Assembly: GCF_903064525.1 (NCBI RefSeq)
Contig: NZ_LR797830.1
Location: 2,046,001-2,110,000, forward strand
DNA: 64,000 nucleotides
Origin: Methylacidimicrobium sp. AP8
Lineage (GTDB): Bacteria; Verrucomicrobiota; Verrucomicrobiia; Methylacidiphilales; Methylacidiphilaceae
Direction: 5' to 3'
The position numbers and the translations under genes are program-made. The notes under the pieces are model-generated. The model saw only the letters and a program-made list of their open reading frames with translations. It had not been told where the DNA came from and did no database searches. Shown piece by piece: positions 1 to 64,000 of this stretch (position 1 is the first letter of the stretch; each line of letters begins with the position of its first letter).

Positions 1-2
1 TC

Positions 3-2078
3 TTGGCTGTCGCCGGTACCTCGCTCGAGTCGCTTTTATCCCTGGGCGCGGACTTCCCGCGCCCTCTGCTCCTGGCGGTGCCGGACACCGGCCTTTCGGC
101 GGAGGAGATCGCGCATCTCCGCCGTCAGGGGGTCACCGTATTCGGCAAAGAGGAGTCCGCTGCGATCGCGCGAATGATCCGCGAGCGAGTCGCTACCGGT
201 GAGGTCGTTGCACTGGCGGACGACATCCGCTCGGATCTCGATCAGACGGTCCGGTCCCCGAACCCGGTCTTCCAAAAGGTCTTCGAGGACTACCGTGGGC
301 CGGTCTGCCCCGCGTGGGTGGACCGCCTATGGGCCCGGCTCTTGCTGCGCTGGACTCCGGACGCATCGGAACCGGCGGAGTCCTTCCTCGTCTACATCGG
401 CCCGCCGTGCCCCATGCCGGCCGCTTCGTGCGATTGGCTCCACAAGAGCTGGTATGATCTCGGCGAGCGAGCACTTTCCGAGAGGCCCGAAATCCAAGAA
501 GGGCTGGGCGTGGCCTGTTTCCTGGCTCTACGCCGCGCTCGCTCCCGCGTCATCCTTACCGACGGATTCCAGGAAGGGCGCAGTCTCTCCGGAGGAAAGC
601 TGCTCGCCGCCGGTCTACGCCTGGCACGCTGGCTGCACCGATGGGTTCCCGAGCGGCGCGTCGGAATCGTGTTGCCACATGGGATCGGGGCCACCATCGC
701 CAACCTCGCCTGCCTTCTGGCTGGGAAAACCCCGGTCAACCTCAATTTTACGGCCGGACGCGCGATGAACTCCGTGGCCATACGCCATTCCGGCCTCCGA
801 ACGATCCTCACGGCCGACGCCCTTCGCGCCAAGCTGGCCGATTTCCCATGGACCGATCGGACGGTGGATCTTCCCAACCTTCTGCGGAGCTTTTCCCGCC
901 TATCCTTCCTCCGTGACCTGCTCCTTTCCGCCTATGTGCCCGCCCGGCTCGCCATCCGCCTGGCCCGCATCCCCGCCCATGGGGGGGATGCGGAGGCCGC
1001 TCTTCTCTTCACCAGCGGGACGGCCGGCGATCCGAAGGGAGTGGTCCTATCCCACCGAAATCTCCTGGCCAACGTCAGCCAGATCGAGGCGATCCTCGGT
1101 CAAATCCGGATTGAGCGGCTTCTCGCCTGCCTGCCGGTCTTTCATAGCTTCGGGGCCACCGCCACACTCTGGTGGCCTCTCCTCGGCGGCCCGCACGCCG
1201 TCACCTACGTAAGCCCGACTGAGGCCGAAACGCTCGCCCAACTGATCGAGACCTACCATATCGACCTGCTCATTACGGCCCCCACGTTCCTACGGACGCT
1301 TTTGCGAAAGGCCACACCCCAGCAATTACGCAGCCTGAAGCTGGTCATCGTGGGATCCGAAAAGCTTCCGCCCGCGTTGGCAGCCGAATTCCAGGTGAAG
1401 TTCGGCGCCCCGGTCTGCGAGGGATACGGGTTGACGGAGGCTTCGCCCGTGATTTCGACCAACGTCATGGATCTCCGCTACCCGGCGGGCAGCCCCGCCT
1501 ACAGCGAGCGAAACCGGCTGGGAACCGTGGGCCGAATTGCTCCGGGCATCAGCTTGCGGATCCGGCACATCGACACCGGAGCCGACCTTCCGCTTTCCGA
1601 AAGGGGCATTCTCTGTTTCCGAGGGGCGAACATCTTCGGGGGCTATCTCGACGACCCGGTCCGCACCGAAGCTGCGCTCTCAAACGGCTGGCTCGTGAGC
1701 GGGGATGTCGGATGCCTCGATGAAGCGGGTTTCCTGCGCATCGAAGGGCGGATCAGCCGCTTTTCCAAGCTCGCTGGCGAAATGGTGCCCCATGGAACGG
1801 TGGAAGAGGAGGTTCTGCGCGCGTTCATTCCGGAACTCGGCGAAACCTTGGAAGTCGCCGTCGTCGGGATTCCCCATGGAAAGCGAGGAGAGGAGCTCGT
1901 TCTTTTCTCCAACCAGCCCTTGTCACCCGCCGCGATTCGGCGCAAGCTGGCCGCGCGGGGATTTTCCTCCCTCTGGAGCCCGCGCAAGGTGATCGTTCGA
2001 CCCGAGATCCCCAAAACCCCTTTGGGGAAGGTCGATTTCCGCAGACTCCGGGAGATCGCCCTCACCGAAGGAGAGTGA
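3..2078 (+). CDS. Acyl-[ACP]/acyl-CoA synthetase, C-terminal part of an Aas-like fusion (5' truncated by window)
   Basis: AMP-forming ligase that activates fatty acids, here most likely for lysophospholipid re-acylation. The ANL signatures are in order: the phosphate-binding loop LLFTSGTAGDPKGVVLSHRN near residue 335, GYGLTEASP (A5), SGDVG...GRISRFSKLAGE (A7/A8) and a C-terminal KTPLGKVDFRRL with the A10 Lys. The first ~200 residues are not ligase; they resemble the end of a PlsC-type acyltransferase domain, so the gene probably starts upstream as an MFS/acyltransferase/ligase fusion like Aas. The TTG at the window edge is in all likelihood not the true start. Family call is firm; the fusion architecture is inferred from this partial view. 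Confidence 0.85.
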   Translation: MAVAGTSLESLLSLGADFPRPLLLAVPDTGLSAEEIAHLRRQGVTVFGKEESAAIARMIRERVATGEVVALADDIRSDLDQTVRSPNPVFQKVFEDYRGPVCPAWVDRLWARLLLRWTPDASEPAESFLVYIGPPCPMPAASCDWLHKSWYDLGERALSERPEIQEGLGVACFLALRRARSRVILTDGFQEGRSLSGGKLLAAGLRLARWLHRWVPERRVGIVLPHGIGATIANLACLLAGKTPVNLNFTAGRAMNSVAIRHSGLRTILTADALRAKLADFPWTDRTVDLPNLLRSFSRLSFLRDLLLSAYVPARLAIRLARIPAHGGDAEAALLFTSGTAGDPKGVVLSHRNLLANVSQIEAILGQIRIERLLACLPVFHSFGATATLWWPLLGGPHAVTYVSPTEAETLAQLIETYHIDLLITAPTFLRTLLRKATPQQLRSLKLVIVGSEKLPPALAAEFQVKFGAPVCEGYGLTEASPVISTNVMDLRYPAGSPAYSERNRLGTVGRIAPGISLRIRHIDTGADLPLSERGILCFRGANIFGGYLDDPVRTEAALSNGWLVSGDVGCLDEAGFLRIEGRISRFSKLAGEMVPHGTVEEEVLRAFIPELGETLEVAVVGIPHGKRGEELVLFSNQPLSPAAIRRKLAARGFSSLWSPRKVIVRPEIPKTPLGKVDFRRLREIALTEGE

Positions 2079-2097
2079 TACCCGGGAAGCCCGGCCG

Positions 2098-2649
2098 CTA
2101 TCCGGAAGGCCTTAGGGCTTCCTGCACCCTCCGGCGGATCGCCAGAATCCGGGGAGCGCCCCCGCCCAGCAGCTCGCCGAGGCCGTCGAGTCCGGCTCCT
2201 TTCATGCCGCTGAGGGCCAGGAGGCGCTGTTCAAAGCGTTCGACCAGCAGCAGGGAAGGGGGATGCGTCTCCAGATAGGTGAACGCCTTCCGGAGCAAGT
2301 CATACAGCTCCGGAACCGGCGTTCCGCGTTCCACGGAGCCACCCGCCAGCTCCCCGAAATACTGGGCGCAGGAAAACGTGGCCCAGTTTTTCCTAAGGGC
2401 TAAAAGGGGATTTTTCACGCTAGCCTCCTTAAAGAGATAGAGCTCCCCCGTGCGCGGCCGAAGCACCGCGATCTCGCAGAGATAAAACAGATCGAGCGGC
2501 TCCCGGAGGACACCCGGCTTCCTTTTGGCACCCTTGGCCAGAGTCTGAATCCAGCCCAGATCCGCAGTCAGCCAGCCGAGGATCCAGCTGCTCTCGGAAT
2601 ACGAATGCCGGCGAAGAAGGATGGCCTCGGTATGCCGATTCCGGTCCAT
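2098..2649 (-). CDS. recO: DNA repair protein RecO
   Basis: Recombination mediator that helps load RecA with RecR in the RecFOR pathway. The N-terminal OB-fold start (TEAILLRRHSYSESSWILGWLT) is typical, followed by the helical domain with LYDLLRKAFTYLE. At 183 aa it is shorter than the E. coli protein (about 240) and lacks the CxxC...CxxC zinc-finger part seen in some family members. It is the last gene of a minus-strand run phoH - HD phosphohydrolase - ybeY - recO, beginning 3 nt after the ybeY stop. Confidence 0.85.
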   Translation of the reverse strand: MDRNRHTEAILLRRHSYSESSWILGWLTADLGWIQTLAKGAKRKPGVLREPLDLFYLCEIAVLRPRTGELYLFKEASVKNPLLALRKNWATFSCAQYFGELAGGSVERGTPVPELYDLLRKAFTYLETHPPSLLLVERFEQRLLALSGMKGAGLDGLGELLGGGAPRILAIRRRVQEALRPSG

Positions 2650-2652
2650 CCT

Positions 2653-3108
2653 TCAGCGCCCCCCGGGAGCATCACGGAAGAAAGAGCGAGGTGCGGCTCC
2701 CCGCGCCAAGGCAAGCAGGCGCCGCTGCTCGGCCTCCATCGCCAGCCGGTCCTCGGGGCACCGGTCGTCCCATCCCGCGAGGTGAAGCAGACCATGGATC
2801 CCGTAAAGAAGCACCTCTTCTTCGGTCGTCAGGTGATGCCGGGGTGCTTCCCTTTCTGCCACCCAAGGGCAGACGAAGACCTCCCCGTAATCAAAGGCAA
2901 GAACATCTGTCGGTCCCGGCACTTGCAGCCATTCGGCATGAAGAGCCGCCATGGCCCGCGAAGAAACCAGGGAAAGATCAATGCTCGTAGGCAACGGTCT
3001 GCCGCGTGTCCCGATTCGCCGAAGAGCCATCTGCCACTGGCGTAGCAAGGCTCGGGGGGAGAGGCGCACCTGGCGTTGCCGATTGTACAGGAAGAGCTTC
3101 GGCACCAT
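2653..3108 (-). CDS. ybeY: Endoribonuclease YbeY (16S rRNA maturation)
   Basis: Metal-dependent RNase for 16S rRNA 3' maturation and ribosome quality control. It has the YbeY N-terminus (LFLYNRQRQVRLS), the TDVLAFDYGEV segment and the metal site HGLLHLAGWDD; the third ligand, His in E. coli, is Asp here, a variation I believe occurs in other phyla. The start is supported by AAGGA 7 nt upstream. Unusually, the first 131 nt overlap the 3' end of the upstream HD phosphohydrolase gene in another frame. The conserved YNRQR motif lies inside that overlap, so the start cannot be moved downstream to remove it. Confidence 0.9.
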   Translation of the reverse strand: MVPKLFLYNRQRQVRLSPRALLRQWQMALRRIGTRGRPLPTSIDLSLVSSRAMAALHAEWLQVPGPTDVLAFDYGEVFVCPWVAEREAPRHHLTTEEEVLLYGIHGLLHLAGWDDRCPEDRLAMEAEQRRLLALARGAAPRSFFRDAPGGR

Positions 3109-4621
3109 CTTTTTCCTTCTGCGGATACCGGAGGCGGCTGTGCAACATCGTCTTCAGCGTAAAGCTCAGAGTTGCCTCGATCGCACGCAACTCCTTAAGG
3201 GTGAGATCGCACTCGTCGAGTTGATGGTCGGCGAGCTTTTTCTCGACCAGCTCGTGCACCATCTCTTCGATCTGTTGCGCGGTCGGCTTTTCCAAGCAGC
3301 GCGAAGCGCTTTCCACCACGTCGGCGAGCATGAGAATACCAACCTCCCGGCTCTGCGGCTTCGGGCCGGGATAGCGAAACTGGCTTTCGTCGAATCCCGG
3401 GACGTCCTTTTCCGAGGCTCCCAGAATCCGGATTCCGACCTTGCAATCTTCGATCGTTCGCAGGGCTCGTTGATAAAAATAATAAACCAGGGAGTCGCCA
3501 TGGTGCTGCTGGATCCCTTCCACGATAGGCCGCTTCAGATGGTAACGCTGGGCCAGCTCGACCCCATCCTTGACATGGGAGACGATGACCAGGGCGCTCA
3601 ACGAGGGAGAGAGCCGGTCGTGGGGGTTTTCCTCCTCGTTGATGTTTTCCACGAAATATTGGGGGTTCACCAGCTTCCCGATGTCATGAAAGTAGGCCAT
3701 CACCCGGCAGAGAGCCGGGTTGGCTCCCACCCTCTGCGCCGCGGCTTCGGCCAGATTCGCCACCATCAGGCTGTGGTGATAGGTTCCGGGCGCCTCGGCC
3801 GCCAGTCGCCGCAGCAGAGGATGATTCAAATCCGAGAGCTCGAGCCACGTAAAGTCGGTATTCACGGAAAAGAGCTCTTCCATGAAGGGCAGAATCGCGT
3901 TGACGAAGACCCCGGTCAAAAAACCAAGGATGACGCTCCAGGCCCCTTGCTCGATCAGCACGTCGCTCTCCGTCTCGCCCACGTAGCCGAAGGCCATGGC
4001 GCAAATCAGGCTGACCAAGCCTACAGCCATCCCGGCTTGAATGATGTCGCGGCGGCGATGCACCTGCCGGGTCATGTAGACCCCGACAAAGCCGGAAACC
4101 AGATTGTTCACCAGAAGCGGAATGCTCTGGTTGATCAAGACCGCGCTGAACAAGGAGGAGGCGAAGACCGTGAAGAGGCCCGGGAAGGAGCCGAGAAGCG
4201 AGGTCGTCAGCAAGGGAGCAAAGGCGGTCGGGACATAGAAGTACAGAGCGCGGAACTCGGCTCCCGGCTGGTGCATCGACCAGAGATACACGGCCTTGCC
4301 GATGTAGAGATTGATGAGGACGGCCGCCAGCACGAGCGCTAGCTTGGAATTGCTCTTAAAGAGATCGGGCAGCCCGATCCGCATCGGGATAAAGATCCCG
4401 ACCGCCAGCACGGTCGTGAGCAGGGCTACCGCGTAGGTCGGATGGGAATGCGGCCAGCTACCGCAGACGATGCAAAGCGCGGTGAAGAGGGCGAAGAGGA
4501 GACCCCGGACGCGCCTGTCGGTCTCCAGCTTCTCTCTCCACGGAGAGGAGCTGGACGCCCGCCGGGATCGGCTGCAGGCCAGCCCTTTGCGCAGCAAGCG
4601 CCAACGTTCGAAAAAGCTCAT
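2978..4621 (-). CDS. Membrane HD-domain phosphohydrolase (PgpH/7TMR-HD type)
   Basis: Predicted cyclic-di-AMP or related nucleotide phosphodiesterase, 547 aa. The N-terminal half has about seven hydrophobic helices (LLFALFTALCIVCG, TYAVALLTTVLAVGIFIPM, LALVLAAVLINLYIG and others). The C-terminal half is a cytosolic HD domain with YHHSLMVANLAEAAA and AYFHDIGKL, and later SALVIVSHVKDG and QQHHGDS as metal ligands. A large extracellular 7TMR-HDED domain as in Listeria PgpH is not evident. It overlaps phoH by 4 nt (ATGA) and ybeY by 131 nt; the Pro/Ala-rich last ~45 residues lie within the overlap. The phoH-HD-ybeY order is common in bacteria. Substrate specificity is inferred from family. Confidence 0.85.
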   Translation of the reverse strand: MSFFERWRLLRKGLACSRSRRASSSSPWREKLETDRRVRGLLFALFTALCIVCGSWPHSHPTYAVALLTTVLAVGIFIPMRIGLPDLFKSNSKLALVLAAVLINLYIGKAVYLWSMHQPGAEFRALYFYVPTAFAPLLTTSLLGSFPGLFTVFASSLFSAVLINQSIPLLVNNLVSGFVGVYMTRQVHRRRDIIQAGMAVGLVSLICAMAFGYVGETESDVLIEQGAWSVILGFLTGVFVNAILPFMEELFSVNTDFTWLELSDLNHPLLRRLAAEAPGTYHHSLMVANLAEAAAQRVGANPALCRVMAYFHDIGKLVNPQYFVENINEEENPHDRLSPSLSALVIVSHVKDGVELAQRYHLKRPIVEGIQQHHGDSLVYYFYQRALRTIEDCKVGIRILGASEKDVPGFDESQFRYPGPKPQSREVGILMLADVVESASRCLEKPTAQQIEEMVHELVEKKLADHQLDECDLTLKELRAIEATLSFTLKTMLHSRLRYPQKEKDGAEALPVQSATPGAPLPPSLATPVADGSSANRDTRQTVAYEH

Positions 4622-5595
4622 GCGCCGCCTCCCCCGCGCCGCGCTCGCTCGCGATGCGTGCGATACGCCTCGAGGATGCGCCGGACCAGCTCATGGCGGA
4701 CTACGTCCTGTTCCGAAAATTCGCAAATCGAGATCCCTTGTTGCCCCCGGAGGGCGGAAACGGCTTCGAGCAGGCCCGACCGCCGACCCCGGGGAAGATC
4801 GATTTGCGTAGGATCTCCGGTGACGACACACCGGGAGTCCGGGCCCATGCGGGTCAGCAGCATGAACATCTGCTCCGGAGTGGTGTTCTGCGCCTCATCC
4901 AAGATTACGAAACAATGGGACAGGGTCCGGCCTCGCATGAACGCCAGCGGCGCGATCTCGATCCAGCCTCGGCTCAGATAGCGCTGCAGCTCTTCGGAAG
5001 GGAGCATATCCTGCAAGGCGTCATAAAGAGGACGAAGATAGGGAAAGATTTTTTCCTCCACTTGGCCCGGGAGAAAGCCCAAGGCTTCTCCAGCTTCCAC
5101 TGCGGGTCGGGTCAGCACGATCCGCTGCACCTCCTGCGCCCGATGCGCCGCCACGGCGGCGGCGACCGCTAAGTAGGTCTTCCCCGTTCCTGCCGGCCCC
5201 ACCCCGAACACGAGCTCATGGCTGCGTAGCGCCGCCACGTAGGCTCGCTGACCGGGTGTACGCGCCAGAATCGACGCCCCGTTGGGAGAAGGGCGCAAGG
5301 CTTGCTTCTGCAACGTGGCCAGATCGACTCCGTCTCCTCGCTCCACAGCGTCCACGGTGTACAGCAGCTCCCGTTTTCCGATGCTCACGCCCTGATGCCG
5401 GGCATCCTTGAGCTGGCGGAAGGCTTGCGTAGCCTTCGCCACCCCATCGGGCGTCCCCTCGATGCGTACCCAGCCTTCCCGGGTAGTCACTTTGACCGAG
5501 AAGGCCTCTTCGAGGATGCGGACATTCTTCGATTCATTGCCGAGTATCTCCGCCACATCCCTCGGCCCGTCAAACGCCAGGGTCTCCCGTGTCAT
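4618..5595 (-). CDS. PhoH-like ATPase (PhoL/YbeZ type)
   Basis: RecA-fold/SF1-like ATPase thought to act with YbeY in RNA metabolism. It has Walker A GPAGTGKT at residues 133-140, Walker B FVILDEAQN, the Q-loop region TGDPTQIDLP and a short N-terminal KH-like segment (residues 20-65). At 325 aa it is the usual PhoH-like length. It is the first gene of the four-gene operon ending in recO, so the co-transcription with ybeY expected for this family is present. The 225 bp upstream separate it from the divergent glgA. Confidence 0.9.
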   Translation of the reverse strand: MTRETLAFDGPRDVAEILGNESKNVRILEEAFSVKVTTREGWVRIEGTPDGVAKATQAFRQLKDARHQGVSIGKRELLYTVDAVERGDGVDLATLQKQALRPSPNGASILARTPGQRAYVAALRSHELVFGVGPAGTGKTYLAVAAAVAAHRAQEVQRIVLTRPAVEAGEALGFLPGQVEEKIFPYLRPLYDALQDMLPSEELQRYLSRGWIEIAPLAFMRGRTLSHCFVILDEAQNTTPEQMFMLLTRMGPDSRCVVTGDPTQIDLPRGRRSGLLEAVSALRGQQGISICEFSEQDVVRHELVRRILEAYRTHRERARRGGGGA

Positions 5596-5710
5596 CGCAC
5601 TTGCGTTATGACCTTCCGCAAGACATGAGTGATTCCGTCGAACGTCCTCGCCGGAGATAGCGAGACGCGGGAGCGTCGATCACGCGACGGCGGAGCCAAG
5701 GCGCAAGCCT

Positions 5711-5739
5711 TTGACATTTCGATTCGATCTTTTTATCCG
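5711..5739 (+). promoter_or_regulatory. Possible sigma70-like promoter upstream of glgA
   Basis: A perfect TTGACA at 5711-5716 is followed after 17 nt by TATCCG at 5734-5739, a weak -10. It sits in the 225-bp divergent gap between phoH and glgA and would give an RNA with a leader of about 75 nt. The -10 match is only 3 of 6, so this is tentative. Confidence 0.3.
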
Positions 5740-5820
5740 AAAGCAAACTATCTTCAAGTCTGCGCTTGTGCAAATCCAAAGCGGGTTTCCTCGCCAGCGC
5801 GAACGTAGATCTCGCGCAAA

Positions 5821-7245
5821 ATGAATATCCTTTTCGCCGCGACGGAGCTTGCTCCCTATGCGAAGACCGGGGGACTGGCGGATGTGTTGGCCGCCCTTCC
5901 GGCGGCGCTGCGCGGGCGCGGCCACTCGGTCGCCTGCGTCCTTCCGCTCTTCCGTTCGATCCGGGATACGCTTGCGGACTTAAGGCCCACCGATCTCGTT
6001 CTCCACGCTCCGTTAGGTGAGGGACGACATAGTGCCCGGATCTGGGAAGGCCGCACCGATCGGGACGTTCGCCTCTTTCTTGTGGAAAAGGACGAGTTTT
6101 TCGACCGGACCTACCTGTACGGCCGTCCCGGAGAAGACTACGCAGACAATGCGAGCCGGTTCTTTTTCTTTTCCAAGATCATACCCCTGCTCGCCCGGCA
6201 TGTTCGACCGGCCCCGGAGATCCTCCACCTCCATGACTGGCACACCGGTCTGGTTCCGGTCTTCGTCCGCTCCGCGCGTCTCCCGTACCGAACGGTGTTC
6301 ACGATTCACAACCTCGCCTACCAAGGGGTCTTTTGGGGCTTGGACTTCCCCCTGACCAACCTGCCGGCGGAGTACTTTACGCCGGAAGGAATCGAGTTTC
6401 ACCAGCACATCAACTGCCTGAAAGCCGCGATCGTCTTTGCCGATCGGCTCACCACCGTGAGCCCGCACTATGCCCAGGAAATCCAGACGCCGGAATTCGG
6501 CTGCGGGCTCGACGCCGTGCTGCGGGAGCGGAAGTACAAGCTCTCCGGGATTCTCAACGGCGCCGACTACAGCCGTTGGGACCCGAGCCGCGACCCCCTC
6601 CTCCCCATGCCTTACTCGGAGAACAGCCTAGGCGCCAAGCAGATTTCGAAGGACCGGCTGGCTAAGCAAGTCGGGTGGGAGCCCTTCCGGGCGCCGCTTT
6701 TTTGCATGATCTCCCGGCTCACCGAGCAAAAAGGCATTCAACTCCTGCTCGATGTCGCCCCCGAACTCCGGAAGGAAGGGGATCACCTTGTCGTGCTGGG
6801 AGAAGGCGATCCCGGCTGGGAGGAGAAGCTGCGCGATCTGGCTCGCGCATTCCCCGAGAACATTGTGGTTCATATCGGGTTCGACGAAGCCTTCGCCCAC
6901 CTCCTGTTGGCCGCCTCCGACTTTCTTCTCATGCCTTCCCTTTTCGAGCCGTGCGGCCTGACGCAGCTCTATGCCCTCCGTTACGGGACGCTCCCAATCG
7001 CGCGCGAGACCGGAGGGTTGGCCGACACCATCCTTCCTTGGGATCCGGCGACGGGTCGAGGGACCGGATTTCTCTTTTCGTCCCCGACCAGCGCGGCTTT
7101 TTTCGAAGCCATCCAGAAGGCAAGGACCGTCTATCAAAACCTCCCTTGCCTGGAAACCATGCGCCGGGAAGCCATGCGCCAGGAGTTCTCTTGGGATCGA
7201 AGCGCGGCCGCTTATGAAGAACTCTACCGTGGGATGCTCGCGTGA
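5821..7245 (+). CDS. glgA: Glycogen synthase (ADP-glucose, GT5)
   Basis: Transfers glucose from ADP-glucose to the growing alpha-1,4-glucan. It has the hallmark KTGGLADV (Lys15) near the N-terminus, HLHDWHTG, TIHNLAYQG, the NGADYSRWDP start of the C-terminal Rossmann domain, SRLTEQKGI, and the GT5 nucleotide-binding stretch PSLFEPCGLTQLYALRYGTLP. Its 474 aa is a normal family length. No other glycogen gene is adjacent. The ATG at 5821 fits the family N-terminus (MNILFAATE), although no strong Shine-Dalgarno is visible. Confidence 0.95.
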   Translation: MNILFAATELAPYAKTGGLADVLAALPAALRGRGHSVACVLPLFRSIRDTLADLRPTDLVLHAPLGEGRHSARIWEGRTDRDVRLFLVEKDEFFDRTYLYGRPGEDYADNASRFFFFSKIIPLLARHVRPAPEILHLHDWHTGLVPVFVRSARLPYRTVFTIHNLAYQGVFWGLDFPLTNLPAEYFTPEGIEFHQHINCLKAAIVFADRLTTVSPHYAQEIQTPEFGCGLDAVLRERKYKLSGILNGADYSRWDPSRDPLLPMPYSENSLGAKQISKDRLAKQVGWEPFRAPLFCMISRLTEQKGIQLLLDVAPELRKEGDHLVVLGEGDPGWEEKLRDLARAFPENIVVHIGFDEAFAHLLLAASDFLLMPSLFEPCGLTQLYALRYGTLPIARETGGLADTILPWDPATGRGTGFLFSSPTSAAFFEAIQKARTVYQNLPCLETMRREAMRQEFSWDRSAAAYEELYRGMLA

Positions 7246-7249
7246 GCGA

Positions 7250-7810
7250 TCAGGGAGGATCCGCAGGCGAGCTTCCCTGCAGCTTCCTTACAAAGCGCAG
7301 AAATCCTTCCGCCTGCTCCCGCAGCCGCTTTACGGCGGCCGGGTCCTCGATCCTCGCCTCGGACCCGAGCAGCTTCTCGATATCCGAGAGAAGAACCGTG
7401 TCGGGGTAAAGATGGGCTCTTCGGTAGACGAGATGTCTCTGCAGATCGTCGACCGCCCGCAGGCCGCCGAACCGGCCCCGCGCCACGCCCACCATGCAGG
7501 TCGGCTTGCCGTCCAAAGGACTAGGGTGCGGCAGAAGATCGAGGAAGAGCTTGAGGATGCCCGGGATGCTCCCGTTGTATTCCGGAAGCACAACGACGAC
7601 CCCTAGCACCGCTTGCAAGAGCGAAGCAAACCGGAGGACCTCCGCCGGCTTCTCGGCGTACGCGCGCGGGCTCCCCACGGCCGCCGGCAGGAATCCGAGA
7701 TCGATCGGGCGCACTTGCTCTCCCAGCGCCGCATATAGCCGGGCGATTTGCGCGCCGACGATCCGCGCGCGGCTCCCCAAGCGATTCGTTCCGATCAGGA
7801 TCGCCAGCAC
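7250..7810 (-). CDS. NADPH-dependent FMN reductase family protein
   Basis: Flavodoxin-fold oxidoreductase. It has the FMN phosphate loop GTNRLGSR at the N-terminus and PEYNGSIPGILKLFLD, the classic flavin-binding motif of the NADPH_FMN_red family. The frame is open back to 7951, but that extension overlaps ald and is not family-like. The GTG at 7810, next to an AGGGAG purine run, gives a typical 186-aa protein, though the spacing is tight (2 nt), so a CTG or TTG a codon or so away is possible. It is convergent with glgA (4-nt gap) and divergent from ald. Confidence 0.8.
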   Translation of the reverse strand: MLAILIGTNRLGSRARIVGAQIARLYAALGEQVRPIDLGFLPAAVGSPRAYAEKPAEVLRFASLLQAVLGVVVVLPEYNGSIPGILKLFLDLLPHPSPLDGKPTCMVGVARGRFGGLRAVDDLQRHLVYRRAHLYPDTVLLSDIEKLLGSEARIEDPAAVKRLREQAEGFLRFVRKLQGSSPADPP

Positions 7811-7953
7811 CGCTCCCTTGCATAAGGGGTCCCTCCCGGCAAGGCAAGCAGCACCTCGCAAAACGGATCTTCGCCGTGCCGAGAGATCGGCAAAAAGGCT
7901 TGTCGCGGCCCTTACAGCCTGCTTTGTTGCCGACCATCGGAAAGGAAACAACC

Positions 7954-9063
7954 ATGCACATCGGCGTCCCGAAGGAGCGAAAGAGAGGCGAAAACCGAGT
8001 CGCCCTCACGCCCGCCGGCGTTCACGCCCTGGTGCAGGCCGGCCATGCGGTTACGGTCGAGGAGGAAGCCGGCCTGCTGAGCGGCTTTTCCGATGCGGAA
8101 TACTCCCGGGCGGGCGGGCGGATCGGCGATTGGGAAGAGTGCTGGCGAGCCGACCTCGTGGTGAAGGTGAAGGAGCCCGACGATTCGGAACTCGCCTTCC
8201 TCCGGGAAGGGCTTCTCCTCTTCTCGTATCTCCATCTGGCCGCCAACCGCCGGCTGACCGAAGCGCTCGCTTCCCGGGGCGTGACGTCCCTGGCCTACGA
8301 GACGCTGCAACTCTCCGACGGCAGCCTGCCCCTGCTTATACCCATGAGCGAGGTCGCCGGAAGGGTGGCCGTGCAAGCGGGCGCCCATTTTCTCGAGAGC
8401 GCGCAAGGGGGCTCCGGAATCCTGCTCGGCGGGGTGCCCGGCGTTCGGCCTGGACGAGTTGTCGTCATCGGCGGCGGCACGGTCGGCACACAGGCGGCTC
8501 GGATCGCGGCAGGCATGGGGGCCGAGGTACTCCTCTTCGACCAGAGTCCGGTCCGGTTGCGGTTGCTCGACGACCTCTTCGGCGGCCGGATCCGCACCGC
8601 GGTGGTCACCCCGTACTACTTGGAAGAGGAGCTTCAACGTGCGGATCTGGTGATCGGTGCCGTCCTGGTTCCTGGTGCACTTGCGCCGAAGATTGTTTCT
8701 CGCCGGATGGTCCAGCAGATGCGGCGCGGTTCGGTCGTGATGGACATATCCATCGATCAGGGCGGCTGCATCGAGACGGTCACACACGCGACGACCCATG
8801 ACGATCCAGTCTTCTCCGTGGACGGGATCCTCCACTATGCGGTGGCCAACATCCCCGCAGCCGTTCCCCGGACCTCGACCTTCGCGCTCACCAATGCCAC
8901 GCTTCCTTGGATCCGGATTCTGGCCGCCGAAGGCATCGCGGCGGCGAAAACGCATCCGGAGCTCCGTTCCGCCATCAATACGCTCGGCGGCAAGGTGACC
9001 TGCCCGGGGGTGGCCGAAGCCTTCGGATGGCAGGCGGCCGACCTGGACAAGATCCTCCGCTAG
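7954..9063 (+). CDS. ald: Alanine dehydrogenase
   Basis: NAD-dependent interconversion of L-alanine with pyruvate and ammonium. The protein starts MHIGVPKERKRGENRVALTP, the standard Ald N-terminus, with an AAAGGAAA Shine-Dalgarno 6 nt before the ATG. The substrate-site segment VVKVKEP, the YLHLA segment and the dinucleotide loop VVIGGGTVGTQAA are present. At 369 aa it has the usual length. The open frame extends to 7876, but the extra residues are not homologous. With gdhA 1.7 kb away it gives the cell two ammonium-assimilating or releasing dehydrogenases. Confidence 0.93.
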   Translation: MHIGVPKERKRGENRVALTPAGVHALVQAGHAVTVEEEAGLLSGFSDAEYSRAGGRIGDWEECWRADLVVKVKEPDDSELAFLREGLLLFSYLHLAANRRLTEALASRGVTSLAYETLQLSDGSLPLLIPMSEVAGRVAVQAGAHFLESAQGGSGILLGGVPGVRPGRVVVIGGGTVGTQAARIAAGMGAEVLLFDQSPVRLRLLDDLFGGRIRTAVVTPYYLEEELQRADLVIGAVLVPGALAPKIVSRRMVQQMRRGSVVMDISIDQGGCIETVTHATTHDDPVFSVDGILHYAVANIPAAVPRTSTFALTNATLPWIRILAAEGIAAAKTHPELRSAINTLGGKVTCPGVAEAFGWQAADLDKILR

Positions 9064-9076
9064 CGGCGCACCTGCG

Positions 9077-9772
9077 TCACCGCTGCCGGTTCCACGACTC
9101 GGTCGCGTATCGCTCCCGCTCGAGGCGCTCGGCCAGCCGAGCTTCCTCCGGGGCGAGCCGATCAGGTTGAAGTTCCGCCCCGAGGAGGGACGCCAGCGCC
9201 GATGGGAGAGCGGAGGCGAGACGATCGCGATCCGACGCCCACCAAAGGATGCTACCCTGGTGAAGGAGCCCCTCGCGCGTCCGCCGCTGGGCCCCGCCGG
9301 CGATCTTCTTGCCCCCCGCCATCACGTCGAAACGCACAGGGCGGGAGAAGCAGTGGGCCGAAGAGCCGGGCGCGCTTGCGGCGGCCAATTCGGCGGAAAA
9401 CCCGAGCGAGAGGAGGGCCCGGCAAACGGCGGTATGGAAAAGCCGATACGCGTCCAAGGTCGAAAGCCCCGCAACAGGATGGCTGCGCGGGACGATCACC
9501 GTGTACGTCAGGTCGGCGGCGTGATCGACCAGTCCCCCTCCTGTCCAGCGGCGGACGAACGGACGGCCCGCCGGAACCTCTGCCCACGGCTGAAAGTAGC
9601 CGATGCTTACGGCATCCTCAGCCCACGCGTAGATCCGAAGGAGCGGGCGCGGAGAGGATCGCAGAAGGGCCTCGTCCACAGCCATATTCCAGGCACGGCC
9701 CCCGGGGCCGTGCCGGAGGAGCCGCCAGACTCCCGCTCCTCCGCCTTCCCGGGGAGCGGGCGGAGAGGTCAT
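9077..9772 (-). CDS. LipM/LplA-family octanoyl- or lipoyl-transferase
   Basis: Biotin/lipoate ligase-fold enzyme of lipoate metabolism. It shows AWNMAVDEALLR, the RRWTGGGLVDH acyl-binding motif and the KKIAGGAQRR Lys loop. A Cys-Phe (SAHCFSRPVRFDV) precedes the Lys loop at the position of the catalytic Cys of B. subtilis LipM (recalled motif ACFDAPS...VAGSAQ), so octanoyltransferase activity is more likely than ATP-dependent lipoate ligase. The start at 9772 overlaps the stop of the upstream hydrolase-like gene by ATGA and gives 231 aa; the frame runs open to 9874. Confidence 0.8.
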   Translation of the reverse strand: MTSPPAPREGGGAGVWRLLRHGPGGRAWNMAVDEALLRSSPRPLLRIYAWAEDAVSIGYFQPWAEVPAGRPFVRRWTGGGLVDHAADLTYTVIVPRSHPVAGLSTLDAYRLFHTAVCRALLSLGFSAELAAASAPGSSAHCFSRPVRFDVMAGGKKIAGGAQRRTREGLLHQGSILWWASDRDRLASALPSALASLLGAELQPDRLAPEEARLAERLERERYATESWNRQR

Positions 9773-10671
9773 TTCTTTTCGCTCATGCGGAAAAGATCGA
9801 GCCATCCCCCGTTCTTCTTCGGGCCTCCGGCTTCCGCCAGATTGCGATCCAAAAAGTGCGCCGCGATGTTCCATGCCGCCTCCGCGCTGACCGGGTCGAA
9901 GCTCGGGCTGCGCGGATCGGCGAAACTGCTTCCGGCGGGGAAGACATGCAGGTCGAAAGGCTTATGTTCCTCTTCCACGATCTTGGTGAAGCGAAGGAGC
10001 TCCTCCTTGGGGATGGAAGGATCGCGGTCTCCGTAGATTCCGCAAACCGGAGTCCTGAGCTTCGCCAGCTTTCCCCGATCGAGCTCGAGGGGACCATAGA
10101 ACAACACCCCGGCGTCGATCCCCTTTTCGACGAGAAGCAGCTCGAGGACGAAGCCCGCGCCGACCTCCCAGCCCATCAACGCCACCCGGTCCGTCCGGAA
10201 ACGCGGGCTCTCCCGCACGAACCGGATGCCCGCCCGGATGACGCGGAAGCAAGACTCGCCCCGCAAACTTCGTTCCAAGTCGGCGGCGATCCGCGCGTCG
10301 GGAGGAACCTGTCCATTGAAGAGATCGACGGCCAAGGCGACGAATCCCTGCCGGGCCAACCGGTCGGCACAAAGCTTGATCCGGTCGTCCAACCCCCACA
10401 TGCCGGGGACCAAAACGACCGCCGCCACGGGCGGGCTGTCGGGAATCGAAAGATAGGCGATATCATCCGCGCCGAAATCGCTCAAACGGACCATCGCCCC
10501 GCGCAGGGCAGGCTTAGCCGTCTCGACGACCGAAGGGACGGGCTGCGCGCGAACAGCTGGCGGTGCAGAGGAAGCTTCCGCTGCGGCCGTTCCCGGTTCC
10601 GCTTCCTTCTCGGCCCCAAAGGCCGGCAGCACGAACCAAGAGCCGAAGAGCAAAAGAATCCAACCACGCAC
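9769..10671 (-). CDS. Secreted dienelactone hydrolase-like protein, probable pseudoenzyme
   Basis: Alpha/beta-hydrolase of the DLH family, 300 aa, with an N-terminal signal sequence (WILLLFGSWFVLPAFGA) and an Ala/Pro-rich linker. Family landmarks are clear: VAAVVLVPGMWGLDD, FVALAVDLFNG, VCGIYGDRDPSIP and a C-terminal AAWNIAAHFLDRNL. The nucleophile elbow, normally GxCxGG, reads GWEVGA with Glu169, and the catalytic His motif (YPGAGHGF) reads FPAGSSF. Only the Asp (Asp217) of the Cys-Asp-His triad is kept, so classical hydrolysis is unlikely. It is co-transcribed with the LipM-like gene (4-nt overlap). Confidence 0.82.
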   Translation of the reverse strand: MRGWILLLFGSWFVLPAFGAEKEAEPGTAAAEASSAPPAVRAQPVPSVVETAKPALRGAMVRLSDFGADDIAYLSIPDSPPVAAVVLVPGMWGLDDRIKLCADRLARQGFVALAVDLFNGQVPPDARIAADLERSLRGESCFRVIRAGIRFVRESPRFRTDRVALMGWEVGAGFVLELLLVEKGIDAGVLFYGPLELDRGKLAKLRTPVCGIYGDRDPSIPKEELLRFTKIVEEEHKPFDLHVFPAGSSFADPRSPSFDPVSAEAAWNIAAHFLDRNLAEAGGPKKNGGWLDLFRMSEKK

Positions 10672-10748
10672 GACCTAAGGGACTCCGCACCAACGGATGC
10701 TACCCAGAACATCCCACGGCCCGGCTCCTGGGCAAGCAAAAAGCGAAA

Positions 10749-12022
10749 TCACGGGAAGAGCCCTCGAATCCTCTTAGCCTCCGCCACCCGCTCGATCCCG
10801 ATCATCAAAGCGGCCATCCGCGTGGAAACCCTCCGCTGTTCCGCCCGCTTGAGAATCTTCGCCAGAGCATCCGTCAGGATGCGGAAGAGCGCATCGTAGA
10901 TCTCCTTCTCCGACCAGAAGAAGCTCTGGAGATCCTGCACCCACTCGAAGTAGCTCACGACCACCCCGCCCGCGTTGCAGAGGATGTCCGGCAGGACGAA
11001 GATCTCCGGCCGCTCCGCCAGCACGCCGTCCGCTTCCGGTGTCGTCGGGCCGTTAGCTCCTTCGGCGAGGATGCGGCATCGGATTCTTCCGGCAACGTCT
11101 GCCCTGATCACCCGCTCGACCGCGGCCGGAATCAGGACATCGCACGGCTGAACCAGAATCTCCTCCCCATCGATCGGGTCGGCTTCCGAAAAACCCTGAA
11201 CGCCGCCCTCGCGCGCGACATGCCGCTGCAGGGCGGCCAGATCGATCCCTCCGGCACGATAGACCGCACCGGTCCGGTCGGAGATCCCGACGATGCTCGC
11301 TCCGGTGCGGGCGAGCTCGAGAGCGGCATGGCAACCAACGTTGCCGAATCCTTGCACGATCACCCGCAAGGGAGAAGGGAGCTTGAGCAGCTCGGCGGCC
11401 CGATTCACGAGGAAAGCGACTCCTCTGCCAGTCGCCTCGCGGCGGCCTAGAGAACCACCGATCGAGACCGGCTTCCCGGTGACGATCTCCGGGACCGCAT
11501 AGCCGGCATGGTTGGAGTAGGTATCCATCATCCAGGCCATCACCTGCTCGTCCGTGCCCAAATCCGGCGCTGGAATATCCGAGTGGGAGCCGAGGAACGG
11601 GATAAGCTCCTGGGTATACCGGCGCGTCAACGCCTCGCATTCCCTCCGGCTGAGCTCCCGCGGATCGCAGGCGACTCCCCCCTTGGCTCCCCCGTACGGA
11701 AGCCCCATTAACGCGCACTTCCAGCTCATCCACATGGCAAGCGCGGATACCTCCCCCAAGTCGACAGTGGGAGCATACCGGATCCCTCCCTTGGTCGGTC
11801 CCAAGGAAAGATGGTGCTGCACCCGATACCCGTTGAACACGGTGACCTCCCCGGAATCGCGGCGCACGGGAACCGCTACGGTCACCATCCGCTTCGGCCA
11901 TTTGGTCCGCTCGCGCAGGTCCTGAGGAAGATCGAGAAGGTCCGCGGCTTGATCGAACTGCCGGCAGGCCATGGCAAAGGTCGGGTTGTCCAGAAGAAAG
12001 CGCATCGCCGGATCCGGTTCGC

Positions 12023-12029
<7 letters not shown>
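10749..12029 (-). CDS. gdhA: Glutamate dehydrogenase (Glu/Leu/Phe/Val dehydrogenase family)
   Basis: Reductive amination of 2-oxoglutarate, or its reverse. It has the conserved glutamate-site stretch [13 protein letters not shown] with the catalytic Lys, [40 protein letters not shown] and the Rossmann loop VQGFGNVG. Length (426 aa) and motifs fit the hexameric NAD(H)-type GDH. It is the last gene of a tight trpE-trpG-gdhA run; its first codons overlap the trpG end by 7 nt, and an internal ATG at 12005 would remove the overlap. Confidence 0.93.
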
Positions 12030-12634
<605 letters not shown>

Positions 12635-12673
12635 GGGCGTAAGCCCCGGAGGAACGCTTGCGAGAGCCGCAGG

Positions 12674-14155
12674 TTAACGAAGAGTGCTTGCCAGCGCAAG
12701 GGCCTTCAAGCCCGCCTTCGCCTTATTGAGGGATTCGCGATATTCCCCCCATGGGGTCGAATCGGCTACCAGGCCTCCTCCGGCTTGAAGATAAGCTTTC
12801 CCCTTGCGGAGAAGGACGGTCCGGATTGCAATGCAGGAATCGAGCGCCCCCGAAAATCCGAAGTAGCCGACGACTCCGGCGTACGGCCCCCGCTCGGTCG
12901 GCTCGAGCTCTGCAATGATCTGCATCGCCCGAACCTTCGGAGCTCCGGTGACGGTACCCGCCGGAAAGGTGGCACGAAGCACATCGAAGGAGTTCATGTC
13001 CGGCCGCAGCCTCCCTTCCACGCTCGAGACGATATGGAGAACGTGGCTGTACTTCTCTATCGTGAAGAAATCGGCCACCCGCACCGAGTCGTAAGAGCAG
13101 ACGCGCCCCAAGTCGTTGCGAGCCAAATCGAGGAGCATCACGTGCTCCGCCCGCTCCTTGGGGTCGGCCAGGAGCTCGCGGATGACGGCTTCCTCCTCCC
13201 GGGGATCCTCGGGCCGAGGCCGGGTTCCCGCAATCGGACGCATGAGCACCTTGCCGTCCCGGCAGCGGACGTGGATTTCGGGCGATGAGCCGACAAGAGA
13301 AAATTCTCCGAGGCGCAGGCAAAACATGTAGGGAGAAGGATTGACCAAGCGCAGTGCCCGATAGAGATCCAAGGGGTCTCCGGCAAATTCGACCTCGAGC
13401 CTTTGCGAAGGGACGACCTGAAAGATGTCGCCGGCTCGGATATACTCCGCCATCCTCTCGGTCATGCGGACGTACTCCTCGGGCTCCATGTTGACCGTAT
13501 ACGGCAGGTCCAAAGCCGGCTCCGGCCGCAGGAGCGAGGGTCGCTGAATCCCGCGGCTGAGGGCCTCTTGCATCCGGTCGATCCGTTCTACCGCCGCAGC
13601 GAGCGCCGCCTCGGGATCGTCGCGCACCCACGCCTGCGCGATAAGCTGAATCCGCCGTTGGTGGTGATCGAAGGCCATCAGCGTGTCCGCCAGGAGGAAA
13701 AGGAGATCGGGCGTTCCGAGATCGGCCATAGGCGCACGAGGCACCGTCGGTTCGAAGTAGGTTGCGCTCTCGTACCCGAGGAATCCCACCGCCCCTCCGC
13801 TAAACAGGGGAAGCTCCTCTAGAACGACCGGTTGGAACCGGCTCATCAGGCGCTGCAGCTCGCCCAGCGGATCTTCGCGGCACGCGTACTCTTCGGTCCG
13901 CCCATCCCGATAGTCGATCCGCATCCGTCCCGCCCGGATGGTCAGCACCAGGAGCGGATCGACCCCGAGAAACGAGTAACGGCCGAAGCGACCTCCCTCG
14001 GCCGATTCCAAAAGAAAGGCGAACGGCCGATCCGCGCCCAGCTTGGCGAAGGCCGAAACGGGGGTGTCGAGGTCCGCGACGATCTCCCGGTAGACGGGAA
14101 TGAGGTTGCCGCTCTTCGCCAGCTCCAGGAAAGCCTTCCGCCCCGGGGTCACCAC
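12674..14155 (-). CDS. trpE: Anthranilate synthase component I
   Basis: Chorismate-utilising enzyme making anthranilate with TrpG-derived ammonia. The N-terminal domain carries FLLESAEGGRFGRYSFLG with the LLES signature of Trp-feedback-sensitive TrpE. The C-terminal domain has IFQVVPSQRLEVEF, PSPYMFCLRLGEF, MRPIAGTRPRPEDP, the DLARNDLGRVC motif and GAPKVRAMQIIAELEP. The length of 493 aa is typical. Feedback inhibition by tryptophan is likely from the LLES element. First gene of the trpE-trpG-gdhA run. Confidence 0.94.
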   Translation of the reverse strand: MVTPGRKAFLELAKSGNLIPVYREIVADLDTPVSAFAKLGADRPFAFLLESAEGGRFGRYSFLGVDPLLVLTIRAGRMRIDYRDGRTEEYACREDPLGELQRLMSRFQPVVLEELPLFSGGAVGFLGYESATYFEPTVPRAPMADLGTPDLLFLLADTLMAFDHHQRRIQLIAQAWVRDDPEAALAAAVERIDRMQEALSRGIQRPSLLRPEPALDLPYTVNMEPEEYVRMTERMAEYIRAGDIFQVVPSQRLEVEFAGDPLDLYRALRLVNPSPYMFCLRLGEFSLVGSSPEIHVRCRDGKVLMRPIAGTRPRPEDPREEEAVIRELLADPKERAEHVMLLDLARNDLGRVCSYDSVRVADFFTIEKYSHVLHIVSSVEGRLRPDMNSFDVLRATFPAGTVTGAPKVRAMQIIAELEPTERGPYAGVVGYFGFSGALDSCIAIRTVLLRKGKAYLQAGGGLVADSTPWGEYRESLNKAKAGLKALALASTLR

Positions 14156-14222
14156 GGCTCCACGCTAGCCGCACGCAGCCGCGAGCACAAGGCTCCCGAT
14201 CGGCGACCGGGCTGTCGTCCTC

Positions 14223-14843
14223 CTACTTTTTGTTGAGAACGAAGTTCACGGGCACGTCGGCATTGATCGGAATCGGGATCGGTCCCACCCGCGCCGGGCG
14301 GAATCGCCAATGGCGGACGGCCTCGAGGGCAGCCTGATCGAGACCGCTGTACCCCGAGCTTTGGAGAATGCTCACCGACTCGGGCCTGCCGTCCGCGGAA
14401 ACGTGCACCCGCAGGATCACCCGACCCTGGTGGCCCGCCGCACGTTCGGCTGCCGGGTACGCCGGCTTCGGATTCCTCAGGTAATCGGGGACCGCCATCT
14501 GCGTAGGCTTGCCCGCCGAGGAAGGAGCAGGAGCTCCGACGGAAGCCGACGCTTTCTTCGGCGCCGTCCGCGGTTTGGTAACGGGAGGAGGCGGAGTCGG
14601 CTTGGCTTCCGGTGCCGGAAGGGCCATTTCCTCCGGAGCCGGCGGCGGAGGAGGCGGAGGGAGAGGCTCCGGCGGCGGAGCCGGCTCGGGCGCCGGCGGT
14701 TCGGCCAGATCCACCTCCGTCGCCGCCGCTCCCGACTGCATCCCGTACTCGATCCGCTGGATGAAGAACAGGCCGACGACAAACAGGATCGTGGCGTGAA
14801 AGAGAAGCGAGAAGAGGTATCCTAAAACGTCGTTTCTTTCCAT
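14223..14843 (-). CDS. tonB: Energy transducer TonB (canonical set)
   Basis: Transmits inner-membrane proton-motive force to outer-membrane receptors. It has one N-terminal helix (residues ~9-27), a long Pro/Ala/Glu-rich periplasmic spacer (~50-115) and a C-terminal TonB fold: KPAYPAAERAAGHQGRVILR, VSADGRPESVSILQSSGYSGLD and VRHWRFRPARVG. At 206 aa it is a standard short TonB. It is third in the exbB-exbD-tonB operon and is the plausible partner of the TonB-dependent receptor at 34950. Confidence 0.93.
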   Translation of the reverse strand: MERNDVLGYLFSLLFHATILFVVGLFFIQRIEYGMQSGAAATEVDLAEPPAPEPAPPPEPLPPPPPPPAPEEMALPAPEAKPTPPPPVTKPRTAPKKASASVGAPAPSSAGKPTQMAVPDYLRNPKPAYPAAERAAGHQGRVILRVHVSADGRPESVSILQSSGYSGLDQAALEAVRHWRFRPARVGPIPIPINADVPVNFVLNKK

Positions 14844-14862
14844 GGTCAGCTAGGTTATCCGG

Positions 14863-15369
14863 CTAGTTATGTAGGGCCTGCCCCGGCTGGGGCTGCGGCG
14901 CGACCGTGCCCGCCGGCGCCGGCGCTTTCGGTTGCGACGCAGCTCCGGCTCCGGCCGCCACCGGCTTCGGCTTGGTCGTCTGAATGGCGATCCGGCTGAT
15001 TCCCAGCTTTCGCCCTTCGTCGATGACTTGGATGACCCGTTCAAAAGGCGCCTCCGGTTCCCCCGTGACGAAAACCTTCGGGTCGGGATTCGCAGCCTTC
15101 AGCGCCGCCAGCCGCTTGGCCATCTCCGCGGCGGGCACCTTTTCCTTGCCGAAGCTGTAGTCCCCGTCGGCGCGGACCGTGACGATCAGCTGATCGTTGG
15201 GGTTCTGCACCACCGTGGTCGTCCCCTGGGGCAGGCGGATCGATATGGCTTCGTTTTTTGTCATCGAGAGCGAGACGATCATAAAGGTGGCCAAGAGAAA
15301 GAACATCACGTCGATGAACGGGATGATCTCCAGCCTCGGCCGATGACGATCCGGAAGAACGACGCGCAT
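14863..15369 (-). CDS. exbD: Biopolymer transport protein ExbD (canonical set)
   Basis: Proton-channel partner of ExbB. A single membrane helix holds IIPFIDVMFFLLATFM, with the essential Asp in the expected place (compare E. coli PFIDVML, Asp25). The periplasmic domain follows (PLPQG-like strand, DYSFGKEKVPAAEM). The C-terminus carries an unusual Ala/Pro/Gln-rich tail of about 35 residues. It sits between exbB and tonB, 19 nt before tonB. Confidence 0.93.
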   Translation of the reverse strand: MRVVLPDRHRPRLEIIPFIDVMFFLLATFMIVSLSMTKNEAISIRLPQGTTTVVQNPNDQLIVTVRADGDYSFGKEKVPAAEMAKRLAALKAANPDPKVFVTGEPEAPFERVIQVIDEGRKLGISRIAIQTTKPKPVAAGAGAASQPKAPAPAGTVAPQPQPGQALHN

Positions 15370-15402
15370 GGAGGAACCTTTTCCTAAAGGCCGCGAATCG
15401 GC

Positions 15403-16044
15403 TCAGGCGACCCGATCGACCATCATGGCTTCGGCGTCGGACCGGTTCCGGGCGAGCATCATTTCCAGGCGTGTCGCGGAGGCCTCGATCTCACGGCGGA
15501 CCCGCTCCGCCCGGGCGTTGAGAAAGTTGAGCGGAACGATTGCGACGATGGCGACACCCAAGCCGAAGCAGACCGCGATGAGCGATTCGGCAACCCCGCC
15601 AGTAATCGCCGCCTGCTTTCCCGCAAGCTCGCCTCCGCCCACCAGACTAAACGCCCGCATCATTCCGGTGACCGTGCCCAGAAGGCCGAGCAGCGGCCCC
15701 AGAGTGACGGCCGTATCGAGCACCACCAGCCCGCGGTGGAAGCGATGGATCTGCTGACTTGCGCTTTCCGCCAGAGCCTCGCTCAGCGAGTTGTTCCGGT
15801 GCCGGAGGCCCTCTCCTAAAACCTGCACGACCAAGTCCTTGGACCGCGCCGCCGTGGCCAAGGCCTCGTCAAGAGCACCCCGTTCCACCAGCTCGAACAC
15901 GGCCCGCACCGCCTTCGGATCTCTGTCCAGGCTCATTCGCAGGAGAAAGGCGGCCCTTTCCACCAGAACGGCCGCCGTGATCCCCGACAGGACCAAGATC
16001 GGCCACATGATCGGTCCGCCCTTAAAGAAAAGCTCCATCAGCAT
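15403..16044 (-). CDS. exbB: ExbB/TolQ/MotA proton channel protein (canonical set)
   Basis: Inner-membrane channel subunit energising TonB, 213 aa. Three hydrophobic helices are visible: IMWPILVLSGITAAVLVE, VTLGPLLGLLGTVTGMMRAF and the third, beginning GGVAESLIAVCFGLGVAIVA. The functionally important Glu of helix 3 (E. coli ExbB Glu176, GIAEALLAT) is preserved in GVAESL. First gene of the exbB-exbD-tonB operon, with a 342-bp upstream region carrying palindromic elements. Confidence 0.92.
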   Translation of the reverse strand: MLMELFFKGGPIMWPILVLSGITAAVLVERAAFLLRMSLDRDPKAVRAVFELVERGALDEALATAARSKDLVVQVLGEGLRHRNNSLSEALAESASQQIHRFHRGLVVLDTAVTLGPLLGLLGTVTGMMRAFSLVGGGELAGKQAAITGGVAESLIAVCFGLGVAIVAIVPLNFLNARAERVRREIEASATRLEMMLARNRSDAEAMMVDRVA

Positions 16045-16386
16045 CGTTTAGCTCCCATCGGTTTGTCTTTCCGTCCTGCTCCGGCTCGCCAAGCTAGCCG
16101 CTACCGGCAACGGCCGGCGGTTGCTGTCGTGCGGATCATCTAGCGAAAAGAAAAACTGCTCGCCTTAGTCTATCCAACGGCGGTCGATTACGAATGTTAC
16201 AATTGTGTGACATTTTTTGATTTCACAATCGATTGCTGCTCTGTGCATTATCGACAGCTTTCGGATCGGTTCCCTGATTTTTCCCCGCGCTTTGGCCCAA
16301 GCGGGTCGCCCTTCCGGGAAGGTTTGCCTCCGCGGGCGGCTTTGCGGTAAAAACCGCTGGTTCCGCCACCCCGCCTCCGCGCCTTG
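16045..16386. other. 342-bp non-coding gap between exbB and the HAD phosphatase gene
   Basis: Divergent intergenic region with no supportable ORF. It is locally AT-rich around 16150-16240, where two overlapping palindromic elements lie, listed separately. It probably holds the promoters of both flanking genes, but no convincing -35/-10 pair was found by eye. Confidence 0.6.
16194..16229. promoter_or_regulatory. Overlapping palindromes, possible operator for exbB-exbD-tonB
   Basis: ATTGTG at 16202-16207 and CACAAT at 16224-16229 form a perfect 6-bp inverted repeat (the inner TGTGA/TCACA bases also pair, N12). Overlapping it, AATGTTA and TGACATT at about 16194-16215 form a second near-perfect dyad around an ACAATTGT core. 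The spacing is wrong for CRP (N6) and the sequence is not a classical Fur box. The position, about 155 bp upstream of exbB, suggests a transcription-factor site. Confidence 0.35.
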
Positions 16387-17160
16387 ATGAGCCTGCGCCT
16401 TGTCTGCACCGATTTCGACGGAACCCTGCTCCCCGCCGGGGAGGAAGCCGATCGATCCGTCTGCGCCGAGTTTTTCTCGCGGCTCGAACGTCTCAAGCAG
16501 GAGAAAGGAGTCATCTGGGTCATCAATACCGGACGTCCCTGGGAGAGCCTGTGTCGAGAACTCGAGCGGCTGCGTTTTCCCTACTGGCCCGACTGGGTCG
16601 TGCTCGGCGAGCGGGAGGTCTACCGCATCGAGCGCCGGCTCCCTATCCCCCACCGCGCCTGGAACGAGCGCTGCTCCGCCCTCCACCGCGAGCTCTTTGC
16701 CGCCACGGCCGCCTTCTGGGAAGGGATGCGCCACTTTCTCCGGAACGAGACGCGCGCGGTGTATGACCATGCGGAATGGTCTCCCTTGGAAATCTTGGCC
16801 TCCGATGCCGCGGAAGCGGACCGGATTCACGAGAAGATTCTCGATTGGATGGCCCCTTTCCCCGAACTGTCCGTGCAGCGCAACTTCGAAGGATTCCGCT
16901 TTTCTCACCGGGAAATACACAAGGGAAGCGCCCTGCAAGCGGTCCAAGCGCAGATCGGGGTGGAGGCGGCCGCGACGCTCGCCGCCGGGGATCATCACAA
17001 CGACTTGCCGATGCTCGATCGCCGTTACGCGGCTTTCTTGACCTGTCCGGCAAACGCCATCCCAGAAGTCAAGGAGCGCGTCCGCAGCCAGGGCGGATTC
17101 CTCGCCAGCCTGCCCGCCTCGGCCGGGGTCGCCCAAGCGCTCTCGCAATTCGAAGCTTGA
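16387..17160 (+). CDS. HAD-superfamily phosphatase (Cof/sucrose-phosphatase-like subfamily IIB)
   Basis: 257-aa haloacid-dehalogenase hydrolase. It has motif I VCTDFDGTLLP with the nucleophile/acid Asp pair, motif II VINTGRP, motif III Lys in EIHKGSALQAV and motif IV LAAGDHHNDLPMLD. The C2B-type cap and the HHND motif fit sugar-phosphate phosphatases acting in the cytosol, but the substrate cannot be told. A TTG codon precedes the ATG at 16387. It is convergent with the glycosyltransferase gene, with a 12-nt gap. Confidence 0.85.
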   Translation: MSLRLVCTDFDGTLLPAGEEADRSVCAEFFSRLERLKQEKGVIWVINTGRPWESLCRELERLRFPYWPDWVVLGEREVYRIERRLPIPHRAWNERCSALHRELFAATAAFWEGMRHFLRNETRAVYDHAEWSPLEILASDAAEADRIHEKILDWMAPFPELSVQRNFEGFRFSHREIHKGSALQAVQAQIGVEAAATLAAGDHHNDLPMLDRRYAAFLTCPANAIPEVKERVRSQGGFLASLPASAGVAQALSQFEA

Positions 17161-17172
17161 GCCGGCGCCCGG

Positions 17173-18327
17173 CTATCCGATCTTCTGTTCCAGGCAATCC
17201 CGGTAGACGGCCGCCGTCGCCGCGGCGACCGCATCCCAGGAATGGGCGCGGGCGGTCTGCACCGCTCCGGCGGCCAGAAGATCCCGCGCTCCGGGTTTCC
17301 CCAGCCACTCTTCGATCGCCCGGCTCGCCGCCGCCCCGTCCATCGGATCCTCGATGACGGTGCCCGCTCCTTCGGGAACAATCTCCCTGGCGGGGACCCG
17401 GCCGCTCACAATGACGGGCAGCCCCGAAGCCACGGCTTCCAGAACGACCATGCCGAAACTTTCGAAGCGCGAAAGAAGAAGAAGAAAGTCGGCGGCTCGG
17501 AAAAACCGCTCCCTTCCTTCCTCGACGTTTCCCAGAAAGGCGACATCCGCTCCGCGCAGCCCGGCCGCCCGCATCGCGGACGGCCATTTTCCTTTGTTCC
17601 GTTCGCTGCCCATCACGAGAAGCCTCACCGGATGTCCGTTTCTCCGCAGGATTCCCATCGCTTCCAGGGCGCTGCCAAGGCCCTTGTGCTCCCAGCCGTT
17701 CCCCACGAAGAGCCCGACCGGATCGTATGCCGGCCAGCCGAACCGGGCGGCAAGCTCCGCGCGCGCAGCCTCCCTTTCTGCCGGGTCCGGAGGAGCGAAG
17801 CGGCGAGGATCGACTCCGGGGTAGAGAGTCTTCACTCTGACCGGCCGGCGCGCCAGCTCGGGATACTCGGCCATGAGCCAGCGGACCGATTGGTTCGAGT
17901 TGGCCAGAACCCAGCGGAGCCGACCCGAAAAAAGCAGGCGTCTTTCGATCTTGCGCTCGAGGAGTGTTCGGAATCCGGCCCGGCCCCCGGCCCGCAGGCG
18001 CGGCCAGAGCGCGACCGGAGCCCCGAAGGTGACAACGTCGGCAAGATCGATCAACTCGTGGCTATGGATCAGATCGAAGCGCTCCCGAGCCGCGATCCGG
18101 CGGACCGCAAGGGAGAGCGCCTGCTTCTGCAGCGTCCGGGGCCATTTTCGGAGGTCAATGCGGTGGTAGACGATCTTCCCCGTCCTCTCCTTCCAGCGGT
18201 GCGCCAGGACATGAATCTCGAATTCCTCCGATTCGGCGAGCCGATCGGCAACCTCGCTCGCGAGGAGCTCGGCGCCTCCGGCCTCCCCATAACCGAGGCT
18301 GACGACGGCGACGCGCGGCCGCTTCAT
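17173..18327 (-). CDS. Glycosyltransferase family 4
   Basis: GT-B retaining glycosyltransferase, 384 aa, probably in cell-surface glycan synthesis. The N-terminal domain starts MKRPRVAVVSLGYGEAGGAE. The C-terminal nucleotide-sugar domain has VGNGWEHKGL, LGNVEEGRERFFRAADFLL and the E-x7-E element ESFGMVVLEA. The ATG at 18327 overlaps the TGA of the upstream methyltransferase (ATGA). The reading frame stays open to 18936, but that stretch is antisense to the methyltransferase. Member of a glycosyltransferase / two methyltransferases / MscS operon. Acceptor unknown. Confidence 0.88.
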   Translation of the reverse strand: MKRPRVAVVSLGYGEAGGAELLASEVADRLAESEEFEIHVLAHRWKERTGKIVYHRIDLRKWPRTLQKQALSLAVRRIAARERFDLIHSHELIDLADVVTFGAPVALWPRLRAGGRAGFRTLLERKIERRLLFSGRLRWVLANSNQSVRWLMAEYPELARRPVRVKTLYPGVDPRRFAPPDPAEREAARAELAARFGWPAYDPVGLFVGNGWEHKGLGSALEAMGILRRNGHPVRLLVMGSERNKGKWPSAMRAAGLRGADVAFLGNVEEGRERFFRAADFLLLLSRFESFGMVVLEAVASGLPVIVSGRVPAREIVPEGAGTVIEDPMDGAAASRAIEEWLGKPGARDLLAAGAVQTARAHSWDAVAAATAAVYRDCLEQKIG

Positions 18328-19097
18328 TCCGGAGCCACCTCCCCTGCTCCTTCCCGGCCGGGCGACAACGGCTTCTTCGCCCGGATGATGCAGGTTCGAC
18401 CCAGGAGCAGCGGAACGGAGTTGACGGCCTTCACGTACGCCTCGTTCTCCGGGGAAACGGTGCCGAAGCGCCCCTTCTCGCGCCGAAAGGCGGCTCCGCC
18501 GAAGAGCCGGAGCGGCCCGTAAAGGATAACCAAGGAGAGAAGCGAGGAGCGCTGCCAACGATCGACGGAAACTCCGATGTCGACGAACCCCGCTTCCTGC
18601 AGCGCGTGGACGAGATAAAAATAGTGGACGGGGGTGATATGGCCGTCGGTGTCGACGCGGATCTTGCGGGAGAAGGAGAGCGGTCCGAAAAGATTCCAGA
18701 AGCCGAACCAGAGAAACCGGAGACGGGATTTGAGGTTGAGGATGTTCGGAGTCGAAAGGACGAGGAGACCTCCCGGCCGAAGCACCCGAAAGATCTCCCG
18801 GAGCAGCCTGCGATAGTCCTCGAGGTGCTCGATCACCTCGGTGCAGCTCACCGCATCGAAGAAAGAGTCCGGGTAGGGCAGCGGCGCCTTGTCGAGATCG
18901 ACCACTTCGACCTTTTGGCCGGGAAGCCGCATCCATTCAGAGGTGTAGTCGCAGCCGAAGCTCGTCCCCTGCCATCCGGCCCGCAGCCGCCGGATGAGCT
19001 CTCCCGAGCCGCTCCCCACATCCAGATGGCGCCCGTCCGCCGGGAGGTGGGAGCGCAGCAGAGGGAGCACCGCTCGGTAGATGGCCTCGGTGCTCAC
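18324..19097 (-). CDS. Class I SAM-dependent methyltransferase
   Basis: 257-aa Methyltransf_11/23-type protein. SAM-binding motif I is LDVGSGSGELIRRL, followed by DLDKAPLPYPDSFFDAVSCTEVIEHLEDY and LRPGGLLVLSTPNI. The GTG start at 19097 overlaps the stop of the preceding methyltransferase (GTGA). Its tandem neighbour has the same motif order, so the pair may come from an old duplication. Together with the glycosyltransferase they suggest modification of a surface polysaccharide or lipid; the substrate is unknown. Confidence 0.87.
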   Translation of the reverse strand: MSTEAIYRAVLPLLRSHLPADGRHLDVGSGSGELIRRLRAGWQGTSFGCDYTSEWMRLPGQKVEVVDLDKAPLPYPDSFFDAVSCTEVIEHLEDYRRLLREIFRVLRPGGLLVLSTPNILNLKSRLRFLWFGFWNLFGPLSFSRKIRVDTDGHITPVHYFYLVHALQEAGFVDIGVSVDRWQRSSLLSLVILYGPLRLFGGAAFRREKGRFGTVSPENEAYVKAVNSVPLLLGRTCIIRAKKPLSPGREGAGEVAPE

Positions 19098-19861
19098 TGC
19101 GCCCGCTCTCCTTCCCGTCTTGCCAGCACGATCAAGGTGCTCCCCCCGAAGAGCACCGGCCCCGACTCCGTTTCCTGCCAACGATATTTCTCCCGCCGCT
19201 CCCGGGTTTGGAGCCTGCCGAAACCCCAGAGGATCACGCCGAGCGGGCCGAGGAAAACCAGCTGCCTCCACTTGAGCTTGTCGCGAAACAGACCCTGGAC
19301 GGCAAAGCCGTTCCAATCGAGCAGCTGGCGGATCTCTATCCAGGTCATGAGGTTCTGATGATCGAATCCGCTCCCGTGCTCCGCATACTCCGGAGCCGGG
19401 ATATAGCGATAAAAGGCGCCGCGAACCAGGAAGTTCAGCCGCTCCTCCAGATTGCAAATGTTCGGGGTGGACAGCAGAAGGTATCCACCCGGGCGGCAGA
19501 TGCGGCTCAGCTCCCGGAGAAACTGAAACGGATTTTCCAGATGCTCGATCCCCTCGAGGGAAACGACCAAGTCGAAGAATCGGTCCGGAAACGGCAGAAC
19601 CCCGTTGAGATCGGCGCGCTCTCGCCTGATCGCCGGATGGATGCCGTCGGATTGCGCCAGATCGATGTCGGCACCCCAAACGGTGAACCCTTCTTGGCGC
19701 AACCACTCTGCCATCGCTCCCGGCCCTAGCGGGGCGTCGAGCGCCCGAGCGCCGCTCGGCAGGTTCAACCGGCGCACCAGCTCGCCTACCTTCCGGTGGA
19801 TTTCCGGCCTGGCTCGGGGCGCGGGCGACCTTCCCGGAAACGGATGAGCCGGTTTATCCAT
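19094..19861 (-). CDS. Class I SAM-dependent methyltransferase (second of tandem pair)
   Basis: 255-aa methyltransferase with a somewhat unusual motif I (ALDAPLGPGAMAEWL), then FPDRFFDLVVSLEGIEHLENP and CRPGGYLLLSTPNICNLEERL. The ATG at 19861 overlaps the MscS stop by 8 nt, while the ORF proper is open to 19894. The C-terminal part has hydrophobic WRQLVFLGPLGVILWGFG, perhaps a membrane-associated helix. Acts with its neighbours in an inferred glycan-modification operon. Confidence 0.86.
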   Translation of the reverse strand: MDKPAHPFPGRSPAPRARPEIHRKVGELVRRLNLPSGARALDAPLGPGAMAEWLRQEGFTVWGADIDLAQSDGIHPAIRRERADLNGVLPFPDRFFDLVVSLEGIEHLENPFQFLRELSRICRPGGYLLLSTPNICNLEERLNFLVRGAFYRYIPAPEYAEHGSGFDHQNLMTWIEIRQLLDWNGFAVQGLFRDKLKWRQLVFLGPLGVILWGFGRLQTRERREKYRWQETESGPVLFGGSTLIVLARREGERAQ

Positions 19862-21212
19862 CGAGAAGCTTGCTCTTAGCCGGATCCGGGACACCGTCCC
19901 ATTCCGCCCGAATTTTGGGGAGACATTCCGGAAAACGCTCCCGGACGAAGGCGATCATCTGTTCCCGCACCGCGCAACGCAAATCCCAGAGCTTCGAGGA
20001 GTCCTGGGCGCTCACCAGCAGGCGGACGTTCATCGTCCGCTCGGTGGCGTGAGTGACTTGCGTGACCGCAACCCGCCCATCCCAAAGAGGGTTCTTCCGG
20101 CAGATTTCCAGCAGATACTTCCTCATCTCCTCGACCGGCATCGAGTAGTCGACAAATACGTGGACGGTGCCCAGAAGCTCGCTCGAATTCCGCGTCCAGT
20201 TCTGGAAAGGATGTTCGAGCAGGTACGAAATGGGTAGCACAAGCCGGATCTGATCCCAGACCGCGACCACGACGTAGGTCAACGTGATCTCCTCGATCTT
20301 TCCCCACTGTCCCTCCACCACCACGACGTCGCCCAGCCGGACCGGTTGCGTCCATGCGATCTGTAGTCCCGCAAAGACGTTGCCGATGGTCCGCTGCGCA
20401 GCCAGACCTCCGATCACCCCGACGATGCCGGCGGAGGCGAGAAGGCTGGCTCCCAGATGCCGGACCTCGGAGAAGAGCATGAGGATCGCCGCGACGGTCA
20501 GCAGGCCGATCAGGAAGAAGAGGGCGCGGCTCGCCACCAGCACCTGGGTATGGAGCTTGCGGGCCCGCAAGCCAGCCACGGCATCCGTCTGAGAGAACGG
20601 GTGGCTGCGCAAGATCAGATCCGCAGCAGCGGCCACCGTCTGCCCCGCGGCCAAGCCCACCAGACTGATGGCATAAATCGCCAGGATCTTGTGAAGGACT
20701 AGCCGAAAGAGATAGGGCAGCGGGAAGCCTTCGACGGCGATCAGGCCGATCGCTGGAACAAAGAAAGAGACGAAACGGACGAGCCTCGGGAAGACGACCG
20801 CCCCCAGGTTCCCTCGACCGATGTCGGTTCGCCGCTGAATCCAGCCGAGAGAAACCGCCGCAAAGCGGGCCAGAAACCACCAGAAAGCCAAGGACCAGAT
20901 GCCCCCCAGTCCGACGGCGACCGAGAGACGGAGCGGGCCATGGCCGGCCTCCCGACGTAGATACTCGGAGAGAGCCAGGACGCCAAGGAGCGCAGCGGTT
21001 CCGAACAGAGCGGACACAAAGGGGGGATAGCCGGCGGCGAACGCCGCATCCGTCCACCCCTCCGCCTCGCCGGGGACACGCCAGGGGATCGGGCGGGGAT
21101 GCCAGCGCTTGCGAAGGGAAGCGGTCAGTCCTGCCAGCGCGAGGATTCCGATTGCGATCGCCCCCTCTTCGAGGCATCGCACTTGCCAGGCGGGTAGCGA
21201 GGACAGCATCAT
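19854..21212 (-). CDS. MscS-family mechanosensitive ion channel
   Basis: Osmotic safety-valve type channel, about 452 aa. It has roughly six membrane helices, then the MscS pore helix and beta domain: LGASLLASAGIVGVIGGLAAQRTIGNVFAGLQIAW, followed by RLGDVVVVEGQWGKIEEITLTYVVV and VLPISYLLEHPFQNWTR. The C-terminal alpha/beta domain ends near residue 440. The start is uncertain: ATG codons lie at 21212 and 21209, and the frame is open to 21575, but the extra part is highly charged and overlaps the divergent bestrophin gene. No strong Shine-Dalgarno is seen. Confidence 0.87.
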   Translation of the reverse strand: MMLSSLPAWQVRCLEEGAIAIGILALAGLTASLRKRWHPRPIPWRVPGEAEGWTDAAFAAGYPPFVSALFGTAALLGVLALSEYLRREAGHGPLRLSVAVGLGGIWSLAFWWFLARFAAVSLGWIQRRTDIGRGNLGAVVFPRLVRFVSFFVPAIGLIAVEGFPLPYLFRLVLHKILAIYAISLVGLAAGQTVAAAADLILRSHPFSQTDAVAGLRARKLHTQVLVASRALFFLIGLLTVAAILMLFSEVRHLGASLLASAGIVGVIGGLAAQRTIGNVFAGLQIAWTQPVRLGDVVVVEGQWGKIEEITLTYVVVAVWDQIRLVLPISYLLEHPFQNWTRNSSELLGTVHVFVDYSMPVEEMRKYLLEICRKNPLWDGRVAVTQVTHATERTMNVRLLVSAQDSSKLWDLRCAVREQMIAFVRERFPECLPKIRAEWDGVPDPAKSKLLDG

Positions 21213-21405
21213 CGGGACGCGGGGGAAACCTTCCAGCCGCTGAGGGAAGGTCGCCGGCTCGGACGAGCTTCCGAACCTCCCGTCAAGAGGCTGCGACAGG
21301 CTCCGGTCCCTGTCAAAAACTTTCTCGGACTCCGCCGAGCGTCCGCCGGGTTGCCTATATCGAAAAGAGTTTTTTCGATCCCCGCCGGCGGTAGGATCAG
21401 CCTCG

Positions 21406-22395
21406 ATGCACCGGTCGCCCCGCCTCGCCTCCGCCGAACGGGCGGCCGCGCGCTGCTTTCGGATGAAGAGATCTTCGAAGAGACACCGCTCCGTCTCGAC
21501 GGTTTGGCGCTCCTTTTCGCCCGTCGCCCGGCCGGTCTTGCTTATCCTGGTGATCTCCCTTCTCGCCACTCTCATCGACCTACCCGCTCATCTCTTGCGC
21601 GCCATCTCCATTCCGGATCAACCCCTGGCTCTGATGGGCGCTTTGATCGGGGTCGTCTTAGCTTTCCGGACCAATCTCGCCTACGCCCGGTGGTGGGAAG
21701 CGCGCACTCTCTGGGGCAATCTCCTCAACGCCTCCCGAACCTGGCTTCGCCAGGTTGTGAGCTTCGTAGGCCCTCCGCCGTGCCCGGAAGAGGAGAAAAG
21801 CCGCCGAAGGCTCATTCAAGGCCAGCTAGCTTTCGTCCACGCGGTGAGCGCCGAGTTGCGCGGGAAAGACGCACTGCCGGAAACCCTCCGCTTTCTCCCT
21901 ACGACGGAAACCGTCGAGCTCGCGCAGGAAGGGTCGAAAGTGAGCAGCAGGCTTCTGATGCTCCTGGGCCGCGAGGTGGCCAATCTCCGCCGCCGGCAAG
22001 CGATTTCCGAACAGCAGATGCGGGCGTTCGACAACACCCTGACCACCATGACCGATGCCATGGGGGGCTGCGAACGGATCCGCAGCACTCCCTTCCCTCG
22101 GGAATACGACGGCTACCTTCACGCGCTCACCTACGCGTACTGCCTGCTCCTTCCGATCGCAATCGCCGATGAAACCGGTCCGCTTTCCATGATCACAGCT
22201 CCTTTGGTCGGCTTGGTGCTGTTCATGCTGAACCAGATCGGCCGCAACCTGGAAAACCCTTTCGATCATAGCGCCGCCTCGATTCCCGTCGTCTCTCTAG
22301 CCCGCAAGCTTGAAGGAGAGTTCCCGCAGGAATGGGGAAGTGCGCCGACCCGTCAAAAGACGATGGCGGCCTCTTCCGAGAACCGTTTTTCCTAG
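21406..22395 (+). CDS. Bestrophin-like (UPF0187) anion channel family protein
   Basis: Predicted inner-membrane chloride/anion channel of 329 aa. The family signature is strong: LALMGALIGVVLAFRTNLAYARWWEARTLWGNLLNASR, and later the TYAYCLLLPIAIADETGPLSMITAPLVGLVLFMLNQIG helices and ENPF near the end. A second in-frame ATG at 21463 would remove 19 Arg/Ala-rich residues and may be the real start. Divergent from the MscS gene, so two channel genes share a 193-bp intergenic region. Confidence 0.88.
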   Translation: MHRSPRLASAERAAARCFRMKRSSKRHRSVSTVWRSFSPVARPVLLILVISLLATLIDLPAHLLRAISIPDQPLALMGALIGVVLAFRTNLAYARWWEARTLWGNLLNASRTWLRQVVSFVGPPPCPEEEKSRRRLIQGQLAFVHAVSAELRGKDALPETLRFLPTTETVELAQEGSKVSSRLLMLLGREVANLRRRQAISEQQMRAFDNTLTTMTDAMGGCERIRSTPFPREYDGYLHALTYAYCLLLPIAIADETGPLSMITAPLVGLVLFMLNQIGRNLENPFDHSAASIPVVSLARKLEGEFPQEWGSAPTRQKTMAASSENRFS

Positions 22396-22630
22396 CTCGG
22401 TCTTGCAGCGCCCTCCTTCCGACCGCCGCAGCCGGGCGTCCGGAAAACGGAGGCCCACTGCAGCGGGAGCCGGAGAATCCAGCCCACGATGGATGATCCT
22501 CCGACCCGCTCGTCTACGCTCACCCAGCCGTTCCCACCCGGAGAGATGCCTCTGCACGGGCTCTTCTCCGCTCCGTGCCGGCAGGGGCGCCGCTTGCCGC
22601 GATCCGAGGACCGGAGCCCAAAAAAGGAAG

Positions 22631-22703
22631 TGCCCCGACTAGGACTCGAACCTAGGACCAAGTGATTAAGAGTCACCTGCTCTACCAGCTGAGCTACCGG
22701 GGC
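22631..22703 (-). tRNA. tRNA-Lys (anticodon CTT)
   Basis: On the minus strand a full cloverleaf can be drawn. The acceptor GCCCCGG pairs with TCGGGGC. There is a D-arm with AGCTCAGCTGGTAGAGC, an anticodon loop with CTT inside GACTCTTAATC, and a T-arm with GGTTCGAGTCC. The discriminator is A and no CCA is encoded. The 235-bp gap between bestrophin and this tRNA shows nothing recognisable. Confidence 0.96.
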
Positions 22704-22791
22704 CAATGGGTACGGTGAAACTCCCGCAAAGAACAGTTAGGCGAGAAGAAGCACAAAAACAACTCTCTTTTCTATCCGCAAGCCCTGCTCA

Positions 22792-23364
22792 TCAAAAGAC
22801 CGGACCGCTCAAATCGAAGAGGGAGACCGAACGGCGCTCCTTCTTAAGAAGCTGACCCCAATAGGAGTCGGAAGGATGCACGACGGCGACCACCTTGTCC
22901 CCGCGGTAGAGAGGGCGCCCTTCGTTGGCCCATTTGAAGATCCCGCCGTCCAAATACTTGGCTTCCCGGAAGCCCTCTTGCTGGAGGCGCCGAGCAAAGG
23001 AAGCGGCCCGAAAGCCGACGGAGTCGTAAACCACGATCGGCTGGTCCTTCGCCAAGCCACGGGTGACGGTTCCGATCCGCTCGTTGGGAGAGACACGAAT
23101 CGCACCCTTGAGGTGGCTTACCTCATATTCATCGACGGTCCTCACGTCCAAGAGCAGCGGGCGCCCATCGCGAGATCTCTCCAGCACTTTGGCCAGTTGC
23201 TCGGTCGAGATCGTCGGAACGTCGGGGAACCGGTCGTGGATCGCCGACAAGACCCGCTCCCAAGAAAGCTCCGGCGGCGGGCCCACCAGGCTGCATCCGC
23301 ACAAAAGCACACCTAAAGCGAGCCAAAACCAGCAAAAGCGAGCCGCCGGAGGTTTCGCGCTCAC
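22792..23364 (-). CDS. Rhodanese-like domain lipoprotein without catalytic Cys
   Basis: 190-aa secreted protein. A hydrophobic leader ([16 protein letters not shown]) carries a lipobox with Cys, so it should be lipid-anchored. A rhodanese fold follows: [23 protein letters not shown] and [23 protein letters not shown]. The active-site loop, normally C-x-x-G-x-R, reads DSVGFR with Asp replacing the sulfur-carrying Cys, so no sulfurtransferase activity is expected. The GTG start overlaps the YjbQ stop (GTGA); a longer open frame to 23583 is antisense-like. Confidence 0.82.
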
Positions 23365-23837
23365 TCTCCCACGATCTTCACGAGCACGCGCTTGCGCCGC
23401 TTCCCATCGAATTCGCCATAGAAGATCTGTTCCCACGGCCCCAGGTCGAGCTTCCCCCTCGTCACAGCAACGACGACCTCGCGCCCCATGATTGTCCTCT
23501 TGAGATGGGCATCCGCGTTGTCCTCGCCGACATTGTGGCGGTATTGGGAGTGGGGGTTCTCGGGAGCGAGCCGCTCCAGCCACCGCTCGAAATCCTCGTG
23601 AAGCCCACGCTCGTCATCGTTGATGAAGACGCTGGCGGTGATATGCATCGCATTGCAGAGGAGAAGGCCCTCCTGGATGCCACTCTTGCGGAGACACTCC
23701 TCGACTTGCCTCGTGATGTTGATGAATGCTCGCCGCGTCGGAAGCTCGAACCACAGTTCCTCGCGAAAGTTTTTCATCCGGTCCCGAATCCGCCAATTCC
23801 GCACCCGATAGTCCGGGGCGATAAACGGCGCCGACAA
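23361..23837 (-). CDS. YjbQ/UPF0047 family protein
   Basis: Small jelly-roll-like protein of the YjbQ family, sometimes annotated secondary thiamine-phosphate synthase. Family motifs are [58 protein letters not shown] and [18 protein letters not shown]; the His/Glu residues in these form a metal-like site. The TTG at 23837 has AAGGA 6 nt upstream and gives 158 aa; an ATG at 23777 ([14 protein letters not shown]) gives the classic family N-terminus but lacks a good Shine-Dalgarno. Physiological role not settled. Confidence 0.85.
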
Positions 23838-23962
23838 GAGCTTTCCTTTTTACCAGCGTTTCGGGCCATGGCAAGCGTCTCCAAAGGCCTTTTATCGGCT
23901 TTACATTGACTATCAGGCGTTTATGCTACTTTCCTGAAGAGTGCTGCTCGGAGTCCCCTGGC

Positions 23963-25276
23963 ATGGACCGCATTCCCCTCCGCACCGCCGTCTTTCTGGT
24001 CATCGGCAATATGGTCGGAACCGGCGTCTTCACCAGCCTCGGGTATCAATTGGAGCATCTCCACACCGGCTTCTCCATCACCCTTCTCTGGCTTTTGGGC
24101 GGTATCGCCACCCTGTGCGGGGCTTTGGCCTACGGTGAACTCTCCGCGGCCATTCCGCGGAGCGGAGGAGAATATAGGCTCCTGCGTCGCATCTATCACC
24201 CCTCGGTCGGCTTTCTCGCCGCCTTCCTCTCGTCGACGGTGGGCTTTGCCGCGCCGATCGCCTTGGCCTCCATGGCATTCGGCGCCTACGCCTCCGCCGT
24301 TTTCCCCGGTGCCTCTCCCGGCTGGCTCGCTTGGACGGTGGCTACCTTGCTGACCGTGCTGCAACTCACCCGCGTGGAGGTTCGCGCCCGCTTCCAGGAA
24401 GCCGCTACCGGGCTCAAGGTTCTCCTAATCCTCCTGCTGTCTGCCTCGGGCTTCTTGTTCGCGAGCGGCCAGCCGGTCTCTTTCGCCCCCACTCCGTCCG
24501 CCCTGCACGAATTGGTGGAAGCTCCTTTTGCGGCGAGCCTCGTCTACGTCATGTACTCGTATTCCGGCTGGAACGCCTCGGTCTACATCGCCGAGGAGGT
24601 CCGAAACCCGCAGCGGACCGTCCCGCTTTCGCTGGCGATCGGTTCGGCGATCGTGACCGGCCTTTACGTCGCCCTCAACGCTTCCTTCCTTCATGCGGCT
24701 CCAATCGCCCAGATGCGGGGAATCCTCGAAGTGGGTATGATCGCGGGGCGTCAGATCTTTGGGGAGGCCGGCGGGCGGATCGTCGCCGGGACCATCGCCC
24801 TCGGCCTCCTCTCCTCGATCGCGGCCATGACTTGGATGGGGCCGCGCGTCACGATGGCCGTTGGAGAGGACTATCCCGCGCTGCGCTGGCTCTCCCGGCG
24901 CAATCGGGAGGGGGCTCCCTCGCGCGCCCTTCTTTTTCAATACGGGGTTGTCGTGCTCCTCCTGGCAACAGGGACATTTGCGCAAATTTTGACCTACATC
25001 CAATTCACGCTCACCCTCTCGTGGTTTGCCACCGTTCTCGGTGTTTTCATCCTCCGGTGGAGAGAACCCGCCTTGCCCCGGCCCTACCGGGCCTGGGGTT
25101 ATCCATGGACGCCGTTGGTCTTCCTTGCCGTCTGCCTCTGGATGCTCTGGGATCTGCTCCGGGTGATGCCCCGGGAATCCCTCGCCGGCCTTGCCACCCT
25201 GCTGCTCGGGCTGCCTATCTACGCCCTGGTCCGGCAGCCGTGCCCTCCTCCGAGCCGCCCCACGACCTCGTCATGA
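23963..25276 (+). CDS. APC-family amino acid permease
   Basis: Inner-membrane amino acid transporter, about 437 aa with 12 predicted helices. It has the helix-1 unwound motif GNMVGTGVFTSLG, SGGEYRLLRRIYHPSVGFLAAF, and YVMYSYSGWNASVYIAEEVRNPQRTVPLSLAIG, a LAT/APC hallmark. The ATG at 23963 matches the family start; the upstream TTG frame extension does not. A secreted protein of unknown function follows with an ATGA overlap, so the two are probably co-expressed. Substrate unknown. Confidence 0.88.
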   Translation: MDRIPLRTAVFLVIGNMVGTGVFTSLGYQLEHLHTGFSITLLWLLGGIATLCGALAYGELSAAIPRSGGEYRLLRRIYHPSVGFLAAFLSSTVGFAAPIALASMAFGAYASAVFPGASPGWLAWTVATLLTVLQLTRVEVRARFQEAATGLKVLLILLLSASGFLFASGQPVSFAPTPSALHELVEAPFAASLVYVMYSYSGWNASVYIAEEVRNPQRTVPLSLAIGSAIVTGLYVALNASFLHAAPIAQMRGILEVGMIAGRQIFGEAGGRIVAGTIALGLLSSIAAMTWMGPRVTMAVGEDYPALRWLSRRNREGAPSRALLFQYGVVVLLLATGTFAQILTYIQFTLTLSWFATVLGVFILRWREPALPRPYRAWGYPWTPLVFLAVCLWMLWDLLRVMPRESLAGLATLLLGLPIYALVRQPCPPPSRPTTSS

Positions 25277-26385
25277 ACGTCCGCTTCTTGCTGCTTCCTC
25301 TCGCCTCGGCCCTCACCCTGCTTCCGGCGCTCGCGTCGTTGTCGGCCGAACCCCAAGAGCGGTCCGCCGAGCTTGACGAGGCCGCCCGCTTCCTGGCCGG
25401 CCTACCTCCGCTTCCCGGCTCCCCCCTGGAAAGCCTCGCCTCCCATCCCGCCTGGCAAGAGCACGCCAAGGAGATGGAAAAACTCTGGGAATATTTCCGC
25501 CACTTCCAACTCGATCCGATCCGGCAGTGGTCGGCCGAATTCCTAGAAGCCTCCTTTTCGTCGACCAGTCCGGTCTTTTACCCCTTCAGCGGTCCCGATG
25601 CGATCTATCCCCGCTGCTTCTTCCCCTACGCTTCGCTCTACGTGCTGGCTTCTCGGGAGGAAACCGGAGTTCCTCCCTCATTCGCCGGCTTGCAATCGGC
25701 CGACCTTGCCTGGGAGCTTCCTCGCATCCGCCAGTCTCTTCAGTGGCTTCTCCAATGGAGCTTTTCGGTAACGAAGGAAACACGCCGGTTGACGGCATCC
25801 TCCACCCTGGGCGGAATGCTCCCCCTCTATTCGCTGCTCCTGGTCCGGGACGGCTGCCGGCTTCTTTCGGTCGAGCGCGGTCCCTCCGGTGGCAGCACCT
25901 GCCTTCTGTTCCAAGGGCCCGAAGGGAGAGAGCAGCGGCTCTGCTACTTTTCGGTCAACCTGGAGGACGGAGCGATCTCCTCCTCGGGGCTCCCGCGTTT
26001 CCTGCAAACCATTCCCGCCGGACCGACCTTGATCAAAGCCGCCTCCTACCTGCTCCACGGCAGCGGCTTCTCCGAACTGCGCCGACTCATCCTCGCTCGG
26101 AGCACGCTGGTTCTCCAGGACGACTCGGGGATCCCGGTCCGCTTCTTCGCCGGCGGATGGACTCTCCGATTCTTCGGACTCTACCAAGGTCCCATCCGGA
26201 TCTTCCGCGAGTTTTATCAGCCCGAGCTGGCCACGCTCACGGCCAATGCCCATCCCCCGCCTCTTCCCTTTGGCTTCGGCTACCGGTGGAAGCGAGAGGA
26301 AGCCTCCCTCATCGTCGCAACCCGATCTCCGCGCCCGCCGTCTACCGCCACGCGGAATAAGGAGGGTCGGAGCCCGCCGCGGTGA
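25273..26385 (+). CDS. Secreted protein of unknown function
   Basis: 370-aa protein beginning MNVRFLLLPLASALTLLPAL..., a clear signal peptide. I do not recognise the mature domain. It is rich in aromatic residues, with motifs EMEKLWEYFRHFQLDPIRQW, YPFSGPDAIYPRCFFPYASLYVL, LRRLILARSTLVLQDDSGIPVR and FREFYQPELATL. The start overlaps the permease stop (ATGA), so the longer in-frame opening from 24331, antisense-like within the permease gene, is not used. The last 44 nt overlap the convergent serine hydrolase gene tail to tail. Probably periplasmic or outer-membrane associated. Confidence 0.7.
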   Translation: MNVRFLLLPLASALTLLPALASLSAEPQERSAELDEAARFLAGLPPLPGSPLESLASHPAWQEHAKEMEKLWEYFRHFQLDPIRQWSAEFLEASFSSTSPVFYPFSGPDAIYPRCFFPYASLYVLASREETGVPPSFAGLQSADLAWELPRIRQSLQWLLQWSFSVTKETRRLTASSTLGGMLPLYSLLLVRDGCRLLSVERGPSGGSTCLLFQGPEGREQRLCYFSVNLEDGAISSSGLPRFLQTIPAGPTLIKAASYLLHGSGFSELRRLILARSTLVLQDDSGIPVRFFAGGWTLRFFGLYQGPIRIFREFYQPELATLTANAHPPPLPFGFGYRWKREEASLIVATRSPRPPSTATRNKEGRSPPR

Positions 26386-27466
26386 CCGGTCGAGGGCCGC
26401 AGGCGCCGGGAAGCAGGAGCCGGAGGAAATCGCCGTCGGAAAAGAAATCGCTGAACCCTTGGCGCACGACGATCAGGCCGCGCGAGGGGATCGCGTAGAG
26501 CCGCTGGCCGTGGGAACCGATCGCCGCCACAAGATCCGGCGGGCCGCCCCGCCAAAGGCAGGCGTTCCGCCAGTCCTGGCTGCGCCACGGCCGGGAGAGC
26601 ATCGCTTCCACATTGACCTCCCGGGCGGCGGGCCAAGCGGCGGCGCGATTGTTCCAAAAGCCCATGCCGAAAGCGGGATTCACGGCGGAGCCGCGCAACG
26701 CTTCCTCCATTAGCTCCGGCCGGACGATGGGGGCTCCCTGATGGACGAGGACTTCGCCGATGGCGGCCCATTGCCGAGGGCGCAGGAGAAAGCCGGTGGC
26801 CAGGAGCGGGTTCCCGGAGCCGTCCTCCAGATAGCGCTGCCTGCCCAGCCCCATCGGATGCAGCACGCGGGTTTCCAGGAAATGGGTCGGCGTCTCCCGG
26901 CGCGGCAGCAGACACCGGCGAAAGAACTCATGAAAGACCTGGAGCGAGGCTGGGCCATAGAGGAAGGCCTGCCCCGGGCGGGCCAGAAGCGGCAGCGCAA
27001 GTGCGCGTGTGTTGCGATCCGGCAGCTGGGCGGTATGCAGGAAAAAGGCAGGCTCCAGGCCGCTCGTGAAGTTCAAGAGCTCCCGGACGGTGATCTCCCT
27101 CTTGGCGGGATCGCTCCGCCACTCCGTCACGATTTCCGAAACCGGAGTGTCGAGGGAGAAAATACCCTCTTGGACAGCGCGCAGGGCCGCTAAAATCCAA
27201 AACCCTTTGGTGCCGCTGAAGATTCTCCGTCCGCCGGCCCACAGGGTCCCTCCCCGGTCTTCTTCCCAGCGGACCTTACCCCGTTCGATGACGAGCAGGG
27301 CGTAGCCGCCGTGCCGGGCGGAATACGCGGACGCCGCGGCGAAGGCGAGCTCATCCGCTCCTGCACGCCCCTGGGCCGCAGCGCCGGCGAGCAGCGCCGC
27401 GGACGCCAGGAGCACCATCAGCGAGCACAGCCGGCGCAGGCCGGCGCCTGCCGCCCGAGCTTTCAA
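26342..27466 (-). CDS. Serine hydrolase, beta-lactamase/DD-peptidase-like
   Basis: Secreted penicillin-recognising-enzyme fold, 374 aa. The signal sequence follows the TTG start ([22 protein letters not shown]). The nucleophile motif S-x-x-K is in [15 protein letters not shown]; the Tyr motif is YGPASLQ rather than the usual YxN. Helices [15 protein letters not shown] and [13 protein letters not shown] fit the family. The TTG overlaps the RuvB stop (TTGA), continuing the 4-nt overlap pattern of the ruv operon; an internal ATG at 27418 would cut into the signal peptide. Substrate unknown (peptidoglycan peptide or ester). Confidence 0.8.
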
Positions 27467-28491
27467 AAGAGCTCCGATTGTTCTCCTTTCTCCTCCCCGC
27501 GGGAAACCCCGAGCTTCCGATAGGCTCTCTGGGTCGCCACCCGCCCCTGCGGGGTGCGCTGAAGAAACCCTTCGAGAATCAGGTACGGCTCGTGGACCTC
27601 CTCGATCGTTCCCGGGTCTTCGCCCACGGCCACCGCGAGGGTGTTCAGCCCCACCGGCCCCCCCGCGAACTTGTAGACGATAGTTTCCAAGAGCTTCTTG
27701 TCCATCTCGTCGAGGCCGTCCGCATCGATGTCGAGCATCTCCAGGGCATCGTGCACCACGGCTGCGGAGATCGCTTCGCCTTCCGCCCGTACCGCCGCAT
27801 AGTCCCGGACCCAACGGATCAAGTTGTTGGCCAATCGAGGGGTGCCGCGGGATCGCCGGGCGATTTCCCAAGCTCCCGACTCCGCCGTTTCCACCCCCAG
27901 GATCCGCGCGGAGCGTCGGACCACCCGCACGAGATCTTCGGCTGTGTAATACTCGACGCGATTGACCAGGCCGAAGCGTCCGCGCAGCGGGGCGGTCAAC
28001 ATGCCCGCTCGCGTCGTCGCCCCGAAAAGGCTGAACCGCGGCAGGCTCAGGCAGACGCTGCGGGCAGCCGGCCCCTGGTCGATGACGATGTCGATCCGAA
28101 AATCCTCCATCGCCGGATAGAGATACTCCTCCACCGCTCGGCTCAGGCGGTGGATCTCGTCCACAAAGAGGATGTCTCCCGGCTCGAGCCCGCTCAGCAG
28201 CCCGGCAAGATCGGCCGCCTTCTCCAAGGACGGACCCGAGGTCAACCGGAGATTCGCGCCCATTTCCTTGGCGAGAATATGCGCGAGGGTGGTCTTTCCC
28301 AGTCCCGGCGGACCGCTGAAGAGGAGATGGGGCAGCGGTTCCCCTCTCTGCCGGGCCGCTTCCACCAGAACCGTCAGCCGCTCCTTAAGGCGCGGCTGGC
28401 CCACGAAGGCATCGAGCGACGAAGGACGCAACGCCTGCTCCAGGCGCTCGTCCGGACGACCGCGAATATCCGTGCCCTGAATCCTTTTCAC
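27463..28491 (-). CDS. ruvB: Holliday junction branch migration ATPase RuvB
   Basis: Hexameric AAA+ motor that drives branch migration with RuvA. Walker A is [10 protein letters not shown] at about residues 59-68 and Walker [14 protein letters not shown]. Sensor 1 lies in [11 protein letters not shown] and the arginine finger region in [10 protein letters not shown]-terminal winged helix has [23 protein letters not shown]. The GTG start overlaps the ruvA stop (GTGA), giving 342 aa. Part of the ruvC-ruvA-ruvB-serine hydrolase operon. Confidence 0.96.
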
Positions 28492-29099
28492 CGGCCCGCC
28501 TTCCCTTCCGATCCGCGCAGCGCCTCGCGAATGAGTTCCTCGACACCCGCAGCCGGTAGCTTCCGCCGCGCCAGGCCCACCGCTTTCTCGGCTTCCGCCT
28601 CCCGGTAGCCCAAGGCGATGAGGGCCAGACGGGCATCTCTGCGGACCGGATCCTCGCTTGGAGGTCCCCCGGACGCGCCGAGCGGCCCGTCGACCGTGGG
28701 GAAGCGATCGCGCAGCTCCACGATCAATCTCTCTGCCGTCTTCTTTCCTACACCCTTGATCCGGGAAAGCCACGCCTGGTCGCCGCGGGCGACCGCCCCG
28801 CGCAGCTCCTCCGGAGTGGTGGCGCCGAGTACCGAAAGAGCGGTCCGCGGCCCGATGCCCGGAACGTGATCGACAAGCAGGCTGAAGAGAGCCCGCTCCT
28901 CCTCGCCCACGAAGCCGTAGAGCTCCACCCCTTTTTCCTGGACCTGAAGCCGCGTGAAAAGCTGCACCTCGGCCGGCGGAGGCGGGAGCTTTTGATACGA
29001 GAGCAAAGAGATGAAGAGATCGAAACCGACTCCCTGGACCTCAAGGCAGACCTTGGCGGGAGAGGAATGAATCAGCCGGCCTCGCAAATACCCGATCAC
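28488..29099 (-). CDS. ruvA: Holliday junction DNA helicase subunit RuvA
   Basis: Tetrameric junction-binding protein, 203 aa. It has the N-terminal OB fold [28 protein letters not shown], two helix-hairpin-helix motifs ([14 protein letters not shown] and [18 protein letters not shown]) and a C-terminal RuvB-binding domain ([18 protein letters not shown]). Overlaps ruvC by ATGA and ruvB by GTGA. Confidence 0.95.
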
Positions 29100-29590
29100 A
29101 AGGGGCTCCCCGTAACCAGGGATCGCCTCCGTGCCGCGGCATGCGCAAGGGCGACGGCCACGGCGTCGGCGGCATCCGGAGGAAGGTTCTGCCGCAACCC
29201 AAGAAGGCTGCGGATCATGAAGGCCACTTGCGCCTTGCGGCTTCCTCCGTAGCCGGTCGCCGCCGTCTTGGCCCGGCGCGGGGGATATTCAAAGACGGGC
29301 AGCTCGGCGTTTCCCGCCGCAAGAAGGGCCACACCGCGAGCCGCTCCCAACTGGATCGCGGTTCGATGATTCTGGACGTAAATTACCCTCTCGATCGCGA
29401 TCTCCTCCGCCTTCTGTTCCACCAGAACGCGGCTGATAGCCCGATGGATTTCCCGGAGGCAGTCGAGCTCGGACTTCCGGGAGCTGACGACAATCACCCC
29501 GAAATCGAGCAGCCGCTCCCCGTCGGGAAGCAGCTCGAGGACGCCGTAGCCCGTCCGTCGCAGGGAAGGATCGATCCCCATTATCCGCAC
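29096..29590 (-). CDS. ruvC: Crossover junction endodeoxyribonuclease RuvC
   Basis: Holliday junction resolvase of RNase-H fold, 164 aa. Catalytic acids are visible: Asp7 in MGIDPSLRRTGYG, the Glu in IAIERVIYVQN, and the two Asp residues in LPPDAADAVAVALAHA. The YGGSRKAQV loop is also present. First gene of the ruvCAB operon, followed by an unrelated serine hydrolase. Confidence 0.95.
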   Translation of the reverse strand: MRIMGIDPSLRRTGYGVLELLPDGERLLDFGVIVVSSRKSELDCLREIHRAISRVLVEQKAEEIAIERVIYVQNHRTAIQLGAARGVALLAAGNAELPVFEYPPRRAKTAATGYGGSRKAQVAFMIRSLLGLRQNLPPDAADAVAVALAHAAARRRSLVTGSPL

Positions 29591-29626
29591 GTGATCCCAG
29601 TATTCAAAGGCAGGCGCGCCCGAGAA

Positions 29627-30892
29627 TCAAGGACTCCTTCCCGGAAGATCCTCTTTTCTACCAGCGTCGCCGAGAGGAATCCGGCCCCCGGCGAACCGCC
29701 GCTGGGTCTTCGCCAAGAGAGGCAAAGAAAGAAGCTGCGCTCCGCAAGAGAAGGCGACCAGCAGGATCGGCGAGCGATCGTAAAGAAGGCCCATCAGGAA
29801 GCTCCCGCCAAACCAAGCAAAACCGTAAACCAGGTTGAACATCCCGTATCCGGTGCCCTGACGGCCGTGCGGCACCAGCTCCGCTACGGCCGCCCGGATC
29901 ACCGATTCCTGGACACCCATCCCGATTCCCCAAAAAAGAGCACCGGCCAAGAGGAGCGTCATGCCGCGGCCCAAAAAAAGCAACGGAGCCGCCAGAGATC
30001 CAAGGAACACCAGCCATCCCAGCGTCTCGAACCCCTTGCGGTCGAAGAGCCTGCCGGCCAGAAGCGCTGCGGCCGCATCGATTCCCATCCCCAAAGCGTA
30101 AAGCAAGGGCACTCCCTGCGGGGCGATCCCTCCAGTTTTGGCCGCATGAAAGGCGACCAGCGCGAAGTCGGCATAGCCCGCCGCAACGCAGCCCACCGCG
30201 GCCAGATAGCTCCAAAATGCGGGCGGCAGGGGCTGCGAGCCGCAGCCGGCCTCATCCGGCGAGCCGCCGGTCACCTCCCGCGACCGCACCCACCTATGGT
30301 AGGTGCTTCGGGCCGATCCTAGGGCCACGAATGAAAGGAACGCGGGCAGGGCGAGCAGAAGGAAGCTGAGCCGATAGCCTCCCCGGTACGCCAAAACCAG
30401 GGACACCAGCACCGGACCGAGGACGGCGCCCACCTGGTCCATTGCCTCGTGGATGCCGAAACCCCGACCACGCCCGAAATCCCGAGTGGCGACGGCGAGC
30501 AGGACGTCCCGCGCGGGCGTTCGGATCGCCTTTCCGACACGCTCGGCGACGACCAGGAATGCTGCTATCGGCCAGGAGGATACGAAGCCCAAGACAGGCA
30601 CGGCCAGCAGATTGACCCCATAGCCCAAAAAGGTCAGCCGCCAAAAGGAACGCGTTCGGTCGGCCAACACCCCGGAAAAGAACCGGAGTCCGTAGCCGGC
30701 GAGCTCGCCCATCCCGGCGACCAAGCCCACCGCGGCTCCGTCGGCTCCCAAGCCGCCCAGAAAGGGGCCGAGAATCGACCGCGCCCCCTCATAGGTCATG
30801 TCGGCGAAGAGGCTGACGGCGCCGAAAAGCAGGATCAGCCGGAAAACGGCACTATCCGAACGGGGAGGACACCGGCCACCTCCAGCGCTCAT
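29627..30892 (-). CDS. MFS transporter
   Basis: 421-aa major facilitator protein with about 12 helices. It has the motif-A-like loop GVLADRTRSFWRLTFLGY after helix 2, and DQVGAVLGPVLVSLVL and LVYGFAWFGGSFLMGLLYDRSPI in later helices. Similar proteins are annotated as multidrug or generic MFS carriers; the substrate is unknown. Lies between ruvC and the IscA-like gene on the same strand with a 36-nt gap to ruvC. Confidence 0.85.
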   Translation of the reverse strand: MSAGGGRCPPRSDSAVFRLILLFGAVSLFADMTYEGARSILGPFLGGLGADGAAVGLVAGMGELAGYGLRFFSGVLADRTRSFWRLTFLGYGVNLLAVPVLGFVSSWPIAAFLVVAERVGKAIRTPARDVLLAVATRDFGRGRGFGIHEAMDQVGAVLGPVLVSLVLAYRGGYRLSFLLLALPAFLSFVALGSARSTYHRWVRSREVTGGSPDEAGCGSQPLPPAFWSYLAAVGCVAAGYADFALVAFHAAKTGGIAPQGVPLLYALGMGIDAAAALLAGRLFDRKGFETLGWLVFLGSLAAPLLFLGRGMTLLLAGALFWGIGMGVQESVIRAAVAELVPHGRQGTGYGMFNLVYGFAWFGGSFLMGLLYDRSPILLVAFSCGAQLLSLPLLAKTQRRFAGGRIPLGDAGRKEDLPGRSP

Positions 30893-30904
30893 GGAGCCGG
30901 CCCG

Positions 30905-31273
30905 TTACACGGCAAAGCTCTTCCCGCAAGAGCAGTGGGACGACGCCCTCGGATTCCTCACGACGAAGCCGCGGTTCTGCAGGTCATCCGAATAGTCCAA
31001 GACCGAGCCGGCAATAAAGAGCGCGCTCTTCGGATCGATCACCAGCCGGACCTCACCCGCTTCGATCAGGATATCCTTCTCCCGGAGCCTATCGACCAGC
31101 TCCATCTGGTATTGGAGCCCGGAGCAGCCGCCGCCCACCACGGCGATGCGCAGCGCCCCGCCCGGCTTGCCGGCTTCCTGCAGAAGCCGCCAGAGATGCC
31201 GCGCCGCCTCGCTTGTAATCCGGCAGAGCTTCTCGCTGCCGATCGTGTAACGTATCGATGCCGCTCCTTGCAT
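30905..31273 (-). CDS. A-type iron-sulfur cluster carrier (IscA/ErpA/SufA family)
   Basis: 122-aa carrier that delivers Fe-S clusters to apoproteins. The three ligand cysteines are in place: GGGCSGLQYQME and the C-terminal SSHCSCGKSFAV. The ATG at 31273 is the family-like start (MQGAASIRYTIGSEKL..ITSEAA); the frame opens further upstream but overlaps the exonuclease gene. It complements the sufS-sufU pair 2 kb away, although the genes are not in one operon. Confidence 0.92.
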   Translation of the reverse strand: MQGAASIRYTIGSEKLCRITSEAARHLWRLLQEAGKPGGALRIAVVGGGCSGLQYQMELVDRLREKDILIEAGEVRLVIDPKSALFIAGSVLDYSDDLQNRGFVVRNPRASSHCSCGKSFAV

Positions 31274-31331
31274 GGTTTTTCCGCCCGCGGAAATGTTCCC
31301 CCGCTCCTGCGGAGCGGTCAAGCGCCCTGGA

Positions 31332-32216
31332 TCAGAAAAAGAACTCAGACTGGCTCCGCGCTTTGGCCGCCACCTCTTCTGCTTCCTTCGCCAACTTTCG
31401 AAATTCCCACCGGCGGAAGAGCTCGGCCTGCTTGGCCGGATCGGGTCGAATCGCCAATGCTTCCAGAGGGAGCGGAAGCGGCAGGTCCGTTCGGAGCTCG
31501 ACCATTTTGCGGTTGCGGAGAATCCGCTCCCGTTCGGGACCAGAAAGCCGGCGCAACCTCGCGCTGCTCGCCCGCGGAGCTTCCCGGAGAAGCGACTCCA
31601 AGGAGCCGTAGAGGCGGAGCCAGCGGGCCGCCGTGACCCTGCCCACACCCGGGATCCCGGCGATGTTGTCCACCGAGTCGCCGATCAAGGCGAGCAGATC
31701 GGGAATCTGCGCCGGAGGAACTCCCCATTTTTCGGTGATTTCCTGTTCCCCCAGGAGATGGAACTTCTTCCCGCTGCTCTGGTAGATCGAGACGCGAGGC
31801 GAAACCAACGCGAGGAGATCCTTGTCGTTGGTGGCCAGAACCACTTCTCCCTCCCGCCGCGCGGCGGCGGTGTAGCTGGCCATCACGTCGTCCGCTTCCT
31901 CCCCGGCGACCCGCAGCACGGGGATTCCCAGGGCGGCCATCAGCTCCTCGACCTGGTCGAGCTGGACCGATAGCGCCTCGGGCACCGCCGGCCGATTCGC
32001 CTTGTATTCCGGGCAGAGGGCCAACCGGTCGGCACAGAGACCGTCATCCACCGCCCAACCGGCGTGCGTCGGCCGCAGGTCGGCAAGCATCCGCCGAAGC
32101 ACTATGGTAAGGCCGTAAAGGGCGTTCGTCGGCCGCCCCGAGCTTGTCTGCAAGGGCGGCATCGCATAAAAGGATCGATAGGCGTAGTAGCTTCCGTCGA
32201 CAAGAAGCAGGCGCAT
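31332..32216 (-). CDS. Stand-alone 5'-3' exonuclease (PolA N-terminal/FEN-like)
   Basis: 294-aa flap/5' nuclease. PIN-like domain with LLLVDGSYYAYRSFYAMPP, the acidic cluster VAGEEADDVMASYT and LATNDKDLLALV, and the helix-3-turn DLLALIGDSVDNIAGIPGVGRVTAARWL. No polymerase domain follows, so it is the single-domain form. The ATG at 32216 gives the standard N-terminus; the frame stays open through the tRNA-Asn locus by chance. Acts in primer or flap removal. Confidence 0.9.
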   Translation of the reverse strand: MRLLLVDGSYYAYRSFYAMPPLQTSSGRPTNALYGLTIVLRRMLADLRPTHAGWAVDDGLCADRLALCPEYKANRPAVPEALSVQLDQVEELMAALGIPVLRVAGEEADDVMASYTAAARREGEVVLATNDKDLLALVSPRVSIYQSSGKKFHLLGEQEITEKWGVPPAQIPDLLALIGDSVDNIAGIPGVGRVTAARWLRLYGSLESLLREAPRASSARLRRLSGPERERILRNRKMVELRTDLPLPLPLEALAIRPDPAKQAELFRRWEFRKLAKEAEEVAAKARSQSEFFF

Positions 32217-32374
32217 CCCTTTTTCTATCTCCACTCGGCTCGAGAAGCGAGAGGAACTCGAGAGCTTTCCTTTTCCTACCCAACGGCCTTTTGTTACGGC
32301 GTTTTGTTTTAGGGTTGATGATCGGCGGAGGAGTTGAAAAGATGGCCATCCGGCGACGAACCGGCCACTCTCAC

Positions 32375-32449
32375 TCCGGAGTAGCTCAGCGGTAGAGCGA
32401 GCGGCTGTTAACCGCTTGGTCGTAGGTTCGAATCCTACCTCCGGAGCCA
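32375..32449 (+). tRNA. tRNA-Asn (anticodon GTT)
   Basis: Acceptor TCCGGAG pairs with CTCCGGA. The D-arm is AGCTCAGCGGTAGAGC, the anticodon GTT lies in GGCTGTTAACC, and the T-arm is TAGGTTCGAATCCTA. Discriminator G with an encoded CCA at 32447-32449, unlike the other two tRNAs in this window. Confidence 0.97.
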
Positions 32450-32507
32450 TTTGGTGACGCCGCCCGGCTGGTCGCCCCGGAAGCTCGCACATCCGACGGC
32501 AGGCGGC

Positions 32508-33007
32508 TCATTTCCGGCCCCAAACCCGCAAGGCTTCGCCGCGGAACAGCCCGAAAAGAAGCCAGATCTTTCCCTCTTCGGTCCGCCGGCGCTGGAGCCA
32601 GAGGAGGCTGCCGGCCGAGAGCGAGAGCAGGGGCGGCACCTTTTTCTCCAAGAGAAGGCGCGTGGGAAGGCGCGTGGCCATCTGGGCCAGATTGGGCTCG
32701 TGCCCGACCAGCAGGAGATCGGTCTTCTCCCTTCTGATCGCCTTGATAGTGCGGCCCGGCGCGCTCTCCGGATCGAGGCTCTCCCAGAGAGTCAAGCGTC
32801 CACCAGGCAGGACGGCGGGCAGGAGGATCTGGGCGCTCTGCCGGCTACAAGCCTTGGGCGTGGGCGAGGAGATACACGCGAGCCCCCCAGGGCGCGCAAC
32901 ATCCGGGCGAGCCGGGAAGATTCGGCGATGCCCGCCTCGGAAAGAGGCTGCTCCGGATCTTTTTCCACCGGCACAGCCGTTCCATGCACCACCAGATAGA
33001 GATTCAC
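32508..33007 (-). pseudogene. sixA: Phosphohistidine phosphatase SixA-like, frameshifted
   Basis: The N-terminal part (MNLYLVVHGTAV ... PLSEAGIAESSRLARMLRALGG, from 33007) and the C-terminal part (LLLVGHEPNLAQMATRLP ... to 32508) lie in different frames. The break falls at a G6 run on the coding strand (C6 at 32883-32888). Adding one G joins them through ISSPTPKACSRQSAQILLP, exactly the expected SixA middle (SSPxxRAxxTA). Independently, the catalytic RHG motif reads VHG (Val7). Both defects point to a dying gene, unless the indel is a sequencing error. No partner phosphorelay gene is adjacent. Confidence 0.8.
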
Positions 33008-33190
33008 CGGCTGGACTATATCAGAGGGGGTCGGTCAATCCAGGGGGAAAGGGCCGGCGGAAACTCCTCGCACGGGAAGAGGCGCTTGCCATCGCCTCCC
33101 ATGCCGCCGCCCTCGGGGGCGGAAGCATCCGGGCAGCGGCTCTTTCGTTTCCCTTGTGCGGAAAAGCCCTAGGCCGTATCTTGCCACGGC

Positions 33191-34414
33191 ATGCGCCCGG
33201 CCGAAGAGCTCCGCACCGATTTCCCCGCCCTTTCCCAGACGGCGCATGGCCGTCCGCTGGCGTATCTTGATAACGCGGCGACAACCCAAAAACCCAAAGC
33301 GGTCCTCGAAGCCGTGCGCAGCTTTTATGAGCGGGATTGCGCCAATGTCCACCGCGGTCTCTATGCGCTGAGCGTCCGGGCGACCGAAGCATTCGAGTCG
33401 TCGCGGCGCCGCGTCGCGGATTTTATCGGAGCGGCTTCTCCCGAAGAGATCATCTTCACCCGGGGAACGACCGAGGCGATCAACCTGATTGCGGCGACGG
33501 CCGGCCGCTCCCTTCTCCAGCCCGGAGACGGGGTGCTCCTCACGGAGATGGAGCACCATGCCAACCTGGTTCCCTGGCAGAGGCTGGTCCCCTCGGGCAT
33601 CCGCCTCTACTTTCTTTCCGTCGAGGACGACCAGGGAACGATCGATTGGAACCGGGTCGATGAGATGGCCAAAAAACACCGGATTCGGATGCTCGCCTTC
33701 ACCCACGTTTCCAACTCCTTGGGCAAGGTCAACGCCGCCGCCGAGATCTGCAGCCGTGCGCGTTCGCTCGGGCTTTTCACCCTGGTCGACGCCGCGCAGA
33801 GCGTAGGCCACCGGCATTTGAGCGTCCGGGAGATCGGTTGCGACTTTCTCGCCTTTTCCGGCCACAAGATGTGCGCCCCCACCGGGATCGGCGTGCTCTA
33901 CGGACGCCGGGAGCTCTTGGAGCTTCTTCCCCCTTACCAAACCGGCGGCGAGATGATCGCCGAGGTCCGGCTCGATCAGAGCAGCTGGAAGGATCCTCCC
34001 CACCGCTTCGAAGCCGGCACTCCCAACATCGGCGGGGCGATCGGTCTGCGCGCCGCCATCGACTACCTGCAGGCCGTCGGGCTCGACGCGATCGAAAGGC
34101 ATACAGCTTCGCTGGCCGCCTACGCGGCCTCGGGGCTCGCTGCGATCCCCGGCATCCGGATTTTGGGGCCGCCGGACCGTCGGGCGGGGATCGTCAGCTT
34201 CGTCCTCGATCGGGTGCACGCACACGACCTTGTCGCCTTTCTCGACCAGGAAGGGTTGGCCTTGCGGGCTGGGGACCACTGCAACCAACCGCTCCTCCGG
34301 AAACTCGGGCTCGCCGCCACGGCCCGCGCAAGCTTCTACCTCTACAACGTCCGGGAGGAGGTCGACCGGCTGGTCGCGGGTGTGGAAACAGCGCGCCGCT
34401 ACTTCGCGGGATAA
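33191..34414 (+). CDS. sufS: Cysteine desulfurase SufS
   Basis: PLP-dependent release of sulfur from cysteine for Fe-S assembly, group II. It has YLDNAATTQKPKAVLEAV, TRGTTEAINLIA, MEHHANLVPWQ, VDAAQSVGH, the PLP Lys in FSGHKMCAPTGIGVLYG and the persulfide Cys in LRAGDHCNQPLLRKLG. Length 407 aa. Followed 20 nt later by sufU, its sulfur acceptor. Confidence 0.96.
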   Translation: MRPAEELRTDFPALSQTAHGRPLAYLDNAATTQKPKAVLEAVRSFYERDCANVHRGLYALSVRATEAFESSRRRVADFIGAASPEEIIFTRGTTEAINLIAATAGRSLLQPGDGVLLTEMEHHANLVPWQRLVPSGIRLYFLSVEDDQGTIDWNRVDEMAKKHRIRMLAFTHVSNSLGKVNAAAEICSRARSLGLFTLVDAAQSVGHRHLSVREIGCDFLAFSGHKMCAPTGIGVLYGRRELLELLPPYQTGGEMIAEVRLDQSSWKDPPHRFEAGTPNIGGAIGLRAAIDYLQAVGLDAIERHTASLAAYAASGLAAIPGIRILGPPDRRAGIVSFVLDRVHAHDLVAFLDQEGLALRAGDHCNQPLLRKLGLAATARASFYLYNVREEVDRLVAGVETARRYFAG

Positions 34415-34434
34415 GCCGGAGAGCCCGATATACT

Positions 34435-34875
34435 ATGGAACTCGACGAACTCTACCGGGAAGCGATCCTCGAGCACGCCCGGCACCCGCGGAACTTCGGC
34501 GACCTGGAAAGCTGCGACCGGTCGGCCGCCGCCAAGAACGTGAGCTGCGGGGATTCGGTCCGGCTTTTCCTCCGGCTCTCCCCCGAGGGAAAGATCGAGG
34601 CGATCCGCTTCAACGGGTCGGGCTGCGCGATCTCCACGGCCTCCGCTTCTCTCCTGACCCTGGCGGTTCACGGAAAGACGGCCGAAGAAGCCCGAGCGCT
34701 CTTTGCCAAGGTTCAGCGGCTGCTCACCGGCGCTACCACCGAGCGGGACGAGCTTCCGAGAGACCTGGCCGCCCTTGCCGGGGTGCGCCGCTTCCCCCAG
34801 CGGGTGGGCTGCGCCATGCTCTCTTGGCACGCGCTCGAGGACGCGCTCCGAGCGGGCGAAAAGAATTCGGCCTGA
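34435..34875 (+). CDS. sufU: SufU/IscU-like sulfur relay or scaffold protein
   Basis: 146-aa protein receiving persulfide from SufS. It begins MELDELYREAILEHARHPRN, the SufU N-terminus. The zinc/cluster ligands are the Cys in NVSCGDSVRL, the Cys in GSGCAISTASASL and the Cys in QRVGCAML. Within the ORF the true start is the ATG at 34435; upstream codons overlap sufS out of frame. The sufS-sufU pair is typical of Gram-positives but is also found in other phyla; sufBCD are not in this window. Confidence 0.93.
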   Translation: MELDELYREAILEHARHPRNFGDLESCDRSAAAKNVSCGDSVRLFLRLSPEGKIEAIRFNGSGCAISTASASLLTLAVHGKTAEEARALFAKVQRLLTGATTERDELPRDLAALAGVRRFPQRVGCAMLSWHALEDALRAGEKNSA

Positions 34876-34919
34876 AAATTCTCGATTTCTTGCAACAACG
34901 GCATTGTTTTTGCTTTCCA

Positions 34920-34939
34920 ACGTAATGCAAACATTACGT
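34920..34939. promoter_or_regulatory. Perfect palindrome just upstream of the TonB-dependent receptor start
   Basis: ACGTAATG and CATTACGT form an 8-bp perfect inverted repeat around CAAA, ending within the possible GTG start and 10 nt before the ATG of the receptor gene. The arms GTAATG/CATTAC equal those of published alphaproteobacterial Zur boxes as I recall them, but the spacer is 4 rather than 6. Alternatively it is an RNA hairpin masking the ribosome site. No terminator T-run follows, so a sufU terminator is unlikely. Confidence 0.4.
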
Positions 34940-34949
34940 GCGGAAATCT

Positions 34950-37493
34950 ATGAATATCCGGCGCCGATTTTCGCCTTTCTCTCCTTTTTGCCTCGGTCTT
35001 TCATGGCTCCTCTTCACGGGTCATGCCGTACCCGCTTCCTCCGAGGCGGATCCTTCCACCTCCGACGAAGGGGCTCCGCTTCCCTCCGCCTCGAGCAAGA
35101 AGGCCCCGCCGCCGCTCTCTCCCGGGTCCGCCGGCCAACCGTACTCGCTCCCCGCGGTCACGGTGACCGGGGTGGGAGGCGAGGAAAGCGTTCTCCCGAC
35201 TGCGCGGCCCGACTCCTCGGTCTACGGAGTCCCGATCGATGTCATGGACACCCCGCGGAACGTCGTTCCGATCTCCCGCGGACTCGCGCAATCGGCTGGG
35301 ATCGGCCAATTCGGATTTTTGGATCCTCTTTCGACGGCCATGCTCGCTCCCGCGGCCCTTACCCAAATCAATTATGGAATCGCCAGCGCGCCCACCATCC
35401 GCGGCCGCAACGGCCTGACCCTGATCAACGGCATCGAGGAGACCCTCAACAACAACAGCGAGCAGAACATCCCCTGGAACTACAACATGGTCGAGTCGAT
35501 GGACCTCGTCGAAGGGCCCTCCAACGCAGTTTATGGAGCCACGCAGGTTTCCGGAGGCTACGTCAACTACATCACCAAGCAGCCCTACTTCGACCAGTTC
35601 CGCGGGTATCTCTGGGATACGATGGGAATGTACCAGGAATACATGTGGGGGGCCGATATCGGGGGACCCATCGACAAGGACAAGAAGGTCGCCTACCGAT
35701 TCAGCTACATGGGCCAGGAAAACGGCAGCTATTATCAGTACCAGCGGAACGACCAGCAGAACTTCTACCTGGCCTTAGGCTACCGCCCTAACGAATCCTA
35801 CACGATCGACTTCTTCGGAGATCTGGGCACCTACGACTACACGCCCATGTGGGGAATGATCAACCGGCCGACCCAGTCGCTGATCGATAACGGCCTCTAC
35901 CTTCCCGGAGCGCTCTCCCCCATGCAAGCCACCATCGGCCCGGTGAACAATCCGGGAGCCGCGACCTACCTCGGATCTCCCGTCGGGATCAGCCGCCGGG
36001 ACGTGCTCTTCAACCCGACGGACGGCGGCTACGGGACAACAGGCCTCATGCAGGTGATTCAAAAGGCCCAAGTCAACGAGGATCTCCAGATCGTCAACAA
36101 CACCTTTTTCTGGTACCACGATGACCAGTGGATTCTCCATCCGATCTTCTATAGCGAGTCCTGCCGCGGCGATTACGAGATCGATAACCGGACCGAGTGC
36201 CGGCTCACTTTCGATCTCCCGGCGGGCGCGGGAGACGAATCGGAGCAAACCAGGGCCGTGCTGGGAGAGCTACGCCTCCACAACCTCGTCGATGCCGGGG
36301 TCGAGCTTCACTATCAGAAAAACTTAGACTACAACTCCGACTCCTTCATCGTCCTAAACAGCTACAGCCTGATCAATCAGAATCCCCTCCTCTGGAACGC
36401 TCTTCTCTCCAAGGCGTTCCAATCCAGGATCGGCAATCCCAAGGCTCCCTTCGGAGGGGAGTGGCCGATCCCCGGCGCCCCGCCCGGCTACTACTTCGAG
36501 CCCGCCAATCTCGCAGCCGGAACCACCGATTGCCGCTACGCGGCGGTTTCGCCCTTCTACCAGCACTCGCTCGAGATTTCGGACAAGCTCTCCCTCCAGG
36601 TCGGCGCCCGAGCCACCGGCTACTTCGTTTCCGCCCAGACTCCTCCGGGGACCCCGGCGGTGCTCTTCACGCAACTTGACACCACCCAATTGACGCCGCT
36701 GGTGACGGTCGGTCCGGTCTACCGGATCTTCCCCTGGATGAGCGCCTACTTCGACTTCAACTGGGGCTACGTCGTCAACGCCGCAGACATGGGGGGGTTT
36801 TCTCCTTTTTTCACCGCCAACCAATTCCGGCTGCTCAACGAACTCTACGAAGGGGGATTCAAGTTCGACCTACTCCGGAACAGGCTCTTCGCTTCGGTCG
36901 ACGCCTTCTCGCAATACACCTATCTCAACAATCGCGCCGGTCCCGCCACGCCGTCCACCGTCACCGGCTTCGAAGCCGGCATCACCTACCAGCCTGACCG
37001 CCATTTCTGGGCGAAGCTCGGCTATGCCTACATGCACGGCACGGAGGATTGGACCTCGGTCGGCCATGGACCGCCCATGTACCAGACCTACTCGACCGCG
37101 CTCGCCCTGCAGCAGAACCTCCCCCTTAACAATAACGGCATGTTCCCGGCGGGAATCTACAACTTCCTCGGATTTCCCGACCAGGTCATGAGCGGCATGG
37201 TCACCTATCGAACCGACCTCGGCTTGGGAGTTACCCTCGGCGGCCTCGTCATGAGCGAGCAATCCTTGGGCTACGACTACGCGGTAAAGATTCCCACTCA
37301 GTTCGTGCTCAACGCGACTCTATTCTATACTACCCCCCGTTGGGAATTCCGCCTCTACTTCTATAACTTCACGAACGAGCCCTACTGGCTTGCCTTCGGC
37401 ATGGGCGCCAACGGCACCCGGACCTTCAACTATGAAGACATCGTCCCCGGCATGCCGTTCTGGGTCCAAGGCACCTTGGTGTTCAAGTTCTAA
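34950..37493 (+). CDS. TonB-dependent outer-membrane receptor
   Basis: 847-aa receptor. The signal sequence is near residues 5-30. A plug domain follows with VPIDVMDTPRNVVPISRGLA, APTIRGRNGLTLINGIEET and the SMDLVEGPSNAVYGATQVSGGYVNYITKQP element of receptor plugs. The large beta-barrel ends in Phe (WVQGTLVFKF), as outer-membrane proteins do. Plug-barrel homology is clear; the ligand is not. A 34938 GTG is also possible as start. The exbB-exbD-tonB operon at 14-16 kb would energise it. Downstream lies the remnant of a second receptor plus a CxCC BNR protein and a Met/His-rich porin-like protein, which suggests a metal substrate. Confidence 0.88.
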   Translation: MNIRRRFSPFSPFCLGLSWLLFTGHAVPASSEADPSTSDEGAPLPSASSKKAPPPLSPGSAGQPYSLPAVTVTGVGGEESVLPTARPDSSVYGVPIDVMDTPRNVVPISRGLAQSAGIGQFGFLDPLSTAMLAPAALTQINYGIASAPTIRGRNGLTLINGIEETLNNNSEQNIPWNYNMVESMDLVEGPSNAVYGATQVSGGYVNYITKQPYFDQFRGYLWDTMGMYQEYMWGADIGGPIDKDKKVAYRFSYMGQENGSYYQYQRNDQQNFYLALGYRPNESYTIDFFGDLGTYDYTPMWGMINRPTQSLIDNGLYLPGALSPMQATIGPVNNPGAATYLGSPVGISRRDVLFNPTDGGYGTTGLMQVIQKAQVNEDLQIVNNTFFWYHDDQWILHPIFYSESCRGDYEIDNRTECRLTFDLPAGAGDESEQTRAVLGELRLHNLVDAGVELHYQKNLDYNSDSFIVLNSYSLINQNPLLWNALLSKAFQSRIGNPKAPFGGEWPIPGAPPGYYFEPANLAAGTTDCRYAAVSPFYQHSLEISDKLSLQVGARATGYFVSAQTPPGTPAVLFTQLDTTQLTPLVTVGPVYRIFPWMSAYFDFNWGYVVNAADMGGFSPFFTANQFRLLNELYEGGFKFDLLRNRLFASVDAFSQYTYLNNRAGPATPSTVTGFEAGITYQPDRHFWAKLGYAYMHGTEDWTSVGHGPPMYQTYSTALALQQNLPLNNNGMFPAGIYNFLGFPDQVMSGMVTYRTDLGLGVTLGGLVMSEQSLGYDYAVKIPTQFVLNATLFYTTPRWEFRLYFYNFTNEPYWLAFGMGANGTRTFNYEDIVPGMPFWVQGTLVFKF

Positions 37494-37686
37494 CGGCCAT
37501 TTCTCACACATTTCGTAGCCGAGGCGCCGCAAATGGGCTTGGGTGCGAGGCGGGCGCAGGTTTTCCACCGGAGGCCTTTTCGCTATTTCATGTGGCCAAG
37601 GCGGGAACATCCAACCTCAGCCTTCCGGCCCATGTTTGGGGGAAGGTCTTGTAAGTCGTTGCGAGACAGTACCCGTCATTTCCAAT

Positions 37687-39476
37687 TGGCACTACAGGGG
37701 CTATTTTTGCCCTTTGCGGTCGGCTACGGCTCCCGGGCAGAGATGCGTAAGGCGGAGAGGATTTGCCGGGCCTGATGATTCCCGGCGGTGACCCCGCGAC
37801 GTTTTTCGCTTCCGAAGGAGAAATCCACCAGATGGATGGTTCGGAGGGCAGCCCAAGCTTGCTCGCTGGAGAAGGGTAGATTGGCCGCCTTGAGTTTCTT
37901 CTCCAGGAGCCGGTCGAGCAGGAAGGCCAAGGCGGCGACGAAGACGTGCGCCCGCACCCGTTTGGGATTGTGGTGGTAGATCGGACGAAGCTCCAGGACG
38001 TCCTTGAGCTTCCGGAAGGCTCTTTCCACCTCGGAGAGCTCCTTGTAGGCCCGGACCGCCTCGAGCGGGGAGAGATCCTTTTCCTCGGTGAGGATCACGT
38101 ACTTCCCCTCCAGAAGCTTTTCGGTCTCCACCGGCTCTTCGGACACTTGGAGCTTGCCTGCCCGCAGACTCCAGCGGAAGTAGCGGTGGCCGCGATGGAG
38201 AGAGAGGATTCGGGCGACGCAGCTGCCGATCTCTTCCCGATTCCGAAGCTCTCCTTTTTCGATACGCTTGGCGAGTTTGCCCAACTCTTCCCGGGTCTTC
38301 GTGACATCCCTCTCCCGCATGGCCTGCTCGTAGGCCAGCCGCTCGGCGCTTTCGACCACGAAGATCCGCTGCCCGGGAAGCGCTCCCTCGACTTCGCAGA
38401 CCCGATCCTTTTCCTCCGGAGAGCAGGGCTGCCAGGAACCGCTCTGGGCCTTGCGGACATACTCCAAGACCTCCGGGCTCCTTCGTCGGCGTAAGCCGAA
38501 CAAAAACCCATGCCCCTGGCTCCACAGGAAGCCCAAGTTGGCCGTGCTCACCATCCCCCGGTCCCCGACGAAGACGATCCGACGCAACCCGAAGCGTTTC
38601 TCCAAATCGGCGACGATCGGCAGAACTGTTTCCGAATCGTGCCGATTGCCCTGGAAGACATGGTGGGCAATCGGCCAGCCATTGGCCATGACGACCCCCA
38701 GAGGATCTGCCGGTTTCCCTCCCGCTGATCCCGGCTGTAGCCGTATTGAGCCAAACCCTCGGGGCCTTCCCTTCGAAATAGGAGGAAGTCAAATCATAGA
38801 AGACCATCTCGGGCTTAAGAGAAAAGAGATCCCGCAGCCGGGCAAAGAGCCCTTCCTAGGTCCGCTCCTTCCGCCCCCTGAGACTCGTCAAGGGTCCGGT
38901 ACCACGGCCAAAGGAAGCGGTGGTCGACCCGAACTCGGCCATTCTGCTTCCAGACCGGCCGGATCCGCTCTCCTCTCCCGTCGGGAACGTAGTCGGTCTC
39001 CAGCCACTGGGCCAAGGCGTGTTCGCTCCCGGGGACAAGAGCCGGTTGACCACAAGGACGAACGCCCGTTCCGCAAGGGACAGTCCTTTGCCTTTCCCCT
39101 CTTCTCCTCCAAGAGCTCTTCCATACCCAGCTCCTTCCAGAGATGTCTGGCGACAAGCGTTGGACCCCAAACTGTGGATTCCTGAGGCTCAAGCGCTCTC
39201 CGAGAAGCCGGCGCGCTCCGCCCGAGCAACTCCGCGAGCCGATCCAAGTGGGGTGCCAAGAGATCCTTGCGGCCAAGAGTCGCGACAATCCGCTGCTTGA
39301 CCTTTCCCTTTTCCCGGTAGCTTTCCACCAAGCGGACATACTCCGCCTCGCTCCCGTCCTTCCGACGCAACCGCAGGGTGCGCAGAAACATGAAATAGCA
39401 TTACCGGTCGTCACCGTGAATCGCAAGCACAAAAGGCCACTTTCATGCAGCCAAGTTGTTCACAGTGTGGCACTAC
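37687..39476. mobile_element. IS1634-like insertion sequence remnant
   Basis: Region between two direct 9-bp copies of TGGCACTAC holding the broken transposase. Terminal inverted repeats could not be recognised, so the true ends are uncertain; the direct repeats may be a target duplication or chance. It lies immediately downstream of the receptor gene and abuts the ISL3-like element. Confidence 0.5.
37724..39391 (-). pseudogene. IS1634-like (IS4-superfamily DDE) transposase, multiply frameshifted
   Basis: The N-terminal part (MFLRTLRLRRKDGSEAEYVR..., 39391) and the C-terminal part (from the MANGWPIAHHVFQGN region to 37724) are recognisable. The C-terminal part contains FVGDRGMVS and SEVERAFRKLKDVLELRPIYHH, carrying the second Asp and the Glu of the triad. 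The first catalytic segment MVFYDLTSSYFEG is near 38800. At least five frame changes separate the pieces, each at a short homopolymer such as C4 or G5. A 9-bp direct copy TGGCACTAC flanks the region (37687-37695 and 39468-39476). Not functional as read. Confidence 0.85.
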
Positions 39477-40618
39477 CTTTTTGCAAAATTTCCTTCCCCA
39501 ACCCTGGAGCCGTCGTCAAAAAGGCCGCTTTTCACCAAACATGGGCCGGCTTTGAGGAAAGCGGCGATCCGCAAGCACCGGAAGCTTCGGAAGCCTCTGG
39601 CCATCCTTTTGGCGAGCTGGATAAGGCCGCCTTTCGCCTCGATGAGACCATTGGTCACCCGGCTCTGGAGGAAAGCAAGGACGCCATCCATGTGCTCTTT
39701 GATCGTCTTGGAAAGCTTTCGGAAGGGAGCAAGCCGGCTGCGGTCGGCCCACTGGAGCCACCGGCGGAGCTCTTGGGGATCCTCTTGGGCGAGGATCTCT
39801 TGCAGAGCCTCCCGCAACCCAATGGCTCTTCCCAGTCGGGGGTAGGCCGCACAAAGAGAAGCACGCAGACTCTTCTGCTCCCTGCTTCGCGTCCATTCGT
39901 TGCCTCGCAGTGCCCAGAGGCTTCCCTTCGGCAGCAGCCCCTGACGCACGAACTCCTTGCGCACCCGGTCGACCGCCTCCCTCGCCATCTGCATGAGCTG
40001 GAAGCGGTCAAAGACGATCTGCGCCCTGGGGAAGTGCTCCTTGGCTCCGGAAATGTAGGAGGGGCTCATGTCCATGCAGATCCGCTCGATCTGCTCGGGA
40101 TCCGCTCCATGCTCCCGCATCTCCTTGGCAAATGCCTCCAAGGTCTCCTTCCCTTTGCCCTCCGCCAGGAAGAGGAGCTTCCGGCTGTCCGCGTCGGTCA
40201 CCGCGGTCAGGTAGCGGTGACCCCGCTTGCTGCTGGTCTCGTCGACCAAGATCCGCTTCACCCCGCTCCAGTCCTCCTTCCGGTAGGCCTTTTCCACGTA
40301 GTGCTCCAAGATTCTCCACAGCCGGGTGTCCTGCTCCTTGAGCATCTCGGCCACCTGCGAAACCGGCATCTCCTGGGAAAGCATCAGGATGACCGCCTCC
40401 ATCATCAGGGTAAACCCGCCCCCCGGTCTGGCCAGGGAACTTCCGCCAACCGCACTCCGTGCTCCGGACAGTCCACCCGTGGAACCCCCGCCACCAGCTC
40501 GGTCTTGTACTGCCACAAGTTCCTGTGCCTCCACCGCAGACAGTTCGCTTCGAGTCACCTTCCATTCCGGACCCAACTGTAAGGCCATCCCAAAAAGCTT
40601 GTTCGCATCCCTGCCCAA
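39473..40618 (-). CDS. ISL3-family transposase, probably defective N-terminus
   Basis: The frame is open for 381 aa and contains the DDE catalytic region of ISL3 transposases: GVKRILVDETSSKRGHRYLTAV, ICMDMSPSYISGAKEHFPRAQIVFDRFQL, and the C-terminal FLQSRVTNGLIEAKGGLIQLAKRMARGFRSF with the Glu. The start LFGMALQLGPEWKVTRSELSAVEAQEL is family-like. The next ~35 residues are Gly/Ser junk. The expected text (RWRHRNLWQYKTELVAGVPR, then DCPEHGVRLAEVPW) is present in a neighbouring frame at about 40420-40545, and the zinc-finger Cys pair region is missing. So it carries a deletion and compensating shifts and is likely inactive. Confidence 0.75.
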   Translation of the reverse strand: MGRDANKLFGMALQLGPEWKVTRSELSAVEAQELVAVQDRAGGGGSTGGLSGARSAVGGSSLARPGGGFTLMMEAVILMLSQEMPVSQVAEMLKEQDTRLWRILEHYVEKAYRKEDWSGVKRILVDETSSKRGHRYLTAVTDADSRKLLFLAEGKGKETLEAFAKEMREHGADPEQIERICMDMSPSYISGAKEHFPRAQIVFDRFQLMQMAREAVDRVRKEFVRQGLLPKGSLWALRGNEWTRSREQKSLRASLCAAYPRLGRAIGLREALQEILAQEDPQELRRWLQWADRSRLAPFRKLSKTIKEHMDGVLAFLQSRVTNGLIEAKGGLIQLAKRMARGFRSFRCLRIAAFLKAGPCLVKSGLFDDGSRVGEGNFAKR

Positions 40619-40710
40619 AGAATCGGAAAACGAGGCGAGCTTGGCAATCCGCCGTCAAGGAGGATCGACGAAGTCGAAGTGTCCTTGACGGCAAATCGCC
40701 CGGACGCACA

Positions 40711-40753
40711 ATCCGTCGAAGACGGATGGCAAGAACACCGTTTCTTGCCATCC
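40711..40753. repeat. Two adjacent hairpins at the ISL3 / receptor-remnant junction
   Basis: GGATGGCAAGAA (40724-40735) and TTCTTGCCATCC (40742-40753) form a perfect 12-bp stem with a 6-nt loop. Directly to its left, and overlapping its first bases, ATCCGTC-GAA-GACGGAT forms a 7-bp stem. They could be an IS end, a REP-like element or an insertion-target hairpin. No T-run follows, so a terminator is unlikely. Confidence 0.5.
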
Positions 40754-40827
40754 CTCAATGGCAAATCCGCCCCCTCCATCCACTCCCCACAGCGAAGAGC
40801 CAAAAGCTTCTCCCCTGGCTCCTGGTC

Positions 40828-41265
40828 GATTACAAGGAATCGGATCGCCTCATTCTGAATACGAACTTCATGTACAGCAACTTCCGCTTCGCGAACGATC
40901 CGGTGTACCATCAGAACAGGTTGCCTCTTTTCCCGATCAACTATCTGCAAGCGCAACTGATGTATCAACATCCCTCCGGGTTCTATATCGGTCCGAATGT
41001 CGAAGCCTCGATCACCCCCTACCCCGTCGATTACGCCAATACCCTCGACGTTCCCGCCTAGGCCGTCCTCGGCTTCCGGTTCGGCTACACTTCGAAGCAC
41101 GGCTGGTCGCTCTATTTCGACGCCCGGAACATCACCAACAACATCTACGCGGTGACCGCGACGCCAGTCACCAACGCGATGCTCGCCGGAGGAGCCGCGG
41201 CCCAGTCGGTCTTCTATCCTGGTCTTTTGCAAGCCTTCTACGGCGGCTTCCAGCGGAGTTGGTGA
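40828..41265 (+). pseudogene. 3' remnant of a second TonB-dependent receptor
   Basis: The last ~145 codons of a receptor barrel remain: LNTNFMYSNFRFANDPVYHQ, NRLPLFPINYLQAQLMYQHP, SGFYIGPNVEASITPYPVDY and a C-terminal GWSLYFDARNITNNIYAV ... GGFQRSW, the usual outer-membrane ending with Trp. An in-frame TAG at 41059-41061 interrupts it exactly where receptors have a conserved Tyr (DxYALLGF-like); one base change (TAC to TAG) explains it. The 5' part is gone, replaced by the ISL3-like element. The stop overlaps the start of the next gene, so the two were once an operon. Confidence 0.82.
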
Positions 41266-42456
41266 TGATCGCCTCGATCGCTTGGAGCTTGATCTCGTGC
41301 GCGCTTTTTGCCGCTTTGCCGCAAGGCTCCCCTCCACACGGAGGCCCTCACCGTCGCCAGGCGGAAGTCATGGGGACGACGGCGGTGGACATCTATCGGG
41401 CCCAGGGCGTTCTGCACCTCTTGCTCGAAGAGGAAGCAGCCGGCGAACCGCCGCGGCTTCTCTACCGCGCGTCTCGGGACGGGGGCAGGAGCTTTTCCTC
41501 GCCGATCGACGTCCCGACGGACGTCCCACCCGTTCCTGGACATCGGGGGGGCGACCCGCAGATCGCCGCCTTCGGCAAGGAGATCGTCTGCGTCTGGACC
41601 GGTCGAGGGAGCGGATATATGGGCCGAGGCAAGATGGGGGTCGCCCGCTCGACGGACGGCGGCAAGACTTGGCAAGCCGGGAGGAACCCGGCCGGCGATG
41701 GGGATGCGGGCGGCGCCCATGCCTTTCTGGATCTCGCCTTTGATACCGGCGGCAGGTGCCATTTGGTCTGGCTCGATGAGCGCAACGGCCGGATGGGGCT
41801 CCGTGCCGCCTTTTCCGACGATGCGGGAATGCACTGGTCGGCAAACCGGACGATCGATCCCGATAGCTGCACCTGCTGCCCCAACGCTCTCCTCACAGAG
41901 GGCCAGACGCTCTTCGTCCTTTACCGGATGGCCCGTCCCCGCGACACGGCCCTCGCGGTCTCGCTCGACCGCGGAGAACGGTGGAAGAGTCTCGGCCCGG
42001 TGGGAGATTTCCACTGGGAATTCCTCGCCTGTCCCCATTGGGGCTCCGGGATCGCCAGCCTCGGGTCGGGCCAAGAGAAGACTCTTTGCACCGCGGTGCA
42101 GACGGGGAAGCAAGACCGCGCCGGGCTCTACTTCTTGAAGAGCAGCGATGGCGGAAACACCTGGACTCCCCCTGCCCGCCTGGCGGCCCAGGGGCGCTTT
42201 GTCGATCTCGCGGCGGCGGCGGGCACTCTTTGCGCCGTCTGGGAAGATTCCGCGGGGTCCACCTCTCGAATCGTCGCCGTCCGGTCGGTGGACGGAGGCA
42301 AGAGCTGGAGCGCCCCCCCAGCCTCTCTCCCAAGAGCGGGTTTGGGCGACCCATCCTCGGGTCGTCGGCACCCAGGATGGCTTCCTTATCCTTTGGACGG
42401 AAGCTCCCGACCCCCTCCACAGCCGGTGGAACTCGGCCCGCCTCGACCTGCGCTGA
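41265..42456 (+). pseudogene. BNR/Asp-box (sialidase-fold) secreted protein with CxCC motif, frameshifted
   Basis: Beta-propeller-like protein with six Asp-box repeats (STDGGKTW, SDDAGMHW, SLDRGERW, SSDGGNTW, SVDGGKSW and a variant SRDGGRSF) after a short hydrophobic leader. It has SCTCCPNALL and later FLACPHWGSGIA; such cysteines recur, as I recall, in BNR proteins encoded beside copper-related genes. The frame breaks at a C7 run (42313-42319): with one C fewer it continues as QPLSQERVWATHPRVVGTQDGF ... SARLDLR to a stop at 42456. The start overlaps the receptor remnant stop (TGATG). Enzymatic sialidase activity is doubtful; a metal-related role is inference. Confidence 0.75.
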
Positions 42457-42630
42457 CCGCTTCGGCCATAGCGAAGGGCCGGAAGGCTGCCTTCCCTACG
42501 ACCCCTCAGGGGAACCCCGATTCCCTCCCCAGGGTGTTTTTCCGGCACAGACGTGAGCACCGGGTGCGCCGGTCGGTAGACGATCTTACCCGCTCGCCGC
42601 TATGCTCCCGGCAAAGCTGGATACATCATC

Positions 42631-44103
42631 ATGACAAACACGAGAAGAGATGCCACCGATTTCCGGAGTTTCGTTTGCCAAAGGAGTCCTACTTTCCGCT
42701 CAATCCTTCTCGTTTCTTTACTACCAACTCTTTTAACGCTATCGGAGAAGCGAGCCTACGCGGGCTCCGCGCCCGGCTTCGCTCCCGAGATCGCCGCCGA
42801 CGAGGTTCCCCCATCCCAATCGGGACAGGCCCAGTCCCTAAAGAAGCCCCTCCTCTCCCAGAACCTTCCCACCTCGACCGCCGAGGAGACGGTCGTCGAA
42901 GGCAAGGCCCCTACTGTCCTGGCGCCATGGAACAACTCGAGGTGGAGCCTCGATTCTCCGGAGATCTGGAGTGACAAGATCGCCGCGAGCGACGCTCCCG
43001 CCACGCTCATGGGCACCGGACATATGCACCGGAAGTATCAGCCGATGGTCGGGTTCTGGTGGATGTACATGAACATGGGACCGAACTATTACGAGGGCTC
43101 CAACGCCATGAACCTCAACGGCCTGGGCGCGGTCCAATACGGCGGCAAGCCGGTGGCGATGGGAGATCTCAACATGTTCATGGAGCAGTTTATGCCGATG
43201 CTCATGATGGGCATCACCGACAACCTGACCTTCATGGCCATGTTCCCGATCTGGGACAAGCAGATGACGATGGTTGGGCTGCCCATGGGAGGGTACATGC
43301 CGCCGGGCATGATGCATCACGGAATGGCCATGGATCACGGAATGGCCATGGGCTATCCGACTGGAAAGAACGGACTTCCCCTCCAGCCGATGCCCCCGGG
43401 ATCGGAGATGTCGATGCAAGCAATCGGCCTGGGGGACATCAACTTCCAGGCGATCTGGAAGGTCTTGGACTTTCACCGGAACCGGCTCCAGATGAACTAC
43501 GGGTTCTCGGTTCCTACGGGGTCGATCGACGAGACGATGCCCGACATGGCCGGACACAATGTCTATCCCTACGACATGCAGCTCGGCCTCGGGGTGCCTG
43601 CCTTCATCACGGCGGCGACCTACCTAGGGCAAAGCGAGGATCGCCACTGGGGCTGGGGAGTCCAGGGCTACGCCACGATCCCCGTCGGGCGCAACTCCCA
43701 AGGGTATGCTTGGGGCAACTCGTTCCTGGGCAACGGATGGATCTCCTACAGCTTCACCGAGGCGATCTCCCTCAACTTTAGCGGCTTAGGCTCCTACCAG
43801 GGTGGGATCCATGGAGCAAACCCGGTCAACGAGCTTTCCCTCCGAACCGCTCCTTTTGTCGCCATGCCCGATATCGTGGCCTCCTGGACAGGAGGAGAGT
43901 GGGCTGGAGTCGGCTTGGGCGTCAACATGAGGATGCCCGGCTTCGCCAGCGAAGGCTTTCAAAAGATCGCGACCTCGCCCGAAAGCGCTCTCCAGGGCAA
44001 CTTTCTTACGGCACAGATCGTCGTGCCCTGCTACCAGTCTTGGAACGGGGTCCAGTACGGCATGGGCTGGATGGCCACCGTCTCCTGGCAGTGGTGGTAC
44101 TGA
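42631..44103 (+). CDS. Met/His-rich outer-membrane beta-barrel protein
   Basis: 490-aa protein with a signal sequence (ILLVSLLPTLLTLSEKRAYA), then a long linker and a barrel-like region: MVGFWWMYMNMGPNYYEG, LTFMAMFPIWDKQM, GLGDINFQAIWKVLDFHRNR, YGFSVPTGSIDETM and a C-terminal aromatic end (MATVSWQWWY). The order GLGDI...PTGS resembles the phenol_MetA_deg/outer-membrane transporter-like family. A striking loop reads PPGMMHHGMAMDHGMAMGYP, a plausible soft-metal (Cu) binding element. It follows the receptor remnant and BNR gene on the same strand, 174 bp downstream. Function not proven. Confidence 0.72.
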   Translation: MTNTRRDATDFRSFVCQRSPTFRSILLVSLLPTLLTLSEKRAYAGSAPGFAPEIAADEVPPSQSGQAQSLKKPLLSQNLPTSTAEETVVEGKAPTVLAPWNNSRWSLDSPEIWSDKIAASDAPATLMGTGHMHRKYQPMVGFWWMYMNMGPNYYEGSNAMNLNGLGAVQYGGKPVAMGDLNMFMEQFMPMLMMGITDNLTFMAMFPIWDKQMTMVGLPMGGYMPPGMMHHGMAMDHGMAMGYPTGKNGLPLQPMPPGSEMSMQAIGLGDINFQAIWKVLDFHRNRLQMNYGFSVPTGSIDETMPDMAGHNVYPYDMQLGLGVPAFITAATYLGQSEDRHWGWGVQGYATIPVGRNSQGYAWGNSFLGNGWISYSFTEAISLNFSGLGSYQGGIHGANPVNELSLRTAPFVAMPDIVASWTGGEWAGVGLGVNMRMPGFASEGFQKIATSPESALQGNFLTAQIVVPCYQSWNGVQYGMGWMATVSWQWWY

Positions 44104-44121
44104 ATTACGGAATTCTCCCGC

Positions 44122-46071
44122 TCAACGGATTGCCTGTTCGGGCTCCGCCCTTTCCTCGGCCCTTCCGCCGAGATGCCGGGCCAGGAACCTCTCGGCCGCC
44201 CGGAAGAACCGGAGGCGATCCTCCGGACGGACAAAGCCATGGCCCTCGTCCGAGAAGAGGAGATAGTCGACCGGAAGCCCTTGCTTGCGCATCGCCTCGA
44301 CGATCTGATCGCTCTCCGCCTGCTTGACCCGGACGTCATTGGCTCCCTGGGCTATCAGGAGAGGAGCCCGAATACGGCCGGCAGCAAAGAGCGGGGAGCG
44401 TTCCCGGAGGAACGCTTCGTCCTTTTCCGGGCTTCCGAGGCGCTTCTCGAAGAGAGCCCGCATCGGCTCCCAGTAAGGGGGGATCGAGCGGCTCATGGTA
44501 AGCAGGTTGGAAGGGCCCATGGCTTCGACCCCGCAGGCGAACTCTCCGGGATCGAAAGCCAGCGCCGCCAGAGTTGCATAGCCGCCGTAGCTCATTCCCA
44601 TGATCGCGAACTTCCCGGGATCGGCGTAACCGTGCGCAACCGCCCACCGCTTGGCATCGATCAGGTCGCTTTGCATCTTTCCGCCCCATTCTCGATCCCC
44701 CGCATTAACAAACTCTTTTCCGTAGCCCGTGGAACCGCGGAAATTGACCTGCAGCACACCGTAGCCCCGGTTGGCCAGAAGCTGGACCAGCGGGCTGAAT
44801 CCCCAGCTGTCGCGCGCCCAAGGGCCGCCATGGACCAGAAGAACGAAAGGCACCTTGCCGGTCGCCCCGAGCGGCAGGGTGAGGTAGCCGTGGAGGAGAA
44901 GGCCGTCCCGCGCCGGGAAGGAGATGGGCTCCATGGGCGCAAGCCGGTAGGAAGCCAGCTCGGGCCGGGAGGCGAAAAGAAACTCGAGTTTTTTCTCCTC
45001 CGGCCGAAAGAGATAGAAGCTCGCAGGGTCGGTATCGGAAGAGAAAGCCACGGCCCAAGTCGTATCGGAGAAGTCGCGGCTGGCGATCGTCACCTCGCCG
45101 GGATGCCGGCTCTGGAGATAATCGAATGCCTCACGGACCCGCGGGTCGAAGAAACGCCATTGGAGCTTCTCTCGCTCGAAGGCGACCGCCTCGAGGCGAT
45201 AGGTCTTCGGATGCGTCAGGATGGCCGAAACATCGTAGTGCGGATCCTCGGCCAGAATCGTCTGCTTCCCGCTCTCCGGATCCACTTCCAGGAGCCGCTC
45301 GGCGTTCGCTCCTACGGTCGAAAGGATCCAGAGCGAGCGATCGTCCGGAGAGAATCCCACCAAGCCCCCTGATTCGTCGGGACCCCAGGAAGCCACCGCT
45401 TTCCACGGAGCGTCGGTCGCCCTCCGAACGCTCACCTCCTGCCGGGCCCCGGACAGCATAGCCAATCGGGCGCGGACGACATACCGATGGTCCTCCTCCC
45501 ACTCGACCACGTTCCCGGGATTCTCGGCGAGCAGGGCGAGCCGATTGTCGGAAAGGTCCAGCCGGTAGACGTCGAATATCTTGGGGTCCCGTCGATTCAA
45601 CGTGAGGAGGATGGATCGGGCATGGGCGGGGTCGTCCGCCTGAAGATGGACCTTGACGCCCGGGAACGGGGTCAGATCGGTCGCCGAGCCTTTGTCGAGA
45701 TCGACGCGGAAGAGGTGGCTGTTCTCGTTTCCGCCCTGGTCTTGGAGATAGAAGATCGCCCGGCTGTCCGGAGACCAGAAAAAAGAGCGGATACCTCGCC
45801 CTTTTTCCGCCGTGATCGGACGGTCATCTCGCTTTCCCAACGAACGGATCCAGACGTTCAAGACTCCTTGGTGGGGAGCCAGATAGGCCAGCCTGCCGCC
45901 GTCGGGGCAGATGCGCGGAGAAGTCCGCTTCGGCTCCTCGAAAAGCACCCGAAGGGGAATGAGGGGCACGGCGTTCCCGCCGGCAGGAGCGGCCGGAAGG
46001 AGGGCCGGAATCTCGCCAATCCCGGAGCAGAGGAGCAAAAGAAAAAGGCGAAACATCGAGGGGGAGCGCAT
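44122..46071 (-). CDS. S9-family prolyl oligopeptidase-like peptidase
   Basis: Secreted serine peptidase, about 649 aa. A signal sequence follows MFRLFLLLLCSGIGEIPALL. Next comes a beta-propeller with TolB/WD-like repeats (SPDSRAIFYLQD, SPDDRSLWIL). The catalytic domain has HGGPWARDSWGF, the Ser in MGMSYGGYATLAAL, the Asp in QGANDVRVKQAE and the His in FSDEGHGFV. Possible starts are 46116, 46071 and 46056; 46071 gives the best signal peptide. Convergent with the Met/His-rich barrel gene, 18 nt apart. Confidence 0.88.
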   Translation of the reverse strand: MRSPSMFRLFLLLLCSGIGEIPALLPAAPAGGNAVPLIPLRVLFEEPKRTSPRICPDGGRLAYLAPHQGVLNVWIRSLGKRDDRPITAEKGRGIRSFFWSPDSRAIFYLQDQGGNENSHLFRVDLDKGSATDLTPFPGVKVHLQADDPAHARSILLTLNRRDPKIFDVYRLDLSDNRLALLAENPGNVVEWEEDHRYVVRARLAMLSGARQEVSVRRATDAPWKAVASWGPDESGGLVGFSPDDRSLWILSTVGANAERLLEVDPESGKQTILAEDPHYDVSAILTHPKTYRLEAVAFEREKLQWRFFDPRVREAFDYLQSRHPGEVTIASRDFSDTTWAVAFSSDTDPASFYLFRPEEKKLEFLFASRPELASYRLAPMEPISFPARDGLLLHGYLTLPLGATGKVPFVLLVHGGPWARDSWGFSPLVQLLANRGYGVLQVNFRGSTGYGKEFVNAGDREWGGKMQSDLIDAKRWAVAHGYADPGKFAIMGMSYGGYATLAALAFDPGEFACGVEAMGPSNLLTMSRSIPPYWEPMRALFEKRLGSPEKDEAFLRERSPLFAAGRIRAPLLIAQGANDVRVKQAESDQIVEAMRKQGLPVDYLLFSDEGHGFVRPEDRLRFFRAAERFLARHLGGRAEERAEPEQAIR

Positions 46072-46168
46072 CGCGATGAGTCCAAGGACCGTAGGGGAAA
46101 ACCCTGGCGCTGACAACCCCGCTTTCGCGGAGGAGATCCCGCAGGCGAGGATGGGGCCGTCGCCCGCC

Positions 46169-46765
46169 CTACCGGTCGCCGAGCTTTCCGTCGAGCGCCC
46201 AGTTGACCATGGCCACGTTGACGACGGGCTCGCCGAAGAGACCTAACCATGGCCTGCTCGTGTACCGGGCCAGGATCGCCCGCAGCTCGTCGTCCCCCAT
46301 CTTCCGTTCCCGGGCCACCCGGGGGAGCTGGAGAAGCGCGTTGGCGACGCTGATGTGGGGATCGAGACCGCTGGCCGAAGCGGTGACCGCATCCGCGGGA
46401 ATCCTCTGGTCCGGCGAGAGAAGATTCTCCTTCCGGTATTCGGCGGCGCTCTGCGCGACCGCCTCCACCAGCTTCTTCGAGGTCGGCCCTAGGTTCCGTC
46501 CACCGGAAGCCGTGGCATCGTAGCCCGCTTCCCCCGCAGCCGAGGGCCGGGGATGAAAATATTGGGCGCCTCGGAAGTTCTGCCCCAACAGGGCCGAGCC
46601 GAGCAGGGTTCCGTCGGGAGCGCGGACCAAGCTCCCGTTCGCCTCAAAGGGGAAGAGGAGTTGGCCGGTCCAATAGACGGCCAGAGGGTAGAAGCCGCAC
46701 AAAACCACCAAGAGCACACCGGTGACCGCAAGAGCGATCCGGATGCGCCGGAAAAGACCTTTCAT
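46169..46765 (-). CDS. kdpC: K+-transporting ATPase subunit KdpC
   Basis: Single-helix accessory subunit of the high-affinity K+ pump. It has an N-terminal helix (ALAVTGVLLVVLCGFYPLAVYW), GSALLGQNFRGAQYFHPRPSA, DAVTASASGLDPHISVANALLQLPRVA and a C-terminal VNVAMVNWALD. The ATG at 46765 has AGGGAGA upstream (198 aa). Last gene of the kdp operon; no kdpDE follows. Confidence 0.95.
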   Translation of the reverse strand: MKGLFRRIRIALAVTGVLLVVLCGFYPLAVYWTGQLLFPFEANGSLVRAPDGTLLGSALLGQNFRGAQYFHPRPSAAGEAGYDATASGGRNLGPTSKKLVEAVAQSAAEYRKENLLSPDQRIPADAVTASASGLDPHISVANALLQLPRVARERKMGDDELRAILARYTSRPWLGLFGEPVVNVAMVNWALDGKLGDR

Positions 46766-46776
46766 CGGCAATCTCC

Positions 46777-48816
46777 CTAAAACAGAGGCAAGAGGCCCAA
46801 AAGCAGATCGATCGCCTTGATTCCCACGAAGGGGGCGATGAGCCCGCCGAGTCCATAGATGAGAGCGTTGCGGACCAGGAGCTGTCGAGCCGTCAGGCCC
46901 CTAAGCCGGATACCCCGCAGCGCCAACGGGATCAACGCCACGATGATCAGCGCGTTGAAGATCACCGCGCTGAGAATCGCGCTTTCCGGGCTCCGGAGCT
47001 TCATGATGTTCAATGGAGCGATCGCCGGAAAGGTTCCCATCAGCATCGCGGGAATGATCGCAAAATACTTGGCGACATCGTTCGCTACGCTGAAGGTAGT
47101 CAGCGCCCCGCGGGTCAGCAGGAGCTGCTTGCCGATCTCGACGACTTCGAGGAGCTTGGTCGGGTTGCTATCGAGGTCGACCATGTTGCCCGCCTCCCGG
47201 GCGGCCTGCGTTCCGGTGTTCATCGCCACGCCGACATCGGCCTGGGCTAGCGCGGGTGCATCGTTGGTTCCATCCCCGGTCATCGCCACCAGGTGTCCGC
47301 CCTCCTGCTCGCGACGGATGCGGGCGAGCTTTGCCTCCGGGGTCGCCTGGGCCAGGAAATCGTCCACCCCCGCCTCCATCGCGATCGCCGCCGCCGTTTG
47401 GGGATTGTCCCCGGTGATCATGATCGTCCGGATGCCCATCTGGCGCAGCTGGGCGAATCGCTGCTTGATCCCCCCTTTGACCACGTCCTTGAGATAGATG
47501 ACGCCCAATGCCTCCTTTCCCTCGGCGACCACGAGGGGAGTCCCGCCCTCCCGGGCGACCCGGTCTACCGTTTCCCGAACCGAATCGGGTAGACAGGCGC
47601 CTTGCTTGCGCAAGAAGAGCTCGATCGCGTCTGCGGCCCCTTTCCGGATGATCCGAGCCGGGAGCCCGTCTGTTTCCGGAAAGTCGACGCCGCTCATCCG
47701 CGTCTGAGCCGAAAAAGGAACGAAACGGGCCTGGTTCTCCAGCACCTGCCGCGCCCGAAGCCCATACTGCTGCTTGGCCAGAATCACGATCGATCGGCCT
47801 TCGGGCGTCTCGTCGGCCAGCGAAGCAAGCTGGGCCGCATCGACCAGCCGGAGAACATCCACGCCCGCCGCCGGAACAAACTGCGTGGCCATCCGATTTC
47901 CGAGCGTGATCGTGCCCGTCTTGTCCAGGAGGAGCACGTCGATGTCGCCAGCAGCTTCCACCGCGCGCCCGCTTGTCGCGATGACGTTGTGCTGCACCAG
48001 CCGGTCGATTCCCGCGATGCCGATGGCACTCAGAAGCCCTCCGATCGTCGTTGGGATCAAGCAGACGAAGAGAGCCGCCAGCGTCGGGATAGAAACCGGA
48101 GCGTGGGAATACCGCAGGAACGGCACCAGGGTGAGGATGACCAAGAGGAAGATGAAGGTGAGCGCCGCCAGCAGGATGCCGAGCGCGATCTCATTGGGCG
48201 TCTTTTGCCTCTTGGCCCCTTCGACGAGCTGGATCATCCGGTCGAGGAAGGTCTCCCCGGGGTCGCTGGTGATCCGGACCACGATCCGGTCGCTGATCAC
48301 CTTCGTCCCGCCCGTCACCGCGCTCCGATCCCCCCCGCTCTCCCGGACGACCGGCGCCGATTCTCCCGTCACGGCCGACTCGTCGACCGTCGCCGCGCCC
48401 TCAATCACCTCGCCGTCGGCCGGAATGAGATCGCCGGCGGCGCAGACCACCAGATCCCCTTTGCGCAGATCGGAGGCCGACACCGTCTCCTCCCTTCCGT
48501 CCAACAAGCGGCGGGCCATCGTGACCGTCCGGGCTTGCCGAAGGCTATCCGCCTGGGCCTTCCCCCGGCTCTCGGCGATCGCTTCCGCAAAGGTCGAAAA
48601 GAAGACCGTGAACCAGAGCCAAAGCGAGATCTGCACGGTGAAGAGCTTCGACTCCGGGGAAAGAAAGATGGCGAGGGTGCTCACCATGGCACCGATCTCG
48701 GTGACGAAGATGACCGGGTTACGCCAGAGAACAAAGGGGTTGGCCTTCGTGATCGCTCCCTGCAGGGAAGAGGCCAAGAGTTGCGGGTCGGAAAAAGAAA
48801 ACTGCTTCGCCTTCAT
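46777..48816 (-). CDS. kdpB: K+-transporting P-type ATPase subunit KdpB
   Basis: Catalytic P-type ATPase subunit, 679 aa. It has the phosphorylation motif [13 protein letters not shown], the TGES actuator loop (AVTGESAPV), KGAADAIE in the nucleotide domain, and [12 protein letters not shown] and [22 protein letters not shown] hinge motifs. The membrane helices include [14 protein letters not shown]. Sits between kdpA and kdpC with 10-11 nt gaps. Confidence 0.97.
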
Positions 48817-48826
48817 GGGTTCTCCT

Positions 48827-50578
48827 CTAAAAAGTCCGGCCCGCGTGGAGGAGGAAGTGCTCGAGGATCGGCCCCAGGGCGAGAACCGGAAAGAAGTTGA
48901 GCGCCCCGACGATGAGGACCGTGGCCAGCAGCAGAACCATGAAGAGCCCGCCCGATACCGGAAAGGCCGCTTGGCCGGTTGCCACCTTCTTCTGGGCGGC
49001 CAGGAGCCCGGCCAGCCGCAGCACCGGGACGAGCATCAGGTAGCGCCCCGCCAGCATCGCGATCCCGAGGGTCGTGTTGTACCAGGGGGTGTTCGCCGAA
49101 AGCCCCGCAAAGGCGCTCCCGTTGTTTCCGGTGGTCGAGCTGAAGGCGTAGAGGATCTCACTCAGCCCATGGGGGCCTCCGTTGCCGAGGCCCGCCAAGC
49201 CCCAGGGGCTGGCGATCGCCCACGCGCTCAATCCGAGGATCGAGAGGGTCAGCACGAGCATGCTCAAGACGGCCAACTTGACCTCGCTCGCTCCGATCTT
49301 CTTCCCCAGATACTCCGGGGTCCGCCCGATCATGAGACCGAAGAGGAAGACCCCGAGGATCACGAAGATGAGCATTCCATAGAGCCCTGACCCGACTCCG
49401 CCGAAGACCACCTCGCCCATCTCCATGTTGAAGAGCGGGATCAGGCCGCCCAGGGGCGTGTAAGAGTCGTGCAGGGAGTTGACCGCTCCGCAAGAGACCG
49501 CCGTCGTCACGACCGCGAAAAGAGCCGAATCGAGCGTCCCGAACCGCGCCTCCTTCCCTTCGCGATTGCCGTCGATCGGCGAGAGCCCCTGCGCCACCAG
49601 AAGCGGGTTGCCGCCCGCCTCCGCCTGCCAGCAAACAAGGATTCCTCCCAAGAGCAAGATCGCCATCACCCCCCAGACCGCCCAGCCGTGAGCCCGGCGG
49701 CGTACCGCCAGCCCGAGGTAGACGGCGAGTGCGGCCGGGATGCAGAGTATGTTGTAGATCTCGATCAGGTTCGTAAGGGGTGTGGGGTTCTCGTAGGGAT
49801 GGGCCGAGTTGGCGTTGGTGTAGCCTCCTCCGTTGGTGCCCAGCTGCTTGATCGCCTCCTGGGAGGCAATCGGTCCCTGGACGATCTCCTGCGTTTCGAT
49901 CCGGCGCTCCTTTCCATCGGGACCCGGGAGCACGACCGGTTCCACGAGCCGTGCCCGGGCATAGGGGGAGAAGTTCTGCGGAACCCCTTGGGAAACGAGA
50001 ACGACCGCAATGGCGAAGGAGAGGGGAAGCAGCAAGTAGTAGTGGATCCGCACCAGGTCGACCCAGAAGTTGCCGATCGTCCTGGACCCGGTTCGGACAA
50101 GCGCCCGGATGAGCGCCGCCGCTGCGGCTATCCCGGTGGCCGCGGAGGTGAAATTATGCAAGACGAGCCCCACCATCTGGGAGAAGTAGGAGACGGTCGA
50201 CTCCCCCGCATAGCTCTGCCAGTTGGTGTTGGTGGCGAAGCTCACCGCCGTGTTGAAGGCCAGGTCGGGGGAGAGCGGGCCGAAGCCCTGGGGATTGAGG
50301 GGTAGCTCGTGCTGGATCCGCAGGATCAGGTAGGTCAACAGGAGACCGACTAGGTTGAACGCCAGCAGGGAGCCGAGATACCCTTTCCAGTTCTCCTCCT
50401 TGCGGGGATCGATCCCGCAGAGCCGGTAGGTCCACCGCTCGAGCGGCCGAATGAGGGGATCGAGCCAGGTCTTCCCCTCCGGATCGAGCACCTGGCGCAG
50501 GTAGAGGGCCAAAGCCCAGCTGACGAGCGCGAGCCCTCCGAAAAACAGCCCGAGGGCCAGCCAGAAGGAGGTTGTCAT
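48827..50578 (-). CDS. kdpA: K+-transporting ATPase subunit KdpA
   Basis: Channel-like K+-binding subunit with selectivity-filter-like loops, 583 aa. It has [75 protein letters not shown], and [22 protein letters not shown] with the P-loop glycines. Starts 12 nt after kdpF. Confidence 0.97.
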
Positions 50579-50590
50579 GCCTGAAAGATT

Positions 50591-50671
50591 CTAGAACTTC
50601 TCGGGCCAGATCATGGCCGCGAAAAGATAGGCCAGGAGCCCGACGCAGAGGATACCGAGAACGGCCAGCAT
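50591..50671 (-). CDS. kdpF: Small K+-ATPase subunit KdpF
   Basis: 26-codon ORF translating to one hydrophobic helix ending LAYLFAAMIWPEKF, the typical KdpF C-terminal pattern (xxPEKF). It lies directly before kdpA. Stabilises the KdpABC complex in species studied. Preceded by GGAGCA as a ribosome site. Confidence 0.88.
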   Translation of the reverse strand: MLAVLGILCVGLLAYLFAAMIWPEKF

Positions 50672-50680
50672 GCCTGCTCC

Positions 50681-50764
50681 TTAGAGGCGATCGCACCACT
50701 CCCCGTAGGCCATGGCCAGGGCGAAGAAGAGGAGCATCCCCGCTATGTATAGCACGTCCGCCAT
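50681..50764 (-). CDS. 27-aa single-helix protein preceding kdpF
   Basis: ATG at 50764 opens a 27-codon frame: MADVLYIAGMLLFFALAM followed by AYGEWCDRL and TAA at 50681. It is one hydrophobic helix with a C-terminal Cys-x-Arg-Leu. Short ORFs of this shape (helix then ...CxRL) are found ahead of kdpF in other genomes, as far as I recall, but have no assigned function. The neighbouring gene order and lack of any overlapping longer gene support it. A role in the KDP complex is inference. Confidence 0.6.
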   Translation of the reverse strand: MADVLYIAGMLLFFALAMAYGEWCDRL

Positions 50765-50877
50765 CCGATCCGAACGCTAGCGCGCCCCAGCCGGCCTGTA
50801 GACTCAAAAGGGCGCGGGCAGGAATCAAAAAAACGTAAACGGGCCGGCCTCGCTTTCGCAAAAGGCAATTTTTCGAT

Positions 50878-51837
50878 TCACGATGGATCAAAGACCAGGA
50901 CCTGCTTTTCCCCGGGTCGGGCCTTGGCTGCGGAAAGCGCGTCTTTCGCCGAGGCGAAGGGCCAGGTCCTCACGGAGGGAGGAGTGAGCTCTCCTTCCTC
51001 GAAGCCGGCCCGCAACTCTTCCAGAATTCGGGCGATCTCCTCGCCGCGCAGAGCCATGCTGTCGACCCCGATCAGCCGCTTGGCCCCATGAAAAAAATCC
51101 ACCAGGTTGAAAGAGACGACGGGAGGATGGCTTGCGATGGCGAGCTGGCGCCCGCCCGTCCGCAACGTCTTGAGACATGGCTCGAAGAATTCGCCTCCGA
51201 TCGTGTCGAGCGCCAGATCGACTCCCTTTCCTTCGGTCAAGCCGACCACCCTTCGCGGCCAGTCGGGCTCCCGGGCGGAGATCAGGTCATCGGCACCGGG
51301 AAGAGCGCTTGCCGAACGGGAGACCGCAATCACACGGGCTTTTCGCCAGCGCGCGATGTGGATCGCCGCCCGGCCGACCGCGCCGGCGGCCCCGACGATA
51401 AGAACGGTCTCCTCGGGCATGAGACCGCCGGCAACGATCAGCGCGGACCAAGCCGTCACATACGGCACGCCGACCGCCGCCGCGGCCTCCATCGAAAGGC
51501 ACGAGGGTTTCTTGCCCACCCAAGAAGACGGAACGCACAGATACTCGACAAAGGCTCCGTCCCGGTCGACGCCGAAGCCCGGGCCGCTGCCCCAAACCTC
51601 CTCTCCTTGCCGACCCGCTCCGGCCACAATGACCCCCGCAAAGTCCCTTCCCGGGATACGGGGAAGCCTGGTCCCGAAGTAGCCCGCCACGTTTTTGACG
51701 TCGCTCGGATTGATCCCGATCGCCGCTACACGGATCAGCACTTCGTCCGGGAGAGGCTCCCGAACGGGAATCTCTATCGGAGTCAAGACCTCGGGGCCCC
51801 CATAGCGGGAGAAAGAATACGCCTTCGCCAGTTTCAT
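50878..51837 (-). CDS. MDR-superfamily NADPH:quinone oxidoreductase-like protein
   Basis: 319-aa zinc-less alcohol dehydrogenase relative. It has YGGPEVLTPIEIPVREPLPDEVLIRV, the NPSDVKNVAGYF segment, the GRDFAGVIV core and the cofactor loop VLIVGAAGAVGRAAIHIA; no structural or catalytic zinc Cys set is visible. The ATG at 51837 with GGAAAA upstream fits; the frame is open to 51936. Convergent with nothing; downstream of it, on the same strand, lies the kdp operon. Confidence 0.85.
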   Translation of the reverse strand: MKLAKAYSFSRYGGPEVLTPIEIPVREPLPDEVLIRVAAIGINPSDVKNVAGYFGTRLPRIPGRDFAGVIVAGAGRQGEEVWGSGPGFGVDRDGAFVEYLCVPSSWVGKKPSCLSMEAAAAVGVPYVTAWSALIVAGGLMPEETVLIVGAAGAVGRAAIHIARWRKARVIAVSRSASALPGADDLISAREPDWPRRVVGLTEGKGVDLALDTIGGEFFEPCLKTLRTGGRQLAIASHPPVVSFNLVDFFHGAKRLIGVDSMALRGEEIARILEELRAGFEEGELTPPSVRTWPFASAKDALSAAKARPGEKQVLVFDPS

Positions 51838-52167
51838 TTTTCCAATGTCCTTCTTCGGTTTGCTCGCGCCGGGAGCTTGCGCACGTCGGTTCGTCCGTTG
51901 GTCGTCCAATCGCAAAGAAAAGAGGGCCATCCGCATCCTGTCAACGGGACCCGGCAGGGCTCATTCTCCTGCCCCGGCGGGCCGCCGGGAAGACTCCGGA
52001 AGCTCCGGAATCTTGGGGGTTCCGCAAGAGATTACGACAGGCTTCCGGCTGAAGCCCGAAAGTAGGCGAAGCAGGGTTACAACAACCGGCGCGCGGCGAG
52101 GCAGGGAGAGCCGGGCAGCACGAAGGGGACGGCAAACCGCTCCACCGCTGTTCCACACTGTTCCTGC

Positions 52168-52248
52168 TGGGCTCGCCGGGACTCGAACCCGGATGGGTTG
52201 CCCCACTAGATCCTAAGTCTAGCGCGTCTACCGTTTCGCCACGAGCCC
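52168..52248 (-). tRNA. tRNA-Leu (anticodon TAG)
   Basis: Minus-strand cloverleaf. Acceptor GGGCTCG pairs with CGAGCCC. The anticodon stem CTAGA/TCTAG surrounds CTTAGGA with TAG. A long class II variable arm (TGGGGCAACCCA) and a T-arm GGGTTCGAGTCCC follow. Discriminator A, no encoded CCA. Confidence 0.96.
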
Positions 52249-52347
52249 GGGGCCGGTGCCCAGCCTAACCTCCGGGCCGGCCGCTGTCCAGACGGCGCTC
52301 GCCTTGGCGGCCACTTTCCCGTAAATGGAAATGGGAGAAGAATCGTG

Positions 52348-53139
52348 ATGAGGGCCGGAGAATCGAACCCCCGAAAGGGAGAGGAGTCCGAGAGGGATCT
52401 CCCCGGCTGGGGAGATGGCGCGGCAGAGGCCGCCGCACCGCCGGAGGCGCCGCGCCTCTGGGTCGTGGCTACCCCGATCGGAAACCTCGAGGACATCACG
52501 CTGCGAGCGCTCCGGGTCCTCCGGGAAGCCGATCTGGTCGCCGCCGAGGACACCCGGCGAACGGGCCAGCTTTTGCGCTGCTTCGGGATTCAGAAGCCGC
52601 TCGTCAGCTGCCACCGATTCAACGAAGCCCGGCGGCTTGCTCAACTCCTGGCTTGCGTGCGCGAAGGGAAACGGGTCGCGCTCGTCAGCGACGCGGGCAT
52701 GCCGGGGATCTCCGATCCAGGGGAGCGGCTGCTGCGGAAATGCGCGGAAGAGGGGGTGCGGATCGAGGTAATCCCGGGTCCCTCCTCGGTGTTGACCGCC
52801 CTTCTGGCCTCCGGCTTTTCCACGACTCCGTTCTACTTCGGAGGGTTTCTTCCCGTTAAAGCGGCCGCTCGGAGCGCGGAGTGGGAGGCGGCACGAGACC
52901 GACCGTGCACCTCCGTGTACTTCGAGTCTCCGCACCGACTCCGCCGCAGCTTGGAGCAAGCGGCTGCGTCTCTGGGCGATCGGAAGATCTGCCTAGCTCG
53001 GGAGCTGACCAAGAAGTTCGAAGAGGTGCTGCGCGGGACCGCGGAAACCCTCCTCTCGGAGTTCCGGGGCCGGGAGCCCCGCGGGGAGTTCTGCGTGGTC
53101 GTAGAAGGAGCGAAGGAGGCGGCGCACCGCGCGGCGTGA
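52348..53139 (+). CDS. rsmI: 16S rRNA (cytidine-1402-2'-O)-methyltransferase RsmI
   Basis: Tetrapyrrole-methylase-fold enzyme modifying C1402. It has VVATPIGNLEDITLRALRVL, EDTRRTGQLL, ALVSDAGMPGISDPGERLLR, VIPGPSSVLTALLASG, YFGGFLP and KICLARELTKKFEE. 263 aa with a polar 30-residue N-terminal extension. A GTG precedes the ATG at 52348; GGGAGAAG lies 6-13 nt upstream. Possibly heads the operon running through the ExbB-like genes to guaA. Confidence 0.94.
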   Translation: MRAGESNPRKGEESERDLPGWGDGAAEAAAPPEAPRLWVVATPIGNLEDITLRALRVLREADLVAAEDTRRTGQLLRCFGIQKPLVSCHRFNEARRLAQLLACVREGKRVALVSDAGMPGISDPGERLLRKCAEEGVRIEVIPGPSSVLTALLASGFSTTPFYFGGFLPVKAAARSAEWEAARDRPCTSVYFESPHRLRRSLEQAAASLGDRKICLARELTKKFEEVLRGTAETLLSEFRGREPRGEFCVVVEGAKEAAHRAA

Positions 53140-53204
53140 AAGGGGGATTCCGCCGATCCTATTCTTTTCAGGAAGAGCCGCGTGGTGTAGAAGAATGGAT
53201 AAAG

Positions 53205-53726
53205 GTGCGGACGTTCTGGCTTCTTCTCTGGGTTGGGGTGCTCGGGCTACCGGCGATCGGGTTCGCCGAGAAGGCGCGGCGCGCCTACGAAATGCAGCCG
53301 GGCGGCGAGTATCTCGTACCCAATTCTCAAGTCAAGATCGGCAAGATTTGGACTTTCCTCAACGTCCCCGCCAAAAAGGGCAAGCAGCTGGGCAACCAGA
53401 GCATGGTCTTCGAAAGGAGCTACTGGAATTGGGGGGCGATCACCCCCGAAGACTTCGCCGTGCGCCAGGGCGAAATCTACATTTTTAACTGGAAGAACGG
53501 CGGGAAGCCTCGAGACCTGGTGGCCCGATTCGAGTATCGGCAGACGCGGACGCGCGAGGCAGTCTGGTCGCAGGTGGACGTCGCCCGGCAGGCCCACGGA
53601 ACCGTGCGGTCGGTCTTCATGGTTACCGGAGACGATCACGCGCAGCATGGGCGGATCTACGCATGGCGCTTTTCGGTGCTCGACGGAAACCGTATTCTTG
53701 CCCAGGCCAAATCCTTCATCTGGTGA
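53205..53726 (+). CDS. Small secreted protein of unknown function linked to divergent ExbB/ExbD/TonB
   Basis: 173-aa protein starting at a GTG with signal sequence FWLLLWVGVLGLPAIGFA. The mature part is basic and aromatic-rich (SYWNWGAITPEDFAVRQGEIYIFNWKNGGKPRDLVARFEYRQ, split by several charged strands), likely a small beta fold. I do not recognise a family. It ends with TGATG shared with the next gene, so it is translationally coupled to the ExbB-like protein and may be the periplasmic partner or cargo of that system. Confidence 0.65.
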   Translation: MRTFWLLLWVGVLGLPAIGFAEKARRAYEMQPGGEYLVPNSQVKIGKIWTFLNVPAKKGKQLGNQSMVFERSYWNWGAITPEDFAVRQGEIYIFNWKNGGKPRDLVARFEYRQTRTREAVWSQVDVARQAHGTVRSVFMVTGDDHAQHGRIYAWRFSVLDGNRILAQAKSFIW

Positions 53727-54475
53727 TGTCCGCCTGCTTTCTTTTCTTTTCGGCGACCGGCCAAGCCAATCCGCGCGTGGTCTCGGAGGCGATCAGCCTC
53801 TTCGAAATCGTCCATCGAGGCGGCTTGGTCATGTGGCCGATTCTCCTCTGCAGCGTGATCGCCGCCGGAGTCTTCCTCGAACGAATGCTCTTTTACCGAA
53901 AGGAGGAGTGCAATGTGGACTCTTTCCTGGCCGGACTCGGGAACCTGCTGCGCAAGGGGCGGTACGAGGAAGCTCTGCTCCGCTGCCAGGAAACGCCCGC
54001 ACGGGCGGCCGATATTGCCAGGCAGATCATCCTGCGCCGGGACTACCCGCCGACGGAGCTGCGGGAGATGACGCGGGAGACGGCCCAGCTCGCCCTGCCT
54101 CCCCTCGAAGCTCACCTGCCCATCCTGGCGACGATCAGCTACGTCACGCCCCTTCTCGGGCTCCTGGGGACGGTCACCGGCATGATCGAAGCATTTCTGG
54201 CCATGAACCGGGCCTCAGGATCGGTCTCGCTGAGCGATCTAGCCTCCGGAATCTGGGCCGCGCTGGTGAGCGCCGCTGCCGGAATCGCGGTCGCCATTCC
54301 CACGTCGATCGCCTACAATTATCTCCTGACCCGCCTCACGGCGATTGTGCAGGACATCGATCGAGTCTCCATCGAAGTCTTGCACGCGCTGGCCGACAGC
54401 AAGAGACTCAACCGTGCCACCCCTTACCCCGACGAGATTGCAGCCTCGCTTAGCGCTGCTTCGCGGAACGCCTAA
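53726..54475 (+). CDS. Divergent ExbB/TolQ-like membrane protein lacking channel Glu/Thr
   Basis: 249-aa MotA/TolQ/ExbB family protein. It has a signal-like first helix, LVMWPILLCSVIAAGVFLERML, TPLLGLLGTVTGMIEAFLAMN and the third helix SGIWAALVSAAAGIAVAIP. Aligned with E. coli ExbB (GIAEALLATAIG), Glu176 corresponds to Ala178 and Thr181 to Ala183 here; the Thr of LLGTVTG (Thr148 equivalent) remains. So proton-channel polar residues on helix 3 are missing, in contrast to the first ExbB in this window. Coupled to the preceding secreted protein (TGATG) and overlapping the ExbD-like gene by 38 nt. Confidence 0.88.
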   Translation: MSACFLFFSATGQANPRVVSEAISLFEIVHRGGLVMWPILLCSVIAAGVFLERMLFYRKEECNVDSFLAGLGNLLRKGRYEEALLRCQETPARAADIARQIILRRDYPPTELREMTRETAQLALPPLEAHLPILATISYVTPLLGLLGTVTGMIEAFLAMNRASGSVSLSDLASGIWAALVSAAAGIAVAIPTSIAYNYLLTRLTAIVQDIDRVSIEVLHALADSKRLNRATPYPDEIAASLSAASRNA

Positions 54476-54881
54476 CCTCGTTCCTCTGGTCACCGTTCTC
54501 TTCCTCTTGCTTCTTTTCTTCCTTCTCGGCTCTTCGTTTGTCACCCAGCCAGGCCTTGTGGTCGAGCTGCCCAAAAGCTCCCTCGGCGTCCGGATGCCTG
54601 TCAACGGCTGGATCGTTTCGGTGACCTCGACCGCCGAGGCGAAAGCGAGCGGAGGGCGAAAGCCGCTCATCTTCTGCCGCGACGAGCTGCTCGACCTGCC
54701 CGGCCTGCGCAGGCTCATCGAGGAAGCCTCTCACGGACGTCCTCCACAAACCCTAGTGATTCGCGCCGATAAGGACGCTCCGGCCGGGCTCTTGGTAGAG
54801 ATCATGAACATTGCGCTCGCCCAAAAATGGTCGGTATTGTTGGCCACGCAGCCCGAGAGCGAGCCCCCGGGAGGACCGTGA
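54438..54881 (+). CDS. Divergent ExbD/TolR-like protein lacking the membrane Asp
   Basis: 147-aa protein from a TTG start. The single helix reads NLVPLVTVLFLLLLFFLLG: the position of the essential Asp (PFIDVM in ExbD) is Thr19. The periplasmic part keeps TolR/ExbD features (VVELPKSSLG, LRRLIEEASHGRPPQTLVIRADKDAP, VEIMNIALAQKWSVLLAT). The start is uncertain, since the frame opens earlier and the TTG lies 38 nt inside the ExbB-like gene, but no ATG is available. Together with the ExbB-like change this suggests a complex that does not conduct protons in the usual way. Confidence 0.82.
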   Translation: MQPRLALLRGTPNLVPLVTVLFLLLLFFLLGSSFVTQPGLVVELPKSSLGVRMPVNGWIVSVTSTAEAKASGGRKPLIFCRDELLDLPGLRRLIEEASHGRPPQTLVIRADKDAPAGLLVEIMNIALAQKWSVLLATQPESEPPGGP

Positions 54882-55630
54882 TCTCGACGGAAAGAAGCCA
54901 GCCTTCCGTTGGCGATCTCCGGCTTCGGCTGGTGCTGACCTGCGCCGCGGCCGCCGCCGTCCATCTTTTCGTCCTGATCTATTGCGACGTCACTTATGTG
55001 CCCCCGCTTCTCGAGCCACCTCCGACCAGCCACGTCTACCTCTTTACGCCGTCGGCTGCCGACGAGGGCTTGGCCCGGAACCTCAACATCTGGCTCGATC
55101 TGGCCGATCCGAGTCGCTTGATCCGGCCGCGGTACCGGCTTACCGCCGCGCCCAAGCCGGTTCGGTTACAGCCCCTCCCCGTGGAGCGGGAACGGGTCGA
55201 TGAGCCGGCTGCCAGCCCTACCGATCCACCGCTTTTCCCGATGGGATCCGTAGAGACGCGCAATGCTCTCCGGCTCGCGCTTCCGCCCGTGTCCGCTCCC
55301 GCAACCGAGGACCTGCCCGCCGCGGTGCCAGCCGAAAGCGTCGCGGAATTCGACGAGGCGCTCTCCCGCCGCCTTCTTCGTTCCTGGAACCCGCCTGCGG
55401 TCTCGGTCCGGCTGCTTTCGGAGACGGGCCAGACCGTCGTCCATCTGGCGATCGATGCGGAGGGCTATCCCTGCGCCGTCCTCCTCCAGGAGAGCTGCGG
55501 AGAACGGAAGGTCGACGAGATCGCCCTGCGGGAGATCGGGCGTCTCCGATTCCTGCCCGATCCCGGCGCCCCGCCCACCTGGGGCCGCGTCAAGGTGTTC
55601 TGGCACTTCCGGGAGCCGCGTGCGCCGTGA
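54878..55630 (+). CDS. Divergent TonB-like protein
   Basis: 250-aa protein with one N-terminal helix (LVLTCAAAAAVHLFVLIYCDVTYVPPL), a Pro-containing periplasmic stretch and a C-terminal TonB-type domain (RLLRSWNPPAVSVRL, VHLAIDAEGYPCAVLLQESCG, EIGRLRFLPDPG, VKVFWHF). Two Cys in the C-terminal domain (GYPCAV, ESCGE) could form a disulfide in the periplasm. GTG start overlapping the ExbD-like stop (GTGA). Third member of the divergent exb-like set. Confidence 0.8.
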   Translation: MISTERSQPSVGDLRLRLVLTCAAAAAVHLFVLIYCDVTYVPPLLEPPPTSHVYLFTPSAADEGLARNLNIWLDLADPSRLIRPRYRLTAAPKPVRLQPLPVERERVDEPAASPTDPPLFPMGSVETRNALRLALPPVSAPATEDLPAAVPAESVAEFDEALSRRLLRSWNPPAVSVRLLSETGQTVVHLAIDAEGYPCAVLLQESCGERKVDEIALREIGRLRFLPDPGAPPTWGRVKVFWHFREPRAP

Positions 55631-55872
55631 TGCGGATCACGATGCCGGAGGCCTTCCTCCTCTACGTTGCCGTTCCTCTTGCCGTCCTTCTTTGGGTATG
55701 GTTCTCTTTTAGCGCAAGAAGAGGCGCTTGGCGGCGGGCGGCCCGACGAGGGACCGTTTGCCGGTTCTGCGGGGAGAAGATCACGATTCCGCCGGATCGC
55801 CAGGAGTTTCGTTGCCCGTCCTGCTCGGCCGAGCAACGCGTGATCGCCAACGAGGAGAAAGGGGCAATCTGA
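55630..55872 (+). CDS. Small membrane protein with C-terminal zinc ribbon
   Basis: About 80 aa: a hydrophobic N-terminal helix (FLLYVAVPLAVLLWVWFSF), an Arg-rich linker (ARRGAWRRAARRGT) and a Cys4 ribbon CRFCGEKITI..FRCPSCSAEQRV. ATG at 55630 shares TGATG with the preceding TonB-like gene; a GTG 3 nt earlier is equally possible. The topology (helix out, ribbon in the cytosol) suggests a membrane-tethered nucleic-acid or protein-binding module. No known name. Confidence 0.72.
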   Translation: MRITMPEAFLLYVAVPLAVLLWVWFSFSARRGAWRRAARRGTVCRFCGEKITIPPDRQEFRCPSCSAEQRVIANEEKGAI

Positions 55873-55874
55873 TC

Positions 55875-57053
55875 ATGGGAATGTGGATTGGCAGGAACCG
55901 AAAGGCACGGGTGTGCTACGGCTTTGACGAGATTTCGCTCGTCCCGGGAAGAGTCACGATCAATCCCGATGAGGTGGATACGAGCTTCGAGATCCCCAAC
56001 CCCTCGGGCGAACCCATCCGGCTCAAGATCCCCATCCTGGCCAGCGCCATGGACGGGGTTACCGATGTGCCGTTTTGCGTGGAGATGGCCCGCCTGGGCG
56101 GCTTGGGAGTCATCAATCTCGAAGGGGTGCAGACGCGCTACGAGGATCCGAAGGCGGTCATCCAAGAGATCATTTCGGCGGATCAGAGCAAGGTCACCGA
56201 GCTGCTCCAGAAGATCTACTCGGCTCCGATCCAGGAACACCTGATCGCCAAGCGGATCGAGGAAATCAAATCCCACGGGGTTCCGGCCGCGGTGTCGGCC
56301 ATTCCGCAGAAAGCGCAAGCCTTCGGAGCGATTGCGCAGGAGGCGGGAGTCGACATCTTCGTCGTCCAGTCGACGGTCAGCACCGCCAAGCATATTTCCC
56401 GGCAATACGCTTCCCTCGATCTGAGCGCTTTCTGCCGCCAGATGAAGGTTCCAGTCATCATCGGAAATGCGGTCACCTACGACGTGGTCCTCGACCTGAT
56501 GGAATGCGGTGTCAGCGGCGTTTTGGTCGGTGTGGGTCCGGGTGCGGCCTGCACGTCACGCGGGGTGCTCGGGATCGGGGTGCCGCAGGTCACGGCCACC
56601 GTCGACTGTGCGGCGGCACGGGATGCTTTCTATAAAAAGACCGGGCGCTACGTTCCGATCATTACCGACGGCGGCATGCGGCGTGGGGGGGATCTCTGCA
56701 AGGCGATCGCCTGCGGTGCGGATGCCGTTATGATCGGTTCGGCCTTCGCCCGGTCGGAAGAGTCCCCCGGCCGGGGAAGCCACTGGGGGATGGCGACACC
56801 CCATGCGAATCTTCCTCGCGGAACCCGGATTCAAATGGGGATCAGCGGTCCGTTGCGGCAGATCCTCTACGGGCCCGCGACGGTCGACGACGGCTCGCAA
56901 AATCTAGTGGGCGCCCTGATGACGGCCATGGGCAACGTCGGTGCGGCCACGATTGCGGAATTCCAAGAGACCGAGGTGATCATCGCGCCGAGCATCCAGT
57001 CGGAAGGGAAGCTCTTTCAGATGGTGCAGTCGGTCGGCATGGGCAGCCGCTGA
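55875..57053 (+). CDS. IMP dehydrogenase-related protein, GuaB3 type (no CBS domains)
   Basis: 392-aa TIM-barrel oxidoreductase converting IMP to XMP, first step to GMP. It has [31 protein letters not shown], the catalytic Cys loop [50 protein letters not shown], and a flap-like region with [13 protein letters not shown]. The CBS pair of standard GuaB is absent, as in GuaB3 proteins. It lies 2 nt after the zinc-ribbon gene and 5 nt before guaA, so guanine-nucleotide synthesis is encoded here as a unit. No other guaB is in the window. Confidence 0.9.
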
Positions 57054-57058
57054 AAGCG

Positions 57059-58672
57059 ATGTCTCATCCGCCCAGGAGCCGAGCGATAACCGCCGGCGCC
57101 CACCCGGACGGATCGGCGACGGATGCGCCCGAAGTCGAAAGCCGGATCGTCGTGCTCGACTTCGGCTCGCAGTATACCCAGCTCATCGCCCGCCGCATCC
57201 GCGAGTTGGGGGTTTTCTCGGAGATCGTTTCTCCGCAGACGCCCGCCGTAGAGCTGGCCCGCCCCGGCGTCCGCGGTCTCATCCTCTCCGGAGGACCGTC
57301 GAGCGTCGCGCAAGAAGGATCGCCGTTGCCCGACCCCGAGATCTTCTCCCTCGGGATTCCGGTGCTCGGCATCTGCTACGGCCTGCAGGCCATGGCGCGG
57401 CTTTTGGGCGGAGAGGTCGAGCGAGCACGGTCCGGCGAATATGGGCGGGCGGTCCTCGAATGGAGGGAGCCTTCCCCGCTTTCCGCCGAGCTTCCCAACC
57501 ATTCGGCAGTTTGGAACAGCCACGGGGACCGGGTTTCCCGCCTTCCCGAGGGCTTCGTGGTGCTGGCCCAGACCGAAGAAGAGCCGCACGCGGCGGTCGC
57601 CGACCTCAAGCGGCGGCTCTACGGGCTTCAGTTCCATCCCGAGGTAACCCACACCGAATTCGGGAAGGAGATGCTCGCCAACTTTCTCTTCCGAATCTGC
57701 CACGCTCCCGCCAGTTGGAAGCTCTCCTCTTTCCTCGACCGGAGCTGCGCCGAGATCCGCGCCCGGGTCGGGAACGAGCGGGTGCTCCTCGGCTTAAGCG
57801 GCGGCGTCGACTCGAGCGTGACCGCCGCCCTGCTTCATCGGGCCATCGGGGACCGGCTCCACTGTCTTTTCGTCGATAACGGCCTTCTGCGCCAAGGAGA
57901 GGTCGAGACGGTACGCCACCTATTCGGCGAGGAGATGGGCTTTGCCGTCCACTTCGTGGATGCCTCGGCGCGCTTCCTGGGGAAGCTGCGCGGAGTCGCC
58001 GATCCCGAACGGAAGCGGAAGATCATCGGCAGAGAGTTCATCCAGGTCTTCGAGGAGGCCGCCCGAAGCCTGGGCCCGGTCCGATACCTCGCCCAGGGAA
58101 CCCTCTATCCCGACCGCATCGAAAGCGCGGCGGCTGGCCATGGGCGGCCGGCGGTGATCAAGAGCCATCACAATGTCGGCGGTCTGCCCAGGCGGATGAA
58201 GATGCGCCTAGTGGAGCCTTTGCGGCTTCTCTTCAAGGACGAGGTCCGCGAACTGGGCAAACTCTTGGGGCTGCCCCGCGAGATCCTCCACCGGCACCCC
58301 TTCCCCGGCCCGGGCTTGGCAGTCCGCTGCCTGGCCCCGATCACCCCGGAGAACCTTGCCCTCCTCCGCGCCGCCGACGCGATCGTGGTCGAGGAGATCC
58401 GCCGGGCCGGGCTCTACGACGAGGTCTGGCAGGCCTTCGCGGTCCTCCTCCCCATCCGGAGCGTGGGAGTCATGGGCGATGCGCGGACCTACGAGCTGAC
58501 GGCTGCGGTCCGTGCGGTGCAGAGCGTCGACGGGATGACCGCCGACTGGGCCCGGCTGCCGGCGGAACTCCTCTCCCGGATCGCCAACCGGATCATCCAG
58601 GAGGTCCGCGGCATCAATCGGGTCGTCTACGACATCTCCTCCAAGCCACCTGCCACCATCGAGTGGGAATGA
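57059..58672 (+). CDS. guaA: GMP synthase (glutamine-hydrolysing)
   Basis: XMP to GMP amination, 537 aa. The glutaminase domain has [23 protein letters not shown], Cys in [17 protein letters not shown] and [12 protein letters not shown]. The ATP-pyrophosphatase domain has the PP-loop [27 protein letters not shown] and [11 protein letters not shown], and the dimerisation tail ends [13 protein letters not shown]. The first ~28 residues are a polar extension. Its 3' end is the site beside which the mobile element begins. Confidence 0.97.
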
Positions 58673-58680
58673 TTCCACGT

Positions 58681-58694
58681 CCGGCAGCTGCCGG
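58681..58694. repeat. 14-bp perfect palindrome after guaA
   Basis: CCGGCAGCTGCCGG lies 8 nt downstream of the guaA stop, between guaA and the terminator. It may be part of the guaA terminator region or of the recombination site; no second copy was noticed in the window. Confidence 0.4.
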
Positions 58695-58718
58695 CAGGAT
58701 CAGGCACCAGACACACCT

Positions 58719-58745
58719 AAGCCCGCGTCACTGCGGGCTTTTTTG
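58719..58745 (+). terminator. Rho-independent terminator downstream of guaA
   Basis: AAGCCCGC and GCGGGCTT form a perfect 8-bp stem with loop GTCACT, followed directly by a T-run (TTTTTT including stem T). It would end the guaB3-guaA transcript or shield the element from read-through. Confidence 0.85.
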
Positions 58746-59090
58746 TGCTTTCAACCTGGCACGGACTGGCAGCCTGGGGTATGGCCAAGCACGAATTTTT
58801 CATGGCATAGTCGATGGCACGAAACCAGCCCTGTGCCATGCCTCGCCGCCGATGCCATGCGCCTCGTTCCCAGGTGGTCATGGTATCGGAATCATGTAAG
58901 TGGTTGCTGTAAAACGAATTTTTGTCGTTCCGCGCGGGGTTTTCCTGGCATGGTATTGATGGCCGGTGAAGTGTGTGCGTCACGATGGCCGTGCCATGGG
59001 TACGTCCCCGTAAGCTGTTGACTTGTAAGGGGTTCTCTTTGGTTCAAGCAGGGCGCACGACGCATGGTGTTGCAAGGGAGCGTGTGTGTC
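58746..59090. other. Non-coding left end of the element, CATGG-motif cluster
   Basis: 345 nt without a supportable gene before the integrase. CATGG or its complement CCATG occurs seven times between about 58802 and 59069 (including forms such as GGCATGGTAT and GTGCCATG in both orientations). ACGAATTTT occurs twice (58791 and 58915). This density and the location next to the integrase fit integrase arm-type or excisionase binding sites, which is inference. Confidence 0.45.
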
Positions 59091-60290
59091 ATGTTGACCG
59101 ATACCAAGCTGCGTAACCTCAAGCCGACGGGCAAGCTGTACAAGGTGGCGGACAGGGACGGCCTGTATGTGGCCGTCACCCCCTCAGGAACCATTTCGTT
59201 CCGCTACAACTACGCCCTCAACGGGCGCCAGGAGACCATCACCTTCGGCCGGTACGGGCCGGGCGGGATCACGCTGGCCGAGGCCCGGGAACGCCTGGCC
59301 GAAGCCAAGAAGATGATCGCCGCGGGGAAGTCTCCGGCCCGGGAGAAAGCCAGGGAGAAGGCCCGTGTGCGCGACGCCGAGACGTTTGGTGCCTGGGCGG
59401 AAAAGTGGCTTCGCAGCTACCCGATGGCCGACTCCACCCGGGACATGCGGCGCTCGGTCTATGAGCGCGACCTGAAGGCCAAGTTCGGCAACCTCAAGCT
59501 GACCGAGATCACCCACGAAGACCTGCGGGCCCTGACCGACGCCATCGTCGAGCGGGGCGCGCCGGCCACCGCCGTCCATGCGCGCGAGATCGTGTACCAG
59601 GTCTACCGGTGGGCCATCGAGCGCGGCCAGAAGGTGGAGAATCCCGCCGAGCTGGTCCGCCCGGCCAGCATCGCGAAGTTCGCGCCGCGCGACCGCGCCC
59701 TGACGCCGGAAGAGATCGGCCTCATGTACCAGTACCTGGAGCGCGTCGGCACGTCGCCGTCGATCCGCGCCGCCGTGAAGCTGCTCCTGCTGACGATGGT
59801 GCGCAAGAGCGAGCTGACCAACGCCAGGTGGAGCGAGATCAACTTCAGCGAGGCCCTGTGGACCATCCCGAAGGAAAGGATGAAGCGGCGCAACCCGCAC
59901 CTGGTGTTCCTGTCGCGGCAGGCGATGGACCTGCTGGTCGCGCTGAAAACCTTTGCCGGTGGTTCGGAATACGTCCTGCCGTCACGCTATGACCCCAGTG
60001 CGCCCATGAGCAGCGCCACGCTCAACCAGGTGATGAAGCTGACCTATCAACTGGCGCAGAAGGACGGCAAGCCGCTGGGCAAGTTCGGACCGCACGACCT
60101 GCGCCGCACGGCCAGCACCCTGCTGCACGAAGCCGGGTACAACAGCGACTGGATCGAAAAATGCCTCGCCCACGAACAGCGCGGCGTCAGGGCCATCTAC
60201 AACAAGGCCGAGTACCGGGAGCAGCGGCGGCAGATGTTGCAGGACTGGGCGGACATGATCGACCAGTGGACGAAGGCACCAAAGCCGTAA
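59091..60290 (+). CDS. Tyrosine recombinase, P4-integrase family
   Basis: 399-aa site-specific integrase. It has an N-terminal DUF4102-type arm-binding domain (MLTDTKLRNLKPTGKLYKVAD, GLYVAVTPSGTISFRYNYALNGR), a core-binding domain around residues 100-190, and a catalytic domain with the Arg in LTMVRKSELTNARWSEI, HDLRRTASTLLHEAG (H-x-x-R) and the final Tyr in RAIYNKAEYREQRR. AGGGAG 10 nt upstream supports the ATG at 59091 over the earlier in-frame start. It points away from guaA, immediately beside the presumed attL. Confidence 0.93.
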   Translation: MLTDTKLRNLKPTGKLYKVADRDGLYVAVTPSGTISFRYNYALNGRQETITFGRYGPGGITLAEARERLAEAKKMIAAGKSPAREKAREKARVRDAETFGAWAEKWLRSYPMADSTRDMRRSVYERDLKAKFGNLKLTEITHEDLRALTDAIVERGAPATAVHAREIVYQVYRWAIERGQKVENPAELVRPASIAKFAPRDRALTPEEIGLMYQYLERVGTSPSIRAAVKLLLLTMVRKSELTNARWSEINFSEALWTIPKERMKRRNPHLVFLSRQAMDLLVALKTFAGGSEYVLPSRYDPSAPMSSATLNQVMKLTYQLAQKDGKPLGKFGPHDLRRTASTLLHEAGYNSDWIEKCLAHEQRGVRAIYNKAEYREQRRQMLQDWADMIDQWTKAPKP

Positions 60291-60302
60291 CCGTGGCGGC
60301 GC

Positions 60303-61355
60303 TCAACGCGGCGCTGTGGGTTTTCGTGCCACGCCTGACAGCAGGAACTCGATGCTGTATTCGGGAAGGCTGGGCAGCTGCCAGAACACGCTGGGGATAC
60401 GGGCGCTGGCCTTGGAGACGGCTTGCCGCTGAATGCCAAGGACGCTGGCGGCATCGGATTGGCTCATGCCGTACCGCAGCAGCATGACGATTTGCTTCTT
60501 GCGGTCGGTCAGCCGGGCGTCTGTCATCCGCCTGGCGTGATCGCGCAGTTCGGACGTATCGCCATACCGGAGGCGGTGCTTGAGCACGTAGTGGTGAAGG
60601 TAGCAGTCGACCAGCCAGTCGCCTGACCCGGCGCACGGTTCGCGCCAGTTACCTGCCTGACGGGTGAGGCGCTCCAGCTCCGCGTCGAACTGTGCGGCCG
60701 AACGCCTGGCCCTTTGGTGCTCAGGATTCCACCCACCATCCGGCAACTTTGGACGGTGCAGTGAACAGTAAAGGCTGCTGAATTGCAGCGTCTCGTCAGG
60801 GTCACTTGCCAGGCGGCCGTTGGCGTAGGCCGCCAGTTCCGTTGGGGAGCCGCAGTAGCGGCAGAAGTCCTGGATGCGATCCCTGTCCACCTGCTTTCCA
60901 TTCGCACGCGAGGTAAGCGGTGGCTTGCGTGCGCACGCTCGCGTGAGAGCGAGAAGGGTTTCCAGTGTGGCCACGAACCGTCGGCACTGGTCAGTCTTTA
61001 CGCCGTGGCTCGAAACAAACTGGCGAAGCAACTGGCGCTGAAGGCGTGCAGCGTCGTTCAGGCCAACCAGCCGACAAATGTCGCTGAACGAGAGGCCTGA
61101 GCCTGCACCGGGCAGAAAGTGGAGCAGGTCGGGCGGCAGCGTGGCTGCATAGGCTGCTACGGCCGGATCGATGACCTGCTGGATGAGCCGGTCGATGCGC
61201 TTGCTGCGGGACGCCATCGAGTACGGCCGCCACTCCTCCTGCAACCTGCGGACTGCAGCACCAATGCCTGGATCACAGCCCTCCCAGACAGGGATGATGG
61301 GAAAGTGCGGCATGTCAACCAATTCGTCAAATCTTTGACTGTATCGATTTTGCAC
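60303..61355 (-). CDS. Unknown element-encoded protein with Cys/His cluster and C-terminal HTH
   Basis: 350 aa, antiparallel to the rest of the element. The middle contains FCRYCGSPTEL and later SLYCSLHRPKL, a possible Cys3His zinc site. Near the C-terminus LTDRKKQIVMLLRYGMSQSDAASVLGI followed by QRQAVSKASARIP has the shape of a sigma-region-4/LuxR-like helix-turn-helix. Likely a DNA-binding regulator; the family is not known to me. An internal ATG at 61313 is an alternative start. Divergent from the AlpA-like gene, with a 48-nt gap that would hold both promoters. Confidence 0.65.
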   Translation of the reverse strand: MQNRYSQRFDELVDMPHFPIIPVWEGCDPGIGAAVRRLQEEWRPYSMASRSKRIDRLIQQVIDPAVAAYAATLPPDLLHFLPGAGSGLSFSDICRLVGLNDAARLQRQLLRQFVSSHGVKTDQCRRFVATLETLLALTRACARKPPLTSRANGKQVDRDRIQDFCRYCGSPTELAAYANGRLASDPDETLQFSSLYCSLHRPKLPDGGWNPEHQRARRSAAQFDAELERLTRQAGNWREPCAGSGDWLVDCYLHHYVLKHRLRYGDTSELRDHARRMTDARLTDRKKQIVMLLRYGMSQSDAASVLGIQRQAVSKASARIPSVFWQLPSLPEYSIEFLLSGVARKPTAPR

Positions 61356-61403
61356 TGCCGGGCACCATCACGCAACGCTTCGCATTGACTTGGAGGTTGC
61401 TGC

Positions 61404-61625
61404 ATGGAGCCAAGGCAGAAAGTGTTGATCAACCGGAAGAAGCTCCACTCGATGATCCCACTCAGCGAGCGGACCATCTTCAACATGGAGCAGCGGGGAG
61501 AGTTCCCCAGGCGCATTGCGTTGACCCGACGCAACGTTGCGTGGGATCTGACTGAAGTCGAAGCCTGGATCGAGGCGAGGAAAGCGTCCTGCCAGCAGGC
61601 GGACCGTCCTGGAGGCGGGCAGTGA
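61404..61625 (+). CDS. AlpA-like MerR-type regulator/excisionase
   Basis: 73-aa winged-helix protein. LINRKKLHSMIPLSERTIFNME, GEFPRRIALTRRNVAWDLTEVEAWIEAR is the AlpA pattern (recognition helix, then wing with W). A perfect GGAGG lies 8 nt before the ATG. Such proteins control integrase or replication genes of P4-like elements. First gene of alpA-repA-repC; overlaps repA by GTGA. Confidence 0.87.
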   Translation: MEPRQKVLINRKKLHSMIPLSERTIFNMEQRGEFPRRIALTRRNVAWDLTEVEAWIEARKASCQQADRPGGGQ

Positions 61626-62500
61626 CGATGACGGTCAACGTGCAGGCCGCGTTCGAAAACGATCCGCCTGCGCTCGACTTCGTCTGGCCCGGCTTTCTCG
61701 CTGGTACGGTCGGAGCGCTGGTGGCTCCCGGTGGCGCGGGCAAGAGCTTCTGGGCGCTGGAGGCGGCAATGGCCGTTGCAGGCGGGGATGCTCCCGGCAG
61801 TGATCTGCTCGGGCTTGGGCCGTCACGGGCTGGGCGGGTGGTCTACTTTGCCGGCGAGGATCCGGCCCCGATCCTTGATTGCCGCATCCATGCCATTGGC
61901 AGACATCTGAGCGACACAGCGCGCTCGGCCATTGCGGGCCGGATGACCGTCGAGCCGGTCGCAGGCAGCTCCATGAATGTCACGGACAGGCACACGCTGC
62001 ACCAGTTGGTGGAGAAGTGCTCGGGGGCGCGCCTCGTTGTGCTGGATACGTTGAGCCGCATGCATCGTCTTGACGAAAACAGCAACGGGGACATGGCGGT
62101 GGTGGTGGCGTGTCTGGAGCGCCTTGCACTGGAAACGGGAGCGTCCGTCTTGTTCCTGCACCACGTCAGCAAGGGCAGCGCACGAGAGGGGGCCACCGAT
62201 CACCAGGGAGCCGCGCGGGGTGCGTCGGCGCTTGTCGACAATGCCCGGTGGTGCGGGTTCATTGCACCCATGACTTCAGAGGAGGCCGCACGCCTTGGGG
62301 AAGAACCCAAGGGTGCGCCACCTATCGGCGAGGCGCGCCGCAGGCATTTCGTCCGTGTTGGTGTCTCCAAGCAGAACTACGGAAGCGCGCCGCCGGACCG
62401 CTGGTATTCGCGGGACGGCCATGGCGTGCTCCTGCCGGCAGCGTTGTCGGCTTCGGAGCCGACCGGCCGCAGAAAGGGGGCGCATCGTGCACAAGCCTGA
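61622..62500 (+). CDS. repA: IncQ-type replicative helicase RepA
   Basis: 292-aa RecA-fold hexameric helicase, close in order of motifs to RSF1010 RepA. It has PPALDFVWPGFLAGTVGALV, Walker A PGGAGKSFWAL, YFAGEDPAP, Walker B RLVVLDTLSRMHR, LFLHHVSKGSAREGA..QGAARGASALVDNARW, and SKQNYGSAPPDRWYSRDGHGVL. GTG start with GGAGG 6 nt before; an ATG lies two codons later. It unwinds DNA after RepC opens the origin in IncQ plasmids. Presence in a chromosomal island is unusual. Overlaps repC by 14 nt. Confidence 0.9.
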   Translation: MTMTVNVQAAFENDPPALDFVWPGFLAGTVGALVAPGGAGKSFWALEAAMAVAGGDAPGSDLLGLGPSRAGRVVYFAGEDPAPILDCRIHAIGRHLSDTARSAIAGRMTVEPVAGSSMNVTDRHTLHQLVEKCSGARLVVLDTLSRMHRLDENSNGDMAVVVACLERLALETGASVLFLHHVSKGSAREGATDHQGAARGASALVDNARWCGFIAPMTSEEAARLGEEPKGAPPIGEARRRHFVRVGVSKQNYGSAPPDRWYSRDGHGVLLPAALSASEPTGRRKGAHRAQA

Positions 62501-63335
62501 GCTGACGCACGCGCGCCATGACCCGATCCATTGCCTGGCACCGGGCTTGTTCCGCAGTCTCCAGAAGGGCGAGCGCAAGCGTGCCAAGCTGGATGTCGTC
62601 TATGACTTCGGCGACGGCAGGCGGGTGGAGTTCAGCGGTCCCGAACCGCTGGGAGCGGACGACCTGCGCATCTTGCAGGGCCTGGTGGCCATGGCGGGGC
62701 CGGCTGGGCTGGTGCTTTCACCCGAGCCGCAAACGGAGGCGGGCCGGCAGCTCCGGCTGTTCCTTGAGCCCAAATGGGATGCGATCCGGCAGGATGCGAT
62801 GGTTGTCAGGGGAAGCTACAGGGTACTGGCACGTGAAGTCGGCTACGCCAATGTGGATAACGCCAAGCCGATCCGAGACTGCATCGAGCGTCTCTGGAAG
62901 GTCTCGGTCATCGTGCAGGATGGGAAGCGGCGCCAAGGCTTCAGGCTTCTTTCGGAGTACGCCAGCGACGAGCACGACGGAAAGCTCTACGTGGCGCTTA
63001 ACCCCCTTCTGGCCCGTGCCGTGATGGGCGGTCAGCACGTGCGGATCAGTATGGGCGAGGTGCGGGCTCTACGAACCGATGCTACGCGCCTCCTCCACCA
63101 GCGCCTGTGCGCCTGGATTGACCCAGGCAAGTCGGGCCGTGCGGACATCGACACTCTGTGCGGGTACGTTTGGCCCGACGCAGCGGTGAATGCCAACACG
63201 GTCAAGACCCGGCGTCAGACAGTCCGCCGTGCCCTGGCTGAGCTGGACGCGCTGGGCTGGAGAGTGGAGAGCTACACCAAGGACAAATGGGAAATCTCCA
63301 GGCCCAAGCTTACCGAACCCCGGCTGGGGCGGTGA
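62487..63335 (+). CDS. repC: IncQ-type replication initiator RepC
   Basis: 282 aa, the length of RSF1010 RepC (283). Very close to it by memory: HDPIHCLAPGLFRSL, KGERKRAKLDVVYDFGDGRR, EFSGPEPLGADDLRILQGLV, AMVVRGSYRVLAREVG, DCIERLWKVSVIVQDGKRRQ, GFRLLSEYASDEHDGKLYVA, LLHQRLCAWIDPGKSG, DTLCGYVWP. The initiator binds iterons and opens the origin. GTG at 62487 has AAGGGGG 6 nt before. It is followed by three 22-bp iterons, its presumed target. Neither RepB primase nor mobilisation genes are present in the visible element. Confidence 0.93.
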   Translation: MHKPELTHARHDPIHCLAPGLFRSLQKGERKRAKLDVVYDFGDGRRVEFSGPEPLGADDLRILQGLVAMAGPAGLVLSPEPQTEAGRQLRLFLEPKWDAIRQDAMVVRGSYRVLAREVGYANVDNAKPIRDCIERLWKVSVIVQDGKRRQGFRLLSEYASDEHDGKLYVALNPLLARAVMGGQHVRISMGEVRALRTDATRLLHQRLCAWIDPGKSGRADIDTLCGYVWPDAAVNANTVKTRRQTVRRALAELDALGWRVESYTKDKWEISRPKLTEPRLGR

Positions 63336-63347
63336 GCATGCGTGGGG

Positions 63348-63413
63348 CCCACTTTAACGCCACCCAACCCCCACTTTAACGTCACCCAATCCCCACTTTA
63401 ACGCCACCCCGAT
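63348..63413 (+). repeat. Three tandem 22-bp iterons (putative RepC-binding oriV)
   Basis: CCCACTTTAACG followed by C/T and CACCC recurs with exact 22-bp period at 63348, 63370 and 63392. Copies 1 and 2 differ only at positions 13 and 21 (C/T each); copy 3 matches over its first 18 bases. 22-bp iterons in small tandem sets are characteristic of IncQ-like origins (20-22 bp). They begin 12 nt after the repC stop. Confidence 0.85.
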
Positions 63414-63545
63414 GATGCAAAAAAATTCAATAAATACAATGTGTTATGAGAGGTCTGGAAATGCTTTCCAAGATTATCCAAGAGATAATCCACTAACCGA
63501 ACTTCCGCTGTGTAGTGTCGCAAGTGATTGTAGCAGAACGTTAAG
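63414..63545. other. AT-rich segment with inverted repeat, putative origin-opening region
   Basis: Clearly AT-richer than its surroundings (about 60 % AT by eye) directly after the iterons, as in iteron plasmid origins. GATTATC and GATAATC (63472-63478 and 63484-63490) form a 7-bp inverted repeat that could act like an ssi primase site; no DnaA box was noticed. No supportable ORF. Confidence 0.55.
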
Positions 63546-63560
63546 ACTTTTTCGTTCTGC

Positions 63561-64000
63561 CTACATGGCCCATTTGGGCGGGCGAGCAAAGAGGGGGAGG
63601 AGGTCGAGCTTTTGGAGCAGTGCGTTGATGTCGGCGGGGATCTTGGAGAAGAACCCGATCAAAGGCCGTCCGTTTGGGGCAAGCCGGATCAAGCGGATCG
63701 CCTGAAGGCGGCGGAGCACTTGGGCACCTCTTCGGTAAACCCTTTGGCCACCCATTCGGTCCTGAGGCGGGCATTCATCCAGAAAGCCAAGAAGCAGATT
63801 CTCACGTGGTTGCGGACCCGATCGGGCCGCCAATGATAGACCGGACGGACTTCGAGGTAGCTCTTGAGTTCTGAAAAAGCGGCCTCGACCTCTGCGAGCC
63901 GCTTGTAGTGGGTCAGCACCTCCTGAGGAGAAGCCTTGGCGGACGGGAGGTTGGTCTCCAAAAGATACCAGCCGTCGATCGCCTCTTCTTCTTTGACCCG
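63561..64000 (-). pseudogene. IS1634-like transposase C-terminus, frameshifted, cut by window edge
   Basis: Reads in from the right edge: HYKRLAEVEAAFSELKSYLE and VRPVYHWRPDRVRNHVRICF (the Glu-containing part of the DDE domain), then changes frame after GFTEEV at about 63725 and continues as VLRRLQAIRLIRLAPNGRPL ... LLPLFARPPKWAM to a stop at 63561-63563. One missing A in the AA of CCCAAGTG would restore the frame. It is a different copy from the one at 37.7-39.4 kb (the VRPVYHW and LRPIYHH segments differ). Confidence 0.78.

Follow-up and report, generated by a model that had tools for sequence, protein, structure and literature searches.

The 3' end of guaA in Methylacidimicrobium sp. AP8 carries an integrative element in which a tyrosine integrase is followed by a reverse-strand gene, alpA, repA, repC and three 22-bp iterons (Table 1). 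The window analysed is a stretch of 64,000 nucleotides, positions 2046001-2110000 of a single-contig genome of 2.30 Mb; the element spans 58661 to about 73690 (~15.0 kb) and extends beyond it, and the right flank was fetched as a separate locus, L009, whose position p equals window position 58000+p. Without its two insertion sequences (IS) the element measures about 11.8 kb. Past the second IS lie, in order, genes for a TraJ/NikA-like protein and a serine recombinase, then for an Eco57I-like methyltransferase paired with an XhoI-type endonuclease, and finally for a TrlF/Ppl-like ATPase. The original prediction had placed an IncQ-type replication module at 61404-63545; the module does lie inside this interval, but the interval begins with alpA rather than repA and ends about 50 bp inside the first IS.

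Table 1. Features of the element and its guaA flank, in window positions unless L009 is named
Feature	Position	Strand	Remarks
guaA (GMP synthase)	57059..58672	+	host gene; 3' end is the integration site
attL core GAGTGGGA	58661..58668	+	last codons of guaA
tyrosine integrase, 408 aa	59064..60290	+	Pfam PF00589, 2e-24
conserved island gene, 350 aa	60303..61355	-	C-x2-C...C-x2-H zinc-like motif, C-terminal HTH
alpA, probable excisionase/regulator	61404..61625	+	Pfam PF05930, 1e-10
repA, hexameric helicase of RSF1010/IncQ type	61628..62500	+	Pfam AAA_25, 2e-38
repC, predicted IncQ iteron-binding initiator	62487..63335	+	Pfam PF06504, 8e-146, full length
three 22-bp iterons CCCACTTTAACGCCACCCAACC	63348..63413	+	19/22 to iteron of IncQ plasmid pBRST7.6
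A+T-rich stretch after iterons	63414..63450	+	same position in L048/L049
ssi-like hairpin GATTATC-CAAGA-GATAATC	63472..63490	+	counterpart of IncQ oriV hairpin
left half ATCCACTA of 15-bp IncQ-conserved oriV motif	63488..63495	+	IS-interrupted
native host IS, DDE transposase, about 1.81 kb	63496..64000, on to about 65309	-	several genomic copies
second native IS, ISL3 family	about 65522-66933		beyond window; multicopy in genome
TraJ/NikA-like gene	L009 9259-9633		beyond window
XhoI-type endonuclease + methyltransferase, then TrlF/Ppl-family ATPase	L009 10398-15562 (window-equivalent 68398-73562)		defence cargo

Integration at the 3' end of guaA

Two pmoA-type genes, together with nearest genomes that fit verrucomicrobial methanotrophs, bear out the expectation that the chromosome is non-proteobacterial. 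The guaA product is 85-88% identical in amino acid sequence to those of congeners, indicating that the gene is native, and congener G004 provides an empty site, in which guaA is followed by the same downstream ORF and then by hisD; guaA, the hisD-adjacent ORF and hisD are thus native genes that are neighbours in that congener. Five of six congeners (L014-L016, L018, L019) have other sequences immediately 3' of guaA, and congener G001 (L015) has a different guaA-proximal integrase gene, now containing stops. The genus seems to have an integration hotspot at the guaA 3' end.

The attL core is identical to the published core of GIsul2, an island of E. coli 6409, Shigella flexneri 2457T and A. baumannii that inserts at the same guaA sequence. 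No perfect copy of this core occurs at the right end, the sole other copy on the plus strand lying inside the methyltransferase gene; at about 73680-73690 there is instead ATAGAATGGGA, whose core, GAATGGGA, matches GAGTGGGA at 7 of 8 positions and which fits the family attR of the relatives, ATAGAGTGGGA. This degenerate copy fits an attR of the kind found in the family. The guaA-specific tyrosine integrase is 85% identical to that of GIsul2 at the amino acid level and 79% at the nucleotide level; a tyrosine integrase next to guaA had been proposed and is confirmed. In a search of plasmid records for a free circular form, the integrase matches above 80% identity listed in PLSDB proved to lie on large replicons, with a 29.7-kb Vibrio record as the one exception.

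Homologues of the reverse-strand gene between the integrase and alpA occupy the same position in many family islands; GIsul2 is without one. Its product matches no Pfam, NCBIfam or PHROGs family above cut-off, and its AlphaFold model (pLDDT 82, pTM 0.56) has no whole-fold match, with weak HTH-type matches only, e.g. to KorA and the LuxR family. We infer that the gene probably encodes a DNA-binding regulator.

Replication genes and a divided origin

RepA matches the solved RSF1010-type RepA (PDB 1g8y/1nlf/1olo) with E=7e-69, the comparison to RSF1010 RepA having been made via the PDB chain. The Walker A motif (GGAGKS) and the E77-D78, D140 and H178-H179 positions are all present, and K39 (the Walker A lysine), E77, D78, D140, H178 and H179 are invariant in the alignment. 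RepC is 78.7% identical in amino acid sequence to that of the IncQ plasmid pBRST7.6. These results, with the Pfam matches in Table 1, uphold the assignment of both proteins to the IncQ type. No match to the MobA-RepB primase of pBRST7.6 was found anywhere in the element, and this primase is likewise missing from the annotated genes of GIsul2.

The repeats 3' of repC also proved to have the exact period claimed for them: their spacings are 22 and 22 bp, the copies are 100, 91 and 82% identical to the first, and their tandem score is 31, whereas 2000 shuffles reached no more than 11. About three 22-bp repeats follow repC within ~40 bp in nearly every family island, and are shared by several plasmid-like records in which oriV adjoins repC; the iteron sequence is group-specific across the islands and the 22-bp period is constant (many of the GIsul2 copies listed in this survey are near-identical and were counted as one). 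Common to the IncQ plasmid and the islands is a hairpin 3' of the iterons, the arms of which vary by group yet stay complementary (GATTATC/GATAATC, AGATTCT/AGAATCT, GATTTTC/GAAAATC); the IncQ stem is offset by one base and is thus out of register in a sequence alignment. A version of the 15-bp motif then follows in part of them. This motif, CTGCGCCTAGTGGAG, is reported to be conserved in IncQ oriVs (PMC7557826); it is exact in pBRST7.6 and is found at 13/15 in L048, L049, L054, L074, L075 and L123, where the chance expectation with two mismatches is about 0.05 per 20 kb.

In AP8 the first IS lies inside this motif: ATCCACTA stops at 63495, and CTAGGCGCGG continues beyond the IS. A test for a contiguous IncQ-type oriV accordingly finds the left hairpin present and the 15-bp motif split at 63496, whereas the motif is contiguous in L048 and L049. 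To call the locus a nearly complete IncQ replicon was therefore too strong, since the element has no RepB primase and a host IS splits its oriV motif. The literature found, which does not include the original description of GIsul2 (Harmer et al. 2017), makes no mention of iterons or an ssi-like hairpin in guaA islands, and we claim no novelty for them.

Relatives of the element in Proteobacteria

A scan for RepC across genomes returned 80 loci, most of which have guaA, a related integrase (80-99% amino acid identity), alpA, repA and repC in this order; RepC was found in none of 387 other genomes inferred to be Verrucomicrobiota. The element is indeed an integrative one with a plasmid-type initiator, but its build, presented earlier as a plasmid/island hybrid, is the published int-alpA-repA-repC layout of GIsul2 in guaA, which is widespread in Proteobacteria and is not new. 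GIsul2 has the same gene order, three 22-bp iterons after repC and the same oriV hairpin, with amino acid identities to the AP8 element of 85% for int, 78% for alpA, 43-44% for repA and 58% for repC. In E. coli 6409 the order is guaA-int-alpA-repA-repC-trbJKL-ars-CR2-sul2; the AP8 element is without the genes that follow repC there, with no match to trbJ or trbL and no ars or sul genes among its ORFs, and has, unlike GIsul2, the reverse-strand gene, the TraJ/NikA-like gene, the XhoI-type restriction-modification genes and TrlF. ICERspD18B of Rheinheimera sp. D18 is likewise a guaA island with int, alpA, repA and repC, but has relaxases, trbJKL and resistance genes that the AP8 element lacks.

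The AP8 replication module resembles those of IncQ2-typed plasmids more closely than that of GIsul2, RepA being 60-61% and RepC 77-79% identical in amino acid sequence to those of pBRST7.6 and pLAtc1 (IncQ2 according to MOB-suite). Plasmid pBRST7.6 shares the iterons, the hairpin and the 15-bp oriV motif with the AP8 element; it differs in having a mobA/repB primase-relaxase and no integrase, and its oriV lies elsewhere, away from repC. In a RepC tree, the AP8 copy groups with those of Chelativorans and Saccharophagus on a starred branch. Islands and plasmids are interspersed in this tree, and the starred branches force at least 8 changes, although some of the rows without an integrase are short contigs, possibly cut islands, so that the true number of changes would be smaller.

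The island of the alphaproteobacterium Chelativorans petroleitrophicus (L048) is 97-99% identical in nucleotide sequence from int through the iterons and 93% before int, and that of the gammaproteobacterium Saccharophagus sp. K07 (L049) is 98% identical for int, the reverse-strand gene, alpA and repC, and 79% for repA. Both occupy the same guaA site, and the guaA genes beside them are only 69% identical; a core at 97-99% next to a guaA at 69% indicates recent transfer between phyla and not contamination. The element came recently from Proteobacteria, and its near-identity crosses phyla into a methane-oxidising verrucomicrobium. It is the host phylum and this near-identity to proteobacterial islands that are remarkable, not the type of element. 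A GIsul2-type island, a clinically relevant carrier of sulphonamide resistance, is now seen nearly identical in a second phylum, which shows how far such islands travel; for the AP8 genome it is otherwise ordinary, an island gained by horizontal transfer whose origin an IS has damaged.

The L048 island is cut by a contig end, and that of L049 differs in its cargo. In the latter (L049 6568-6969, 10839-10900), int is frameshifted and a 44-nt deletion has removed two of the three 22-bp iterons, leaving one; this copy may therefore be decaying, and the module can decay.

Proposed mechanism, alternatives and cargo

We conclude with considerable confidence that this is a guaA-specific integrative and probably mobilizable element of the GIsul2 kind, which arrived recently from Proteobacteria, later received IS insertions and is perhaps replication-defective. 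Its integrase, with AlpA as the likely directionality factor, would insert a circular form into guaA, at the GAGTGGGA core of its 3' end, and would also excise this form. Both reactions have been observed experimentally in relatives and are presumed for the AP8 element: the GIsul2 integrase excises and integrates its island at guaA, a circular form has been reported, and deletion of alpA/repA/repC leaves integration unaffected (PMC9376610), while for ICERspD18B a circular form and conjugative transfer to E. coli are on record (PMC7775301).

In IncQ plasmids RepC acts on the iterons, RepA unwinds the DNA and RepB primes at ssi sites (PMC6925257). On a free circle of the element, RepC would bind the 22-bp iterons and RepA would open the neighbouring A+T-rich DNA, after which synthesis would start at the hairpin and 15-bp ssi-like sites and proceed by IncQ-style strand displacement; since there is no RepB primase, the host or a helper plasmid would have to supply the priming. 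The excised form might in this way be kept briefly and survive transfer and establishment in distant hosts. The TraJ/NikA-like protein suggests that an IncP-like helper could mobilize the element; no relaxase was found in the element. Nic-like octamers flank the TraJ/NikA-like gene, CATCCTGC upstream and TATCCTGC downstream (L009 9183-9195, 9690-9705), but their conservation is too low for us to propose them as oriT, and they are oriT candidates only. After arrival, two native IS inserted, the first parting the iterons and hairpin from the remainder of oriV, so that the AP8 copy may be replication-defective or impaired. The family could plausibly replicate once excised, but for the AP8 copy this is doubtful. 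A review already lists GIsul2 RepA and RepC as candidate maintenance functions (PMC5704250), and the idea therefore has a precedent; the literature searched contains no demonstration of replication by a guaA island of the GIsul2 kind.

The replication genes could instead be passengers, decaying remnants of a captured IncQ plasmid that serve at most in incompatibility or regulation, a reading consistent with the lack of a primase, the IS in the AP8 oriV and the loss of two iterons in Saccharophagus. We regard it as rather unlikely, since in dozens of islands the frames stay open and an array of 22-bp iterons persists at the same place, with sequences that differ and a period that does not change, which argues for selection on the module, and since RepC is still so close to its plasmid relatives. 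Less probable again is the opposite view, that the AP8 copy is a fully functional plasmid/island hybrid, able in its present host to excise and to replicate in the manner of an IncQ plasmid. The Int, AlpA, RepA and RepC frames, the iterons, the A+T-rich stretch and the hairpin are all intact, and SGI1, an integrative mobilizable element that replicates like a plasmid following excision (PMC7826253), offers a precedent, albeit one that uses trmE as its site and an IncN2/N3-like RepA as its replicon; against it stand the 1.8-kb IS within the oriV motif, the missing RepB primase and the mismatch in the attR core. A proteobacterial contig joined to the chromosome by contamination or misassembly, which the near-identity of the core to Proteobacteria might suggest, is improbable in the extreme: the genome is a single contig, the IS within the island are native and multicopy, both ends have att sites, and the conserved chromosomal flanks meet at the empty site of a congener.

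That a family without a primase conserves its iterons and an IncQ-like origin raises the questions of whether the excised islands replicate and of what primes them. Tentatively, and with somewhat more doubt than conviction, we suggest that the guaA islands are integrative IncQ-type replicons that have kept iterons and ssi-like sites, have lost their cognate RepB and may borrow a primase after excision, thereby crossing phyla with defence cargo.

The guaA island of Vibrio sp. MEBiC08052 (L086) contains the same serine recombinase-methyltransferase-XhoI block as AP8, at 75/75/89% amino acid identity, indicating that cargo also circulates within the guaA-island family. At the cargo position of the Saccharophagus island (L049 13600-19350) there are BREX-like genes, including one for a 1152-aa BrxC-like protein, and a nearby VapBC-like pair, these names being assigned by sequence only.
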